A DNA stretch of 64,000 nucleotides, from contig CANFOL010000010.1 in assembly GCA_947448695.1 (NCBI GenBank), forward strand, positions 1-64,000, written 5' to 3'. Position numbers and translations under genes: made by a program. The notes beneath the pieces were generated by a model, which worked only from the letters and a program-made list of their open reading frames with translations, had not been told where the DNA came from and did no database searches. Numbering within the stretch: the first letter of the stretch is position 1; every line of letters begins with the position of its first letter. The stretch is from Burkholderiaceae bacterium (lineage in GTDB: Bacteria > Pseudomonadota > Gammaproteobacteria > Burkholderiales > Burkholderiaceae). Shown one piece after another: positions 1-64,000 of this stretch.

Positions 1-1
1 G

Positions 2-1876
2 AGTAGCAAAGTGTATGACGGTACAACAGCGGCAGTCGTGAGTGGCACAGCAGCTTTAGCAGCGACAGAAACTGCTGGCACTGGAACGAGTTCGGATGGT
101 AAAGCCTATACCGGTGATACGGTGAGTCTGACCGGAACGGCAGTTGGCACATACAACAATAAGAATGTAGCGTCAGCTTCAATGGTGACTTACAGTGGTT
201 TAAGCTTAACGGGAGCGCAGTCTGGTAACTACACGCTGACAATTCAGAATCCAGCGGATGCAACGATTACAGCTAAAGCAGTCACAATTACAAATAATGC
301 CAGTACTACGACTTACGACGGGACTATTAGTTATGCTTCCTTGGTATCAAATGCTGGATTTATCAATACATCTATGGTTGGTTCTGATGCTATTGGTTCA
401 GTAACTCAAGCTATTTCATCGATTAATAATCAAACTTTAAACGGCTTAGCACAGGCAGGATCTTTTGTATCAACCCCAAGTGCTGCTTTATTATCAACTG
501 GCATTGCTAATAACTACAACTTCTCATATGTTGCCGTCAACAATACCGTAAATAAAGCACCTTTGGGTATCGTTACATCGGGAACTTATAGCGGTACTAC
601 AACGATTTCGTCTCCTAGTGTTACTGCTTATGGATTACAGGGTAGTGATACTTTGACAGGATTTACAAGTGTGACGGTTAATACAAAGAATGTATTGGAT
701 AACAATACGAATTATGTGACAACACAGTCTGGAGTTGTTGGAACAGCTAATCTAAATAACTACTCAATCACGAATGGATCACGGAATGCAGGAACTGGGA
801 CTACTGCGAACTCTATTATCCTAAGTCCTGCAGCATTGGGCATTGCTGTAAGTGGAACTTACACGGGTACTACGAGTATTGGGCCTGTAAATGTCACTGC
901 GTATGGCTTACAGAATGGTGAGACTTTGACCGGATTTACAAGTGCAACTGCTAATACGAAGAATGTTGTGGACAATAGTACGAATTATGTAACAGTACAA
1001 TCTGGGGTGGTAGGAACAGCTGATCTAAATAATTATGCGATCACGAATGGAGCACGAAATGCCGGGACTGGAACTACTGCAAACTCGATTACTCTAAGTC
1101 AGGCGCCATTAACTATTACCGCTACACCAAATACAAAAACCTTTGATGGTTCAGTTTCAGCCCTCAGTACACCAACAGTTAGTGGCTTAAAGGGTTCTGA
1201 TACTATTTCGAATCTCACTGAAGTTTATGAGAGTTTTATCGCCGGGGTTAATAAAACATTAAATGTTTCAAATTACTCTATCAATGATGGAAGTGGTGGA
1301 GCTAACTATAGAACAACTTTAGTTGCTAATTTAAATGGAACAATTAATGTTATTCCAACCGTCATACTCCCACCAGTTGTTACAAATGCACCGCCTGTTT
1401 CTTCGGCACCCCCTCTTAGTACAACTGCGATAACTTCCACAGCGGTTGTCTCGAGTGCTCCAGTTGTTACTGCTGGTTCTGCAGGACCAGCATCAACAGT
1501 CACTTCTGCAGGAGTTTCAGTAACTACTGTAAATAATCCAAGTCAGTCCTCTACAGGACTTATAGTAGTCACTGTACCTCAAAGTACAGCCGTCTCTGGA
1601 ACTGGCCTTACAATTCCAATTCCTGAATCTGTGATTGCTCCTGGCGGAGCCGCTGGTGTAGCGCCCGGTGGAGCGCCTGGTGGAACTCCACAAAATAATA
1701 CTGTAGCAGTTACTATGAGTAATAACGATCCTTTACCATCTTGGATTTCATATGATGTTGCAAGTAAAACACTGGTTACTAGTGCGGTCCCAAGTGGTGC
1801 TTTACCAATGTCTGTTGCAGTAACTGTGGGAGGTGTTAAAACTCTTATTGAGATATCCGAATCGCAGAATAAATAG
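2..1876 (+). CDS. Filamentous-haemagglutinin/MBG (YDG) repeat adhesin-like protein, C-terminal part (truncated by left window edge)
   Basis: Frame open to the left edge (SSKVYDGTTAA...); repeated YDGT/SGNYTLT-type motifs, Ser/Thr/Asn-rich, proline-rich linker, C-terminal Ig-like segment. Confidence 0.85.
   Translation, partial: SSKVYDGTTAAVVSGTAALAATETAGTGTSSDGKAYTGDTVSLTGTAVGTYNNKNVASASMVTYSGLSLTGAQSGNYTLTIQNPADATITAKAVTITNNASTTTYDGTISYASLVSNAGFINTSMVGSDAIGSVTQAISSINNQTLNGLAQAGSFVSTPSAALLSTGIANNYNFSYVAVNNTVNKAPLGIVTSGTYSGTTTISSPSVTAYGLQGSDTLTGFTSVTVNTKNVLDNNTNYVTTQSGVVGTANLNNYSITNGSRNAGTGTTANSIILSPAALGIAVSGTYTGTTSIGPVNVTAYGLQNGETLTGFTSATANTKNVVDNSTNYVTVQSGVVGTADLNNYAITNGARNAGTGTTANSITLSQAPLTITATPNTKTFDGSVSALSTPTVSGLKGSDTISNLTEVYESFIAGVNKTLNVSNYSINDGSGGANYRTTLVANLNGTINVIPTVILPPVVTNAPPVSSAPPLSTTAITSTAVVSSAPVVTAGSAGPASTVTSAGVSVTTVNNPSQSSTGLIVVTVPQSTAVSGTGLTIPIPESVIAPGGAAGVAPGGAPGGTPQNNTVAVTMSNNDPLPSWISYDVASKTLVTSAVPSGALPMSVAVTVGGVKTLIEISESQNK
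563..1108 (+). repeat. In-frame tandem duplication, 2 x 273 bp (91 aa) within the adhesin ORF
   Basis: LGI(V/A)xSGTYxGTTxI...AYGLQ...LTGFTS...NTKNV...TNYVT.QSGVVGTA.LNNY.ITNG.RNAGTGTTANSI.LS occurs twice; copies start at 563 and 836, next segment at 1109. Confidence 0.9.
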
Positions 1877-2014
1877 TAAAAAGATTGAGTTGTTGAGTTC
1901 AATAGATTGTTGGAAACTAAGCAGTAAGAAGATAGGGCTATTTCTTCCAATCTATTTGACTTGAAACTTAATTAAAGTCAGTTGTAAACACCCACCATAT
2001 TGTTTAGATACTTC

Positions 2015-2830
2015 ATGAAATTACACTTAAAAAAACTAATTCCCTTAGCTTTACTTCCCTTTTTTGTTGCGACTGCCTTTGGTCAAGGAACAGGATCAAC
2101 TTTGTTGACGGTTAACGGTACCAAGATAACAAATGTAATGCTCAATGAAAGTGTTAATAATGCAGTTGCAGAAGGTGCCAAAGATACCCCCGAGTTACGA
2201 CAAACAATTTTGAATGATTTGATTCTTCGTGAAGCCATTTCTCAAGATGCTAAAAAAACAGGTTTGTTAACAAGGGGGGATAATGCACTTCGATTAAAAC
2301 TTGCTCAGCAAAATGCTATTTTGGAACTCTGGTTCGCTCAATACTTTAAAAAAAATCCTGTAACAGAAAATGATATTTACGCTGAATACGATAAACAAGT
2401 TGAGATAAGTAAAGATCTAAAAAGTGCCAAAGAATATTTAGTGGCTCAAATTCTCGTTGCCGATGAAGTTACTGCCGTAGATTTAATTAAAAAAATCAAT
2501 AGCGGAACCCCCTTTGATGAGCTGGCTAAGACAAATTCTTTAGATAAAACTTCAGGTTTGCAAGGGGGTGTAGTTGGATGGATATTACCAAATCAGCTTA
2601 TACCCCTTGTAAGCGAAGTCGTGCCAAATTTATCTAAAGGCCAGGTTAGTCAAAGCGCTATTAAAACAGTAAATGGCTGGCACATTATTAAGGTCCAAGA
2701 CATTCGACCGTTTGTCATACCTAGTTTTGATCAAAGTAAAAATGCTATTGTTCAGCGCCTTGTTCAGCTAAGACGTCAAGAGGCTGCAAATGCTTTGATG
2801 CAGAGCGTCAAAGTTGTTAAATCAAATTAA
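2015..2830 (+). CDS. Secreted parvulin-type peptidyl-prolyl cis-trans isomerase (SurA/PrsA-like)
   Basis: Signal peptide (MKLHLKKLIPLALLPFFVATAFGQ), parvulin core VAQILVADE...GGVVGWILPNQLIP...GWHIIKVQDIRPF; ORF track start 2000 is TTG, ATG at 2015 preferred. Confidence 0.85.
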   Translation: MKLHLKKLIPLALLPFFVATAFGQGTGSTLLTVNGTKITNVMLNESVNNAVAEGAKDTPELRQTILNDLILREAISQDAKKTGLLTRGDNALRLKLAQQNAILELWFAQYFKKNPVTENDIYAEYDKQVEISKDLKSAKEYLVAQILVADEVTAVDLIKKINSGTPFDELAKTNSLDKTSGLQGGVVGWILPNQLIPLVSEVVPNLSKGQVSQSAIKTVNGWHIIKVQDIRPFVIPSFDQSKNAIVQRLVQLRRQEAANALMQSVKVVKSN

Positions 2831-3057
2831 CTTTTTAAATTTATACCGAAAGATTTTAGACTTGCAACAACTAAATCCAAAATACCTTTATCAATATTCA
2901 TATCCTAGCTACAATTTTGAGCGTGCAAAATAGGTGTAAAAGGTTTTAAAGAACAAGTTCCTTCAAGCTTTAATGAAGCTATGTTTGCTATCGTTAACAA
3001 TAGACAACAAAAACTCTTTAATTTATTTTTCTTAAATGGTTTTATTGTTGATACTAG

Positions 3058-3134
3058 TACTGTTGAACCGCAGGATAGAACCTGCGTCCGTAAATCCTTC
3101 ACAAAAAGTTCTAGATACTTAGATAAATCAAATG
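3058..3134 (-). repeat. Diverged partial copy of the ssrA (tmRNA) 3' end, candidate displaced att half-site
   Basis: ttgaaccgcaggatagaacctgcgtccgtaaatccttcacaaaaagttctagatacttag aligns to the true tmRNA 3' end at 3768-3844. Confidence 0.8.
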
Positions 3135-3511
3135 GAGGCATAGCCTTCAATTTCAATTAAAAACCTTGGATCTGCTAAGGCTGAAACCACAATAAGCGTT
3201 GAAGCTGGGCAATGACCTTGAAGATATTTTGCTCTGATTTCTATAAAAGTTTTGATTTGCTGTGGGTTGGTTAAATATGAGTTAATTTTAATTAGGTTTT
3301 TTATTGACATGCCCGATTCTTCAAGGATGGCAACTATATTGCCCCATACAACCTCACATTGCTCAATCAACGAGTCTGAGACAGTGCCATCAGATTTGAT
3401 TGCAACCTGACCAGAGATAACTAAGAATTTGGATGCTTCAGTAACTAGAACACCGTGAGAATATGTTCCATTAGGTGCTGATATGGTTTTAGGGTTTAAT
3501 AATTGAATCAT
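3128..3511 (-). CDS. RidA/YjgF/Rid-family protein (enamine/imine deaminase-like)
   Basis: MIQLLNPKTISAPNGTYSHGVLV...VISGQVAIKSDGTVSDSLIEQCEVVWGNIVAILEESGMSIKNLIKINSYL...HCPASTLIVVSALADPRFLIEIEGYA; ORF extends upstream to 3571 but ATG at 3511 fits the family. Confidence 0.85.
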   Translation of the reverse strand: MIQLLNPKTISAPNGTYSHGVLVTEASKFLVISGQVAIKSDGTVSDSLIEQCEVVWGNIVAILEESGMSIKNLIKINSYLTNPQQIKTFIEIRAKYLQGHCPASTLIVVSALADPRFLIEIEGYASI

Positions 3512-3767
3512 GTTTTTCGAGCCGTTAATTTGATTATTTTCTTCATAAAATACCCTTATTTTTCTTCCCAAGACTTTACTCTAATATATGGCAAATTAAA
3601 GTTGGCGATATACCTATAAGTTAAACAAGTTCTCTCTTATGACATATTAACGCCTTAAATTTGAGGTGTAAATCGGGTATAAGATAGGTATAAGTCTCAA
3701 GAGGTGGTTTTGATACCGCCCCTTGAGGTTTACTCTGCTTGACTTGCTGAAAGTCAACGATTTTTAT

Positions 3768-4126
3768 TGGTGGAACCGGCGGGAATCGAACCCGCGTCCG
3801 CAAATCCTCTACATAAAGTTCTACATACTTAGTCATATCATTTGATTTAACCAATGAAGCACGGACTGACACGTTATTCATTAGCGATTCACTAAGTTTT
3901 CGAACTATTTATCGTGACGCAAAATAGTCTTATCTCTTGTATATGACCCTGATGTAACTTGCGTTACCTGACCCAAGAGAGAATCAGTTCAGGGGCAACC
4001 GCAATTAAGCGGCTAGTGCGAAACGTTCGTCGTTTGCAGTTATTACAATCCCATTGATTTACGAGATAACGGGTCCTCGGTATGCCCTTCATGCTTCGCA
4101 ATCCACGTCGAAACCAAGTCGGTCCC
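3768..4126 (-). ncRNA. ssrA: Transfer-messenger RNA (tmRNA)
   Basis: Minus-strand 5' GGGACCGACTTGGTTTCGACGTGG..., 3' ...GCGGGTTCGATTCCCGCCGGTTCCACCA; acceptor ends pair; tag ORF GCAAACGACGAACGTTTCGCACTAGCCGCTTAA = ANDERFALAA* at 4005-4037. Confidence 0.96.
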
Positions 4127-4163
4127 ATGAAAGCTTTGCATAGATGGTCATCTATTTTATCTT

Positions 4164-4829
4164 TTATTGAATAAAAAGGATACTAGTAAGGTCTTTTGGC
4201 TCATAAACAATAAAATCAGCAGCCCAAGACTCAGGTGGTTGGTGATCACCACAATATCCATAAGCAGCTGCAATGGTTTGCATGCCAGCTGCTTTACCTG
4301 CTTGGACATCTCTTAAATCATCACCAATATAGACGCCACCTGCGGCTTGTACCTGTTTTTGAGATAGCGCTAGAAGTATTGGTGCAGGGTGAGGCTTAGC
4401 AAACGGTGTAGTATCGCCGCTCACAATGGCATTGGTACGATGATCTAATCCTAAGCTTTTAACCAGTGGCGTAGTAAATCGTTGATGTTTATTGGTCACA
4501 ATACCCCATGGAACCTCATATTCATCCAATAAATTCAGAAGTTCTTCCATATTTGGGAAGAACTCGGTATGTACATGGATGGCTTGCTCATAATTACTCA
4601 GAAACTCCTCTTTGAGTGCATCAAATCGTGGGTCGTCTACTCCGACGCCAAAAGTTGCATGAATCATCCCTCTAGCACCAGAGGAGGCTAAATGGCGCAT
4701 GGTTTGCATAGGAATTGGGGGCAATTGACGATCAATGAGCATCTTATTGGCTGCCGCAGCGAGATCAGGAGCTGTATCAGCAAGAGTGCCATCTAAATCA
4801 AAAAAAACACTTTTAAACTGTGGGCGCAT
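4164..4829 (-). CDS. gph: Phosphoglycolate phosphatase (HAD superfamily)
   Basis: FFDLDGTLADTAPDLAAAANKML...GIVTNK...YIGDDLRDVQAGKAAGM. Confidence 0.88.
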   Translation of the reverse strand: MRPQFKSVFFDLDGTLADTAPDLAAAANKMLIDRQLPPIPMQTMRHLASSGARGMIHATFGVGVDDPRFDALKEEFLSNYEQAIHVHTEFFPNMEELLNLLDEYEVPWGIVTNKHQRFTTPLVKSLGLDHRTNAIVSGDTTPFAKPHPAPILLALSQKQVQAAGGVYIGDDLRDVQAGKAAGMQTIAAAYGYCGDHQPPESWAADFIVYEPKDLTSILFIQ

Positions 4830-4831
4830 GA

Positions 4832-5536
4832 TTACAGAGGCTTTTTAACAGCAAACATGTAATTGACATCCACATTAGGGCCAAGATAGTAATGATCAAA
4901 CAGTGGATTAAAGTGAAGGCCAATCATATCAACGACCTCTAAACCGGACTCTCGTATATAGGTAGATAATTCTGAGGGTTTAATGAATTTAGCATACTCA
5001 TGCGTTCCTTTAGGTAGCATTTTAAGAATATATTCGGCTCCTAAAATGGCCATCAAATAAGATTTAGGATTTCGATTGAGGGTGCTAAAGAACAAGGTCG
5101 CTCCAGGTTTGGCTAGTTTGGCACATGACTGTACGATGGACTTAGGGTCTGGAACATGTTCTAACATCTCCATACAGGTAATCACATCATACTTTGCAGG
5201 TTCTTTTAAGGCTAAATCCTCAGCGCTAATCAGTTCATACTCAACCGAGAGGCTGGTTTCAAGAGCATGTAATTTAGCGACTTGAAGAGCTTTCTTCGAT
5301 AGATCAATGCCTTTAGCCTTAGCGCCTGATGTGGCTAAAGATTCCGTCAAAATACCACCACCACAACCAATATCTAGGGCTTGATGGTTTTCAATCGAGC
5401 AATGCTCTTTAATCCAATTGAGTCGAAGAGGATTAATCGCGTGTAAGGGCTTGAATTCACTAGTTTTATCCCACCAACGACTAGCTAATTCACTAAATTT
5501 ATCAATTTCGGATTGGTCTATATTTTCTGTAGTCAT
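4832..5536 (-). CDS. ubiG: Bifunctional ubiquinone biosynthesis O-methyltransferase
   Basis: DKFSELASRWWD...FKPLHAINPLRLNWI...LDIGCGGGILTESLA... Confidence 0.93.
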   Translation of the reverse strand: MTTENIDQSEIDKFSELASRWWDKTSEFKPLHAINPLRLNWIKEHCSIENHQALDIGCGGGILTESLATSGAKAKGIDLSKKALQVAKLHALETSLSVEYELISAEDLALKEPAKYDVITCMEMLEHVPDPKSIVQSCAKLAKPGATLFFSTLNRNPKSYLMAILGAEYILKMLPKGTHEYAKFIKPSELSTYIRESGLEVVDMIGLHFNPLFDHYYLGPNVDVNYMFAVKKPL

Positions 5537-5581
5537 GATGATGAAATAGGTTGATTACAATACAACTAGTGATTATCCAAT

Positions 5582-5609
5582 AAAAAAAGCCCGGTTGCCC
5601 GGGCTTTTC
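5582..5609 (-). terminator. Rho-independent terminator between ompA-like and ubiG
   Basis: aaaaaaagcccggttgcccgggctttt: GCCCGG/CCGGGC hairpin with A/T runs on both sides (possibly bidirectional). Confidence 0.8.
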
Positions 5610-5624
5610 CAAAAGCTTTAGAGC

Positions 5625-6257
5625 TTATTGTTTTTTCGTGCCAACAACTTCGATGACTGAGCGACGATTTAATGCACGGCCAACAGCAGTTTTGTTGTCA
5701 CCAACCGGCTCAGCAAATGCTTTACCCTCAGTGTAAACGCGGCTAGCTTCGATACCTTTTGATGTTAAATAAGCTTTAACAGCTTCGGCACGGCGTAAAG
5801 ATAGTTTCTTGTTGTAGTCTAAAGAACCGATGCTATCAGTAAAACCAACAACAATAATAACTTCAACAGTTACATCTTTAAGTTTACTTACTAAACCATC
5901 TAACTTTTGGATACCTTCAGGCTTTAATTTTGATTTATCAAAATCAAATAAAGCGTCAGCGAGTAAAGTTACTTTCGAGCTTGTAGCAACAGGGGCTACA
6001 ACAGCTGGAGCGGCAGCTCGTGGGGCAGGGGCGGCAGCAGGAGCAGCAGGCTTGATAGCGCCGTCACAGTCAGCAGCAGCAGTAGCTGGAGTCCAATTGT
6101 TGTCTCTCCAGCAAAGTGAAGAATCAGCGCCTGAACGAACGTATGTTGTTCCTCCACCAGAGTTCCAGTTATCAACTGTTTTTTGTTGCGCTTGTGCAAA
6201 ACCAAAAGAAGCCATTAATGCGATAGCTACTAAAAGTGAACGATTTGATTTAGTCAT
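5625..6257 (-). CDS. OmpA-family outer membrane protein
   Basis: Signal peptide; LLADALFDFDKSKLKPEGIQKLDGLVSKL...VVGFTDSIGS...NRRSVIEV OmpA C-terminal domain. Confidence 0.92.
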   Translation of the reverse strand: MTKSNRSLLVAIALMASFGFAQAQQKTVDNWNSGGGTTYVRSGADSSLCWRDNNWTPATAAADCDGAIKPAAPAAAPAPRAAAPAVVAPVATSSKVTLLADALFDFDKSKLKPEGIQKLDGLVSKLKDVTVEVIIVVGFTDSIGSLDYNKKLSLRRAEAVKAYLTSKGIEASRVYTEGKAFAEPVGDNKTAVGRALNRRSVIEVVGTKKQ

Positions 6258-6424
6258 TTTTTTCCTCGTTAAATCAGTGAATTAAGCTTATCTCTAAAAG
6301 AGTAATATTACTATAAATATTATATCAACTTATTTATAGAGTACAAGGGAAGTTATTTTTAGTGTTGTTATTGGGGCATACATGAAATTGCGAAGGCCTT
6401 CTTGTCACATGATAAAATATCCTA

Positions 6425-9085
6425 ATGGAACAAGCCGCTAAAGAAACAATACCCGTATCACTCGAAGATGAAATGCGGCGGTCCTATTTGGACTACGCAA
6501 TGAGCGTCATCGTTGGACGCGCCCTCCCTGACGCTAGAGATGGATTAAAACCCGTTCATCGCAGGGTTTTATTTGCCATGCACGAACTCAATAACGACTG
6601 GAATAGGGCTTATAAGAAGTCTGCTCGTATTGTGGGTGACGTGATTGGTAAGTACCATCCCCATGGTGATACAGCGGTTTATGACACGATTGTTCGAATG
6701 GCGCAGGACTTTTCCTTAAGATATATGTTGGTCGATGGTCAAGGAAACTTTGGGTCTGTTGACGGTGATAATGCTGCGGCGATGCGTTACACCGAAATTC
6801 GTTTGGCAAAAATTGCACATGAGTTACTCGCGGATTTAGAAAAGGAAACGGTCGACTTTGGTCCTAACTACGATGGTAGCGAGCAAGAGCCTTTAATTCT
6901 TCCGGCAAAAATCCCTAATTTATTGATTAATGGATCTTCTGGTATTGCTGTGGGTATGGCAACCAATATTCCGCCTCACAATATTGATGAAGTCATTAGC
7001 GCTGGTATTTATTTATTAGAAAATCCTGAATGTGATATCGAGGAGCTTATTAATTTAGTACCTGCCCCTGATTTTCCAACGGGCGGCACGATTTATGGAG
7101 TTCAAGGGGTTCGCGAAGGCTATAGAACTGGGCGTGGCAGGGTTATTATGCGTGCAAAAACGCATTTTGAAGATATGGAAAAAGGTCAACGTCAATCGAT
7201 CATCGTTGACGAGCTGCCTTACCAGGTCAACAAAAAGAACCTTCTAGAGCGTATTGCAGAATTAGTCATTGAGAAAAAAGTTGAGGGTATCTCAGATATC
7301 CGAGATGAGTCTGACAAGTCAGGTATGCGCGTTGTGATTGAACTTAAGCGCGGCGAAGTCCCTGAGGTTGTTCTTAATAACCTTTATAAAAATACACAAT
7401 TACAAGATAACTTTGGTATGAATATGGTGGCTTTGGTGGATAACCAGCCTCGCTTGTTAAATTTAAAACAATTGCTAGAGTGTTTCTTAAGACATCGCCG
7501 TGAAGTAGTTACAAGAAGAACATTATTCGAGTTAAGAAAAGCCAGAGATCGTGGCCATGTGCTGGAAGGTTTGGCGGTTGCATTAGCGAATATTGATGAA
7601 TTTATCGCCTTGATCAAAGCTGCCTCCACGCCACCAGAAGCGAAAAAAGAGTTGCTTTTGCAAACTTGGGACTCTAGTGTGGTGCGTGAAATGTTAACGC
7701 GTTCAGCGATGGAAACTCAGGGTGGAACAGCTGCATACCGTCCTGATCGATTGCCGGCCAATTTAGGTTTACAGCCTGATGGTTTGTATCGTTTATCAGA
7801 AGATCAAGCTCAGGAAATTTTGCAAATGCGCCTTCAGCGTTTAACGGGTCTTGAGCAAGACAAAATTGTGGATGAATACAAAGAGGTCATGGCCGAGATT
7901 TCTGACTTGTTAGACCTTTTGGCTAAACCGGATCGTGTGACTGAAGTGATTCGTTCAGAACTTTTGGAGTCAAAAAAAGAATTCGGGCAAGAGGGTTCAG
8001 ATAATGGTCGTCGTTCAGTTATAGAAATGAATGCCACTGAACTCTTCACAGAGGATCTGATTACACCTCAAGATCTGGTTGTTACCTTATCGAATACTGG
8101 CTATATGAAGAGTCAGCCATTAACTGAATATAAGGCACAAAAACGTGGTGGTCGAGGAAAATCAGCAACGACCACAAAAGATGAAGATTGGATATCTACT
8201 TTATTTGTGGCCAATACGCATGACACGATACTTTGTTTCTCTGATCGAGGTCGTTTGTATTGGTTAAAAGTATGGGAAGTACCTGCTGGAAGTAGAACTT
8301 CAAGGGGTAAACCCATTATCAATATGTTCCCGCTGGAACCGAATGAAAAAATCACGACAATTTTGCCTATTAAGGGTTATGTAGAGAATCAATATGTATT
8401 TATGGCAACACGTTTTGGTGTGGTCAAAAAATCTCGCTTAAGTGATTTCTCTAACCCACGCAAAGCCGGCATTATTGCTGTAGATTTAGATGATGGTGAT
8501 ATTTTGGTAGGTGCTGCCATTACGCATGGTAATGAAGATGTGATGTTATTTTCAGATGCTGGGAAAGCTGTTCGCTTTGATGAAAACGATGTAAGGCCAA
8601 TGGGTAGGACTGCTAGAGGTGTTCGTGGTATGAACCTCGCTCAGGGTCAAGAAGTCATCGCCATGTTGGTGGCCCCGAATGAAGCAGATGCAGAGCTATT
8701 GGCCCAAGCTGGGACTTTGCCAAGCGTTTTAACAGCCACTGAAAATGGTTATGGTAAACGGACGCCATTAGCTGAATATACGCGTCATGGTCGTGGCACG
8801 AAAGGTATGATTGCCATACAAACCACTGAAAGAAATGGCAAGTTAGTTGCTGCATCATTGGTGATAGAGGTTGATCAGATCATGTTAATTACGACGGGCG
8901 GTATATTAGTCAGAACACGAGTTTCTGAAATTCGAGAAATGGGGCGGTCGACACAAGGCGTCACCCTCATTAATGTAGATTCAGGTACAGTGTTATCTGG
9001 ATTGCAACGCATTGCAGAAAGTGAAGATGACGATATTGACGACGAAGATTCTGCCGGTGACGAATTACCTACCGTTAGTGAATAA
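6425..9085 (+). CDS. gyrA: DNA gyrase subunit A
   Basis: [41 protein letters not shown]; full-length 886 aa with GyrA C-terminal repeats. Confidence 0.98.
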
Positions 9086-9120
9086 TCTGATGATTCGCTA
9101 ACACTTGCAGGGTAATATTT

Positions 9121-10218
9121 ATGCCATTTGAACATCGTATATATAACTTCGCTCCAGGTCCTGCAACACTTCCTGAGGAAGTCCTAGAGGCCGCAGGTAA
9201 AGATATGCTTTTGTGGCAAGGTTTAGGCGCTGGCGTAATGGAAGTAAGTCATCGAAGTCCAGCTTTTATGAATTGTTATCAAGAGGCCTTGCAAAATCTC
9301 ATTGATTTAATGCAGATTCCATCCAATTACAAAGTCTTGTTTTTGCAAGGTGGGGCCATTGGTCAGAATGCAGCGATTCCCATGAATCTGATGAACTTGG
9401 CAAAGAAAAGCCCTCAGGCTGATTTTATTGTTTCAGGCGTATGGACTCAAAAATCGGTTGCTGAGGCAAGTAAATATGGTATTGCCAGAATTGCCGCCAC
9501 CAGCAAAGAGCAGAATTTTTATTGCGTGCCACCAAGATCATCTTGGGATCTATCACCTGATTCTGCATACGTTCATATTTGCGAAAATGAAACTGTTGGT
9601 GGAGTTGAGTTCTCACAAACGCCTGACGTAGGAAATATTCCCTTAGTTGCAGATATCTCCAGTAATATTCTTTCACGAGAAATTGATGTGAGCCGTTATG
9701 GTGTTTTATTTGCGGGTGCCCAAAAAAATATCGGGCCTGCTGGTGTGACGATTGTTATTGTGCGTGAAGACTTAATTGGACATACCATGTCGATTACGCC
9801 GACGATTTGGGATTGGCAAGTCCAGGCGAATAACGACTCCATGATTAATACACCGACAACCTTTGCAATTTATATGGCTGGCGAAGTATTTAAATGGTTA
9901 AAAAAATCGGGTGGTGTTGCGCAGATGGAAAAATTGAATCAACAAAAATCGCAGCTTTTATACGATGTTTTAGATCAGAGTTCATTATATGAAGGACGAG
10001 TCCATAAAGATTCGCGCTCAAGAATGAATGTCACCTTTTATTTACGCGATGAATCATTATTTGATACTTTCCTAAAGCAAGCTAGTGATGCTGGTATGAC
10101 TGGTTTAAAAGGACATAAGAGTGTTGGTGGAATGCGGGCTAGTATCTATAATGCTATGCCGCTGGCAGGAGTGGAATGTTTAGCTCAATTTATGCGTGAA
10201 TTTGAGAGGCGAGCGTAA
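9121..10218 (+). CDS. serC: Phosphoserine aminotransferase
   Basis: YNFAPGPATLPEEVLE...VMEVSHRSPAF...FAGAQKNIGPAGVTIVIVRED. Confidence 0.96.
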   Translation: MPFEHRIYNFAPGPATLPEEVLEAAGKDMLLWQGLGAGVMEVSHRSPAFMNCYQEALQNLIDLMQIPSNYKVLFLQGGAIGQNAAIPMNLMNLAKKSPQADFIVSGVWTQKSVAEASKYGIARIAATSKEQNFYCVPPRSSWDLSPDSAYVHICENETVGGVEFSQTPDVGNIPLVADISSNILSREIDVSRYGVLFAGAQKNIGPAGVTIVIVREDLIGHTMSITPTIWDWQVQANNDSMINTPTTFAIYMAGEVFKWLKKSGGVAQMEKLNQQKSQLLYDVLDQSSLYEGRVHKDSRSRMNVTFYLRDESLFDTFLKQASDAGMTGLKGHKSVGGMRASIYNAMPLAGVECLAQFMREFERRA

Positions 10219-11303
10219 TGACCAGTGAGGCAAAACGTCTAGAGCCATTACGTCAGAGAATTGACGAGATTGATCGTGACTTGTTGGATTTACTCGCGAA
10301 GCGAGCTCAAATTGCTTTGGATGTTGGGCATGTAAAACAAGAATTTGGATCAGTTGTGTACCGACCTGAGCGTGAGCAACAAGTTCTTGATAAAGTTGCC
10401 ACCAATAATCCTGGCCCGTTGAAGAGTGCTGGGGTTCAGGCTATTTGGCGAGAGATTATGTCTGCCTGTCGCGCCATAGAGGGCGATATGAAAATCGCTT
10501 ATTTAGGACCTGTCGGAACTTTTTCTGAAGCTGCAACATTGCAATTTTTTGGACATTCAGTCGATTTGCAGCCAATGCCGAGCTTGGACCAAGTTTTTCG
10601 TTCCGTTGAAACAGGTCAAAGCCAATATGGCGTGGTACCTATTGAAAACTCCTCTGAGGGTGCAATATCAAGAACTTTGGATTTATTACTAGAATCATCA
10701 CTCTTGATTACAGGGGAGATATCGATTCCGGTTTCGCATACTCTAATGAGTAAGTCGGGTAATTTAGATGGAGTGACGCACGTCCTTGCGCACCCGCAAG
10801 CATTAGCGCAATGCCAACATTGGTTAACTCAACACGCACCGCAATTGCATCGTGAAGCCATCAGTAGTAATGCTCAGGCGGCTTTGGATGCATCTCATAA
10901 TTCGGAATTTGCTGCAATTGCAAGTATTACAGCCGCAAATACTTATGGTTTAAATATCATTCAAGAGGGTATCCAAGATGACGCCCACAATCGTACGCGA
11001 TTTGTTGTGATTGGAAATCACATGGCGAGTAAAACAAATAAAGATCAAACATCACTCATTCTTTCAGTAAAGAATGAGGCTGGAGCTGTTTATAAGTTAC
11101 TAGAGCCATTTGCCAAGCATGGCGTATCAATGACACGCTTTGAATCAAGACCTGCTAGAAAAGGAACTTGGGAATATCATTTTTATATTGATATAGAGGG
11201 TCATCAAGAGGAGGCGAGTGTGTCTGCTGCGCTTGAGGCATTAAAAAATATTACCGCTTTTTATAAATGTTTAGGTTCATATCCAAGAAGTAGTCATCGA
11301 TGA
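10218..11303 (+). CDS. pheA: Bifunctional chorismate mutase/prephenate dehydratase
   Basis: [24 protein letters not shown]...IAYLGPVGTFSEAATLQFFG...ACT-domain ESRPARKGTWEYHFYIDIEGH. Confidence 0.95.
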   Translation: MTSEAKRLEPLRQRIDEIDRDLLDLLAKRAQIALDVGHVKQEFGSVVYRPEREQQVLDKVATNNPGPLKSAGVQAIWREIMSACRAIEGDMKIAYLGPVGTFSEAATLQFFGHSVDLQPMPSLDQVFRSVETGQSQYGVVPIENSSEGAISRTLDLLLESSLLITGEISIPVSHTLMSKSGNLDGVTHVLAHPQALAQCQHWLTQHAPQLHREAISSNAQAALDASHNSEFAAIASITAANTYGLNIIQEGIQDDAHNRTRFVVIGNHMASKTNKDQTSLILSVKNEAGAVYKLLEPFAKHGVSMTRFESRPARKGTWEYHFYIDIEGHQEEASVSAALEALKNITAFYKCLGSYPRSSHR

Positions 11304-12427
11304 GTACAAAGAAAATAAATCAATTTGGCCTAGAGCAAGTTAGAAATATTGCGCCCTATATTGGTGGTAAACCAATCAGTGAAGTAGCGCGCCAATTTAA
11401 TTTGGTAGAAGATCAAATTGTAAAATTAGCCTCGAATGAAAATCCCTTAGGTATTCCAGAGTCTGCAAAGGTCGCCATGATGGCGGTGATGCATGACTTA
11501 GGGCGTTATCCTGACTCTAATGGATTCGAACTCAAACAAGTTTTAGCACGAAAAAACCAAGTTCCGGACAATTGGATTACTCTTGGTAATGGCAGTAATG
11601 ATATTTTAGAACTTGCTACCCGATCTGTTGCACAAACAGGTAGTGAGATTATTTTCTCTAAGCATGCATTTGCGGTATATCCACTCGCAACTCAGGCAGT
11701 GGGAGCAAAAGCGATTGTGATTGATCCAACGCCAGAAGATTTAGGCCATGATTTGGATGCGATGGTCGCTGCCATTACAGAAAATACCAAACTTATTTTT
11801 GTCGCAAATCCTAACAATCCAACCGGTAGTTTTATACCGGGTCACGAGATCGAACATTTTCTTGGTCAAGTACCGAGCCATATTGTGGTTGTTTTGGATG
11901 AGGCTTATAACGAATACCTTAAGCCTGAACAACAATATGATGCCATTGCGATGGCCCGTAAGTACCCTAATTTAATTGTATCTAGAAGTTTTTCTAAAGC
12001 CTATGGTTTGGCTGGCTTGCGTTTAGGATATGCAGTTTCTCAGGAAGAGTTAACTGATTTAATGAATCGCATTCGACAGCCATTTAATGTCAACTCTTTA
12101 GCGCAAGCAGCAGCGATTGCGGCATTTCAAGATATTGAATTTTTAGAGCGAGGCGCCAAATTAAATCAAGAAGGTTATCAACAATTATCCGAAGCCTTCG
12201 AGCAGATGCACTTACACTATTTGCCTTCTGCCGGTAATTTCATTCTTGTGCAAGTTGGCGATGATGATGGCGCAGGAACTCGAGTGAATCTAGAATTACT
12301 TAAACAAGGCATTATTGTTCGTCCTGTAGATAATTATGGTTTGCCGAAGTTTTTACGAGTCTCCATCGGCTTGCCAAAAGAGAATGCAGCTTTTTTAGTT
12401 GCGCTTAAAAAAGCGCTTAATAAATAA
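11300..12427 (+). CDS. hisC: Histidinol-phosphate aminotransferase
   Basis: VKLASNENPLG...FVANPNNPTG...VSRSFSKAYGLAGLRLGYAV; ATGA overlap with pheA stop. Confidence 0.92.
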   Translation: MSTKKINQFGLEQVRNIAPYIGGKPISEVARQFNLVEDQIVKLASNENPLGIPESAKVAMMAVMHDLGRYPDSNGFELKQVLARKNQVPDNWITLGNGSNDILELATRSVAQTGSEIIFSKHAFAVYPLATQAVGAKAIVIDPTPEDLGHDLDAMVAAITENTKLIFVANPNNPTGSFIPGHEIEHFLGQVPSHIVVVLDEAYNEYLKPEQQYDAIAMARKYPNLIVSRSFSKAYGLAGLRLGYAVSQEELTDLMNRIRQPFNVNSLAQAAAIAAFQDIEFLERGAKLNQEGYQQLSEAFEQMHLHYLPSAGNFILVQVGDDDGAGTRVNLELLKQGIIVRPVDNYGLPKFLRVSIGLPKENAAFLVALKKALNK

Positions 12428-12446
12428 GTTCCCCAGAAGCTAGCTC

Positions 12447-13325
12447 GTGAAATCTCAATCAACAGATTCTACTTTTCCAACGGTCGGTATCATTGGCGTA
12501 GGGCTTATTGGCGGTTCCTTGGGCCTAGCCCTTAAAAAAGCTGGAATGACCAAAAAAGTTCTTGGCGTTGGGAGAACTGAATCAAATCTTCAAGTCGCAA
12601 AACAACTCGGCCAAATTGACGAGATAGTTGATCTGCAAACACTCGCAGAAGAAAGCGACTTAATGATTGTTTGTGTGCCTGTTGCAAAGACCAAGGAAGT
12701 TCTGCAAGCGATACATCCTTATTTGACTAAAGATAAGATCATCATTGATGTTGGCAGTACGAAAATGGATGTGGTAGCCTGTGCGAAAGAAGTTTTAGGT
12801 GATCAGGTAGCGCAGTTTATTCCTTGCCATCCCATCGCTGGTGGAGCGCAGCATGGTGCAGTTGCGGCAAAAGTTGATTTATTTAAAAACAAACAAATCA
12901 TGATATGTCCGCTCCTTGAAAATACATCTGTGAATGTGCAGCGCATAGAACAATGTTGGCAGTCACTTGGTGCTCAGGTATATAAAATGTCTGCAATTGA
13001 GCATGATCATATCTTTGCAGCAGTTTCGCATTTGCCTCATGTCTTATCCTATGCTCTTATGTTGCAGATTGCTAATGCCGAAGATGCTCAAAAGAAATTT
13101 GTGCACGCTGGCGCAGGGTTTAGAGACTTCACAAGAATTGCCGGATCAAGTCCTGAGATGTGGACAGATATTTCATTAGCGAACAAAGATGCCATTTTGA
13201 AAGAGTTAGACGCATATCTTTTGATTCTAGAGAGAATGAAAACGGCGATGCAGAACAATGATGGGGCAGCACTACAAAAAATGTATCAAATCGCAAGTAA
13301 CTCGCGTAATGACTGGCAGGGCTAA
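12447..13325 (+). CDS. tyrA: Prephenate dehydrogenase
   Basis: [21 protein letters not shown]...[14 protein letters not shown]...[16 protein letters not shown] start. Confidence 0.9.
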
Positions 13326-13326
13326 G

Positions 13327-14679
13327 ATGTCTTCCAAGGCATTGCAGATTTCTCCAACTTCATCTGCCAAAGGCGAGATTCAATTACCCGGATCTAAAAG
13401 TATTTCCAATCGAGTTTTACTCTTAAGTGCTTTAGCCCAAGGGACAACTACTTTGCAGGGTTTACTCGATGCTGATGACACAAGGGTCATGCGTGATGCT
13501 CTATCCAAGTTAGGTGTGTTGCTCCGTTCTTATTCCAAGAATGAAGAAGATTTGATCGAAATCACAGGGCAGGACGGTAGATTTTCTGAATTGACAGCAG
13601 ATTTATTCATGGGTAATGCAGGAACAGCGATACGACCTTTAACTGCAGCTTTGGCCATTTTAGGAGGGGAATATCATTTGCATGGTGTTCCTCGCATGCA
13701 TGAAAGGCCAATTGCCGATCTAGTTGAAGGTTTGCGAGATATCGGCGCCAACATTGATTATCTTGGAACTAAAGGTTATCCACCGATACAAATTCATGTA
13801 GGGCATATTAAGAGCGATCAAACAGTTCAAGTTCGAGGGGATGTCTCAAGTCAATATCTCACCGCCTTATTGATGGCTTTACCTTTATTACGATCACCCA
13901 AGCCCATCCGAATTGAAGTCATTGGCGAATTGATTTCCAAGCCTTATATTGAAATCACTACGAACTTAATGGATAAATTTGGGGTGCAGGTGCACAACGA
14001 TGCATGGCAGGTTTTTACCATTCCCGCTCATGCTCAATTCGAACATGGCCCATATATTGCTCCTGGGGAATTTAAGGTTGAAGGTGATGCCTCCTCGGCA
14101 TCGTATTTTTTAGCTTTGGGTGCACTAGGCCAAGGGCCAGTGAAGGTTCGTGGCGCAGGTCGAGATAGCATTCAAGGTGACGTGGCATTTGCGCATGCTT
14201 TATCGATGATGGGCGCGAATGTTACCCAAGGATCTGATTGGATTGAAGTTCGAGGGGTTGATACGGAAGATGGGCGGTTAAGGGGAATTGATTTAGACTG
14301 TACGGCTATTCCTGATGCCGCAATGACTCTAGCGGTTTTAGGTATGTTTGCAACCGGTAAGACCCGTTTAACTGGCATTGCAAGCTGGCGTGTAAAGGAA
14401 ACTGATCGAATTGCTGCAATGGAGTGTGAGTTAACAAAATTTGGCGCAGTTGTGGAATCTGGTGATGATTTTATTTCGGTTCAGGCTCCACCAACATGGC
14501 TGATACCGCTGGGTGGGGTCGATACCTATGATGATCATCGGATGGCGATGTGTTTTTCATTAGCATCGTTTGGCCCTAATGCTTTTTTGATTAATGACCC
14601 TGATTGTGTTTCCAAAACCTTCCCTAGATACTTTGACGTTTGGGGACAATTAGTACAACCGAAAAATTTAGCCATATGA
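13327..14679 (+). CDS. aroA: 3-phosphoshikimate 1-carboxyvinyltransferase (EPSP synthase)
   Basis: [20 protein letters not shown]...[14 protein letters not shown]...[15 protein letters not shown] track start is upstream, ATG 13327 preferred. Confidence 0.95.
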
Positions 14680-15326
14680 TTCCTGTTATTGCAATTGATG
14701 GGCCTACTGCCTCTGGTAAAGGAACGGTTGCACAGTTAGTTGCTCAGCAACTTGGGTTTCATTATTTAGATAGTGGGGCTTTATATCGTTTAGTAGGACT
14801 TGCAAGCCTTCAAGCAGGCATTGAGTTTTCGGAGCCACAGCGTTTACAAAAACTTTGCCGACAGATGGCTATTGAGTTTCGGGATGGTTGCATTTTCTTC
14901 GGCAAAGAAGACGTTACAGAGGTGATCCGTTCAGAAGAGATGGGCAAAAGAGCCTCGAGTGCAGGAGCAGTTCCCGAGGTTCGTGAGGCTTTGATTGAAC
15001 TTCAAAAAAGCTTTTTAAAGCCTCCAGGACTTGTTGCAGATGGAAGAGATATGGGGTCTGTGATCTTTCCGCAGGCCCAATTAAAGGTATTTTTGACCGC
15101 TGATGCCAAAATTCGTGCACAAAGAAGATATAAACAATTGATTGCCAAAGGAATTTCTGCTAATATAGAGGTTCTTACTAAAGATTTGGTGGAACGTGAT
15201 CTTCGAGATACTCAACGAGAAACCGCTCCATTGGTACAAAGTGAGGATGCTTTCTTGTTAGACACAACTGATCAAACTATCGACGAGGCTGTTAGTCAAA
15301 TCATAGCTTGGTATCAAAAAGTTTAG
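14676..15326 (+). CDS. cmk: Cytidylate kinase
   Basis: [42 protein letters not shown] overlap with aroA. Confidence 0.95.
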
Positions 15327-15332
15327 TCAATA

Positions 15333-15374
15333 AAGTAAGTCGTTTTAAGTAAGTCGTTTGAAGTAAGTCGTTGT
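15333..15374 (+). repeat. Three tandem copies of a 14-bp unit in the cmk-rpsA intergenic/leader region
   Basis: aagtaagtcgtttt / aagtaagtcgtttg / aagtaagtcgttgt. Confidence 0.9.
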
Positions 15375-15478
15375 AGTGGCCCCATCTTGAATCCTAGCGC
15401 GCCGATCAGGTTCTTAAAAGCGTTACAAGAAGGGATAATTAACCTAACCCGTTGGCTTAGCCAACAGATAAAGTAAAC

Positions 15479-17152
15479 ATGTCTGAATCCTTTGCAGCTC
15501 TATTTGAAGAATCATTAGCCCGTTCTAATATGAAATCTGGGCAGGTCATTTCCGCTGAAGTTGTGCGTATTGATCATAATTTTGTTGTTGTGAATGCAGG
15601 ACTTAAGTCTGAAGCATTTATTCCCGTTGAAGAATTCCATAATGATCAGGGTGAAATTGATGTTCAACCTGGTGATTTCGTATCAGTTGCGATTGATGCG
15701 TTAGAAAATGGTTATGGTGACACGATTTTATCTCGTGATAAAGCTAAACGATTAGCTTCATGGATGAATCTTGAAAAAGCTCTTGAGCAAGGCGAAATTG
15801 TTACTGGTGCTGTTACTGGTAAGGTTAAAGGTGGTTTGACTGTTATGGTCAACGGTATCCGTGCATTCTTGCCGGGTTCCTTACTCGATACACGCCCAAT
15901 TAAAGACACGTCACCATTTGAAGGTAAGACGATGGACTTTAAAGTCATCAAACTTGATCGTAAGAGAAATAACGTTGTTTTATCTCGCCGTGCTGTGGTT
16001 GAAGCAAGTCAAGGTGAAGAGCGTCAAAAACTCATGGACAACCTCAAAGAAGGAACGATTGTTCAAGGTACGATTAAAAATATCACTGACTACGGAGCAT
16101 TTGTTGATTTAGGTGGAATTGATGGCTTATTACATATTACTGACTTGGCATGGCGTCGTGTGCGTCACCCAAGCGAAGTTTTGACTGTAGGTCAAGAAGT
16201 TACTGCCAAGATATTGCGTTACGACCAAGACAAGAATCGCGTATCACTTGGTATTAAGCAATTAGGTGACGATCCATGGGTTGGTATTGCAAGAAGATAT
16301 CCACCGAATACACGTTTATTCGGTAAAGTGACTAATCTGACTGACTACGGAGCATTCGTTGAGATTGAGTCCGGTATTGAAGGTTTAGTGCACGTATCTG
16401 AAATGGATTGGACAAACAAAAATATTGCTCCAGGAAAAGCTGTGCAATTAGGCCTCGATGTTGAAGTGATGGTCTTGGATATTGATGAAGACAAGCGTCG
16501 TATCAGTCTTGGTATGAAACAATGTAAAACTAACCCTTGGGATGAGTTTGCACGAAATCATAACAAAGGCGACAAAATTTCTGGCGCGATTAAATCGATC
16601 ACGGACTTTGGTGTCTTCATCGGCTTAGATGGTGGCATTGACGGTTTAGTACATTTATCAGATATTTCTTGGAATGAAGCTGGTGAAGAAGCGGTTAAGA
16701 AATTCAAGAAAGGTGACGAGATCGATACAGTAGTGCTCGCCATTGATGTTGAGAAAGAAAGAATTTCTTTAGGTATTAAACAACTTTCTGGTGATCCGTT
16801 TAATAACTACACTGCTGAATTTGATAAAGGTGCTTTAGTTTCAGGTACCGTAAAAACGGTGGATGCTAAAGGTGCTGTTGTTGAATTAGCTCCTGAAGTT
16901 GAAGCTTATTTACGCGCTTCTGAAATTTCGACTGATCGTGTAGAAGATGCACGTTTAGCACTCAAAGAAGGCGATACTGTATCTGCGATGATTATCAATG
17001 TGGATCGTAAATCAAGAAGCATTAATCTCTCGATTAAAGCTAAAGATAATGCGGATCAACAAGAAGTGATGTCGAAGATGCAAAATGAAGCAAGTACTGG
17101 AACAACGAATCTTGGCGCTTTATTGAAGGCTAAGTTAGACAACCAGGGTTAA
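15479..17152 (+). CDS. rpsA: 30S ribosomal protein S1
   Basis: Multiple S1 domains ([29 protein letters not shown]...), 557 aa, downstream of cmk. Confidence 0.98.
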
Positions 17153-17162
17153 TTGGTAATGT

Positions 17163-17192
17163 ACCGCTACGCTTGCGTAGCGGTCTTTTTAT
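17163..17192 (+). terminator. Rho-independent terminator after rpsA
   Basis: accgctacgcttgcgtagcggtctttttattt. Confidence 0.85.
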
Positions 17193-17205
17193 TTAAGGAT
17201 GTTGA

Positions 17206-17568
17206 ATGATGATGACGCAAGAAACTGTAACAGCTCAGGATACAGTCATAGATACTTCAATTACTCGCTCCGAATTAGTCGAGTTATTATCAGAACAATT
17301 CCCGCAATTATTGCCTAAAGATGTTGAATTAGCAGTAAAGACCTTATTAGACACAATGACACAAGCCTTAGCTCAAGGCAAGCGAATTGAGTTACGTGGT
17401 GTCGGAAGTTTTGTATTGCATCATCGTCCTGCACGAGTGGGAAGAAATCCCAAGTCGGGTGAGCAAGTCATGATTCCAGAGAAAAAAGTTCCTCATTTTA
17501 AGCCGGGGAAAGAACTAAGAGAGCGTGTTGACTATAAAGCTACAGCTGATGTAACGAACATTGGCTAA
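17206..17568 (+). CDS. ihfB: Integration host factor subunit beta
   Basis: [32 protein letters not shown]...[29 protein letters not shown]; rpsA-ihfB synteny; N-terminal extension so exact start uncertain. Confidence 0.92.
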
Positions 17569-17571
17569 TCA

Positions 17572-17805
17572 ATGAATGCGCTATTCCACGTAGTCTGGCG
17601 TATCTCATTGCTAGTTGGGCGAATCGCATTATTTCTTTTATTTTTTTTGATTGCTATTACCAATATGAATGTAATTGACTTTCATTGGTTTTTAGATCGA
17701 TCTATTCAAGTTCCGCTCAATATCGTATTACTTGGAGCATTTTTGTGCGGTTTGATAGTGGCAGTATTAGCTCTTCGCCTAATGAAGTCAAAGCGGAGTT
17801 ATTGA
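17572..17805 (+). CDS. lapA: LapA-domain inner membrane protein
   Basis: Small two-TM protein between ihfB and lapB; ITNMNVIDFHWFLDRSIQVPLNIVLLGAFLCGLIV. Confidence 0.75.
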   Translation: MNALFHVVWRISLLVGRIALFLLFFLIAITNMNVIDFHWFLDRSIQVPLNIVLLGAFLCGLIVAVLALRLMKSKRSY

Positions 17806-17806
17806 A

Positions 17807-19000
17807 ATGCAAATCCAAATGTATTGGTTATTACTTGTGCCAATTCTTTTTGGTTTAGGATGGTTAGCTGCAAGGTGGGAAATGCGTCTTCAAGACTATG
17901 AAGACGATGTAGAACAGGCTAAAAAAGAGCGCTCGACATTTAAAGGCATCAATTTACTCTTAAATGAGCAGCACGATAAAGCCATTGATGCCTTAGTTCA
18001 AGTGGCGCAGTTAGATCCTGAAACGACGGAGTTACATTTTGCCTTAGGAAGTTTATTTAGAAGGCGTGGCGAAACTGAACGCGCTATTCGGGTTCATCAA
18101 CATTTAAGTAATCGACAGGATATTCGTCCACGGGATCGCGCACATGCATCTTACGAACTTGGCCGTGATTTTTTGCGAGCAGGTATGCTTGATCGCGCTG
18201 AGTCTAGTTTGAATATGGTAACGGAGGGTAAATATATATTGCCCGCCAAAGCATCACTCCTTGAAATGTATCAAATAGAAAAAGATTGGCAAAAAGCAAT
18301 CATTGCCGCGACCGAGTTAGAGCTTCTAGAGGAAAAGAGTTATAAAGAGCAGATTGCGCATTTTTACTGTGAGATAGCTCAAGAAGCTATGCGGGCTAAA
18401 GATCAACTTACAGCAAAAGAGGCCATTGACCATGCTCTTCAGGCGGTGCCCAATCATATTCGAGCAACCATTCTCAAAGGCGAGTTAGCGATTGTTGAAC
18501 AAAAACCTTTAGATGCAATTGCCACTTGGGGATATATAGAAAAAAATGCTCCGATTTTTCTGTATTTAATTGCTGATAAATGGATCAAAGCATTTGCTCA
18601 AATTAATAAAGAAGAAGATGGATTAGCTGTTTTAACCTTACATTTGAAAGATCAGGGTACAGGTGAACTACTGGATCTGGTGTTCAAAAACGTACTGCGT
18701 TTACACGGTCCAGATAAAGCTTTAGAGTTAGTCAATCAAGTGATGTTGGACTCGCCGAGTTTGACGGCGATGACCAAGCGCTTTGAAACAGAGCATCTTC
18801 TAGCTCAGGATAAACAAGATGAAATTTTAATTACGCAGACAAAAGCCTCTTTTGACTTGCTCAAACATCGCACGAATAGTTTGGCGAGATATACCTGTAG
18901 TAATTGTGGTTTTCGGGCTAGGCGTTTTTATTGGCAGTGTCCTGGCTGTAATCACTGGGATGTATACTCACCCAAAAGAAGTGAAGGCTTAGCAGCTTAA
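17807..19000 (+). CDS. lapB: Lipopolysaccharide assembly protein LapB (TPR, rubredoxin-like metal-binding C-terminus)
   Basis: N-terminal TM, TPRs (INLLLNEQHDKAIDALVQVAQLDPETTELHFALGSLFRRRGE), C-terminal YTCSNCGFRARRFYWQCPGCNHWDVYSP. Confidence 0.92.
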   Translation: MQIQMYWLLLVPILFGLGWLAARWEMRLQDYEDDVEQAKKERSTFKGINLLLNEQHDKAIDALVQVAQLDPETTELHFALGSLFRRRGETERAIRVHQHLSNRQDIRPRDRAHASYELGRDFLRAGMLDRAESSLNMVTEGKYILPAKASLLEMYQIEKDWQKAIIAATELELLEEKSYKEQIAHFYCEIAQEAMRAKDQLTAKEAIDHALQAVPNHIRATILKGELAIVEQKPLDAIATWGYIEKNAPIFLYLIADKWIKAFAQINKEEDGLAVLTLHLKDQGTGELLDLVFKNVLRLHGPDKALELVNQVMLDSPSLTAMTKRFETEHLLAQDKQDEILITQTKASFDLLKHRTNSLARYTCSNCGFRARRFYWQCPGCNHWDVYSPKRSEGLAA

Positions 19001-19049
19001 ATAAAACTAAGTCTCTTGATAAAAATATATGATTTAGAGGAAAAAAGCT

Positions 19050-20414
19050 GTGAAAGTTACCATTATCGGCAGTGGATATGTGGGTCTAGTTACGGGAGCT
19101 TGTCTTGCCGAGCTAGGTAATCAAGTATTTTGTCTTGATGTAGATCAGAAGAAAATTGACATCTTAAATAGTGGTGGCGTACCTATTTATGAGCCTGGGT
19201 TAAAAGAAATGATTGCCCGCAATAAAGAGGCTGGTCGGATTGTGTTTTCCACAGATATTGCCGCTTCCGTTGCACACGGTGAGGTTCAATTCATTGCAGT
19301 TGGAACGCCGCCGGATGAGGATGGTTCTGCGGATTTAAAGTATGTGCTGGCTGCAGCGAAAAATATAGCTAAGCACATGACCAACTTCAAAGTAGTAATA
19401 GATAAATCCACCGTACCGGTAGGAACTGCAGCAAAAGTTACACAAGTCATGTTGGCAGAGTTAGAGACACGTGGTGTAAATGACGTTCATTTTTCAGTTA
19501 TTTCTAATCCAGAATTTTTAAAAGAAGGTGCTGCCGTTGAAGACTTTATGCGGCCTGACCGAATCGTGGTTGGATCAGATGATAGTGAAAATGGTCGTTA
19601 TGCAAAAGATAAAATTCGTAAACTATACTCACCCTTTAATCGTCATCATGAACGAACGTTTTACATGGATGTTAAAAGTGCTGAATTAACAAAATATGCA
19701 GCCAATGCGATGTTGGCGACCCGTATTTCATTTATGAATGAGTTGGCTAATTTAGCCGATCAAGTTGGCGCAGATATTGAGGCAGTTAGACAAGGTATTG
19801 GTTCAGATTCAAGAATCGGCTATGGTTTTTTGTATGCGGGGACAGGTTATGGTGGTTCATGTTTTCCAAAAGATGTTCAGGCATTAAGTAAAACAGCTCA
19901 AGAATATCAATTACATCTCAAAATATTAGAGGCTGTTGAAGCTGTGAATGATACGCAAAAACGTGTGTTAGTGGATAAGATTTTGCGTCATTATGGTGAA
20001 GACCTTACTGGACTCACATTTGCTTTATGGGGCTTAGCATTTAAGCCAAATACAGACGATATGCGCGAAGCGCCTAGTCGAGTGATTATTCAAGAGTTAG
20101 TCAAGCGTGGCGCCAAAATCAGGGCACATGATCCTGTTGCAATGCAAGAAGCTTGGCATGCTTTAGAAGTTGACTTTATTAATCAACCCAATTTACTACT
20201 TAATATTCAGACAGTAGACAAACCCAATGATGCTTTAGAGGAAGCAGATGCCTTAATCATTGTGACAGAGTGGAAAGCATTTAGAAGCCCAGACTTTGAT
20301 TTATTAAAACAAAAATTAAAAACCCCCATTATCTTTGACGGCCGTAATTTGTTTGAACCTGAAACTTTAACTGAGCTAGGGTTTACTTATTACGGTATTG
20401 GTAGACACAATTAA
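19050..20414 (+). CDS. UDP-glucose 6-dehydrogenase
   Basis: [31 protein letters not shown]...[19 protein letters not shown] start. Confidence 0.94.
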
Positions 20415-20423
20415 AGAGCTTTA

Positions 20424-21389
20424 ATGACTGATCGCATATTACAACCTATTCATGTTCAACTCACATTAGATGATGTGAAGAACTTTCAAAATACCGCACT
20501 TTTAGTTGTTGGTGATGTAATGCTTGATCGTTATTGGTTTGGTGATACAGAGAGAATCTCACCTGAAGCACCAGTCCCTATAGTAGCGATTAAAAAAGTT
20601 GAAGAGCGTTTGGGTGGAGCAGCAAACGTCGCAAGGAATGGCGCCTCTTTGGGTGCTAAGATTAAATTATTAGGTTTGATTGGTAATGATGAGGCTGGCT
20701 TGCAAGTACAGCATAAGTTAGCGCAGCAGGATATTGAAAGCTTATTACAAATTGATGAGACCGTACCCACGATTGTTAAGCTCCGGGTAGTTGCGCGTCA
20801 ACAGCAATTAATTCGTTTGGATTTTGAAGAAGAGCCTGCGCAAGATTCATTAACCTCAAAATTTGCAAGTTTTGAAGAGACCTTGCCATTAGTAAAAGGA
20901 GTTATTTTTTCTGATTATGGCAAAGGTGCTTTGAAGCATGTTGCGCGAATGATTGAGTTATGCCAACAGGCTGGTAAATTGACTTTAGTTGACCCCAAAG
21001 GAGATGATTACTCCAAGTATGCTGGAGCAACAGTAATTACACCCAATCGAAGTGAGCTAAGACAAGTGATTGGAAATTGGAGTAGTGAGGCAGATTTAAC
21101 CTTAAAAGCACAGAATTTACGAGAGGGTTTAGGGCTAGAAGCAATTTTACTCACTCGCTCAGAAGAAGGAATGACTCTTTTCCGAGCCAAACAGGTTAGT
21201 CATGTTGGTGCTCAAGCGCGTGAAGTATTTGATGTCTCTGGAGCGGGTGATACCGTCATTAGTACCTTAGGCGTTGCTCTTGCTGCAGGTTGGGATTGGG
21301 ATCTGGCGATGGCTTTGGCTAATCGTGCAGGTGGAATTGTTGTGGGTAAACTTGGAACTGCAACAGTCTCCTGGGAGGAATTGCTATGA
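20424..21389 (+). CDS. rfaE1: D-glycero-beta-D-manno-heptose-7-phosphate kinase (RfaE domain I only)
   Basis: VVGDVMLDRYWFGDTERISPEAPVPIV...GGAANVARN...DVSGAGDTVISTL. Confidence 0.92.
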   Translation: MTDRILQPIHVQLTLDDVKNFQNTALLVVGDVMLDRYWFGDTERISPEAPVPIVAIKKVEERLGGAANVARNGASLGAKIKLLGLIGNDEAGLQVQHKLAQQDIESLLQIDETVPTIVKLRVVARQQQLIRLDFEEEPAQDSLTSKFASFEETLPLVKGVIFSDYGKGALKHVARMIELCQQAGKLTLVDPKGDDYSKYAGATVITPNRSELRQVIGNWSSEADLTLKAQNLREGLGLEAILLTRSEEGMTLFRAKQVSHVGAQAREVFDVSGAGDTVISTLGVALAAGWDWDLAMALANRAGGIVVGKLGTATVSWEELL

Positions 21390-22414
21390 AATTGATCGTT
21401 ACTGGAGCCGCAGGCTTTATTGGTGCAAACCTAGTGCATGCACTAAATCAGCGTGGTCAAAAAGATATTGTTGCAGTAGACGATTTAAAAGATTCTAAGA
21501 AATATCGTAACTTGGCAGACTGTGAGATTTCTGATTACTTTGATAAAGCAGAATTTTTGCAAGTACTTAAAAATAAATCTTTAGGTCGCGTTGCAGCGAT
21601 ATTTCATGAAGGTGCATGTTCAGACACGATGGAGTCCGATGGCCACTTCATGATGGCGAATAATTATCGTTACACCTTAGACTTGCTCGATATCTGCTCA
21701 GAGCAGGGCATTCCCTTAATTTATGCTTCTTCTGCTGCTACTTACGGTGGTGCTACCAGTTTTATTGAAAAAAGGGAATTTGAAAAACCGCTTAATATTT
21801 ACGGCTATTCCAAATTTTTATTAGATCAAATTGTCCGTCAGAGATTAGCTGCGAGCGCCTTAAAAACTCAAGTAGTAGGCCTTAGATATTTCAATGTATA
21901 TGGTCCACGAGAGTCTCATAAAGGAAGAATGGCTTCTGTAGCTTTTCATCATTTCCATCAATATAAAGAAAATGAAAGCGTCAAATTATTTGGTGGTTAC
22001 GACGGTTATGCTGCGGGTGAGCAAAAAAGAGACTTTGTTTATATTGAGGATGTTATTAAGGTCAATATGTTCTTTTTTGAAAACCCCCAAATTAGTGGGA
22101 TATTTAATTTAGGGACAGGACGTGCCCAGCCTTTTAATGACGTTGCGATTTCGGTGATCAATGGCCTTGATCAAATTCAGTTTGCGAAAGATTTTAAAGA
22201 GCAGTCTTTAATTGATCTTGTACAGAAGAAAAAACTCCTCTACGTGGATTTTCCGGAGGATTTAAAAGGTAAATATCAGTCCTTTACTCAAGCGAGTTTG
22301 GATCATTTGAGAAGTGTTGGTTACTCAGAAGACTTCCACACCGTTGAGGAGGGTGTCAGAAAATATGTAACTTGGTTATCAGATAACGCTGATTTCTTAG
22401 CTGAGAAGCTCTAG
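21386..22414 (+). CDS. rfaD: ADP-L-glycero-D-manno-heptose-6-epimerase
   Basis: IVTGAAGFIGANLVHALNQRG...IFHEGACSDTMESDG...YGYSKFLLDQ; follows rfaE1. Confidence 0.94.
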   Translation: MKLIVTGAAGFIGANLVHALNQRGQKDIVAVDDLKDSKKYRNLADCEISDYFDKAEFLQVLKNKSLGRVAAIFHEGACSDTMESDGHFMMANNYRYTLDLLDICSEQGIPLIYASSAATYGGATSFIEKREFEKPLNIYGYSKFLLDQIVRQRLAASALKTQVVGLRYFNVYGPRESHKGRMASVAFHHFHQYKENESVKLFGGYDGYAAGEQKRDFVYIEDVIKVNMFFFENPQISGIFNLGTGRAQPFNDVAISVINGLDQIQFAKDFKEQSLIDLVQKKKLLYVDFPEDLKGKYQSFTQASLDHLRSVGYSEDFHTVEEGVRKYVTWLSDNADFLAEKL

Positions 22415-22497
22415 ACCACTTTTCTGGTCAACGATTCTAAAATCTTCTCGTTATCCTTGAGCGTGCAATATGGATTGCATGTATTTTTCAAGGAGAA

Positions 22498-22839
22498 ATG
22501 ATGAAGAAATTGAATCAAACTTTTAATATTCGCTCTCTACGCCAAAGTTTATTGGCATTAGCTTTAGGGTCTTTGATGGCGTTGAGTGCGCCGAGTTATG
22601 CTGTTAATATAAATTCAGCATCAGCAGAGATTTTACAAAATGTGAAGGGTATCGGTCCAACGCGTGCCAAAGCAATCGTTGAGGAGCGAGAAAAGAATGG
22701 CCCTTTTGTGAATTCTGAAGATTTAAACATTCGCGTCAAAGGCATTGGACAAAAGTCAGTTGAGAAAATGACTGAGTCAGGTTTAACTTTCGATGGTGTA
22801 GAACCTCTAACGAGAGCTAAAAGTATCAAAATAAAATAG
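22498..22839 (+). CDS. ComEA-like helix-hairpin-helix DNA-binding protein
   Basis: Signal peptide followed by VNINSASAEILQNVKGIGPTRAKAIVEEREKNGPF. Confidence 0.85.
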   Translation: MMKKLNQTFNIRSLRQSLLALALGSLMALSAPSYAVNINSASAEILQNVKGIGPTRAKAIVEEREKNGPFVNSEDLNIRVKGIGQKSVEKMTESGLTFDGVEPLTRAKSIKIK

Positions 22840-22940
22840 GGCATTGATTCAAAGCTGACAAAAATAACTCAATATTGAGTTTCTTACGCGGGCAGAAGCT
22901 TGAGGGTAAAATAAACCTCACTTCTGCCATTTTATTAAAT

Positions 22941-23858
22941 ATGAATACAGCCAATGTTTTTTATCCTACGATTGCTGACACCGTTGGCAACACACCATTA
23001 ATTCGTTTGCAGCGTATTCCTGGTGAAGGTAATCAGATACGCAATAACATTATTTTAGGTAAGTTAGAAGGTAATAATCCTGCTGGGTCCGTGAAAGATC
23101 GACCAGCCTTATCCATGTTCCGACGCGCTGAACAACGGGGTGAAATTACTCCTGGTAGTACCTTAATTGAAGCAACCAGTGGAAATACGGGTATTGCTCT
23201 CGCAATGGCAGCTGCGATTTTAGGTTACAAGATGATTTTGGTGATGCCAGAAAATCAAAGTATTGAACGACGTCAAAGTATGACGGCTTATGGTGCCGAA
23301 TTAATACTTACACCAGCAACTGGAGGAATGGAGTATGCAAGGGACTATGCTTACCAACTTCAAAAAGAAGGTCGTGGAATCGTTTTAGATCAGTTTTCCA
23401 ATAAAGATAATCCCTTGGCACATTACGAAGGCACTGGTCCAGAAATCTGGCGTGATACTCACGGTCAAATTACTCATTTTGTTTCTTCGATGGGAACTAC
23501 GGGGACAATTACGGGTACTTCTCGATTTTTAAAAGAACAAAATCCACACATACAGATTATTGGTGTGCAACCCAAGGATGGCTCACAAATACCAGGTATC
23601 AGAAAATGGGCGCCAGAGTATTTACCTAAAATTTATGAGCCAGCACGAGTAGATTCTTTGGAATATGTTACTCAAGGTGAGGCTGAAGAGATGTGTCGGA
23701 AAATGGCCCGAGAAGAGGGGATCTTTTGTGGTATCTCTGCAGCTGGTGCTTTAGTTGTAGCACTGCGTATCGCAGAGCGTATTGAAAACGCAACGATTGT
23801 TTTTATCGTTTGTGATCGTGGCGACCGTTATTTGTCGACAGGAGTTTTTCCGGCTTAG
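22941..23858 (+). CDS. cysM: Cysteine synthase B
   Basis: TIADTVGNTPLIRLQRIPG...LEGNNPAGSVKDRPALSM...EATSGNTGIALAM; ATG 22941 preferred over track start 22875. Confidence 0.92.
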   Translation: MNTANVFYPTIADTVGNTPLIRLQRIPGEGNQIRNNIILGKLEGNNPAGSVKDRPALSMFRRAEQRGEITPGSTLIEATSGNTGIALAMAAAILGYKMILVMPENQSIERRQSMTAYGAELILTPATGGMEYARDYAYQLQKEGRGIVLDQFSNKDNPLAHYEGTGPEIWRDTHGQITHFVSSMGTTGTITGTSRFLKEQNPHIQIIGVQPKDGSQIPGIRKWAPEYLPKIYEPARVDSLEYVTQGEAEEMCRKMAREEGIFCGISAAGALVVALRIAERIENATIVFIVCDRGDRYLSTGVFPA

Positions 23859-24996
23859 ACGTTTTCGAAGAAGTAGTGCCATTATTGATGACAGCTTGGC
23901 CAAATTCTGTAACTGACATTGCATAGAAGAAACTTCGGTTGTATTGAGTGATCACTTCAAAGTTGGTCAAGCCAACCACATAGTCGATCGACTCCCCACC
24001 ATTTTTTGTAATGCTTGGAAGATCTACAATTAATGCGGGGCTCATTTCATTCAATGCTGCAGACCATTTAATAATTATTTTTTTGTTTTTTAAATCACCT
24101 AAATTGTATTTAGGGTTCGGATCACCATCAGCTAAATCTTTGATGATGGTACTTGATTGCATATCCGGTGGAATACGAAGATAAATAGGTTCACCTGTTT
24201 TCCAGCCATGACCTTTCAAAAAATTTGCAATGCTTTGCATTGCGTCTTTTGGGCTTTTTCTTAGGTCTATAACGCCGTCACCATCACCATCCTTGGCAAA
24301 TTTGCGAATACTTGTAGGCATAAATTGTGGCATTCCCATTGCGCCGGCAAAAGAGCCTTCTTGAACAAGACAAGACTTAAATTTTATAGAGTCAGGTATT
24401 GATCGACTAGTTTTTGAAACGCAATTTAGAACATGGTCATACAGTTGTTCTTTGAACATGGCACTGCGACTAGCCTGATTTGGGCTTGAAGGATAGTCAA
24501 AGGCAAAGGTAGCTAAAACATCTCTCACTGGAAACGAACCCATATTTCTGCCATAGATGGTTTCAACACCTAAAATGCCGACAATAATAGAGCTGGGAAC
24601 CCCAGTTTCTTTTTCGAGTTGATCTAAAAATAGATGATGTTCTTGGAGGAATTTTTTACCTGCATCTAGACGAATTTGGTTCATGACATTTGCTCGATAG
24701 GCTGACCAATTTTTTCGTACAGGCGCTGCTCCGGATGGCACCATATACTGACGAGCGGCGGTCTGCCATTTCATATCGCGAAATGAATCTCGTAAAGCTT
24801 CTACTGAAAGGTTTTCTCGGATCGCCATCTCAATTAAAAAAAAGTCTAAAGCTTGTTCTTTTGAAAGAGTGGGTGTTAAAGAGCCTGATGGTAAAGGGTC
24901 TTGATTTTGAGCCTGACCGACGACCGCTAGAAACAGGCTAAATATGAAAAAAAGTTTGAAAATGAGTGTCAAGGGGAGCCTGTTTAGAAAATACAT
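23803..24996 (-). CDS. mltB: Lytic murein transglycosylase B
   Basis: SIIVGILGVETIYGRNMGSFPVRDVLATFAFDYP...QEGSFAGAMGMPQFMPTSIRKFAKDGDGDGVIDL. Confidence 0.9.
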   Translation of the reverse strand: MYFLNRLPLTLIFKLFFIFSLFLAVVGQAQNQDPLPSGSLTPTLSKEQALDFFLIEMAIRENLSVEALRDSFRDMKWQTAARQYMVPSGAAPVRKNWSAYRANVMNQIRLDAGKKFLQEHHLFLDQLEKETGVPSSIIVGILGVETIYGRNMGSFPVRDVLATFAFDYPSSPNQASRSAMFKEQLYDHVLNCVSKTSRSIPDSIKFKSCLVQEGSFAGAMGMPQFMPTSIRKFAKDGDGDGVIDLRKSPKDAMQSIANFLKGHGWKTGEPIYLRIPPDMQSSTIIKDLADGDPNPKYNLGDLKNKKIIIKWSAALNEMSPALIVDLPSITKNGGESIDYVVGLTNFEVITQYNRSFFYAMSVTEFGQAVINNGTTSSKTSKPEKLLSTNNGRHDHKR

Positions 24997-25056
24997 AATT
25001 TCTTGTAGATTAGGTAATAATGAGATTATTACTTATAAATAAGAGAATTGTGTTTT

Positions 25057-25980
25057 ATGACAACTGGCTACATTAGTCATCCGGACTTTTTTAAGCATGA
25101 AATGGGTAGTTATCATCCGGAATGCCCCGCGCGTTTAAGTGCAATTGAAGACCAACTCATACTGAGTCGTATTGATGATTTTTTAACTCGCATTGATGCC
25201 CCCCTTGCAACAGAGAGTCAAGTTGGACTTGTGCATGATCAGGGCCTAATTGATTATTTAAAGCAACATATTCCCCAGTCAGGATATGTAGAAATTGATG
25301 GCGATACCTCTATGAATCCTTATTCGTATCAAGCCGCATTAAGAGCTGCTGGTGCTTGTATTGCAGGTGTTAATGCGATAATGCAAGGAGAAGTCAATAA
25401 TGTGTTTTGTGCGGTTCGTCCACCAGGTCATCACGCTGAACCTAGTCATTCTCAAGGATTTTGCTTTTTTAATAATATTGCAATAGCTGCCAAATATGTC
25501 TTAGAGCAATATGGTTTAAAAAAAGTAGCGATTATCGATTTTGACGTTCACCACGGTAATGGTACTGAGGCCACATTCAAAAATGATTCTCGAGTATTGA
25601 TGTGTGGTTTTTTTCAACATCCACTCTATCCCTATAGTGGTGATCAAACAAGTTCTGCAAATATGTTGAATATTCCCGTACCTGCCTTCACCAAGGGGGG
25701 TGATATTCGTGCGATTGTTTCTGACATTTGGTTGCCGCGGCTTGAAGAGTTTGCTCCTGAATTTATTTTTATCTCAGCAGGATTTGATGCGCACCGTGAA
25801 GATGAGTTAGGGCAATTAGGTTTGGTAGAGTCTGACTATTCATGGATGACGGAAAAAATTCAACAAGTAGCTAAGAAATATGCTGAAGGAAGAATCTTAA
25901 GTACTTTAGAGGGTGGATATCATTTATCTGCTTTAGGAAGAAGTGTCGTAGCGCATATTAAAGAGCTTGCTGAAATTTAA
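25057..25980 (+). CDS. Histone deacetylase-family protein (deacetylase/amidohydrolase)
   Basis: HPDFFKHEMGSYHPECPARL...AVRPPGHHAEPSHSQGFCFFNNIAIAA...IIDFDVHHGNGTE...ISAGFDAHREDELG; start codon approximate. Confidence 0.93.
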   Translation: MTTGYISHPDFFKHEMGSYHPECPARLSAIEDQLILSRIDDFLTRIDAPLATESQVGLVHDQGLIDYLKQHIPQSGYVEIDGDTSMNPYSYQAALRAAGACIAGVNAIMQGEVNNVFCAVRPPGHHAEPSHSQGFCFFNNIAIAAKYVLEQYGLKKVAIIDFDVHHGNGTEATFKNDSRVLMCGFFQHPLYPYSGDQTSSANMLNIPVPAFTKGGDIRAIVSDIWLPRLEEFAPEFIFISAGFDAHREDELGQLGLVESDYSWMTEKIQQVAKKYAEGRILSTLEGGYHLSALGRSVVAHIKELAEI

Positions 25981-26002
25981 ATACTCTAATAGGAGATAGC
26001 TA

Positions 26003-27646
26003 ATGAGTCATATTTTTGTCGATGGTCTAGAACAAAATTCAGCAAATTATGCGTCAATGACCCCTCTTAGCTTTATTGAACGAGCCGCTCAGGTCTATCC
26101 TCAAAAGTTAGCCATTGTGCATGGTAATCTTCGACAAGATTGGCAAACGACTTACCAGCGGTGTAAGCAACTTGCTAGTGCGCTGCTGAAGAGTGGTATT
26201 AAGCGTGGGGATACTGTGGCAGTCATGTTGCCGAATACACCACCTATGGTAGAAGCACATTTTGGTGTGCCTATGTCAGGGGCTGTGTTAAATGCTTTGA
26301 ATACTCGTTTGGATCCAGAGGCAATCGCATTTATGCTGCAACATGGCGAGGCTAAAGCAATCATGATTGACCCTGAATTTAGTCATACTATGAAGAAGGC
26401 GTTAGAAATTGCTCAAATCAAAGATATTTTAATCATTGATATTCATGATGCGCTTTACCAAGGAGACGGTTTCTCCATTGGGGGTATTGAATATGAGGCA
26501 TTTTTAAGACTGGGGGATCCAGACTATTCCTGGGAGGGGCCTCATGATGAATGGGATGCTATTTGCTTAAACTATACTTCAGGAACGACCGGTAATCCTA
26601 AAGGGGTGGTCTATCATCACCGTGGAGCGATGACCAATGCTATCTCAAATATTTTGGAATGGGATATGCCAAAGCATCCAGTGTATTTATGGACCTTGCC
26701 CATGTTCCATTGCAATGGATGGTGTTTTCCGTGGACTGTTGCCGCAAGAGCCGGAGTCAATGTTTGTTTACGTAAAGTGGATGCCGCACATATATTTGAG
26801 TCGATTAAAGCGCATGGTGTGACACATTATTGCGCGGCTCCCATCGTGCATGGATTTTTAGTGAATGCTAGTGATGAATTAAAAAAAGGTGTTCCACCAG
26901 GAGTGAAGGCGATGGTTGCGGGCGCAGCTCCTCCTGCAGCGATGATTGAAGGAATGGAAAAGATGGGCTTTGATTTAACCCATGTTTATGGGCTAACTGA
27001 AACCTATGGTCCAGCAGCGGTTTGTGTTAAGCATGATGCTTGGCAAGAAAATAATATTGGCGATCGTGCAGCACTTAATGCTCGCCAAGGAGTGCGATAT
27101 CACTTACAGCATGGTATGGCGGTGATTGACCCTGAATCGATGTCTCCAGTTCTAGCAGATGGTCAGACCATCGGTGAAATTATGTTTCGTGGAAACATTA
27201 TGATGAAGGGATATTTAAAAAATCGATCGGCAACTCAAGAGGCTTTTGCAGGGGGATGGTTTCATACAGGGGATTTAGCTGTGATGAACCCTGATGGGTA
27301 CATTAAAATCAAGGATCGCAGTAAAGATATTATTATTTCCGGAGGGGAAAATATCTCCTCCATAGAAGTCGAAGATGTTTTATATCGTCACCCAGCAGTA
27401 ATGGCGGCAGCTGTTGTGGCAAGGCCCGATGAAAAGTGGGGTGAAACTCCTTGTGCATTTATTGAAGTTAAACCTGGAGTTAATGTCAGTGTGGAAGAGA
27501 TTATTGCGCATTGCAAATTACATTTGGCAGGATTTAAAGTTCCAAGGGCGGTAGTTTTTGCTGAGTTACCAAAAACTTCAACTGGAAAAATACAAAAATT
27601 TGAATTACGTAAAAGAGCTGGCTCTGCTCAAGCGATTGATGTTTAG
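26003..27646 (+). CDS. AMP-dependent acyl-CoA synthetase
   Basis: LNYTSGTTGNPKGVVYHHRGA...VYGLTETYGP...GWFHTGDLAVMNPDGYIKIKDRSKDIIISGGENISS. Confidence 0.94.
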   Translation: MSHIFVDGLEQNSANYASMTPLSFIERAAQVYPQKLAIVHGNLRQDWQTTYQRCKQLASALLKSGIKRGDTVAVMLPNTPPMVEAHFGVPMSGAVLNALNTRLDPEAIAFMLQHGEAKAIMIDPEFSHTMKKALEIAQIKDILIIDIHDALYQGDGFSIGGIEYEAFLRLGDPDYSWEGPHDEWDAICLNYTSGTTGNPKGVVYHHRGAMTNAISNILEWDMPKHPVYLWTLPMFHCNGWCFPWTVAARAGVNVCLRKVDAAHIFESIKAHGVTHYCAAPIVHGFLVNASDELKKGVPPGVKAMVAGAAPPAAMIEGMEKMGFDLTHVYGLTETYGPAAVCVKHDAWQENNIGDRAALNARQGVRYHLQHGMAVIDPESMSPVLADGQTIGEIMFRGNIMMKGYLKNRSATQEAFAGGWFHTGDLAVMNPDGYIKIKDRSKDIIISGGENISSIEVEDVLYRHPAVMAAAVVARPDEKWGETPCAFIEVKPGVNVSVEEIIAHCKLHLAGFKVPRAVVFAELPKTSTGKIQKFELRKRAGSAQAIDV

Positions 27647-27741
27647 CCTTTGTGCTTTCATGGTCATTGAGTACTCAGAATCTTTAGGTTTGGGTTTGCA
27701 GTAAAATCAATTTAAGAAATATAACAAGAGGAATTTTCTTT

Positions 27742-28491
27742 ATGAAAATATTAGTAGCTGTAAAACGTGTTGTGGATTACAACGTTAAAGTACGTGTCAA
27801 ATCAGATCATTCCGGTGTTGAAACAGCAAATGTCAAAATGTCGATGAATCCATTTGATGAGATTGCTGTTGAAGAAGCGGTCAGACTTAAAGAGTCTGGT
27901 GTGGCAACTGAAGTTATTGCCGTCTCTGTTGGTGTTGCACAGTGTCAAGAAACCTTAAGAACGGCAATGGCGATAGGTGCCGATCGTGCAATATTGGTTG
28001 AAACAGACGAGGAGATTCAACCTCTAGCCGTTGCGAAAATTATGAAAGCGATTGCTGATAAAGAAGCTCCCAAACTGATCATTTTAGGGAAGCAAGCTAT
28101 TGATGATGATAGTAACCAGACAGGGCAAATGTTAGCCGCGCTTATGAATATTCCTCAAGCGACTTTCGCTTCTAAATTAGTGATTGACAATCAACATGCC
28201 CAGGTGACTCGTGAGGTAGATGGTGGTTTAGAAACGATTCGTATTACATTGCCAGCTCTAGTCACTACTGATCTTCGCTTGAATGAGCCAAGGTATGTGA
28301 CGTTGCCAAATATCATGAAGGCAAAGAAAAAAACATTAGACACTTTTAAACCTTCTGATCTCGGTGTAGACGTAAGTCCTCGCCTGAAGATAATCCAAGT
28401 CAACGAACCTTCTAAGCGTCAAGCTGGGGTGATGGTAGCTGATGTAGCTGCCTTAGTTGATAAATTAAAAAATGAAGCAAAGGTAATCTAA
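27742..28491 (+). CDS. etfB: Electron transfer flavoprotein subunit beta
   Basis: [20 protein letters not shown]...[18 protein letters not shown]...[21 protein letters not shown]. Confidence 0.96.
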
Positions 28492-29430
28492 ATGACCGTA
28501 CTCGTAATCGCTGAATATCAGCAACAACAAATTCAAGCTAGCACATTAAATGTGGTTAGTGCTGCATTACAAATTGATCAAGATGTTCATGTCCTAATCA
28601 TGGGCCAAGAGTTATCAGGCGCTGCAAAAGCTGCCGCCACTATATCTGGAGTAAGTAAAGTGTTAGTAGCTGATGACGCAATTTTTGTGAATCAGTTAGC
28701 AGAAAATTTAACAAGCCAAGTATTATCTATTGCGAAAAACTATACGCATCTTTTAGTGGCTGCAAGTGCAAATGGAAAAAACATCATGCCTCGTATTGCG
28801 GCGTTACTAGATGTTGCTCAGATTTCAGAAATTACTAAGGTCATTAGCTCCGATACCTTTGAACGACCAATTTATGCAGGCAATGCAATTGCTACGATCC
28901 AGTCGGTAGATCCTATCAAAGCTATTACAGTGCGTCCTACTGGATTTGAACCAGTTGCATCAACAGGTGGGCAAGCAAGTATTGAAACAATAAGTTCAGT
29001 ACTAGATGCAGGTATAAGTCAATTTATATCGCGTGAGACTACCAAATCAGATCGCCCGGAGCTTACTGCTGCGAAAATTATTGTTTCTGGTGGTCGAGGT
29101 TTAGGGTCTGCAGAGCAATATCATTTAGTGATGGAGCCTTTAGCAGATAGTTTAGGTGCTGCTTTAGGAGCTTCTCGTGCAGCAGTAGATGCTGGGTATG
29201 TTCCCAATGATTATCAAGTTGGTCAAACTGGAAAAATTGTAGCCCCTCAGTTGTATGTTGCGGTTGGAATTTCGGGGGCGATTCAACATTTAGCTGGAAT
29301 GAAAGATTCTAAGGTCATCGTAGCAATCAATAAAGATCCTGAGGCACCCATTTTTGGTGTGGCCGATTATGGCTTAGTTGCTGATTTATTTACTGCAGTA
29401 CCTGAACTTGTTGCAGCAATGAAAAACTAA
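28492..29430 (+). CDS. etfA: Electron transfer flavoprotein subunit alpha
   Basis: KIIVSGGRGLGSAEQYHLVMEPLADSLGAALGASRAAVDAGYVPNDYQVGQTGKIVAPQLYVAVGISGAIQHLAGM. Confidence 0.96.
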   Translation: MTVLVIAEYQQQQIQASTLNVVSAALQIDQDVHVLIMGQELSGAAKAAATISGVSKVLVADDAIFVNQLAENLTSQVLSIAKNYTHLLVAASANGKNIMPRIAALLDVAQISEITKVISSDTFERPIYAGNAIATIQSVDPIKAITVRPTGFEPVASTGGQASIETISSVLDAGISQFISRETTKSDRPELTAAKIIVSGGRGLGSAEQYHLVMEPLADSLGAALGASRAAVDAGYVPNDYQVGQTGKIVAPQLYVAVGISGAIQHLAGMKDSKVIVAINKDPEAPIFGVADYGLVADLFTAVPELVAAMKN

Positions 29431-29454
29431 ATGTATTACCACTAGGGGAAATCT

Positions 29455-31242
29455 ATGACGTATCAAGCGCCTGTAAAAGAGATGATGTTTTTAATGAATC
29501 ACTTAGCAGGACTTGAAAAAATCAGACAATTGCCTTATTTTTCTGAAGCGAGTATTGATGCAGATACTGCTGAGGCGATACTAAATGAGTCTGCGAAATT
29601 TTCTGAAGAAGTTCTCGCGCCCCTTAACTGGATTGGTGATCAACAACCAAGTCATTTTGTGGATGGTCATGTTGTAACAACGCCGGGCTTTAAAGACGCT
29701 TTTGATAAATATGTCGCAGCCGGATGGCAGGGTGTTACACATCCTTCTGAATATGGAGGACAAGGCTTACCAAAGATTATTTCTACAGCGTGTCAAGAAA
29801 TGGCGAACTCCGCCTGTTTGTCATTTTCTTTATGTCCGATGCTTACTGATGGTGCAATTGAAGCCCTCATCGTAGCAGCAAGTGAAGATTTAAAAAAGCG
29901 CTTTATTCCGAATATGATTTCTGGAAAATGGACCGGGACAATGAATTTAACAGAGCCGCAAGCTGGTTCTGATTTAGCACTTGTTCGAACACGCGCAGAA
30001 CCTATAGGTGATGGTACTTACAAAATTTTCGGAACGAAGATTTATATCACTTATGGCGAGCATGATTTTTCTGAAAATATTATTCATTTGGTATTAGCAA
30101 GAACGCCGACAGCGCCAGACGGGGTAAAGGGTATATCTTTATTTGTGGTGCCTAAATTTATGGTGGATGAGCAAGGAAATATTGGCAATCGAAATGACGT
30201 GCACTGTATTTCGATTGAACATAAATTAGGTATTAAGGCTAGCCCAACTTCTGTATTGCAGTATGGTGATCATGGCGGTGCCATTGGATATTTAGTCGGT
30301 GAAGAGAACCGTGGTTTAGAGTATATGTTCATTATGATGAATGCAGCACGTTTTGGTGTGGGTATGCAAGGGGTATCTCTTGCTGAGATGTCTTATCAAA
30401 AGGCTGTTCGTTATGCAAAAGAGCGGATTCAGAGCAGAGATCTTGCAGGGTCGACTGGTTCGGTTGCGATCATTCACCATCCTGATGTGAAGCGTATGCT
30501 CATGACAATGCGCGCCTATACCGAAGGTGCTAGAGCACTTGCTTATGTTGCTGTAGCAGCATCTGATGCAGCTGAACATGCCTTGGATGAAAAAACGAGA
30601 CTAGAAAACCAGGCCTTTTATGAGTTTTTAGTTCCGATTATTAAAGGCTTTTCCACCGAAATGGCTGTGCAGGTTGCCAGTCTTGGAGTTCAGGTTCATG
30701 GTGGAATGGGCTTCATTGAAGAAACTGGAGCGGCACAGTATTATCGTGATGCAAGAATTTTGCCCATTTATGAAGGAACAACTGCGATTCAAGCAAACGA
30801 TTTGATTGGTAGAAAAACCTTACGAGATGGTGGCGCTGTCGCAAAGGCAATTAGTAAACAAATTGAGCTTACTGAAGAAGCGTTAAGCTCATCAGGCTCT
30901 GATGCGGCCAAGATGATGTTAGAGCAATTAAAGCTTGCCAGGCATGCATTAGAAAAAGTAGTGGTGTATATTTTAATGAATGTAAAGTCAGATATTAAAG
31001 CAGTGTTTGCGGGTAGTGTGCCTTACTTACAAATTTGTGGGCTCACGCTAGCAGGCTGGCAGATGGCAAGAGCATTACTCGAGGCTGAGAAATTGCACGA
31101 TCAAGACTCAGACTTTTATCAAGCCAAAATTAGCACAGCACAGTTTTATGCACAACATTTACTCACCCAAGTTCCAGGGATTGCGAAGTCCATTATGGAA
31201 GGTGGCAGAGTGACAAATGAGCTAAAACCGGAACAGTTCTAA
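29455..31242 (+). CDS. Acyl-CoA dehydrogenase
   Basis: GTMNLTEPQAGSDLALVRTRAEP...GVQVHGGMGFIEETGAAQYYRDARILPIYEGTTAIQANDLIGRK. Confidence 0.95.
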   Translation: MTYQAPVKEMMFLMNHLAGLEKIRQLPYFSEASIDADTAEAILNESAKFSEEVLAPLNWIGDQQPSHFVDGHVVTTPGFKDAFDKYVAAGWQGVTHPSEYGGQGLPKIISTACQEMANSACLSFSLCPMLTDGAIEALIVAASEDLKKRFIPNMISGKWTGTMNLTEPQAGSDLALVRTRAEPIGDGTYKIFGTKIYITYGEHDFSENIIHLVLARTPTAPDGVKGISLFVVPKFMVDEQGNIGNRNDVHCISIEHKLGIKASPTSVLQYGDHGGAIGYLVGEENRGLEYMFIMMNAARFGVGMQGVSLAEMSYQKAVRYAKERIQSRDLAGSTGSVAIIHHPDVKRMLMTMRAYTEGARALAYVAVAASDAAEHALDEKTRLENQAFYEFLVPIIKGFSTEMAVQVASLGVQVHGGMGFIEETGAAQYYRDARILPIYEGTTAIQANDLIGRKTLRDGGAVAKAISKQIELTEEALSSSGSDAAKMMLEQLKLARHALEKVVVYILMNVKSDIKAVFAGSVPYLQICGLTLAGWQMARALLEAEKLHDQDSDFYQAKISTAQFYAQHLLTQVPGIAKSIMEGGRVTNELKPEQF

Positions 31243-31263
31243 TCAGAACATCACTCTCAATGA

Positions 31264-31713
31264 TTACTTAGAAATCTCTTTAGCGGCTTCTACTTGGCTG
31301 ATGAAGTATTGCTCAAAAGCAATCGCTAGACCACTCATGAGAACAAATGCGCCGACCAATAAAGTGATGATCATGCAGATAATAATGAGCCATCCAGATT
31401 GATTTTTCTTGGTTTGACCTGTATTAAATTGTGCATCAAAACGATCATCTAAACGAAGACCAAACACAAGCGTACAAAGCCAGCTCGTGAGTAATGAGAT
31501 TTCACCAAGAGCAACAGCAAGCCAGCCTAAAAGAGAAGCTTTTTCAGTATGCGCTAGTTCAAACCAGCCCCAAACACCAAATAGTAAAGCAATCAGTTGT
31601 AGATAAAACCAAGGTGAATTTTTCCCTTTTAGATAAAGCCAATGAAGGCCAGTGCCTGGTAAGAAAAGACTGAGTAAACAAACAACAAGTTTTGATTTAA
31701 AGGTGTTTTTCAT
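31264..31713 (-). CDS. Hypothetical integral membrane protein
   Basis: 149 aa with several predicted hydrophobic segments (LFLPGTGLHWLYLKG...; IIICMIITLLVGAFVLMSGLAIAF). Confidence 0.65.
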   Translation of the reverse strand: MKNTFKSKLVVCLLSLFLPGTGLHWLYLKGKNSPWFYLQLIALLFGVWGWFELAHTEKASLLGWLAVALGEISLLTSWLCTLVFGLRLDDRFDAQFNTGQTKKNQSGWLIIICMIITLLVGAFVLMSGLAIAFEQYFISQVEAAKEISK

Positions 31714-31793
31714 ATTGTCAAATCATACCCTAAATCCTTAATTCTTAAAGGTTTTAGGGGTATTTTATATGTTTGAGTATTGATTGGAGACTT

Positions 31794-31820
31794 ATTGTAA
31801 TGTATATTTTGGGATACAAT
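31794..31820. promoter_or_regulatory. Candidate operator inverted repeat of the HigBA-type module
   Basis: ATTGTAatgtatattttgggaTACAAT overlaps the annotated toxin start. Confidence 0.4.
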
Positions 31821-32127
31821 GCGTATGATAAATGTCCAAATAACAGATGAATTTAAATATTGCTTGAAAGGACTAAAAAACCTTACGGTCAAGGGACAAA
31901 TTCTAATGAGAGTTGATCGTGCTGAAGAGGGAAATCTTGGTAATTGGAAGTTTTTAAGGGAAGGTATTTTTGAAATGAAGATTGATGTCGGACCTGGTTA
32001 TCGTATTTATTTCACTAAACATGGGCAAGAGCTCATTATTCTTTTAGCTGGTGGAAATAAATCCTCTCAAGATAGAGATATAAAGTTAGCAATTGACCTA
32101 CCTAAATCGTTAAAAAAAGGAGATTGA
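31819..32127 (+). CDS. RelE/ParE (HigB-like) addiction-module toxin
   Basis: FKYCLKGLKNLTVKGQILMRVDRAEEGNLGNWKFLREGIFEMKIDVGPGYRIYFTKHGQELIILLAGGNKSSQDRDI is typical of the small HigB/RelE-type family. Confidence 0.9.
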   Translation: MRMINVQITDEFKYCLKGLKNLTVKGQILMRVDRAEEGNLGNWKFLREGIFEMKIDVGPGYRIYFTKHGQELIILLAGGNKSSQDRDIKLAIDLPKSLKKGD

Positions 32128-32128
32128 T

Positions 32129-32419
32129 ATGGTTAAAGTTAGTAAGTGGGATAGCGCTGAATATCTTCAAACTGAAGAAGATATAGCTCAATACTTTAAA
32201 GCTTGTGTAGATGAAGCTGGCGACGATGCAGCTTTTATTGCTAAAGCTTTAGGGAATATTGCTAAAGCACGCGGGATGACACAACTTTCTAAACAAACAA
32301 ATATGGGACGAGAAAGCCTATATAAAGCACTGTCTGGAGAGGGTAATCCAAGTTTTGCGACCATATTAAAAGTGATAGATGCACTTGGTTTAAAAATTGA
32401 AGGTTCTGTAAAGGCTTGA
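32129..32419 (+). CDS. HigA-like antitoxin (HTH addiction-module antidote)
   Basis: WDSAEYLQTEEDIAQYFKACVDEAGDDAAFIAKALGNIAKARGMTQLSKQTNMGRESLYKALSGEGNPSFATILKVIDALGLKI. Confidence 0.9.
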   Translation: MVKVSKWDSAEYLQTEEDIAQYFKACVDEAGDDAAFIAKALGNIAKARGMTQLSKQTNMGRESLYKALSGEGNPSFATILKVIDALGLKIEGSVKA

Positions 32420-32432
32420 CTACAATATTCGC

Positions 32433-32954
32433 TCATGGTTGGCCACGTCTACCAAAGGCGAGAACATCTCCAGATCGACCAATGAGTAGTAATTGATCAT
32501 TTTTCATTTGGATCGATCGATAATCTTGAAGTTGATTCAAGAAATCTTTCTCGAGTTCCATCCGGTAGTTTTCAGCACACATCATCCTTGTGCTACCCAT
32601 TTTTCCGATTTCAATCGCATTTTTAGAGTCTGTTGTGATCGTTCCAAAAAAGCGATTACAACCTGAATAGCCAGTAATCATTTTTTTTTCATCGCTAAAT
32701 TCGATGATGATGGGTTCACCATTATCCCCGTGAGGAATTTTGCGAATTTGTCCTTTTCCAGAGGCATTAGGTGGGTAAATCCAACGTACGAGCTCCCAGC
32801 GACCATTGAGTTGGGATAAAGGAGGTGATGAGCAAGAATTGCAATCTGGGAGCATAGTTGAGCAGGCACTGATGAAAAAGGTCCCTAAAAAGACAAAACT
32901 TAAGCGGAAAAAAGAGAAAATTGAGCTGAAAGGGGAATAAAAGTTTGTCTGCAT
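32433..32954 (-). CDS. META-domain (HslJ-like) lipoprotein
   Basis: Lipobox-like FFISAC; LNGRWELVRW...KKMITGYSGCNRFFGTITTD...GKMGSTRMMCAE. Confidence 0.8.
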   Translation of the reverse strand: MQTNFYSPFSSIFSFFRLSFVFLGTFFISACSTMLPDCNSCSSPPLSQLNGRWELVRWIYPPNASGKGQIRKIPHGDNGEPIIIEFSDEKKMITGYSGCNRFFGTITTDSKNAIEIGKMGSTRMMCAENYRMELEKDFLNQLQDYRSIQMKNDQLLLIGRSGDVLAFGRRGQP

Positions 32955-33101
32955 GGCTGATTTAAGATAAAATAGTGAGTTTTCTAGGGTAGTAAATTCA
33001 GATTATTTTGTATTAGAAATAATGCACTTTGGTTACAAATTGGAACTAAAGTTGAGTTTACACCTACATTTTTTTATTTTTGTTTAATTTGAGGAATTCT
33101 T

Positions 33102-33356
33102 ATGGTCGTCATTCGACTCGCACGCGGTGGTTCAAAAAAGCGTCCCTTTTATAGTGTTGTGGTTACTGATAAGCGTAATCGTCGTGACTCTAACTTTGTA
33201 GAGCGTCTTGGTTATTACAATCCAAGAGCAGTATCTACAGAGCAGGGTTTCCGTGTTGCTCAAGATCGTTTAACTTATTGGACTGGTGTTGGTGCAGAAA
33301 TGTCTCCGACAGTAAAACGTTTAATTAAACAACACAGCACAACTGCAGCGAACTAA
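33102..33356 (+). CDS. rpsP: 30S ribosomal protein S16
   Basis: [41 protein letters not shown]. Confidence 0.98.
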
Positions 33357-33395
33357 TTTTGATGGGGAATATCCCCATCCTGAGGTGGCGTCACT

Positions 33396-33923
33396 ATGAC
33401 GGCTGAGAACAATGATTTAATCGAAGTCGGTACTGTGATTGAAGCATATGGTATCCGTGGCGCCCTCAAAATTCGGCCTTTTTCTAATGATCCTGTTGCA
33501 CTCTTAGCCGCGAAAGAAATTTGGCTGAGTGGTGTTCGTCTTCCAGAAATGAAGGATTTTTCGGTCTATAAAGCGAAAGAGCATAGTGGCACAGTGATTC
33601 TTGAGCTTGTTGGTTTGACAGATCGGGAGATTGCTTTATCTTTTAAATCAGCGGTGGTATTGGTACCTAGATCTAAGTTTCCAGTACTCGAAGATAACGA
33701 GTATTACTGGGCTGATCTGATGGGTGCGCAGGTTCATAATCAGCAAAATGAGTTGATAGGCATTGTTAAAGAAATTGTTGATAACAGTGCGCAAACGGTG
33801 CTGATCGTCTCTGAAGATGAAAAGAAACAGCATTTAATTCCTTTCGTTGAATCCTTCATCATTGAGGTTGATTTAGAGAGTACGCCCAAGAAAATTAGCG
33901 TTGACTGGCAAAAAGACTGGTAA
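33396..33923 (+). CDS. rimM: Ribosome maturation factor RimM
   Basis: [25 protein letters not shown]...[11 protein letters not shown]; rpsP-rimM-trmD-rplS order. Confidence 0.95.
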
Positions 33924-33933
33924 GGTAGTCGAT

Positions 33934-34674
33934 ATGCGCTTTGATATTATTAGTATTTTTCCAGAAATGTTTGAAATCATCCATGCGGGAGGGGTGGTTG
34001 GACGTGCTTTGGAAAAGCATCATTTCGCCCTTCAAACTTGGAATCCTAGGGCCTATACAACGGATAATCGTAAGACTGTAGATGATCGTGCTTATGGTGG
34101 TGGTCCTGGTATGGTAATGATGGCTGAGCCATTAGAGAAGACTCTCACGGCGATTAAACAAGATCAAAGTAAAGTTGGGCCAGTAGTTCTGCTTTCTCCC
34201 CATGGCAGGCGATTTGATCAGCAAATGGCAATCAATTTACTTCAACACGAGCAAATCACTTTAGTCTGCGGTCGTTATGAGGCTGTCGATCAGCGATTTA
34301 TTGAAAGAAACGTTGATCTGGAGATAAGCTTAGGGGATTTTGTGCTTTCCGGAGGGGAAATCCCCGCGATGGCGATGATTGATGCCATGGTTCGGCTAAT
34401 TCCTGGGGTATTGGGAGACAAGGACTCTGCACAGCAGGATAGCTTTATGGATGGTTTACTTGACTGCCCACACTATACAAGGCCTGAAATATATGAAAAT
34501 TCTGTTGTGCCAAGCGTGCTTTTAGGTGGAAATCATGCCATAATAGAGGGCTGGCGTCGTGAGCAATCTTTGCTTGCCACCCAACTGAGGCGTCCTGATT
34601 TAATCGAGGCGGCTCGCAAAAAAGGGTTGTTAAGTAGTAAAGATGAACTTTTCTTAAAGAGCATCCAAGCATAA
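33934..34674 (+). CDS. trmD: tRNA (guanine-N1)-methyltransferase
   Basis: [14 protein letters not shown]...[18 protein letters not shown]...[30 protein letters not shown]. Confidence 0.97.
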
Positions 34675-34762
34675 ATACTTAGCAGTTTTAATATTCGTAT
34701 CCTCTTTCAGGTCCAAACTGGTTTTGGGATCAACGCTGAAATGATGCATAAGGAGTTAGAAG

Positions 34763-35152
34763 ATGAATCTCATCGAAAAAATTGAGCAAGAAGAAATTGC
34801 TCGCCTAACGGCAAACAAAGTAGTTCCTGATTTCGCACCTGGCGATACTCTCGTTGTTAATGTCAACGTTGTTGAAGGAACTCGTAAACGTTCACAGGCT
34901 TTTGAGGGTGTTGTGATTGCCAAGCGCAATCGTGGCCTGAATTCAAGCTTTATCGTACGTAAAATTTCATCTGGTGAAGGTGTTGAAAGAACATTCCAAA
35001 CTTACTCACCACTCATTGCAAGTATTGAAGTGAAGCGCAGAGGTGATGTACGCCGTGCGAAACTTTATTATCTTCGTGAGCGTTCAGGTAAGTCTGCACG
35101 TATTAAGGAGAAGTTAGTTTCTCGTAAAGTTAAAGAGACTGCTGCACAGTAA
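34763..35152 (+). CDS. rplS: 50S ribosomal protein L19
   Basis: [62 protein letters not shown]. Confidence 0.98.
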
Positions 35153-35186
35153 TTTTTCTTTAAGCTGACTATTTCAGCTCCATAAC

Positions 35187-35224
35187 AACCCTTGTAAAGA
35201 CTTTTGTCTTGCAAGGGTTTTTTA
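35187..35224 (+). terminator. Rho-independent terminator after rplS
   Basis: aacccttgtaaagacttttgtcttgcaagggttttttatt. Confidence 0.85.
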
Positions 35225-35227
35225 TTG

Positions 35228-35998
35228 CTACTTCGGTAAAGTAAGCATTCCATTTTTCTGAATCGACTCATGTGCTTTTTCAGAATGAAGTAATTGAATC
35301 AGTTGTTTTGCAGACTCGGTATATTCAGATCCCTTCACAATCGCAGCAGAAAAAGTTTGGAGTAATTGTGCTTGATCTGGAAGCGAGCCCAGCAAATGAA
35401 CACCTGGAACATTGACTAGTTCACTGCTTGGCTGAATCGCTATCTTCACCTTACCTGAAGCGACTAACGCGGCAGATTGGCTACCGCGCTCCGTTACAGT
35501 AACCGTAATAAAAGGAGTTAATCCTAAGCGTGGGAAAAGTTCTTGAGTTAGATAAATACCACTGGTACTCCCAGGAACGGCGACTGTTTTTAGCTCGAGT
35601 AAAGTTTTTTTCAAAGCATCGACAGTGGAAATATCTGGAATCGGTGAGCTAGTAGCTACTCCAGCACCCAATGGAGCAATCGCTAAATCAACATCAGAGC
35701 CCGCAAGAATACGATTTTGTTCAATGAGTTCAGTGAGACCTTCGCGGGACATAATCACCACGTCAGCACGCGTGCCTTTTTGCAATTGAGCTTTAATTGT
35801 TGACGGACCAATACCTTGAGAGGCACCAGAAAGAGTCGATACTTTCAAACCAGTGGCTTGCTCAAATTGCGGTAAGAGCTGTTGATAGGGACCATTAAAG
35901 CCACCTGAAATCATGACTTGAAGTTGTGCCATAGCAGAAGAGCTCATAAAAAAAATAAAAATAAAACCAATAGTTCCGTATTTTAAGAAGAGTGCCAT
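35228..35998 (-). CDS. Periplasmic substrate-binding protein, molybdate-ABC (ModA)-like
   Basis: Signal peptide; LQVMISGGFNGPYQQLLPQFEQATGLKV...GPSTIKAQLQKGTRADVVIMSREGLTELIEQNRI. Confidence 0.75.
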   Translation of the reverse strand: MALFLKYGTIGFIFIFFMSSSAMAQLQVMISGGFNGPYQQLLPQFEQATGLKVSTLSGASQGIGPSTIKAQLQKGTRADVVIMSREGLTELIEQNRILAGSDVDLAIAPLGAGVATSSPIPDISTVDALKKTLLELKTVAVPGSTSGIYLTQELFPRLGLTPFITVTVTERGSQSAALVASGKVKIAIQPSSELVNVPGVHLLGSLPDQAQLLQTFSAAIVKGSEYTESAKQLIQLLHSEKAHESIQKNGMLTLPK

Positions 35999-37270
35999 TT
36001 ATGGATTGAGACCAGCATAAATTAACGCATTGATTCTTTCGCGGTACTCTTTACGTAGTTCTCCAGGAGCCGCAGCCATCATCACAACAACCATTTTTTC
36101 TTTAGGGTCGACCCAAAATATAGTACCGTTTGCGCCATTCCATGTGTAATCTCCAATATTACCATTGGTTGCAGATAAACCTTTTTCTTTACGAACGGCA
36201 ACTCCCAAACCAAAGCCATATCCTTCTCTGCCGGGTTCAGTCAAGCCCACATTGTTTTTAATTTGGTTGCCTAGATGATCTGATGTCATTAGCGCCACTG
36301 TTTGTGGCCCCAGAATACGTTGCCCATCTAACGTGCCGCCGTTGACTAACATTTGACCAAAACGGATATAGTCTGCCGCAGTGCTATAAGCACAAGATCC
36401 ACCGCAATCAAATTTAGCTGGGTTGTCATAGATAGCAATCTTTTGCTTTTTACCAGAAATTGGATCAATTTCGAGAGGTTGAGCTAACCGTTTTTTAGAA
36501 GACTCATTGAGATCAAAGCTCGTATCTTTCATACCAATGCGGGACCAGATTCTCTCATTTAAAATATCATTGAGGCGTTTGCCAGCAATTTTTTCTTGTA
36601 GTAAGCCAAGGACATCAATACCAAAGCTATAGTCCCAAGCGGTGCCAGGTTCATACAAAAGTGGCGTAGTAGCGAGACGTTTAATAAAGTCTGTACCACT
36701 GAATTCAGCAGCAGCTTCGGCAGACGAGCGCAGAGATGCTTGGTGTACGGGAGTATTCGCACGCGCGCCATACGTAAGTCCATTCGTGTGCCGCATGAGG
36801 TCTTGAACCGTCATCGGTTTTTGCGCCGGAACCTGACTTAAAATACCATTTTCCAACTTACCCACATTCATGTTTTTAAATTCAGGAAACCATTGATAAA
36901 CAGGCGCTGATAGCTGCAATTTACCTTCTTCAAAGAAAGTCATTGCGCCAGTTGCTGCCATGACCTTTGTCATGGAGGCGAGATTAAAAACCGTATCAAA
37001 AGTCATCAAGGTATTATTTTTTTTGTCTCGATAGCCATAGGTTTTATAAATAATTAATTTGCCATTTTTAGCGACAGCTAAAACACCACCGGGCATTCTA
37101 TTTTGTGCGATTTCATTACTGAAGAATTGATCAATAGCTTGGACATTTTTAGGATTAAATCCTTGTGAAGCTGGAGAAGCAATCGGTAGCGGTGCGCTGA
37201 ATGCAGTGGCACTAATCGTTAAAAAGCTAGTTAGTCCGAGTAATAGTTGATATTTCATATCCGTCTCCAT
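35999..37270 (-). CDS. Serine hydrolase, beta-lactamase (class C/EstB-like) family
   Basis: Signal peptide; FNLASMTKVMAATGAM (SxxK), WDYSFGIDVLG (YxN-like region), MPGGVLAVAKNGK. Confidence 0.88.
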   Translation of the reverse strand: METDMKYQLLLGLTSFLTISATAFSAPLPIASPASQGFNPKNVQAIDQFFSNEIAQNRMPGGVLAVAKNGKLIIYKTYGYRDKKNNTLMTFDTVFNLASMTKVMAATGAMTFFEEGKLQLSAPVYQWFPEFKNMNVGKLENGILSQVPAQKPMTVQDLMRHTNGLTYGARANTPVHQASLRSSAEAAAEFSGTDFIKRLATTPLLYEPGTAWDYSFGIDVLGLLQEKIAGKRLNDILNERIWSRIGMKDTSFDLNESSKKRLAQPLEIDPISGKKQKIAIYDNPAKFDCGGSCAYSTAADYIRFGQMLVNGGTLDGQRILGPQTVALMTSDHLGNQIKNNVGLTEPGREGYGFGLGVAVRKEKGLSATNGNIGDYTWNGANGTIFWVDPKEKMVVVMMAAAPGELRKEYRERINALIYAGLNP

Positions 37271-37336
37271 GATGATTTTTTCTTCAACACAGTTTATTCT
37301 AATATTGGATTAAAAGACTAAGCTTATAATCAATTC

Positions 37337-38020
37337 ATGCAAAGACGTGTGCCAAAGTTTGACCCCCAGACGGTTCCTATACAGGAAGCGTTTTTGAATG
37401 CCCCTCCTGTGTCTAATGAAGTATTACAACCAGATGCTTTAAGACAGCGCTTTGAACAAAATAAACCATGGACACCAGAATTAACCGACGAGTCCAGAAA
37501 GTCACTTGAATATCAACCTGGTATGGGTAAGCGCATTGCCGCAGTTCTCATTCCGATTGTGCAAAATGATGATCATTTGAGTGTATTACTGACGAAGCGT
37601 GCTGAGCATCTCAATGATCATGCAGGACAAATTAGTTTTCCTGGCGGAAGAAAAGAAGACAGCGACCTTGATCTCAAGCATACTGCGCTAAGAGAGGCGT
37701 ATGAAGAAATTGGACTTGTGCATCACCATGTAGAGCATCTAGGCCATTTACCCGATTACTTTACAATTACAGGTTATCAAGTTACGCCGATTGTAGGTTT
37801 AGTTTCTTCTGTTCAAGAATTAGTACCTGACACCAATGAGGTTGCAGAAATCTTTGAAGTTCCCTTATCATTTCTTATGAATCCAGCTAATCACCAGATC
37901 AGAGAATGGGTGGGGCCAGAGGGGAGTCGACGTTTTTACGCCATGCCCTATGAATCGAAGTTTATTTGGGGGGCAACTGCTGGTATGCTCAGAAATCTTT
38001 ATCATTTTTTACGTGCCTAA
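37337..38020 (+). CDS. NUDIX hydrolase (CoA pyrophosphatase-like)
   Basis: LLTKRAEHLNDHAGQISFPGGRKEDSDLDLKHTALREAYEEIGL. Confidence 0.92.
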   Translation: MQRRVPKFDPQTVPIQEAFLNAPPVSNEVLQPDALRQRFEQNKPWTPELTDESRKSLEYQPGMGKRIAAVLIPIVQNDDHLSVLLTKRAEHLNDHAGQISFPGGRKEDSDLDLKHTALREAYEEIGLVHHHVEHLGHLPDYFTITGYQVTPIVGLVSSVQELVPDTNEVAEIFEVPLSFLMNPANHQIREWVGPEGSRRFYAMPYESKFIWGATAGMLRNLYHFLRA

Positions 38021-38023
38021 GTC

Positions 38024-38977
38024 ATGACTTTTATTTCCGTTTTATTGAGTTTGATTCTTGAGCAATATCGCCCCGTTGGGATGCATCATTGGACTCAGCG
38101 ACTCATGAAGTTTTGGATCGACCGTGTCCCCAATTATTGCGATACAGGTGAAGAAACATCAGCTAAAGTAGCCATTTTTGTTTTAGTTGCGCCACCTGTT
38201 TTACTGGTCCTTATGGTGCATCTATGGCTCATTTATCAATTACCCCTTCTTGCGCTTGCCTGGAATGTTTTTATCGTGTATTCCTTTATGGGGTTTCGTC
38301 AATTTAGTTCCCAATATCGCAAGATTCAAGTCTTGCTTCAAGAGAAGCGCTTGGATGATGCTAGAAGTGAGTTAGCTAATTGGGTAGGAATAAGTTTAAA
38401 TACTGAGACCTTAACTGAGTCGGAAGTTGTAAGACACACTTTAGAACGTGCGATATTGGCGGTTCACTCGAATGTATTTGGAGTGTTTTTTTTCTTTTTA
38501 ATACCAATTGGACCGGCCGGTGTTATCTTATATCGACTGGTACTGACAGCCGAGGAGCGCTGGAAGTTTGGTATGGTCAGTCCTAAACTCATGGTCATGA
38601 TTCAAAAATTTCGGTATCTGATCGATTGGTTACCCACACGACTGACTGCTATAGGCTTTACGATTGTCGGTAATTTTGAGCAAGCAGCTTATGCTTGGCG
38701 CTATCACCAAAAGAAATGGGATACGCAGTCTAAAGCCATTCTTATTGGCACTGGTGGAGGTGCTTTAGGTGTTCAACTAGGTGAGCCAATTGCTCAAGTC
38801 CCGACTGATGAAGCCTTGCGACTTGCTGAAACCGGTGAAGTACCGATTCAGGAAGTCGGAATGTTGCCTGTGCCTGCGCATTTAGCTTCTGGTGCAAGTC
38901 TTGTTTGGCGCGCAGTGGTTTTATGGATGATTCTCTTGGGAATGCTCTCAATGGCTGTTTGGTTTGGACAGTTATAA
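38024..38977 (+). CDS. CobD/CbiB-like membrane protein
   Basis: LLSLILEQYRPVGMHHW..., hydrophobic segments, NFEQAAYAWRYHQKKW region resembling CobD-like proteins. Confidence 0.7.
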   Translation: MTFISVLLSLILEQYRPVGMHHWTQRLMKFWIDRVPNYCDTGEETSAKVAIFVLVAPPVLLVLMVHLWLIYQLPLLALAWNVFIVYSFMGFRQFSSQYRKIQVLLQEKRLDDARSELANWVGISLNTETLTESEVVRHTLERAILAVHSNVFGVFFFFLIPIGPAGVILYRLVLTAEERWKFGMVSPKLMVMIQKFRYLIDWLPTRLTAIGFTIVGNFEQAAYAWRYHQKKWDTQSKAILIGTGGGALGVQLGEPIAQVPTDEALRLAETGEVPIQEVGMLPVPAHLASGASLVWRAVVLWMILLGMLSMAVWFGQL

Positions 38978-39928
38978 AGATTGATGCCCCTGGGTTTGAA
39001 TCGTGGCATTGCGACTCTCATGCAACAATTGATTAAATAGTTTGACGCGCGTCGATGATATTTGACCTTGTGAGACCCCATCAAGAATAGCGCATCCGGG
39101 CTCATGAGAGTGAGTGCAGTTATGAAAGCGACATTGCCCTAGATAAGGACTAAATTCTGTAAAGGAGTGCTGTAATTCGCTCTCAGAAAGATGCGCTAAG
39201 CCGAATTCCTGAAACCCTGGCGAATCAATCAGAGCACCAACGATCCCTTCTTTTATACCCCATGATGGCAGATCGTAATAACGGCAGGCAGTAGTCGTAT
39301 GTTTGCCCGTATCTAACTTGGTTGAGTGTTCTCTCGTTTGTGCGCTAGCTGTTGGTATCCATTGATTGAGAAGCGTGGATTTGCCCATCCCGGATTGGCC
39401 AACGAGAACTGAGACCTTACCCGCTAAGAACGGCTCAAGCGCCCTCATACTATCCGCATTAAATTTTGCTGAAATCTCATGAATCGGAATATGGAGATGT
39501 TGATACGGTGCTAAGAGTTCACGCGCTTTAATTAATTGATCTTTCAAATCAATCTTATTCAGTAAGATGCGTAGTTCAATACCTTCATGGGCGGCTGCAA
39601 TGGCAGCACGACCAAGTAGGTCAGGTGAAAAACCAGGTTCTGTAGCAAGTACCAGAAGAATTTGATCGACATTAGCAGCAATGGATTTGGAACGAAAAGC
39701 ATCAGAGCGAAATAATAGATTCTTGCGCGGCAGGATTTTTTCTATGACAGCCTGATCAGCTGATGTCGTTTGTAACTCTAAAAAATCACCAACAGCAACT
39801 TCATGTTTCTTACCACGGGACTTGACCTCATAAAACGCTGGGTCAGAAGAGCTTGGATGGATGGGTCTTGCTAAATAATTTCTACCGTAAGAAGCTACTA
39901 AAAGAGCCTTTAAGGATGAATTATGCAA
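38972..39928 (-). CDS. rsgA: Small ribosomal subunit biogenesis GTPase RsgA
   Basis: VSVLVGQSGMGKSTLLNQWIP...REHSTKLDTGKHTTT...DSPGFQEFGL; zinc motif C-x-H. Confidence 0.93.
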   Translation of the reverse strand: MHNSSLKALLVASYGRNYLARPIHPSSSDPAFYEVKSRGKKHEVAVGDFLELQTTSADQAVIEKILPRKNLLFRSDAFRSKSIAANVDQILLVLATEPGFSPDLLGRAAIAAAHEGIELRILLNKIDLKDQLIKARELLAPYQHLHIPIHEISAKFNADSMRALEPFLAGKVSVLVGQSGMGKSTLLNQWIPTASAQTREHSTKLDTGKHTTTACRYYDLPSWGIKEGIVGALIDSPGFQEFGLAHLSESELQHSFTEFSPYLGQCRFHNCTHSHEPGCAILDGVSQGQISSTRVKLFNQLLHESRNATIQTQGHQSL

Positions 39929-39940
39929 GACGGTATCCCA

Positions 39941-41203
39941 TTAGTTTGATGCTTTCATCAATTGATTCAGATGCGCAATGCGAATAGGTGCTGGCGGATG
40001 CGAATCATAAAATGCAGAATATAAACGGTCTGGTGTTAGTGTTGCTGCATTGTCCTGGTAGAGCTTGATCAGTGCTGAAATTAAGTAACTTGCATTAGAT
40101 TTTTCTGCGGCAAAGGCATCTGCTTCGAACTCGTGTTTTCGGGAGAGCAAGCTACCTAGTGGGGTAATAAAAAAAGTAAATACTGGAATTGCTAAAGAAA
40201 ATAAAGCAAGCGCAAGACCAGCATTATTACCATCGATTTCTGGGAGTACGCCCAAGCTTTCATAGAACCAAATTTGTTGAGATAACCAGCCCAACAAGGC
40301 TAAACCAGCAAGACTCATCAAGAAAGTAAGTAACATTCTTTTACGCACATGGTTCTTTTTAAAGTGTCCAAGTTCATGCGCCAAGACGGCCTCGATTTCC
40401 ACGGGGGAGAGTTTTTCAATCAGCGTATCAAAAAATACAATCCGTTTATTTTTACCAATCCCAGTAAAGTACGCATTACCATGAGCGCTTCTTTTACTCC
40501 CATCCATAACAAACAGGCCTTTACTAACAAAACCACAACGATCTAGAAGAGATTGGATCGATGTTTTAAGAGGCCCATCATCAAGTGGCTTAAATTTGTT
40601 AAAGAGAGGCATGATCAGAACAGGCGCTATCCAAGTAGCTAACAAAATAAATCCTACCAAAAAGATCCAAGCAAACAGCCACCAATATTGCCCTGCTTGT
40701 TGCATGAGACTTAGAATCACCCACAGTAGAGGTACACCGATGACGAGGCTTAGGGCGGTACCTTTAATAAAGTCAAGCCAGAACAATTTTTGGGTCATAC
40801 GGTTAAAGCCAAAATTTTCTTCTAAGCGAAATTGTTTGTACCAAGAAAAAGGTAAATCGATCAAGCTAGATAAAAAACTAATCGTAAGCAATAGTGCAAT
40901 TTGTTGCCAAACGCCCGCAGAGAAGATCCCTAGTAACTCACGGTGGATGGCATACAAAAGCCCCATTAGCGTGAGGACAATTAAAAGCGCTTGAGAGAAA
41001 AAGGTTTCTACTGAAGAAAGTTTTAATTTGGCGATCGTGTAGTTAGCTGCTTTTTGGTGATCTGTTAAAGAGATCGACTCTTCAAAGCCCGTAGGGACTT
41101 GGTTGATATGCATCCGAGCAGATTGAATCTGACGCTGTGCAAGAAAAAATTGGGTAAAAAGACCCAATAACAAAAAAGCGAGGAAAATATAAGTAAATAT
41201 CAT
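39941..41203 (-). CDS. M48-family (STE24-like) zinc metallopeptidase
   Basis: [18 protein letters not shown] (HExxH), multi-pass membrane, [10 protein letters not shown]. Confidence 0.93.
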
Positions 41204-41230
41204 TTGTTAATTATAGAAGCGAGTTGCGAT

Positions 41231-41791
41231 TTGAACACAGAACTGAAAAAAGACCGTTTAATTTGGTTGGATATGGAAATGAGTGGACTTGATCCAGAGA
41301 AAGAGCGGATTTTAGAGTTAGCCATGGTCATAACCGATGGTGAGCTTGAAATTATTGCGGAAAGTCCCGTTTTGGTCATTCATCAAGAGAAGAAATTACT
41401 CGATGGCATGGATGCTTGGAATCAAGGTACGCATGGTAAATCTGGCTTAATTGATAAAGTTTTAGCTTCCACAACAACTGAGGACGAGGCAGAGAAAATT
41501 TGTTTAGAGTTTTTGGCGGCGCATCTTAAATCGGGTGTTTCACCGATGTGTGGCAATACGATTCATCAGGATAGAAGATTTATGGCCAGATATATGCCCA
41601 GACTGGAAGCGTTTTTCCATTACAGAAATATTGATGTCTCCACAGTAAAAGAACTATGTAAACGATGGCAGCCTGAAGTGGCGAAGAACTTCACCAAAAA
41701 ACAAGCCCACACCGCATACGCAGACATTATTGAGTCGATTGAAGAGTTGCGTTATTACCGAGAGAACTTTTTTAGAACCCCTCATAGCTGA
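41231..41791 (+). CDS. orn: Oligoribonuclease
   Basis: [43 protein letters not shown]...[36 protein letters not shown]; likely TTG start at 41231. Confidence 0.93.
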
Positions 41792-42047
41792 AGGCATTTC
41801 CTAAAGTCACGATTTTGGCTTTAGAAGAAATACTTGATCAATAAACTGTGAATTAGTCGCTTCTTAAAATTATTTGTTTTCCACACAAATGAACCAAGAG
41901 ACCATCTTAGTATTGGAGGATTGTGTGGAGGCTAAAATTAAACTCTTCAAATTCTGAGGAGATTTTTTTGCCTGTTTCTATCAAAAGTATTGATATCACT
42001 GAAGAAAATTTTTTAAAGAAGTTTACAGATAGCCTAAAAATACGTAA

Positions 42048-42063
42048 GATGTACATGTACATC
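42048..42063. promoter_or_regulatory. Perfect 16-bp palindrome upstream of VapB-like gene, candidate TA operator
   Basis: gatgtacatgtacatc ends 15 nt before the ATG at 42079. Confidence 0.6.
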
Positions 42064-42078
42064 CAGTCGGAGGATTTT

Positions 42079-42315
42079 ATGGCTAGTACCAAGCTTTTTA
42101 AGAATGGAAATTCTCAAGCAGTAAGAATCCCTGCTGAACTTGCCTACAATAAATGGGACATTGACCTCATCATCGAACGGCATGGAGATGAGTTACGTAT
42201 TCGACCTGCTCAGAGGCGAATTGGAAATGTAATGAAAAAATTTGCTCAGTTTTCACCTGATTTTATGGTGGAGGGAAGAGGAGAAAATATTGAAAAAGAG
42301 CGTGAATCTTTATGA
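42079..42315 (+). CDS. vapB: VapB-type (AbrB/MazE-like) antitoxin
   Basis: MASTKLFKNGNSQAVRIPAELAYNKWDIDLIIERHGDELRIRPAQRR; ORF track extends upstream to 41923 but ATG at 42079 with SD-like ggagg is preferred. Confidence 0.9.
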   Translation: MASTKLFKNGNSQAVRIPAELAYNKWDIDLIIERHGDELRIRPAQRRIGNVMKKFAQFSPDFMVEGRGENIEKERESL

Positions 42316-42725
42316 CTCCAAAATTGATGTTGGATACGAATATCTGTATTTATTTAATGAAGAATCAATTACCAGATGTTGAGGAGCGCTTTCAAGATTT
42401 TTTTGTTGGAGAGATTGTCATTTCAGCAATTACTCTTGCTGAACTTGAGTTTGGTGTTAGCTTAAAGGGTAAGGAATTTGAAAAAAGAAATCGATTGGCT
42501 CTTTCTAGCTTATTAGAAGATATTCTTGTCGCGCCCTTTGATCATCAGGCAGCTAGGTCTTATGGGCCTCTAAGAGCAATTTATAAAGATCGTACAAGAG
42601 ATGCATTGGATAAATTAATTGCCTCTCATGCCGCTTCTTTGGGAGTAATTTTGGTGACTAATAATGAAAATGACTTCATGAATTTTCCAGGCTTAAAAGT
42701 AGAGAACTGGGTAAAAAAAATTTAA
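42312..42725 (+). CDS. vapC: VapC PIN-domain ribonuclease toxin
   Basis: MLDTNICIYLMKNQ...ISAITLAELEFGV...RDALDKLIASHAASLGVILVTNNENDFMNFPGLKVENW; ATGA overlap with vapB stop. Confidence 0.94.
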   Translation: MTPKLMLDTNICIYLMKNQLPDVEERFQDFFVGEIVISAITLAELEFGVSLKGKEFEKRNRLALSSLLEDILVAPFDHQAARSYGPLRAIYKDRTRDALDKLIASHAASLGVILVTNNENDFMNFPGLKVENWVKKI

Positions 42726-42736
42726 GATAGCTATAA

Positions 42737-43363
42737 CTAGTTTTTGGGCTTTAAAGCTGACTTTGGTCGAAACGCTTTGACAATAGCTTCATTTGTTTCG
42801 ATATAGGGTCCACCAATCAAATCAATACAGTAAGGAACAGCAGCGAAGATACCTGATGTCATTACTTTGCCATCGGCATCTTTGAGACCTTCTAAGGTTT
42901 CTGCAATGGCTTTTGGTTGTCCGGGTAAATTAATGATGAGGGCGGCATGATTGTCGATTTCACGAATGACGCCCACTTGACGAGAAAGTATGGCTGTTGG
43001 TACAAATTTTAAGCTGATTTGGCGCATTTGCTCACCAAAGCCGGGCATTTCACGGGTAGCGGCTGCAAGAGTAGCTTCTGGGGTTACATCGCGGCGACTA
43101 GGCCCAGTTCCACCAGTGGTTAATACCAGATCGCACTGCTCGACGTCGACTAGTTCTATGAGGGTTGAAGTAATGAGGTCTTGTTCATCCGCGATAAGTC
43201 TAGTGATGCAGGTAAATGGCGTGGTCAAAGCGCCAATTAACCACTTTTCAAGTGCAGGAATTCCTTGATCTTCATAGACCCCAATAGAGGCTCGGTCGGA
43301 GATAGAGACTAAGCCGATACGAATTTGAGTTGGATTTATAGTATTTTTCATAATGATTTTCAT
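42737..43363 (-). CDS. mog: Molybdopterin adenylyltransferase (MogA-like)
   Basis: RIGLVSISDRASIGVYEDQGIPALEKWL...CDLVLTTGGTGPSRRDVTPEATLA. Confidence 0.9.
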   Translation of the reverse strand: MKIIMKNTINPTQIRIGLVSISDRASIGVYEDQGIPALEKWLIGALTTPFTCITRLIADEQDLITSTLIELVDVEQCDLVLTTGGTGPSRRDVTPEATLAAATREMPGFGEQMRQISLKFVPTAILSRQVGVIREIDNHAALIINLPGQPKAIAETLEGLKDADGKVMTSGIFAAVPYCIDLIGGPYIETNEAIVKAFRPKSALKPKN

Positions 43364-43394
43364 AGTTGATACAAATAATCGCTATGATAAGGGA

Positions 43395-44759
43395 ATGACT
43401 ACTAATATTTTTACTTATTCCGCATTTGAGTTCCAAGAAATCATCAAAGATGCCCTCAGCCGTGCTAAATCGCTAGGGGCAACTGATGCTGCAGTTGAGG
43501 TATCAGAGGGCCATGGCCTCTCAGTATCCGTGCGACGAGGTGAAGTGGAGACGATTGAGCGCAGTGTTGATAAATCCTTAGGGATTAGCGTCTATATTGG
43601 ACAACAGCGTGGCAATGCAAGCACCAGTGATTTTTCTCCTGAGGCAATAGAGCGTACGATTCAAGCGGCCTATGATATTGCAAGATATACCGCTCCTGAC
43701 CCATTTTCTGGATTGGCTGAAGAAGAGATATTAGAAAAAAATCCTAAAGATTTAGACTTGTTTCATCCATGGGATTTATCCGTTGAAGATGCGATCGAAA
43801 TTGCCAAACGCGCAGAATCTGCAGCCTTTGCCGTGAGTCCTTTGATTACGAATAGCGATGGGGCGTCTATTGCGGCGAATCAAACCCATTTTCAGATGGG
43901 TACATCCCGTGGATTTTTAGCAGGGTATCCATTTTCTAGGCATTACATCTCCTGTGCCCCGATCGCAAGTGCATCACTTCGAAGGGGTGCACCCATGCAA
44001 CGCGATGATTGGTATTCCACGTCGCGTTTACCGCAAGAACTTGCTGATCCTGAAGCGATTGGTCGTTACGCTGCTCAGCGAGCCTTGTCAAGACTTGGAG
44101 CTAAGCCAATACCTACTCAAAAGTGTCCAGTGATTTTTGAAGCCCCGGTTGCTATTGGTTTACTCGGGGCATTTGTTCAGGCAATCTCGGGTGCTTCCTT
44201 ATACCGTCGCTCAAGTTTTTTACTAGACAGCCTTGGAAAACAGGTTTTTGCCGATCATATTCAGATTGATGAAGACCCACATCGCTTAAGACTGAGCGGG
44301 AGTACGCCATTTGATGATGAGGGAGTTAAGACACAAGCCCGACAAGTAGTTTCCTCAGGGGTTGTAAAAGGTTATTTTTTATCTACGTATTCAGCTCGCA
44401 AATTAGGGATGCAAACCACAGGAAATTCTGGGGGAGCACATCATTTGAAAATGATCAGTTCTAGAACCAAGCCGAGTGATGATTTATCTGGTTTAGCCAA
44501 AAAAATGGGGCGCGGACTTCTTGTCACTGAACTAATGGGGCAAGGTGTTAATTACGTCACGGGTGACTATTCTAGAGGAGCATTCGGTTATTGGGTCGAA
44601 AATGGCGAGATTCAATATCCCGTAGAAGAAATCACCATTGCGGGCAATCTCAAACAAATGTTTATGGACATTGAAGCCATTGGTTCTGATGTTTTGACAA
44701 GGGGTACCAAAGAGTGTGGATCTATGCTCATTCGTGAAATGATGATTGGTGGATCGTAA
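43395..44759 (+). CDS. pmbA: Metalloprotease PmbA (TldE)
   Basis: VEVSEGHGLSVSVRRGEVETIERSVDKSLGISVYIGQQRGNASTSD...GNSGGAHHLKM; ATG 43395 preferred. Confidence 0.92.
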   Translation: MTTNIFTYSAFEFQEIIKDALSRAKSLGATDAAVEVSEGHGLSVSVRRGEVETIERSVDKSLGISVYIGQQRGNASTSDFSPEAIERTIQAAYDIARYTAPDPFSGLAEEEILEKNPKDLDLFHPWDLSVEDAIEIAKRAESAAFAVSPLITNSDGASIAANQTHFQMGTSRGFLAGYPFSRHYISCAPIASASLRRGAPMQRDDWYSTSRLPQELADPEAIGRYAAQRALSRLGAKPIPTQKCPVIFEAPVAIGLLGAFVQAISGASLYRRSSFLLDSLGKQVFADHIQIDEDPHRLRLSGSTPFDDEGVKTQARQVVSSGVVKGYFLSTYSARKLGMQTTGNSGGAHHLKMISSRTKPSDDLSGLAKKMGRGLLVTELMGQGVNYVTGDYSRGAFGYWVENGEIQYPVEEITIAGNLKQMFMDIEAIGSDVLTRGTKECGSMLIREMMIGGS

Positions 44760-44833
44760 AAAATTACCAGAGGATTCATCCTCAAGAACTTACAAAAGCT
44801 ATTGAATTGTTGAAAAGATAAAAATTAGATTTT

Positions 44834-45337
44834 TTATTTTCGAGAGTAGGTAACAAAAGCAAATGCTGGAAATTCTTTTCCAGCATTTTTAGGATCTGGT
44901 TGTGCAGGATGTTCTTCAAAATGGCTGAGCCGCCAATCATCTTCCTCAAACTCTGGGAAGTGAGCATCTCCAACCACATCGATTTGAACTTCGGTAATCA
45001 TCATTTCATCTGCAAGCTCCAAGGCTTGTTCATAGACCTGAGCACCGCCAATAATAAATACCTGATCAGAGGTCTCACAGGCAGATAGAGCATCTTCAAG
45101 GCTAGAGAAAGTTTCGGCATCTTCGGCTGAGAATCCTGGAGTTCGACTGATGACGATATTTCTACGGTCGGGTAGGGGGCGCCCTAAAGACTCCCAAGTA
45201 TTCCTACCCATAATAATGGGGTGGCCAAGGGTAGCATTTTTGAAATGCTTAAGATCTGCAGGTAGGCGCCAAGGTAATTCATTATCACGTCCAATCACAC
45301 CTTGGGTGGAGCGTGCAACGATGATAATGATTTTCAT
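44834..45337 (-). CDS. folA: Dihydrofolate reductase
   Basis: MKIIIIVARSTQGVIGRDNELPWRLPADLKHFKNATLGHPIIMGRNTWESLGRPLPDRRNIVISR. Confidence 0.95.
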   Translation of the reverse strand: MKIIIIVARSTQGVIGRDNELPWRLPADLKHFKNATLGHPIIMGRNTWESLGRPLPDRRNIVISRTPGFSAEDAETFSSLEDALSACETSDQVFIIGGAQVYEQALELADEMMITEVQIDVVGDAHFPEFEEDDWRLSHFEEHPAQPDPKNAGKEFPAFAFVTYSRK

Positions 45338-45342
45338 GAAAA

Positions 45343-46137
45343 TTAAATGGCTACAGGAGCTTTGATAGCAGGATGACATTCATAGCCCACGACTTCAAAA
45401 TCCTCAAACTCATAATCAAAAATACTCGGGGGCTGACGTTTCAGGACTAGCTGAGGAAGTGGCAGTGGATTTCTGGTGAGTTGCAAATTGACTTGTTCAA
45501 GGTGATTCGAATATAAATGACAATCGCCCCCAGTCCAAACAAAATCACCCACTTCAAGACCAGTTTGTTGTGCCACCATATAGGTTAGTAAAGCGTAACT
45601 AGCGATATTAAAAGGAACTCCCAAGAAAATATCTGCACTGCGTTGATAGAGTTGGCAAGACAGTTTTCCATCGGCAACATAAAACTGGAAAAACGCATGA
45701 CATGGCGCTAAAGCCATTGACGGAATATCCGCCACATTCCAAGCAGAGACAATAATCCGACGAGAATCGGGAGTTGTTTTAATTTGTTCAATAATTTGAG
45801 TAATTTGATCGATGTGTGCACCGCTTGGTGTCGGCCAAGACCGCCATTGATAGCCATAAATAGGGCCTAATTCACCATCAGGCTTTGCCCATTCATTCCA
45901 AATGGAAACGCCACGCTCAGTTAACCAGTTATTATTGGTGCTTCCTTTGAGGAACCAAAGCAATTCATAGATGATAGATTTGAGATGGAGTTTTTTGGTA
46001 GTAACCATTGGGAAACCTTTGGCCAAATCAAAACGCATTTGGTGCCCAAAGACGGATAAAGTTCCGGTACCTGTTCGATCGGTTTTTTTGACGCCATGAT
46101 CGAGAACGTGGCGCATCAGATGTAAATAAGAATCCAT
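45343..46137 (-). CDS. thyA: Thymidylate synthase
   Basis: [38 protein letters not shown]...[43 protein letters not shown]. Confidence 0.98.
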
Positions 46138-46174
46138 GGCTTATTTTAGGCGAAAACCAAAAACATGCGAATAT

Positions 46175-46891
46175 TTAGTGCGATTTTATTTCAGAACTTT
46201 TGTTTCTTGCCCGCATCCCAAGCCCTAGAATCAAGATTAGAGAGACTGCCATCAATAAAAATTCATTATAAGGATGAAGGATTTCATTAAACCAAGGATC
46301 TAGAAGTTTTTCATGACCAACCATCTTTACACCAGTAATGATGAGCACGGCGCCACCTACATAGATGAGCCAAGTATATTTTTGTAGAAGTCCCAAAACA
46401 AGTTGACTACCAAATACAACAATCGGGATACTAATGAGCAGACCAATGACTACCAAGTATATGTTGCCCTCAGACGCACCCGCAACGGCAAGAACATTGT
46501 CTACACCCATCACCGCATCGGCAATGATAATGGTACGCATTGCACCCCAAAAGGTGACTGACCCCGATTCTTCGTGATCATCGCCACTGTTGGTAATCAG
46601 TTGATAAGCAATATAGAGAAGGGCAAGACCGCCGATGGCACTTAGGCCAGGAATCTTTAGCAATTGCACAGCCAAAATGGTCATGACAGTACGAATCACA
46701 ATTGCACCAACCGAGCCCCACATAATTGCTTTGCGTTGTAAGTTGGTAGGGAGATTTTTAGTTGCTAGAGCAATTAGGATCGCATTATCACCTGCAAGAA
46801 CAAGGTCGATAATGATGATTGCAATTAAATTATCAATCAGGGCGGCGTATTCAGGAGACATACCTAAACCATACACCAGTTTGAATGACAA
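46175..46891 (-). CDS. TerC/YjbE-family integral membrane protein
   Basis: IIIDLVLAGDNAILIALATKNLP...IIADAVMGVDNVLAVAGASEGN. Confidence 0.9.
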   Translation of the reverse strand: MSFKLVYGLGMSPEYAALIDNLIAIIIIDLVLAGDNAILIALATKNLPTNLQRKAIMWGSVGAIVIRTVMTILAVQLLKIPGLSAIGGLALLYIAYQLITNSGDDHEESGSVTFWGAMRTIIIADAVMGVDNVLAVAGASEGNIYLVVIGLLISIPIVVFGSQLVLGLLQKYTWLIYVGGAVLIITGVKMVGHEKLLDPWFNEILHPYNEFLLMAVSLILILGLGMRARNKSSEIKSH

Positions 46892-46913
46892 TCAAGCCTA
46901 AAAACCTTAAAAC

Positions 46914-47981
46914 CTAGTCAAAAGTAGGGGTTTCGACGCCGAGTACTTTATGAAGTTTAGGAGATGTCGTTGTGTATTGTAGGTGTATTTTTTTATCGGG
47001 ATACATATATTCTTTAGCTGCAAAAGCCGCTAAAGCCGCTTCATGGAAACCGGATAAGATTAGTTTCTTTTTACCGGGATAGGTATTAATATCCCCGACA
47101 GCATAAATGCCTGGAATGTTCGTCGCGAATTTTTCTGTATCGACTAGGAGTTGTTTACGCTCCATAACGAGCCCCCAATCTGCAATCGGACCGAGTTTAG
47201 GGGAGAGGCCAAAAAAGACCAAAAGCATATCAAGAGGTATTCTACGAGTAACACCATCTGCACCGGTTACTTTGATTTCAGAAAGAGTGGAGCCTTTTTC
47301 TTCAAAGCCGGTAATTTGACCTACTTCGAATTGCATTTCGTGCTCAGAGCAAAGCCCTCGCATTTTTGCAATCGACGCGGGAGCAGCTTTAAAGCCATCA
47401 CGACGGTGAATCAAAATCACACTTTCAGCTTTGCCAACGAAGTTAAGAGCCCAATCCAACGCGGAATCCCCACCCCCACAAATCACGATATTTTTACCAA
47501 AGAATACTTCGGGATTTTTTACGTAGTAAAAGAGTTGTTTGTTTTCAAATTGTGCGATACCTTCAACTTTAATAGTGCGCGGTTGGAACGAGCCCACACC
47601 TGCAGCAATGAAGATAGTTTTAGTTAAAAATCGAGTATCTTTAGATGTAACGACCAAGAACCTACCATCATCTTGTTGTTTAACTTCGACCACTTCCTGA
47701 CCTAGATGGAAGCTTGGTTTAAAAGGCTCGATTTGTTTTAATAAATTATTGGTCAGTTCTTGACCTGTGCAAACAGGCACAGCAGGAATATCGTAAATAG
47801 GTTTGTCAGGGTAGAGCTCTACACATTGTCCACCGACAACGGGCAAAGAATCAATAACATGTGCGCTGATTTCTAAAAGGCCGAGTTCGAAAACCTGAAA
47901 AAGTCCAACAGGGCCAGCACCAACAATAACTGCTTCAGTTTCAATGATGGATGTTAAAGGTGAAGAGTGTAAATCTAGCAC
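46914..47981 (-). CDS. Ferredoxin--NADP+ reductase, thioredoxin-reductase-like type
   Basis: [52 protein letters not shown]...[33 protein letters not shown]. Confidence 0.88.
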
Positions 47982-48014
47982 CGAAAACTCCTAAAAAAAT
48001 ATGCTTGGAAAAAA

Positions 48015-48338
48015 TTAGCGAACGAGTTGATCGAGCTTATTTTTAACGTCTTTCCATTCTTCAGCATCTGGTAGAGAGTCTTTTGATTTAGTAATCGATT
48101 TCCATGAACGCGATAGTTCAGTATTTAGTGAGATAAAGTGCTGTTGATCACCTGGAACATCATCCTCAGCGTAAATCGCATTCACTGGGCACTCAGGGAC
48201 ACAAACAGCACAATCGATGCACTCGCTAGGATCAATGACTAAGAAGTTAGGGCCTTCGCGAAAGCAATCCACGGGGCACACATCGACACAATCGGTGTAT
48301 TTACATTTAATGCAAGATTCTGTAACAACGTAAGTCAT
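48015..48338 (-). CDS. fdxA: 7Fe ferredoxin (FdxA-like)
   Basis: [62 protein letters not shown]. Confidence 0.93.
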
Positions 48339-48502
48339 GATGTAATAAAGTTAAGCATTGAAAAGTTTATTTTACCGTATAAATTACTTCATTTTCATTC
48401 ACTTAGATAGATTAATTACCTTTTCAGTAAATAATCACATATTTTTGAAGTCATTATTGCTTCCACTACAATGAATTTTTAGCCGTTTTTGGAGAAAAGT
48501 GT

Positions 48503-49492
48503 ATGGCCTCAAGTATGTCAAAACCGAAGATTTTTGTAGCAAGACAGATTTTTCCAGAGGGTTTGGAGCGGTTAAGGGCGATTGCGGAAGTCGATTACAA
48601 CGATCAGTCAGTCCCATTAAGTCCGGTGGATTTGTCATTACGCTTAGCACATGTTGACGGAGCATTGGTGACCGGTAGTGAAAAAATAGATGCTCAAACC
48701 TTGAGCCAGGCGCATCGTTTAAAAATAGTCTCCAATATAGCTGTGGGTTTTAATAACTTTGATATTCAATTACTGACAGAAAAAAACATCTTAGCCACCA
48801 ATACTCCAGAAGTATTAACTGATACCACCGCGGATATGGGGTTTCTATTACTGATGGCGGCTGCTAGACGACTTTCTGAGGGTGAGCATTGGTTACGCGC
48901 AGGTCACTGGCAGAACTGGTCTTTAGGTGGCATGATGGGTATGGATATTCATCATTCCACGATAGGGGTTATGGGAATGGGGCGGATTGGACAAGCGATT
49001 GCAAAACGAGCTTTAGCTTTTGGAATGACGGTTATTTACTATAACCGTCGGCAACTTCCGAAGGAGATAGAGAAAGAGTGTCAAGCCACTTACGTGACCA
49101 AAGAAGAGTTATTAAAAACTGCTGACCATGTGATGTTGGTCATGCCTTATGTGCCAGAAAACCATCACTTTATTGGTGAAAAAGAACTTGCCTTGATGAA
49201 GTCTACTGCAACCTTGGTGAATATTGCTAGAGGTGGAATTGTGGATGAGAATGCGTTAATTCATGCTCTAAAAAATCAGATTATTTTCTCTGCTGGTTTG
49301 GATGTTTATGAAGGGGAGCCCAATATTCACCCGGGATTATTAGAAGTGCCTAACATTGTATTAGCGCCACATATAGGTAGTGCTACCCAAAAAACCCGTC
49401 TTGCGATGATGCATTTAGCCATTGATAATTTGATCGCGGGTCTCAATCACCAGCAACCGCCAAATTTGATTAATACTGATTTATGGAAATAG
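48503..49492 (+). CDS. D-2-hydroxyacid dehydrogenase (glyoxylate/hydroxypyruvate reductase-like)
   Basis: NIAVGFNNFDIQLLTEKNILATNTPEVLTDTTADMGFLLLMAAARR...GVMGMGRIGQAIAKRALAFGM...NIARGGIVDENALI. Confidence 0.92.
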   Translation: MASSMSKPKIFVARQIFPEGLERLRAIAEVDYNDQSVPLSPVDLSLRLAHVDGALVTGSEKIDAQTLSQAHRLKIVSNIAVGFNNFDIQLLTEKNILATNTPEVLTDTTADMGFLLLMAAARRLSEGEHWLRAGHWQNWSLGGMMGMDIHHSTIGVMGMGRIGQAIAKRALAFGMTVIYYNRRQLPKEIEKECQATYVTKEELLKTADHVMLVMPYVPENHHFIGEKELALMKSTATLVNIARGGIVDENALIHALKNQIIFSAGLDVYEGEPNIHPGLLEVPNIVLAPHIGSATQKTRLAMMHLAIDNLIAGLNHQQPPNLINTDLWK

Positions 49493-49507
49493 GAAAATCG
49501 TAAAGAT

Positions 49508-49792
49508 TTAGTGGTCTTCGGGTATTTCTTTGAGATCCAGTTCGATGCCACCGAATTTTGCAGCGACCCAGTTGTAGACTTTACAGGCCAGCCATAAGAC
49601 TGCAAAGCCTAAAACAACGTTCAGAAATACACCATATAAGACTACGAATAAGGGTATTTCACCATAGCGAAGGTAGGCATCAATAAAAAATAAGCCAATG
49701 ACTGGAAGTGAGAAACACATATAAACCAATACAAGCGTTTTGGCTGTGTGCATTGGATCTACGGATATGATTTCTCTCTTACTGCTTGTCAT
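49508..49792 (-). CDS. Hypothetical small membrane protein
   Basis: 94 aa, two hydrophobic segments; no family recognised. Confidence 0.6.
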   Translation of the reverse strand: MTSSKREIISVDPMHTAKTLVLVYMCFSLPVIGLFFIDAYLRYGEIPLFVVLYGVFLNVVLGFAVLWLACKVYNWVAAKFGGIELDLKEIPEDH

Positions 49793-49838
49793 AAAGAAGC
49801 GTTTCTGTAATTAATAATATTAAAAAAAAATAATTATA

Positions 49839-51167
49839 TTAGATTAAACAATTTATCACAGAGATATCTACCAGTTCACCATGAGATATTTGTGATTGAG
49901 TTGCTAATAGAGTAATCAGGCAGTCTGCTTCACTCATTGAGCGAAGAATTCCAGAACCTTGATGACCATGTGGCTTCACCCAAAGGTCGCCAGATGGATC
50001 ACGACTTAAAATGCCACGAATAAATTCAGTGCGGCCAGGCTTTTTGGTAAAAATACCATCGAACTTGGCACGAAATACATTTGGAGTATGGTTGGCACCG
50101 CTCATGTAGAGCAGGATATCTTGCACAAACTGATAAAAAGTCACCATGACAGCAACTGGATTACCTGGTAAACCAAATAAAACGGCTGATGAATCTGTTG
50201 TATTGATTTTGCCGAAGGCCATTGGGCGTCCGGGTTTGATGGCTAGAGTCCAAAAAGCAACATCGCCTAGATCTTGCATGATTTTTTTTGTAAAGTCGGC
50301 CTCACCAACCGAAACACCACCTGAGGTAATAATTGCATCGGCTTGATTTGCTGCTGTTGAGAATACTTTTTGCAGCGCAATCGGATCATCGCGGACAATA
50401 CCCAAATCGATTAATTGCACACCTAATTGAGTGAGCATACCTAGAAGAGTATAGCGATTGCTATCAAATAAAGCACCTTCACGAATCTCCTGTCCCAGAG
50501 GAGTCACCTCATCTCCTGTTGAAAAGTAGGCTACGGTAATCCGTTTTTTGACCTTGACAGTAGCAAAGCCCATCGAGGCAATTAAACCAAGATCGCTCGG
50601 TCGAAGAATTCGTCCGGGGTGTAAAACCTCATCACCTAAACGAATATCTTCACCTTGCAATCGAAGGTTGTCACCTGCTGCAATTTTTGAAGCATCAAAT
50701 GTAATTCCATGGGGATTGACTGTTGCCAATTCTTGTGGGATGACTGTGTCGCAACAAGACGGCATGATTGCGCCAGTCATAATGCGCACACAGTGACTAT
50801 GAGGATCAAATTGATTGAGTAACTCTTGTTGTCTCGCTTGCCCAGCCATTTGTTTGCCGATGACAGTAAGTTCAACCCTAGATCGCTTGGTTAAGATTGC
50901 TGAGGAGAAAGCATAGCCATCCATGGCGGAATTATTTGCTGCAGGTACATTCATGATTGCGATGATTGGATCTGCAAGAACTCGTCCTAAAGACTCCTCG
51001 AGGGGAATGGTTTCACCACCTAAATTGATACGAAAATCATGCGTGTAGGAGCGCATAAACTCTTTTGCAACATCGATTTGTAGTGCTTTTGGATTAAAAA
51101 GATCACCACCTTGTTGCGTTCGCCATTGTTCTTGAAATTGAGTTGTATCAGGAAAAGATGGTTTCAC
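49839..51167 (-). CDS. moeA: Molybdopterin molybdenumtransferase
   Basis: LGRVLADPIIAIMNVPAANNSAMDGYAF...RIMTGAIMPSCCDTVI...DAIITSGGVSVGEADF...FGLPGNPVAVMVTF. Confidence 0.94.
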   Translation of the reverse strand: MKPSFPDTTQFQEQWRTQQGGDLFNPKALQIDVAKEFMRSYTHDFRINLGGETIPLEESLGRVLADPIIAIMNVPAANNSAMDGYAFSSAILTKRSRVELTVIGKQMAGQARQQELLNQFDPHSHCVRIMTGAIMPSCCDTVIPQELATVNPHGITFDASKIAAGDNLRLQGEDIRLGDEVLHPGRILRPSDLGLIASMGFATVKVKKRITVAYFSTGDEVTPLGQEIREGALFDSNRYTLLGMLTQLGVQLIDLGIVRDDPIALQKVFSTAANQADAIITSGGVSVGEADFTKKIMQDLGDVAFWTLAIKPGRPMAFGKINTTDSSAVLFGLPGNPVAVMVTFYQFVQDILLYMSGANHTPNVFRAKFDGIFTKKPGRTEFIRGILSRDPSGDLWVKPHGHQGSGILRSMSEADCLITLLATQSQISHGELVDISVINCLI

Positions 51168-51763
51168 GACATCAAGCTTTCGATCTTGAGGAGGTCTTCA
51201 GGAGTATTTATATTTGCAAAAGCAGATTCATCAGGAAAAAGTACCTCAACATAATTGAGTTGATGAAACCAACGATCGATTTTACGTTCACCTTGATCTA
51301 AAAAATGACTGAGATGATCTTTTAAACCATTTCGTATTAAACAAAAAACAGATTGACTTTGTTGACTGATGGTGTTTTTTGTGACCGCATAACTAACATC
51401 GGCTTGTTGGGATTGTAGGCTGATAAACAAACGCTCTACAAGATCTTTGGGAAACAATGGGGAGTCACATGGCACAATTGCTAAATAAGGGGCTTTGCAG
51501 TGACTCAGGCCTACATGAAAACCTGCTAGTGGACCAGAAAAATCCAAGTAAGTATCTGCATAGACGGCATAGTTTGACTGTGCATATTGCCCTTGATTGC
51601 GATTCGCATTGAGCATCAAAGAGCCGACTTGGGGAGCGAGTCGTTCAATACTGTGTTCAAACAGCGCTTGTTTTTTGAGCTCAATAAGACCTTTATCTTG
51701 ACCGCCCATTCTTTGGGCCTTACCACCACATAAAATCAAACCTTCAATCAATGATTTATCCAT
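51164..51763 (-). CDS. mobA: Molybdenum cofactor guanylyltransferase
   Basis: IEGLILCGGKAQRMGGQDKGLIELKKQALFEHSIERL...AIVPCDSPLFPKDLV. Confidence 0.93.
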   Translation of the reverse strand: MDKSLIEGLILCGGKAQRMGGQDKGLIELKKQALFEHSIERLAPQVGSLMLNANRNQGQYAQSNYAVYADTYLDFSGPLAGFHVGLSHCKAPYLAIVPCDSPLFPKDLVERLFISLQSQQADVSYAVTKNTISQQSQSVFCLIRNGLKDHLSHFLDQGERKIDRWFHQLNYVEVLFPDESAFANINTPEDLLKIESLMS

Positions 51764-51768
51764 GATTT

Positions 51769-52887
51769 TTATCCCCCTATATAGGACATTTCAACTTTGG
51801 GGTGATAGATTTTACCTTGCTGAATTTCGGTGCGTAGTTCGGAATAGCGATCATTTCGAGAGCGCCAAATCTGAGCAATGGCATTCGAGATTGCTAGGTC
51901 ATTCGCATTTGAGCGAAGTAAGGCTTTTAAATCATAGCCTTGATTGGCAAATAGGCAGAGGAATAGTTTACCCTCCATCGAAATTCTAGCGCGTGTACAG
52001 GTATGACAAAAGGTTTCGGTGACACTGGATATGACGCCAATTTCACCACTACCATCGGACATTTTCCAACGTTGCGCGACTTCACCGGGGTAGTCGGGGT
52101 CAATCGGAATTAATGGGTATTGATTTTGAATCTTTTCAATCACCTGACGGGATGGCAGCACTTCATTCATTTGCCAGCCATTCGTGTTACCGACATCCAT
52201 GTATTCGATGAAGCGAACGATGACCCCCGTATTTCTGAAGTGTTTGATCATCGGTAATATTTCGTGATCATTGACACCTTTTTTCACGACCATATTAACT
52301 TTGACAGATTCGAATCCAACTTGTACTGCAGCCTCAATACTGTCTAAAACATCTCTGACCGCAAAGTCAACATCATTCATTTTCCGAAAGCTGACATCAT
52401 CGATACCATCCAAACTAACAGTAATACGTTTTAAGCCTGAATCTTTAAGAGCTTGAACTTTCTTTTTAAGGAGACTTCCATTGGTTGTTAGTGTCAGATC
52501 AATCGGAGTTTGTTCCAGAGTTTGTAATGGAGACAACATCCTAACAAGATTTTCGATCCCTTTACGAAGAAGGGGTTCTCCACCAGTAAGTCGAATTTTT
52601 TTGACCCCATGAGCAATGAATATTTGAGAAAGACGTGTAATTTCCTCAAAGCTCAATAATTCTTTTTGACCGAGGTAGTTGTAGTCACTTGTAAAAATCT
52701 CTTTCGGCATGCAGTAGGGGCAACGAAAATTACATCGATCCGTTACTGAGATCCTTAAGTCATGAAGTAATCTACTGCGGGAGTCTTGTAAGACTCCCGT
52801 GGGTTGATTTAAAACAGATGGTAGAGGTGCATTGGTCGTTTGACTTTGGAGGGCATCCAAAGCAGAGATTGGGATGATTTTTTTCAT
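51769..52887 (-). CDS. moaA: GTP 3',8-cyclase MoaA
   Basis: [22 protein letters not shown]...[22 protein letters not shown]...[21 protein letters not shown]. Confidence 0.96.
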
Positions 52888-52907
52888 TCCAATATCAAAC
52901 TTATGCG

Positions 52908-55433
52908 TTAATGAACAACTCGTTCAGCACCACCAGTTTCTACCAAAATCATAGGTCCTTCATGAGGTGGGGAAGATGGTTTTGGTTCACGGGGAACATG
53001 CAATTGTTTTGGTTGAGCTTCAATTTGACGAAGCACTTCTTGATGTCGTTCTGGATTGGTATCCACCCAGACCAAACCAACATGAGATAAGACAGCCTCT
53101 AGCGGTTCACGATTTAAAGCTTGCATGGAAACGGTTGGTAATGCAACGGGAACTTTAGGAACATGAACAGGTGCAATAGTTGGTTGCGAAACTGCCGCAG
53201 TCATAGACGCAGACGTTGAAGGCTCAGCATGGTTTGTAGATACTGAACTGATCACCAAAGGAGTTGAACTCTCTTGAGTGACTGAGTTAGTGCTCGTATC
53301 AGTCATTTGTTCAATCAAAACAAGCTGTTCAGATGTTTCAGAAGTTTTATCGTTACGGTCTGAGCGATCTTTATTGCGATTGCGATTACGACGATTCCGT
53401 GAACGACGTTTTTCTTCGCTACCTTCCTTAGATTCTGGGGACACCTGCGTAGGCTCTGTTTGATTCAGTAAAGTTGTCTCAGTCAATTTTTCTTGTTCTG
53501 GACGTTGGTTACGACCGCGTCTTTGTTTCTGCGCTTGATTGGTCTCAGTCGGAGAAGTACTTGAGCTTGCGTCTACTGGATTTTCAAGATTTCTTGGTTG
53601 AGCATCTTGTTGGCGTTGCTGATCAGGGCGTCCACGTCGTTGAGGTTGCCTACGAGCAGGGCGAGATGTAGGTTGTGGAGTTGTCACCACAACCGGCTCA
53701 GGTGTAGCAGGAGTCCCAGCAAAGATGCGTTTAATAAAGCTCATAAAGCCCATCGTTTGATTAGGATTTGTCGGTGCTTGTACTTTTGCTTGTTCAGCGC
53801 GTTGATTGATCGGCGCTGGCTGACTTGGAGTGATGCCACGAACTGCAGCAACTTGACGAGGTTTAATTTCCTCAGCTCGTTTACTAACAATCGTATCTTC
53901 TTCCATCTCTTTTGCCACTTCTTCAGCGATTGCATAGCTTGCTTTATTTTGATCCAATCTTGGATCATCATGACGCAATCTTTCGAGCTTATAGTGGGGA
54001 GTTTCTAAGTATTTATTCGGAATTAATAGAACATTTACTTTTGAACGAGTTTCAATTTTGATCACTTCTGAACGTTTTTCATTCAATAAGAAGGCTGCAA
54101 CATCTACCGGTACTTGGCAGTGAATTGCGGCAGTATTTTCTTTCATACTTTCTTCTTGAATAATCCGTAATACTTGCAGTGCTGAGGACTCTGTATCGCG
54201 GATATGACCCGTACCAGTACAACGTGGGCAAGTAATATGACTACCCTCTGATAAAGCCGGTCGCAGACGTTGACGAGAAAGTTCCATCAAGCCAAATTTA
54301 GAAATTTTTCCAGTTTGAACGCGGGCACGATCATGTCTGAGAGAATCCTTAATGCGATTTTCAACATCTTTTTGGCTCTTTGCGGACTCCATATCAATGA
54401 AGTCAATCACAATCAGTCCACCTAAGTCGCGAAGACGCATTTGACGAGCAATTTCATCAGCTGCTTCTAAGTTGGTTCTAGTTGCTGTTTCTTCGATATC
54501 TGAACCACGAGTTGCACGTGCTGAGTTGACGTCTACAGAAACTAAAGCCTCGGTATGGTCAATAACGATTGCTCCACCAGATGGCAGATTAACCGTCCTA
54601 GAGTAGGCAGTCTCAATCTGATGCTCGATTTGGAAACGCGAAAAGAGAGGAACATCCTCATGGTAGCGTTTGACCTTTGGCATATTGTCAGGCATTACTA
54701 CTGACATAAATGCTTGGGCTTGTTCGAAAATATCATCGGTATCGATGAGGATTTCACCGATATCTGGTTGGAAATAATCGCGAATCGCACGAATAACGAG
54801 GCTTGATTCAAGATAAATCAACAGAGGCGCTTGATTTGACTTAGCTGCTGAGTCAATTGCTGACCATAGTTGCATGAGATAACTTAAATCCCATTGCAAC
54901 TCTTCCGTATCACGACCGATACCAGCGGTTCTAGCAATAATGCTCATACCATCTGGAATTTCTAGCCCAGCCATTGCTTCACGAAGTTCTTGGCGATCTT
55001 CACCTTCGATACGTCGAGAAACGCCACCCCCTCGAGGATTATTAGGCATCAATACTAAATAGCGACCAGCTAAAGAAATGAAACTTGTTAAAGCAGCACC
55101 CTTATTACCACGTTCTTCTTTTTCCACTTGAACAATGATTTCTTGACCCTCTTTTAGAGCGTCCTTAATCGTTGCCTTTTTAACATCAATTCCCTCAACG
55201 AAATAAGAGCGTGAAATTTCTTTAAAAGGTAAAAAACCATGGCGTTCTTCACCATAATTCACAAAACAAGCTTCTAGTGAAGGCTCAATTCGGGTAATGA
55301 CACCTTTATAGATGTTGCCCTTTTTTTGTTCACGGCCTGCAGCTTCGATATCGAGATCGACTAATTTTTGTCCATCGACAATCGCAACGCGCAATTCTTC
55401 TTGTTGGGTTGCGTTAAATAACATTCTTTTCAT
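52908..55433 (-). CDS. rne: Ribonuclease E
   Basis: [86 protein letters not shown]; Arg/Pro-rich C-terminal half. Confidence 0.97.
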
Positions 55434-55884
55434 AACAGTTTCCTTTTCAGAAAGCTATATAGCAAAAGAAGATTCAACAGGGCGAAGATACGGTAACCGG
55501 AAGGTTTACTAGATGGATATGAAACCCATATCCAAAAACCTTTTATATTTAATAACTTATATCTTATTAAACTAACTACTTCGCATGCTCGCTAGGACTT
55601 AAAGGCCACTTGGCGTTCACAAAAATATCTGTCAAACTTACACTTATGCTCTACAAGAGCTTTCAATTTCTGCTCCTCATTTCAACAAGGGGGGAGCTAC
55701 CTTGGGGAAAATGCCTTCCCTAGCTATAATTAGTGCAATTACAGTAAAAAACAGTTGGAAATATTCTGATTTGGATTCGTCGCAACCGTAGTTTTTTGAT
55801 GCACTAGTGCCGATTATATTGCAAAGTCATTGTTTTTAGTAAAACTCCCACATATATATACAAAATAATTTATAAAGTCTCTTC

Positions 55885-56853
55885 ATGTCTGAATCTAGCG
55901 TTAGTCAAATTACCATTTCAGAGGAAGAAGAGGGGCAAAGATTAGACAATTTTCTGCTTAAATGGGCAAAAGGGGTTCCTAAAAGCCACATTTATCGGAT
56001 TATTCGATCAGGTGAAGTACGGGTAAACAAGAAAAGGGCAACCGTTACGACTCGAATTGCTGTGGGGGATGTGTTACGTATACCCCCTATTAGAGTTTCA
56101 TATCGTGAAGATATTTCTCAAGATGTAAAAATTGCCTATTCGGCTAAAAAGATCTCCGAGGAGATGCCGATATTATTTGAGGATGCCCATTTATTAATTG
56201 TCAATAAACCCTCAGGTTTAGCGGTGCATGGTGGTTCGGGGGTATCTTTGGGATTAATAGAAGCTTTACGAATGGCTCGACCGGAGTTGAAATTTCTAGA
56301 ATTAGTTCATCGCTTAGATCGAGATACCTCCGGGGTGCTCATTTTAGCGAAAAAAAGGAGTGCATTAACCGCCATGCATGAGGAAATCCGTGAAGGTCGG
56401 GTAGATAAGAGATATATATTAGTGGCACATGGTCAATTTAAAGGTGGACAGGGGCATGTTTCTTTGAAATTCCCGCTACACAAATACTTATTGCCAAATG
56501 GTGAACGACGAGTTCGAGTTGACCAGGGTGGGCAGGAGAGTTATACCATCATCAAACAACTCGGAGCCTCACATCAGGGTCAGTGTTTTGTTGCTGAGGC
56601 GATTCTTAAAACAGGAAGAACCCATCAAATTAGGGTCCATTTGCAGCATATTGAGCACCCCATTCTTGGTGATGATAAGTATGGAAATTCTGAGCTTGAT
56701 AAAAAAATTAATGTCAAACGACTAATGCTTCATGCATTTCGTTTAGTCTTTACACATCCATCTTCCAAAGAAAAAATTCAAATACAGGCTCCTTTACCTG
56801 GAGGGTTTTCGATTGATCCATTGGGAGATACTCAAGAGGTAGTTAAGATATGA
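55885..56853 (+). CDS. rluC: Ribosomal large subunit pseudouridine synthase C
   Basis: GQRLDNFLLKWAKGVPKSHIYRIIRSGEVRVNKKR...LVHRLDRDTSGVLILAKKRSAL; divergent from rne. Confidence 0.95.
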   Translation: MSESSVSQITISEEEEGQRLDNFLLKWAKGVPKSHIYRIIRSGEVRVNKKRATVTTRIAVGDVLRIPPIRVSYREDISQDVKIAYSAKKISEEMPILFEDAHLLIVNKPSGLAVHGGSGVSLGLIEALRMARPELKFLELVHRLDRDTSGVLILAKKRSALTAMHEEIREGRVDKRYILVAHGQFKGGQGHVSLKFPLHKYLLPNGERRVRVDQGGQESYTIIKQLGASHQGQCFVAEAILKTGRTHQIRVHLQHIEHPILGDDKYGNSELDKKINVKRLMLHAFRLVFTHPSSKEKIQIQAPLPGGFSIDPLGDTQEVVKI

Positions 56854-57509
56854 AGACAGCAAATTTACGGTATGAAATGATTGTTTGGGATTGGGATGGA
56901 ACGATCATGAATTCCACGCCAACGATTGTAGAGTGTATGCAAAAAGCCTGCGCAGATTTAGATTTAGAAATACCTACGGATGCCCAAGCGAGCCACGTGA
57001 TTGGACTCGGATTGCAGGAATCGATTCAGATGATCTTGCCCAATTTACATCCAGGAGATTACCCCTTAGTTTTAGAGCGTTTTCGTCATTACTATCTCAG
57101 TCAAGATCATGAATTAATTTTGTTTCACGGGATTCGAGAATTACTCGAGGATTTAAAAATGAAAGGTCATTTATTGGCAGTTGCAACAGGTAAGCCTCGT
57201 CATGGACTGGATCGGACTTTGCGTTTTCATGGGTTAGAGGGGTTTTTTCATGATACCAAGACAGCAGACCAAACACGTGCAAAACCTCATCCTCAAATGC
57301 TGCTCGAACTCCTCGATAAGTGGGGTACGCCGCCTCATAAAGTACTCATGATTGGTGATACAACACATGATTTGAAAATGGCTAAAAACGCAGGCGTTGA
57401 TGCAATTGCAGTTGCTTATGGTGCTCACCCGAAAGAAGAGCTTTTAGTACATTCACCAATTGCATGCGTTGATTATGTAACAGAATTAAGAGACATACTG
57501 TTCAGTTAA
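56850..57509 (+). CDS. HAD-family hydrolase (phosphoglycolate phosphatase-like)
   Basis: YEMIVWDWDGTIMNSTPTIVECMQKAC...AVATGKPRHGLDRTLRFHGLEGFF...MIGDTTHDLKMAKNAGVDAIAVAYGAH. Confidence 0.92.
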   Translation: MKTANLRYEMIVWDWDGTIMNSTPTIVECMQKACADLDLEIPTDAQASHVIGLGLQESIQMILPNLHPGDYPLVLERFRHYYLSQDHELILFHGIRELLEDLKMKGHLLAVATGKPRHGLDRTLRFHGLEGFFHDTKTADQTRAKPHPQMLLELLDKWGTPPHKVLMIGDTTHDLKMAKNAGVDAIAVAYGAHPKEELLVHSPIACVDYVTELRDILFS

Positions 57510-57537
57510 AGTATCAAAAAAATGAAAAGGAAAGTAT

Positions 57538-58476
57538 ATGAGTGAAGAGACAACTTGGGAAAAGCAAGCATTAGAAAGCTTGCTAAATGAAAACTTAAAA
57601 GATAAGCGAATTGAAAGACGGTGGAAGACAATCTGGCGTGTGATTTGGTTAGGATTATTTTTGTTTGCACTATATTCTTTTTTTAATCCATTCAAAAATA
57701 AATCCAGTAACGTTCTTGGTAAACACACTGCTTTAGTCAATATTCAAGGTGAGATAGCGAGCAATACCCCAGCTAATGCGGGAGATATCAATGCAGCCCT
57801 TCAGGCTGCTTTTGAAAATCCAGATAGTGTTGGAGTTATTGTCAAGATTAATAGTCCGGGTGGTTCCCCAGTTCAAGCTGGCATGATTCACGATGAAATA
57901 TTGCGTTTAAGAAAAGAGCATCCTAAAAAACATTTGTATGTTGTAGTAGAGGATATATGTGCATCTGGTGGTTATTACATTGCTGTTGCTGCAGAAAAAA
58001 TTTATGTTGATAAAGCAAGTTTGATTGGCTCCATTGGGGTCATTATGAGTGGTTTTGGATTTAATGGTCTGATGGATAAATTAGGCGTTGAACGACGGGT
58101 TATCACCGCGGGTGAAAACAAAGACATGATGGATCCATTCGTAAAACAAGATCCTAAAAACCGTGAAATATTACAGACCATGATCAATGAGATACATCAA
58201 CAGTTTATTGAGGTCGTCAAAAAGGGGCGTGGGGATCGATTAAAACCAAATAGTGATTTGTTTACGGGGATGGTATGGAATGGTGCGCGCAGTATTGAGA
58301 TTGGAATTGCAGATGAGATCGGTACGATGGATTTTGTGGCTAAAGATGTGATTGGTCAAAAAGACATGATTGATTATTCACAAACCGAAAATGTCGCTGA
58401 GCGCATTGCCAAACGATTTGGTGCCTCATTTGGAACCGCTTTTGCGCAGGCGATGCAAATGATGTCGATTAAGTAA
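57538..58476 (+). CDS. S49 (SppA-like) signal peptide peptidase
   Basis: ALVNIQGEIASNTPANAGDINAALQAAFENPDSVGVIVKINSPGGSPVQAGMIHDEI...VEDICASGGYYIAVAAEKIYVDKASLIGSIGVI. Confidence 0.94.
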   Translation: MSEETTWEKQALESLLNENLKDKRIERRWKTIWRVIWLGLFLFALYSFFNPFKNKSSNVLGKHTALVNIQGEIASNTPANAGDINAALQAAFENPDSVGVIVKINSPGGSPVQAGMIHDEILRLRKEHPKKHLYVVVEDICASGGYYIAVAAEKIYVDKASLIGSIGVIMSGFGFNGLMDKLGVERRVITAGENKDMMDPFVKQDPKNREILQTMINEIHQQFIEVVKKGRGDRLKPNSDLFTGMVWNGARSIEIGIADEIGTMDFVAKDVIGQKDMIDYSQTENVAERIAKRFGASFGTAFAQAMQMMSIK

Positions 58477-59232
58477 TTAGGCTTGTAAAACAAAAACAGC
58501 TGGGCGGCGATCGAAATCTTGTGGTAATTGGGGAGATTTAGAGAGAACTAATTTTTTCCAATCCTCGATAGAGTGTCGAGTGACTTGTTCACTGTCAAGC
58601 GTTAAGTCAATTGCTATGCAAAGTTGTGTCTGCGAGTGTAAAAATTCTGTTAGGCTCAGTAGCATGGATGAATTTCGATAGGGTGTTTCAATCCAAAGGT
58701 GGGCAGAATGATTCACTTTCGAATCTTGTTCGATAGACTTGAGTTTCTTTTGACGATCAGGACCCTTAATTGGTAAGTATCCATGAAAAGAAAAATGTTG
58801 ACCACTCATTCCCGAGGCCATTAAAGCCAGCATTAATGAATTAGGGCCCGTCAGTGGTCGCACTTGAATCCCTAGTTGATGGGCTAGTGCAACGATTTCT
58901 GTTCCTGGATCAGCGATTGCCGGCAGTCCTGCTTCCGACATCAAACCCATATTATGACCTTGTAGTAAGGGTGTAATTAATTCTTTTGGGGAGACCTCGG
59001 AGCTCGGGCCTCGCCACTGCGTCATTTTGATTTCTTGAATAGGAATACGTAAAGGGGTAATTTTATGAACTGCACCTAAAAACGAGCGGGCGGTTTTGGC
59101 ATTCTCAACAATCCAGCAATCTAATTGTGCAGCGGTTTGAGCTACAAGCGGTGGGATAACTTGTGCGATTTGCAAATCACGATTCTCTTCACCAAGCGTA
59201 TTGGGTACTAAAAAGAGTTGACCTTTTTTCAT
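58477..59232 (-). CDS. Tetrapyrrole-methylase-family SAM-dependent methyltransferase (RsmI-like, short form)
   Basis: QLFLVPNTLGEENRDL...GLMSEAGLPAIADPGTEIVALAHQLGIQVRPLTGPNSLMLALMASGMSGQHFSFHGYLP. Confidence 0.88.
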   Translation of the reverse strand: MKKGQLFLVPNTLGEENRDLQIAQVIPPLVAQTAAQLDCWIVENAKTARSFLGAVHKITPLRIPIQEIKMTQWRGPSSEVSPKELITPLLQGHNMGLMSEAGLPAIADPGTEIVALAHQLGIQVRPLTGPNSLMLALMASGMSGQHFSFHGYLPIKGPDRQKKLKSIEQDSKVNHSAHLWIETPYRNSSMLLSLTEFLHSQTQLCIAIDLTLDSEQVTRHSIEDWKKLVLSKSPQLPQDFDRRPAVFVLQA

Positions 59233-59846
59233 AAAGTTGACTTCATCGCTGGCTTGGAAGCTGGCATTGAATAACCAATTGATCTTAAAAGTCCTGAAAG
59301 TGCGATCAGAGGTAAACCAATTAATGCAGTTGGATCATCGCTTTTAATTTTAGATAATAAGCTGATTCCTAGACCCTCTGATTTAGCGCTTCCAGCACAG
59401 TCATAGGGTTGTTCTGTATGTAGATAATTTTCTAGAGTAGCGTCATCTAAATCATGAAAACTAACTTCGGTAGGAATTGATAAATAGATTGAGCGGTCAG
59501 TTTGAATATGCATTAAACATAAACCAGTTTTAAAAACGACGGTTTTGCCTTGCATCATTTTGAGTTGTGCTAAAGCTTTTTCGTGAGTTCCTGGTTTACC
59601 GATGGCATGACCATTGAAGTCAGCTACTTGATCAGAGGCGATAATCCAAGCATTTGGATGATTTTGTGCAATTGCGGCTGCTTTTTGACGAGAAAGACGC
59701 TCAATGAGTTCATCCGTAGATTCCTGAGCAAGCTGAGATTCATCAATTTTTGGAGAAATACATATAAAAGGAATATGTAAGCGCTCTAATAATTCTTTTC
59801 GATATACCGAAGAAGAGGCTAGAATAAGTGGTGGTTGATCTTTCAT
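59229..59846 (-). CDS. Maf-family nucleotide pyrophosphatase
   Basis: LILASSSVYRKELLERLHIPF...IASDQVADFNGHAIGKPGTHEKALAQLKMMQGKTVVFKTGLCL. Confidence 0.92.
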   Translation of the reverse strand: MKDQPPLILASSSVYRKELLERLHIPFICISPKIDESQLAQESTDELIERLSRQKAAAIAQNHPNAWIIASDQVADFNGHAIGKPGTHEKALAQLKMMQGKTVVFKTGLCLMHIQTDRSIYLSIPTEVSFHDLDDATLENYLHTEQPYDCAGSAKSEGLGISLLSKIKSDDPTALIGLPLIALSGLLRSIGYSMPASKPAMKSTL

Positions 59847-59866
59847 CGGATTCTTAAGAAAAAATA

Positions 59867-60478
59867 ATGACTCAAAAAAATATGCCAGTTAAAGAATTAA
59901 ACGCAAGTTTATCTTCCCTTTCTCAAGTTGATTTTAAGTCAGGTCAATTAGTACATGGTAAAGGTTTTTTGAAATTGACTGAATTACCTCGGATTGTTGA
60001 CGAAATAAAAAAGCGGTTTGCAGAATATGAATTTTCTGAGCAAGGTCTGATGTGGGAGCTACATTCTTGGATTGATGAATTACCTGGGGGAGGTCAGCTG
60101 TATCGAATTCAACTGATTTTGGACTTGGCATACCCTCTTGAGTGTCAGCGATGTTTGCAGGCTTTTTCAGATGAATTGCATATAGATTCGCAATTTGTCA
60201 TGAAAGAATCATTAGAGGAGGTGGATAATTTCCCGCTTGATAATGATGATGAAGATGCGTTGTTAACTAGTCATCAATTTCAGTTACTTGAACTAATTGA
60301 AGATGAAATTTTGCTTAATCTACCATTAATACCGAAGCATCCGCCTGAAGTATGTGACTCCAAAATGATTTATATTCCAGGCATTGCTCCTAGTAGGGAG
60401 GGAAATGTCCGTCACGAAGAAGAAAATGAACCTAAAAATCCATTTGCAAGCCTCAAAAAGCTGAAATTTGATGCTTAA
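59867..60478 (+). CDS. YceD/DUF177-family protein
   Basis: YPLECQRCLQAFSDELHIDSQFVM...LIEDEILLNLPLIPKHPPEVC; immediately upstream of rpmF. Confidence 0.9.
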   Translation: MTQKNMPVKELNASLSSLSQVDFKSGQLVHGKGFLKLTELPRIVDEIKKRFAEYEFSEQGLMWELHSWIDELPGGGQLYRIQLILDLAYPLECQRCLQAFSDELHIDSQFVMKESLEEVDNFPLDNDDEDALLTSHQFQLLELIEDEILLNLPLIPKHPPEVCDSKMIYIPGIAPSREGNVRHEEENEPKNPFASLKKLKFDA

Positions 60479-60546
60479 GGCTTAAAAGGATTAGATTTTT
60501 TAATAAATAAGTGTTAAAATTTTGGATTGTTTAGGAGTTAATAACT

Positions 60547-60726
60547 ATGGCCGTCCAACAGAATAAAAAATCCCCATCTAAGCGTGGCATGCATCGTGCC
60601 CATGACTTTTTAGTAGCGCCTTCATTGGCTATCGAGCCAACGACTGGTGAAGCGCATTTGCGCCATCACATTAGCCCAACTGGTTACTATCGTGGTCGCA
60701 AAGTAGTTAAGACTAAAAACGATTAA
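60547..60726 (+). CDS. rpmF: 50S ribosomal protein L32 (missing from ORF track because short)
   Basis: Translation [59 protein letters not shown]. Confidence 0.97.
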
Positions 60727-60832
60727 TTTGTTGCTGAACCTTTTCGGGTTTGAACTCATTAATGGATTCTCCTAAAGAATTCATATGCATCGTAAGTCGA
60801 CGTGAGTCGTCTTATTTTCATTAATTCTCGAT

Positions 60833-61906
60833 ATGACAATTACTATTTCCGTTGATGTAATGGGTGGTGATCATGGCATATCGGTCACCGTTCCAGCTTG
60901 CTTAGATCTATTAAAAGATTTTGAAGACACCCAAGTGATTCTAGTTGGGGATGAGGCTGCTATACAAAAAGCCCTCAGACAAGTTTCCGCAGAACAAAAA
61001 AATCGAATCAAAGTAGTTTCAGCGACTGAGGTGATTAGTAGTGACGACTCGATTGAAGTTGCGCTTCGTCGCAAAAAAGACTCATCGATGCGCGTTGCTA
61101 TTGAGCAGGTGAAGGATCTGCATGCAGATGCGACCGTTTCTGCAGGCAATACGGGGGCTCTCATGGCGATATCCAGATACTTACTGAAGACTCTTAAAGG
61201 CATTGATCGACCCGCGATTGCTACAAGAATGCCAAATCAAAAAGGAACTGGAACTACTGTTCTAGATTTGGGGGCAAATTCTGATTGTGAAGCGATTCAT
61301 TTATTGCAATTTGCGCAAATGGCAAATGTCATGGTACGGGTGATTGATAACAAACCAAGTCCGACGATTGGATTATTAAATATTGGTGAAGAAGTTATTA
61401 AAGGTAATGAAGTTGTTAAACAGGCAGGTGAGTTATTACGACAAAGTCAGCTCAATTTTTACGGGAACGTAGAGGGTAACGATATTTTCAAAGGAACTAC
61501 AGATGTTGTGGTTTGCGATGGTTTTGTTGGAAATGTTGCTTTAAAAACCAGTGAAGGTTTAGCGAGTATGATTTCACAAATGATCAAAGAAGAGTTTAGT
61601 CGCTCCTTATTAACGAAATTTTTAGCTTTTTTAGTATTGCCGATTTTATTAAGGTTTCGTAAACGTGTAGACCACAGAGCCTATAACGGTGCGATGTTGT
61701 TAGGGTTAAAAGGTCTAGTGATTAAAAGTCATGGCTCAGCCGATAAGTATGCTTTTTATGTGGCATTAGTTCGAGCCTATGAAGCAGCTAAAAATAAAAT
61801 GGTAGAAAATATTGAACTAGCATTTGAACATGCTCAAATTCAATCGACAACTATACCAAAAGTAGTTCTTTCATCATCTTTAGAAAATGTCGAGATAAAA
61901 TCTTAA
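60833..61906 (+). CDS. plsX: Phosphate acyltransferase PlsX
   Basis: [23 protein letters not shown]...[34 protein letters not shown]. Confidence 0.96.
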
Positions 61907-61909
61907 CCT

Positions 61910-62896
61910 ATGACAACATTTGCAAAGATTATTGGAACTGGTAGTTATTTACCGCAGAATAAGGTAACTAATGACGAGTTAGCTAAGCGACTTGAACTGC
62001 AGGGTATTGAAACCAGCGACGAGTGGATTTATTCCCGAAGTGGCATCAAGAACCGTTGTTTTGCCAGCCCTGATCAAATGACCAGTGATTTAGCTGTGCA
62101 TGCTGCCAAAGCAGCGATTGAGATGGCGCAGATTGATATACAAAGCATTGATTTGATTATTTTGGCGACATCCACTTCCGACCATTTAGGTGGATTTCCG
62201 AGTACTGCGTGCGTTGTTCAAGATAAATTAGGCATCAAAAATCATTGTGCTGCTTTTGATGTTCAGGCGGTATGTTCTGGATTTATTTATGGACTTAATT
62301 TAGCTGATGCGCTCATTCGTTCAGGCACGAACAAGCGAGTCTTAATCATTGGTGCCGAAGTTTTTTCAAGAATATTAAATTTTCAAGATCGTACCACTTG
62401 TGTTTTGTTTGGTGATGGCGCTGGAGCGGTGTTGCTTGAAGCCAGTAATGAACCAGGCATATTAAGTAGTGCTTTACATGCAGATGGTGCTTACCGAGAT
62501 ATTTTATGTGTACCAGGCAATACGAATGCTGGTGGATTAGTAGGTTCGGCATTTTTAAAGATGGATGGACAGGCTGTTTTTAAGTTGGCGGTTAAAGTGC
62601 TTGAGCAAGTGGCGATAGAGGTTTTAGAGAAAGCCCAATTAACATCTTCTCAAATTGATTGGTTAATTCCTCATCAAGCCAATATTCGTATTATGGAAGT
62701 TACGGCCAAAAAACTAGGAATTTCGCTTGATCAGGTGATTGTCACTTTGGTAGAACAAGGAAATACTTCAGCTGCCTCTATTCCATTAGCCTTGGATGCG
62801 GGCGTTCGAAGTGGCAAAATTAAACGTGGTCATCATTTATTATTAGAGGGTGTGGGAGGTGGATTTACTTGGGGTGCTGCTTGCATTCGGTTTTAG
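61910..62896 (+). CDS. fabH: Beta-ketoacyl-ACP synthase III
   Basis: [22 protein letters not shown]...[20 protein letters not shown]...[19 protein letters not shown]. Confidence 0.97.
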
Positions 62897-62923
62897 GGTA
62901 AATTACTAATAAAATAGATACTT

Positions 62924-63868
62924 ATGAATAAAAAAATTGCTTTTGTTTTTCCTGGGCAAGGATCCCAATCTGTTGGGATGTTGGATGCATTTGGTGCCGA
63001 TCAAGTTGTTGCTAGCACTCTCAAAGAGGCCAGTGATGCCATTGGGTATGACCTTGCACAAATGATTCATGCCGGGCCTCCTGAAACTTTGGCCTTAACT
63101 GAGAACACCCAGCCAGTAATGTTAACTAGTGCGATTGCTATTTATCGTGCTTGGTTAGCAGCAGGGGGGGCTGTCCCGAGTATGTTAGCGGGTCATAGCT
63201 TAGGTGAGTACACCGCCTACGTTGCAGCAGGTGCAATTAGATTTCATGATGCGGTACCACTTGTCCAATTTCGTGCAAAAGCCATGCAAGAAGCAGTTCC
63301 TGTTGGGGCTGGTAGCATGGCAGCAATTATTGGTATGGGTGATGCAGAAGTTATCGAATTATGTCGTGCTAGTCAGATTGTCACCGGTAAAATTGTTGAG
63401 GCTGTTAACTTTAATGCACCTAGTCAAGTAGTGATTGCTGGGGATAAAGAGGCGGTTGATGATGTTTGTTCTAAAGCTAAACCTGCTGGTGCCAAGTTAG
63501 TGGCACCATTAGCAGTATCTGCACCGTTTCATTCGAGTTTATTAAAACCTGCGGCTGACCAATTGCGTCATTATTTAAGTCAATTGACCATTACCCAACC
63601 TGGCATTGCCGTCGTAAATAATGTAGATGTTACCGTGATGGATGATCCTATTGGCATTAAAGATACTTTAATTCGTCAAGCATATTCCCCAGTCCGTTGG
63701 GTAGAGTCGATTCAGTACATGTCTAGTCAGGGAGTAACTCATATTGTGGAATGTGGTCCTGGAAAAGTGCTTGCTGGTATGGTAAAACGTATTAATTCAG
63801 ACTTAAAGATTTTTAATATTTTTGGTCCAGAAAGTATTTTCCAAGTCGCAGAAGAGTTAAATAAATAA
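62924..63868 (+). CDS. fabD: Malonyl-CoA:ACP transacylase
   Basis: [20 protein letters not shown]...[18 protein letters not shown]...[14 protein letters not shown]. Confidence 0.97.
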
Positions 63869-63869
63869 T

Positions 63870-64000
63870 ATGAATGTTCAATTACAAGGTAAGGTAGCAC
63901 TCGTCACCGGAGCATCGCGTGGTATCGGTCAAGCGATTGCATTACAGCTTGCAAAATCGGGTGCGACCGTCATTGGTACCTCAACTTCGGAGTCAGGTGC
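63870..64000 (+). CDS. fabG: 3-oxoacyl-ACP reductase, N-terminal part (truncated by right window edge)
   Basis: [44 protein letters not shown] open to the edge; follows fabD. Confidence 0.93.

Follow-up and report, generated by a model that had tools for sequence, protein, structure and literature searches.

In the genomic islands described by Islander, the two ends of an insert are recognized by a regenerated tDNA and by a displaced 3′ fragment of the target gene that keeps its orientation, and the tmRNA gene is the most enriched target (Hudson et al. 2014, PMC4383910). In Dehalococcoides, the islands at the tmRNA gene ssrA lie in tandem behind a single ssrA, show repeats of the ssrA 3′ end and in several cases have no integration module; here, the enzyme is a serine recombinase, the repeat measures 20 bp, and insertion takes place in the T-loop (McMurdie et al. 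2011, PMC3146451). Judged by titles, the papers searched yielded no earlier report on genomic islands at tmRNA in Polynucleobacter, the genus of freshwater bacteria to which the host of the present locus belongs.

The locus lies near the start of the window, i.e. the whole stretch of 64,000 nucleotides that was analyzed, on contig C10 of a 2.6-Mb genome. The nearest relatives by ssrA within our search set, which comprised 186 genomes of this one genus, are G124, G177, G146, and G180. Like the Islander islands (PMC4383910), the window contains an intact target gene and, downstream of it, a 3′ fragment that is displaced but oriented in the same way, as is characteristic of a site-specific tmRNA island. 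The ssrA gene (3768–4126, minus strand) is complete according to ARAGORN and Rfam (RF00023, 227 bits) and encodes ANDERFALAA as its tag; the 3′ end that it now has, at 3768, is the new tail. About 0.7 kb away, blastn and pairwise alignment revealed a decayed copy of the ssrA 3′ end at 3061–3130 (minus strand), which corresponds to about positions 287–359 of the tmRNA. Positions 3062–3130 align with 3770–3840 of ssrA in the same orientation with 56 of 71 columns identical (79%) and two gap positions (E = 4e-11 in the 64-kb window), and the local score of 68 compares with a maximum of 32 among 500 shuffles of 2831–3767. This agrees with the original prediction of a second, diverged copy of the tmRNA end, the location of which stands, while the proposed span of 3058–3134 overshot by a few bases at either end. 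Searching 2900–3760 with the tmRNA model gave no Rfam match even at a lax threshold, because the copy is too short and too decayed for this model.

Homology to the ssrA tail is readable as far as 3061. At the other end of the copy, the outer 22 nt (3109–3130) match the downstream flank of ridA in G166 at 20 of 22 positions and ssrA at 18 of 22 when compared by eye, so that these 22 nt may derive from a ridA flank rather than from ssrA and the certain ssrA-derived part amounts to about 50 bp. Even when they are removed, the copy scores 44, and shuffling the 3.8 kb downstream 1000 times gave no more than 34. Across the genus, a search with a 24-nt pattern that allowed up to three mismatches found two copies of the ssrA tail only in G000, G021, and G056, and both copies in G056 are located at contig ends, i.e. 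at an assembly break. Several drafts have contigs that break off at the ssrA 3′ end or shortly behind it (G157:C27, L101; G056:C34 and C191, L102 and L103; G145:C71, L089), and island counts from draft genomes are therefore lower bounds.

The T-stem of the copy (3070–3085) has kept its perfect pairing (GCAGG/CCTGC; ssrA at 3779–3795 has GCGGG/CCCGC), with one G-C pair converted to A-T by changes on both sides. A pairable T-stem is also retained in the fragments of G148 and G021. The retained pairing in the copy may reflect chance, conversion or a formerly functional tail.

In order to read the copy as a displaced end, the uninterrupted site in relatives is of central importance. In G146 and G180, an intact ssrA is directly followed by GTACTAGTATTACAAACACCCAGCTTTAACAATAAAACCCTTTAAG...CTTAAAGGGTTTTTT, and the ssrA tail and flank of G146 align with 2969–3060 plus the copy of the window at 75% identity over 183 columns (E = 3e-30). 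We refer to this flank, which occupies 2969–3060 (minus strand) in the window, as type T1; it is joined to intact ssrA in G145 as well, so that an empty site connecting the target with the far flank is present in G146, G180, and G145. Against the window flank, the T1 flanks of seven genomes reach scores of 63–98, compared to shuffle maxima of about 44. The T1 hairpin in G146 is strong and terminator-like (−19.9 kcal/mol, z −3.1), while its counterpart in the window is decayed (−10.3 kcal/mol, z −1.3). These comparisons support the view that 3061–3130 is the displaced 3′ end, because intact ssrA runs straight into T1 sequence in G146 and G180. The outcome is in line with what had been proposed from the window sequence: the relatives join intact ssrA directly to the sequence beyond the copy, and in them the flank does come with the tmRNA.

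The present ssrA is followed by a flank of another type, T2 (3676–3767, minus strand), which contains strong hairpins (fold −25.2 kcal/mol, z −4.4). It is related to the ssrA flanks of G124 and G177 (scores of 48 and 45 versus shuffle maxima of 37 and 39), a similarity that is significant, although modest. T1 is found at ssrA in the more distant relatives G146, G180, and G145, and T2 in the closer relatives G124 and G177. T1 is therefore the older of the two in this group, and T2 arrived later.

We found that ssrA is an island hotspot in Polynucleobacter. P4-like integrases are located 162–194 bp past the CCA of ssrA in ten genomes, as determined by PF00589 search and tblastn, which bears out the premise that the tmRNA 3′ end serves as an integrase target here. 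The integrases are of full length in eight of them (G143, G141, G041, G103, G015, G099, G028, and G090) and truncated in G111 and G131; their domains were verified by Pfam in four of the ten genomes. Five of the islands (G143, G141, G041, G103, and G015) share with the window both the target and the T1 flank type, which is followed by an integrase of 400–420 residues at 176–194 bp past the CCA; in G143, G141, and G015 this protein shows Arm-DNA-bind_3, Phage_int_M, and Phage_integrase domains. The flank of G141 is only weakly similar to that of the window, its score being reached by 21 of 1000 shuffles, but it aligns with other T1 flanks. A second integrase family, situated 162 bp past the CCA in G099, G028, and G090, is represented by truncated genes in G111 and G131. 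A motif search for integrases behind ssrA was negative in 20 relatives, a set that did not include the integrase-bearing T1 genomes.

The far ends of four islands became apparent against the gene order that is conserved behind ssrA: CGCCGACTCCACCA in G015 and G090, CGCCGACCCACCA in G141, and GTTCGATCTCCGCCGACCCACCA in G099. Each consists of a 3′-terminal tmRNA fragment (14–24 nt) and a core flank that adjoins the conserved neighbor gene. The far ends in G141 and G099 have lost one base, similar to the small deletion close to the discriminator that is noted for some Islander islands (PMC4383910). Where both ends or the conserved neighbor could be placed (L092 in G015, L100 in G141, L148/L149 in G099, and L162 in G090), the islands measure about 10–37 kb; for the islands in G103, G041, and G143, no far-end fragment was found. 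In G015 and G141, the T1 flank after ssrA is unlike the core flank at the far end, which reflects the same displacement principle that we invoke for the window. We also considered T1 as simply the native core flank and rejected this, given its association with integrases and the fact that the core flank, T8, turns up at the far ends of islands; these comparisons indicate that T1 is element-borne in the integrase-bearing genomes.

The window differs from these integrase islands in several respects. In the islands, an integrase is present, the far-end fragment is 14–24 nt long where mapped, and the size is about 10–37 kb, whereas the inserted segment of the window (3131–3767) measures only about 0.65 kb, contains no integrase gene, and would fail both the integrase filter and the 2-kb length filter of Islander (PMC4383910). 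A profile search gave no PF00589 match on contig C10, and tblastn found no integrase remnant in the 3.8 kb downstream of the window's ssrA. Since an integrase is absent from the contig, we regard the site as a scar or remnant rather than as a complete island. Additionally, the repeat of 50–71 bp exceeds the 14–24 nt that the integrase islands of the genus leave behind. The interval 3135–3767 may be the rest of an element that once had an integrase, but the tyrosine-integrase remnants to be sought in it did not appear. Relatives of two queried ssrA integrases were likewise not found by tblastn behind ssrA, either in the T2 genomes G124, G177, and G021 or in the genomes with a junction of ridA and tmRNA. 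The contrast with Dehalococcoides is of another kind: the integrase islands of Polynucleobacter carry P4-like tyrosine integrases, and the repeat of the window is 50–71 bp long and decayed.

The only recognizable gene of the inserted segment is ridA-like (3128–3511, minus strand; Ribonuc_L-PSP, PF01042, E = 1.8e-20). It starts with an ATG at 3511, with a longer open reading frame beginning at 3571, and its stop codon (3128–3130) falls within the tmRNA copy. Genes of comparable similarity occur in 8 of the 186 genomes, and ridA is not a conserved neighbor of ssrA, i.e. the conserved synteny that would have spoken against an integration origin is absent. The homology block around ridA spans 380–546 bp and has mostly unrelated surroundings across genomes. 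The ridA gene of the window is 86.9% identical to that of the near relative G177 and 85–87% identical to those of the distant group of P. rarus and P. kasalickyi, even though identity falls to 60–74% for gph and ubiG in this group; this equal distance to near and far relatives points to horizontal movement. In public metagenome data, a contig with a Polynucleobacter-like ridA bears the title Thermoflexus hugenholtzii and another one with a 51% relative bears the title Bordetella parapertussis; both titles look wrong (L204, L207).

A comparable architecture was observed in independent isolate genomes. In P. rarus MT-CBb6A5 (G042), P. kasalickyi VK13 (G021), and G148, ssrA is followed by cargo that varies, then by ridA and, after about 100 bp, by a tmRNA fragment (positions 295–359, 78–82%). 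These fragments start at position 295 with a left flank unlike that of the window, where the boundary lies at about positions 287–308, and the integrase islands of the genus retain the last 14–24 nt. The flank past the fragment is T1 in the window and of another type in these three genomes. Furthermore, a second displaced end is present in G148 (L082), consisting of GCCGGTTCAACCA and a second copy of its ssrA hairpin, and in the interior of the G021 locus, consisting of CCACCA and T2. One displaced end is therefore in view in the window, where the contig start limits the view, and two each in G148 and G021; the extra ends argue for tandem addition of insertions at ssrA in this group.

Two further details were noted in these genomes. 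In G148, a glycosyltransferase islet lies between ssrA and the decayed tail with the hairpin copy, about 1.1 kb past ssrA. In G021 (L081), 22 nt of the tmRNA core (positions 324–345) are repeated exactly, but inverted, between ssrA and ridA, also about 1.1 kb past ssrA.

Taken together, we consider the locus to be a decayed tmRNA-island scar that probably goes back to an insertion at ssrA, most likely by site-specific integration. The former ssrA 3′ end (3061–3130) would have stood directly before T1 (2969–3060), an arrangement that G146 and G180 have kept. An insertion within this end would then have brought a replacement tail, the T2 hairpin flank, and a short cargo, of which ridA survives, and would have moved the old tail together with the old terminator to the far junction about 0.7 kb away, where both decayed. 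Site-specific integration in the manner of tRNA and tmRNA islands is the most likely agent, with the integrase and most of the cargo being lost afterwards, and we infer that an integrase made this insertion. T1 itself is of a type that arrives elsewhere in the genus with a P4-like tyrosine integrase. Because of this association, the window probably records at least two successive tandem insertions at one target, and T1 would have arrived with an integrase in the lineage of the window, too.

While our comparisons establish that the tail was displaced, that relatives retain an uninterrupted site, and that ssrA is an integrase hotspot in the genus, the mode of insertion has to be weighed. Site-specific integration is favored, albeit not decisively, by the hotspot and by the break near position 295, which recurs although the left flanks differ. 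The same arrangement could have arisen through uptake of DNA from another Polynucleobacter carrying an ssrA end, its own hairpin, and ridA, which recombined without any integrase and thereby duplicated the tail, with one joint in ssrA homology and the other in a short match (CTAAGTAT-TA-AA) that the ridA flank shares with ssrA. This route, which we judge to be unlikely, is consistent with the length of the repeat relative to the fragments left by the integrase islands, with the absence of an integrase or a remnant from the contig and the downstream 3.8 kb, and with the movement of ridA as a short block between mostly unrelated flanks; the flank of ridA in G166 (TGACTTATCTAAGTATCTAAAA), fitting 20 of the outer 22 nt of the copy, would offer a microhomology joint. 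It is more difficult to reconcile with the break inside ssrA that recurs in G042, G021, and G148 with another left flank, even if common descent of this junction is possible, and with the coincidence of the site with the integrase hotspot, at which new tails with new hairpins recur. We give little credence to a more general scenario for the large-genome Polynucleobacter group, according to which very short segments of one to three genes with their own ssrA tail and hairpin pile up at ssrA without an integrase, being mobilized in trans, either through P4-like integrases that other ssrA islands encode or through another recombinase acting further upstream in ssrA.

It is very improbable that ssrA, ridA, and the tail fragment represent an ancient, vertically inherited arrangement without any insertion in this lineage. 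The shared order of ridA and the tmRNA fragment in the window, G042, G021, and G148 would fit such an origin; however, ridA of such similarity is missing from 178 of the 186 genomes, G146 and G180 have ssrA joined to T1 without ridA, the flanks past the fragment differ, and ridA is about as distant from that of the near relative G177 as from those of the far relatives. The modest length of the match, taken alone, might suggest chance similarity or an assembly artefact, to which we assign next to no weight. The E value and the shuffles, none of which comes near, argue against chance, and collapsed or duplicated reads are ruled out by the differences at 21% of the columns between the copies; the presence of the same architecture in independent isolate genomes also speaks against an artefact.

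Beyond the scar, a SurA/PpiC-type peptidyl-prolyl isomerase gene (2018–2830, plus strand; Pfam, genus search) is probably further acquired cargo; its closest relatives in other genomes are sited away from ssrA. It is preceded by the 3′ part of a gene for a YDG-repeat protein (1–1876, plus strand; PF18657). The far boundary of the variable region is out of view, because contig C10 starts at the first base of the window and cuts this gene. Both genes were considered as a conserved neighbor of ssrA and rejected, as their closest relatives are located elsewhere. The two genes are adjacent (1–2830), and the relatives of the isomerase are about 60% identical, some with a second isomerase nearby.

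Overall, the locus is a decayed case of the established tmRNA-island kind and does not constitute a new kind of system. This type of event is well known, but the present case is legible step by step across relatives. It illustrates that decayed tmRNA-island scars can still be read once the integrase has been lost, and that successive insertions can be recognized by the hairpin flank behind ssrA. Our comparison across the genus identified ssrA as an island hotspot in Polynucleobacter; the underlying principle is established.
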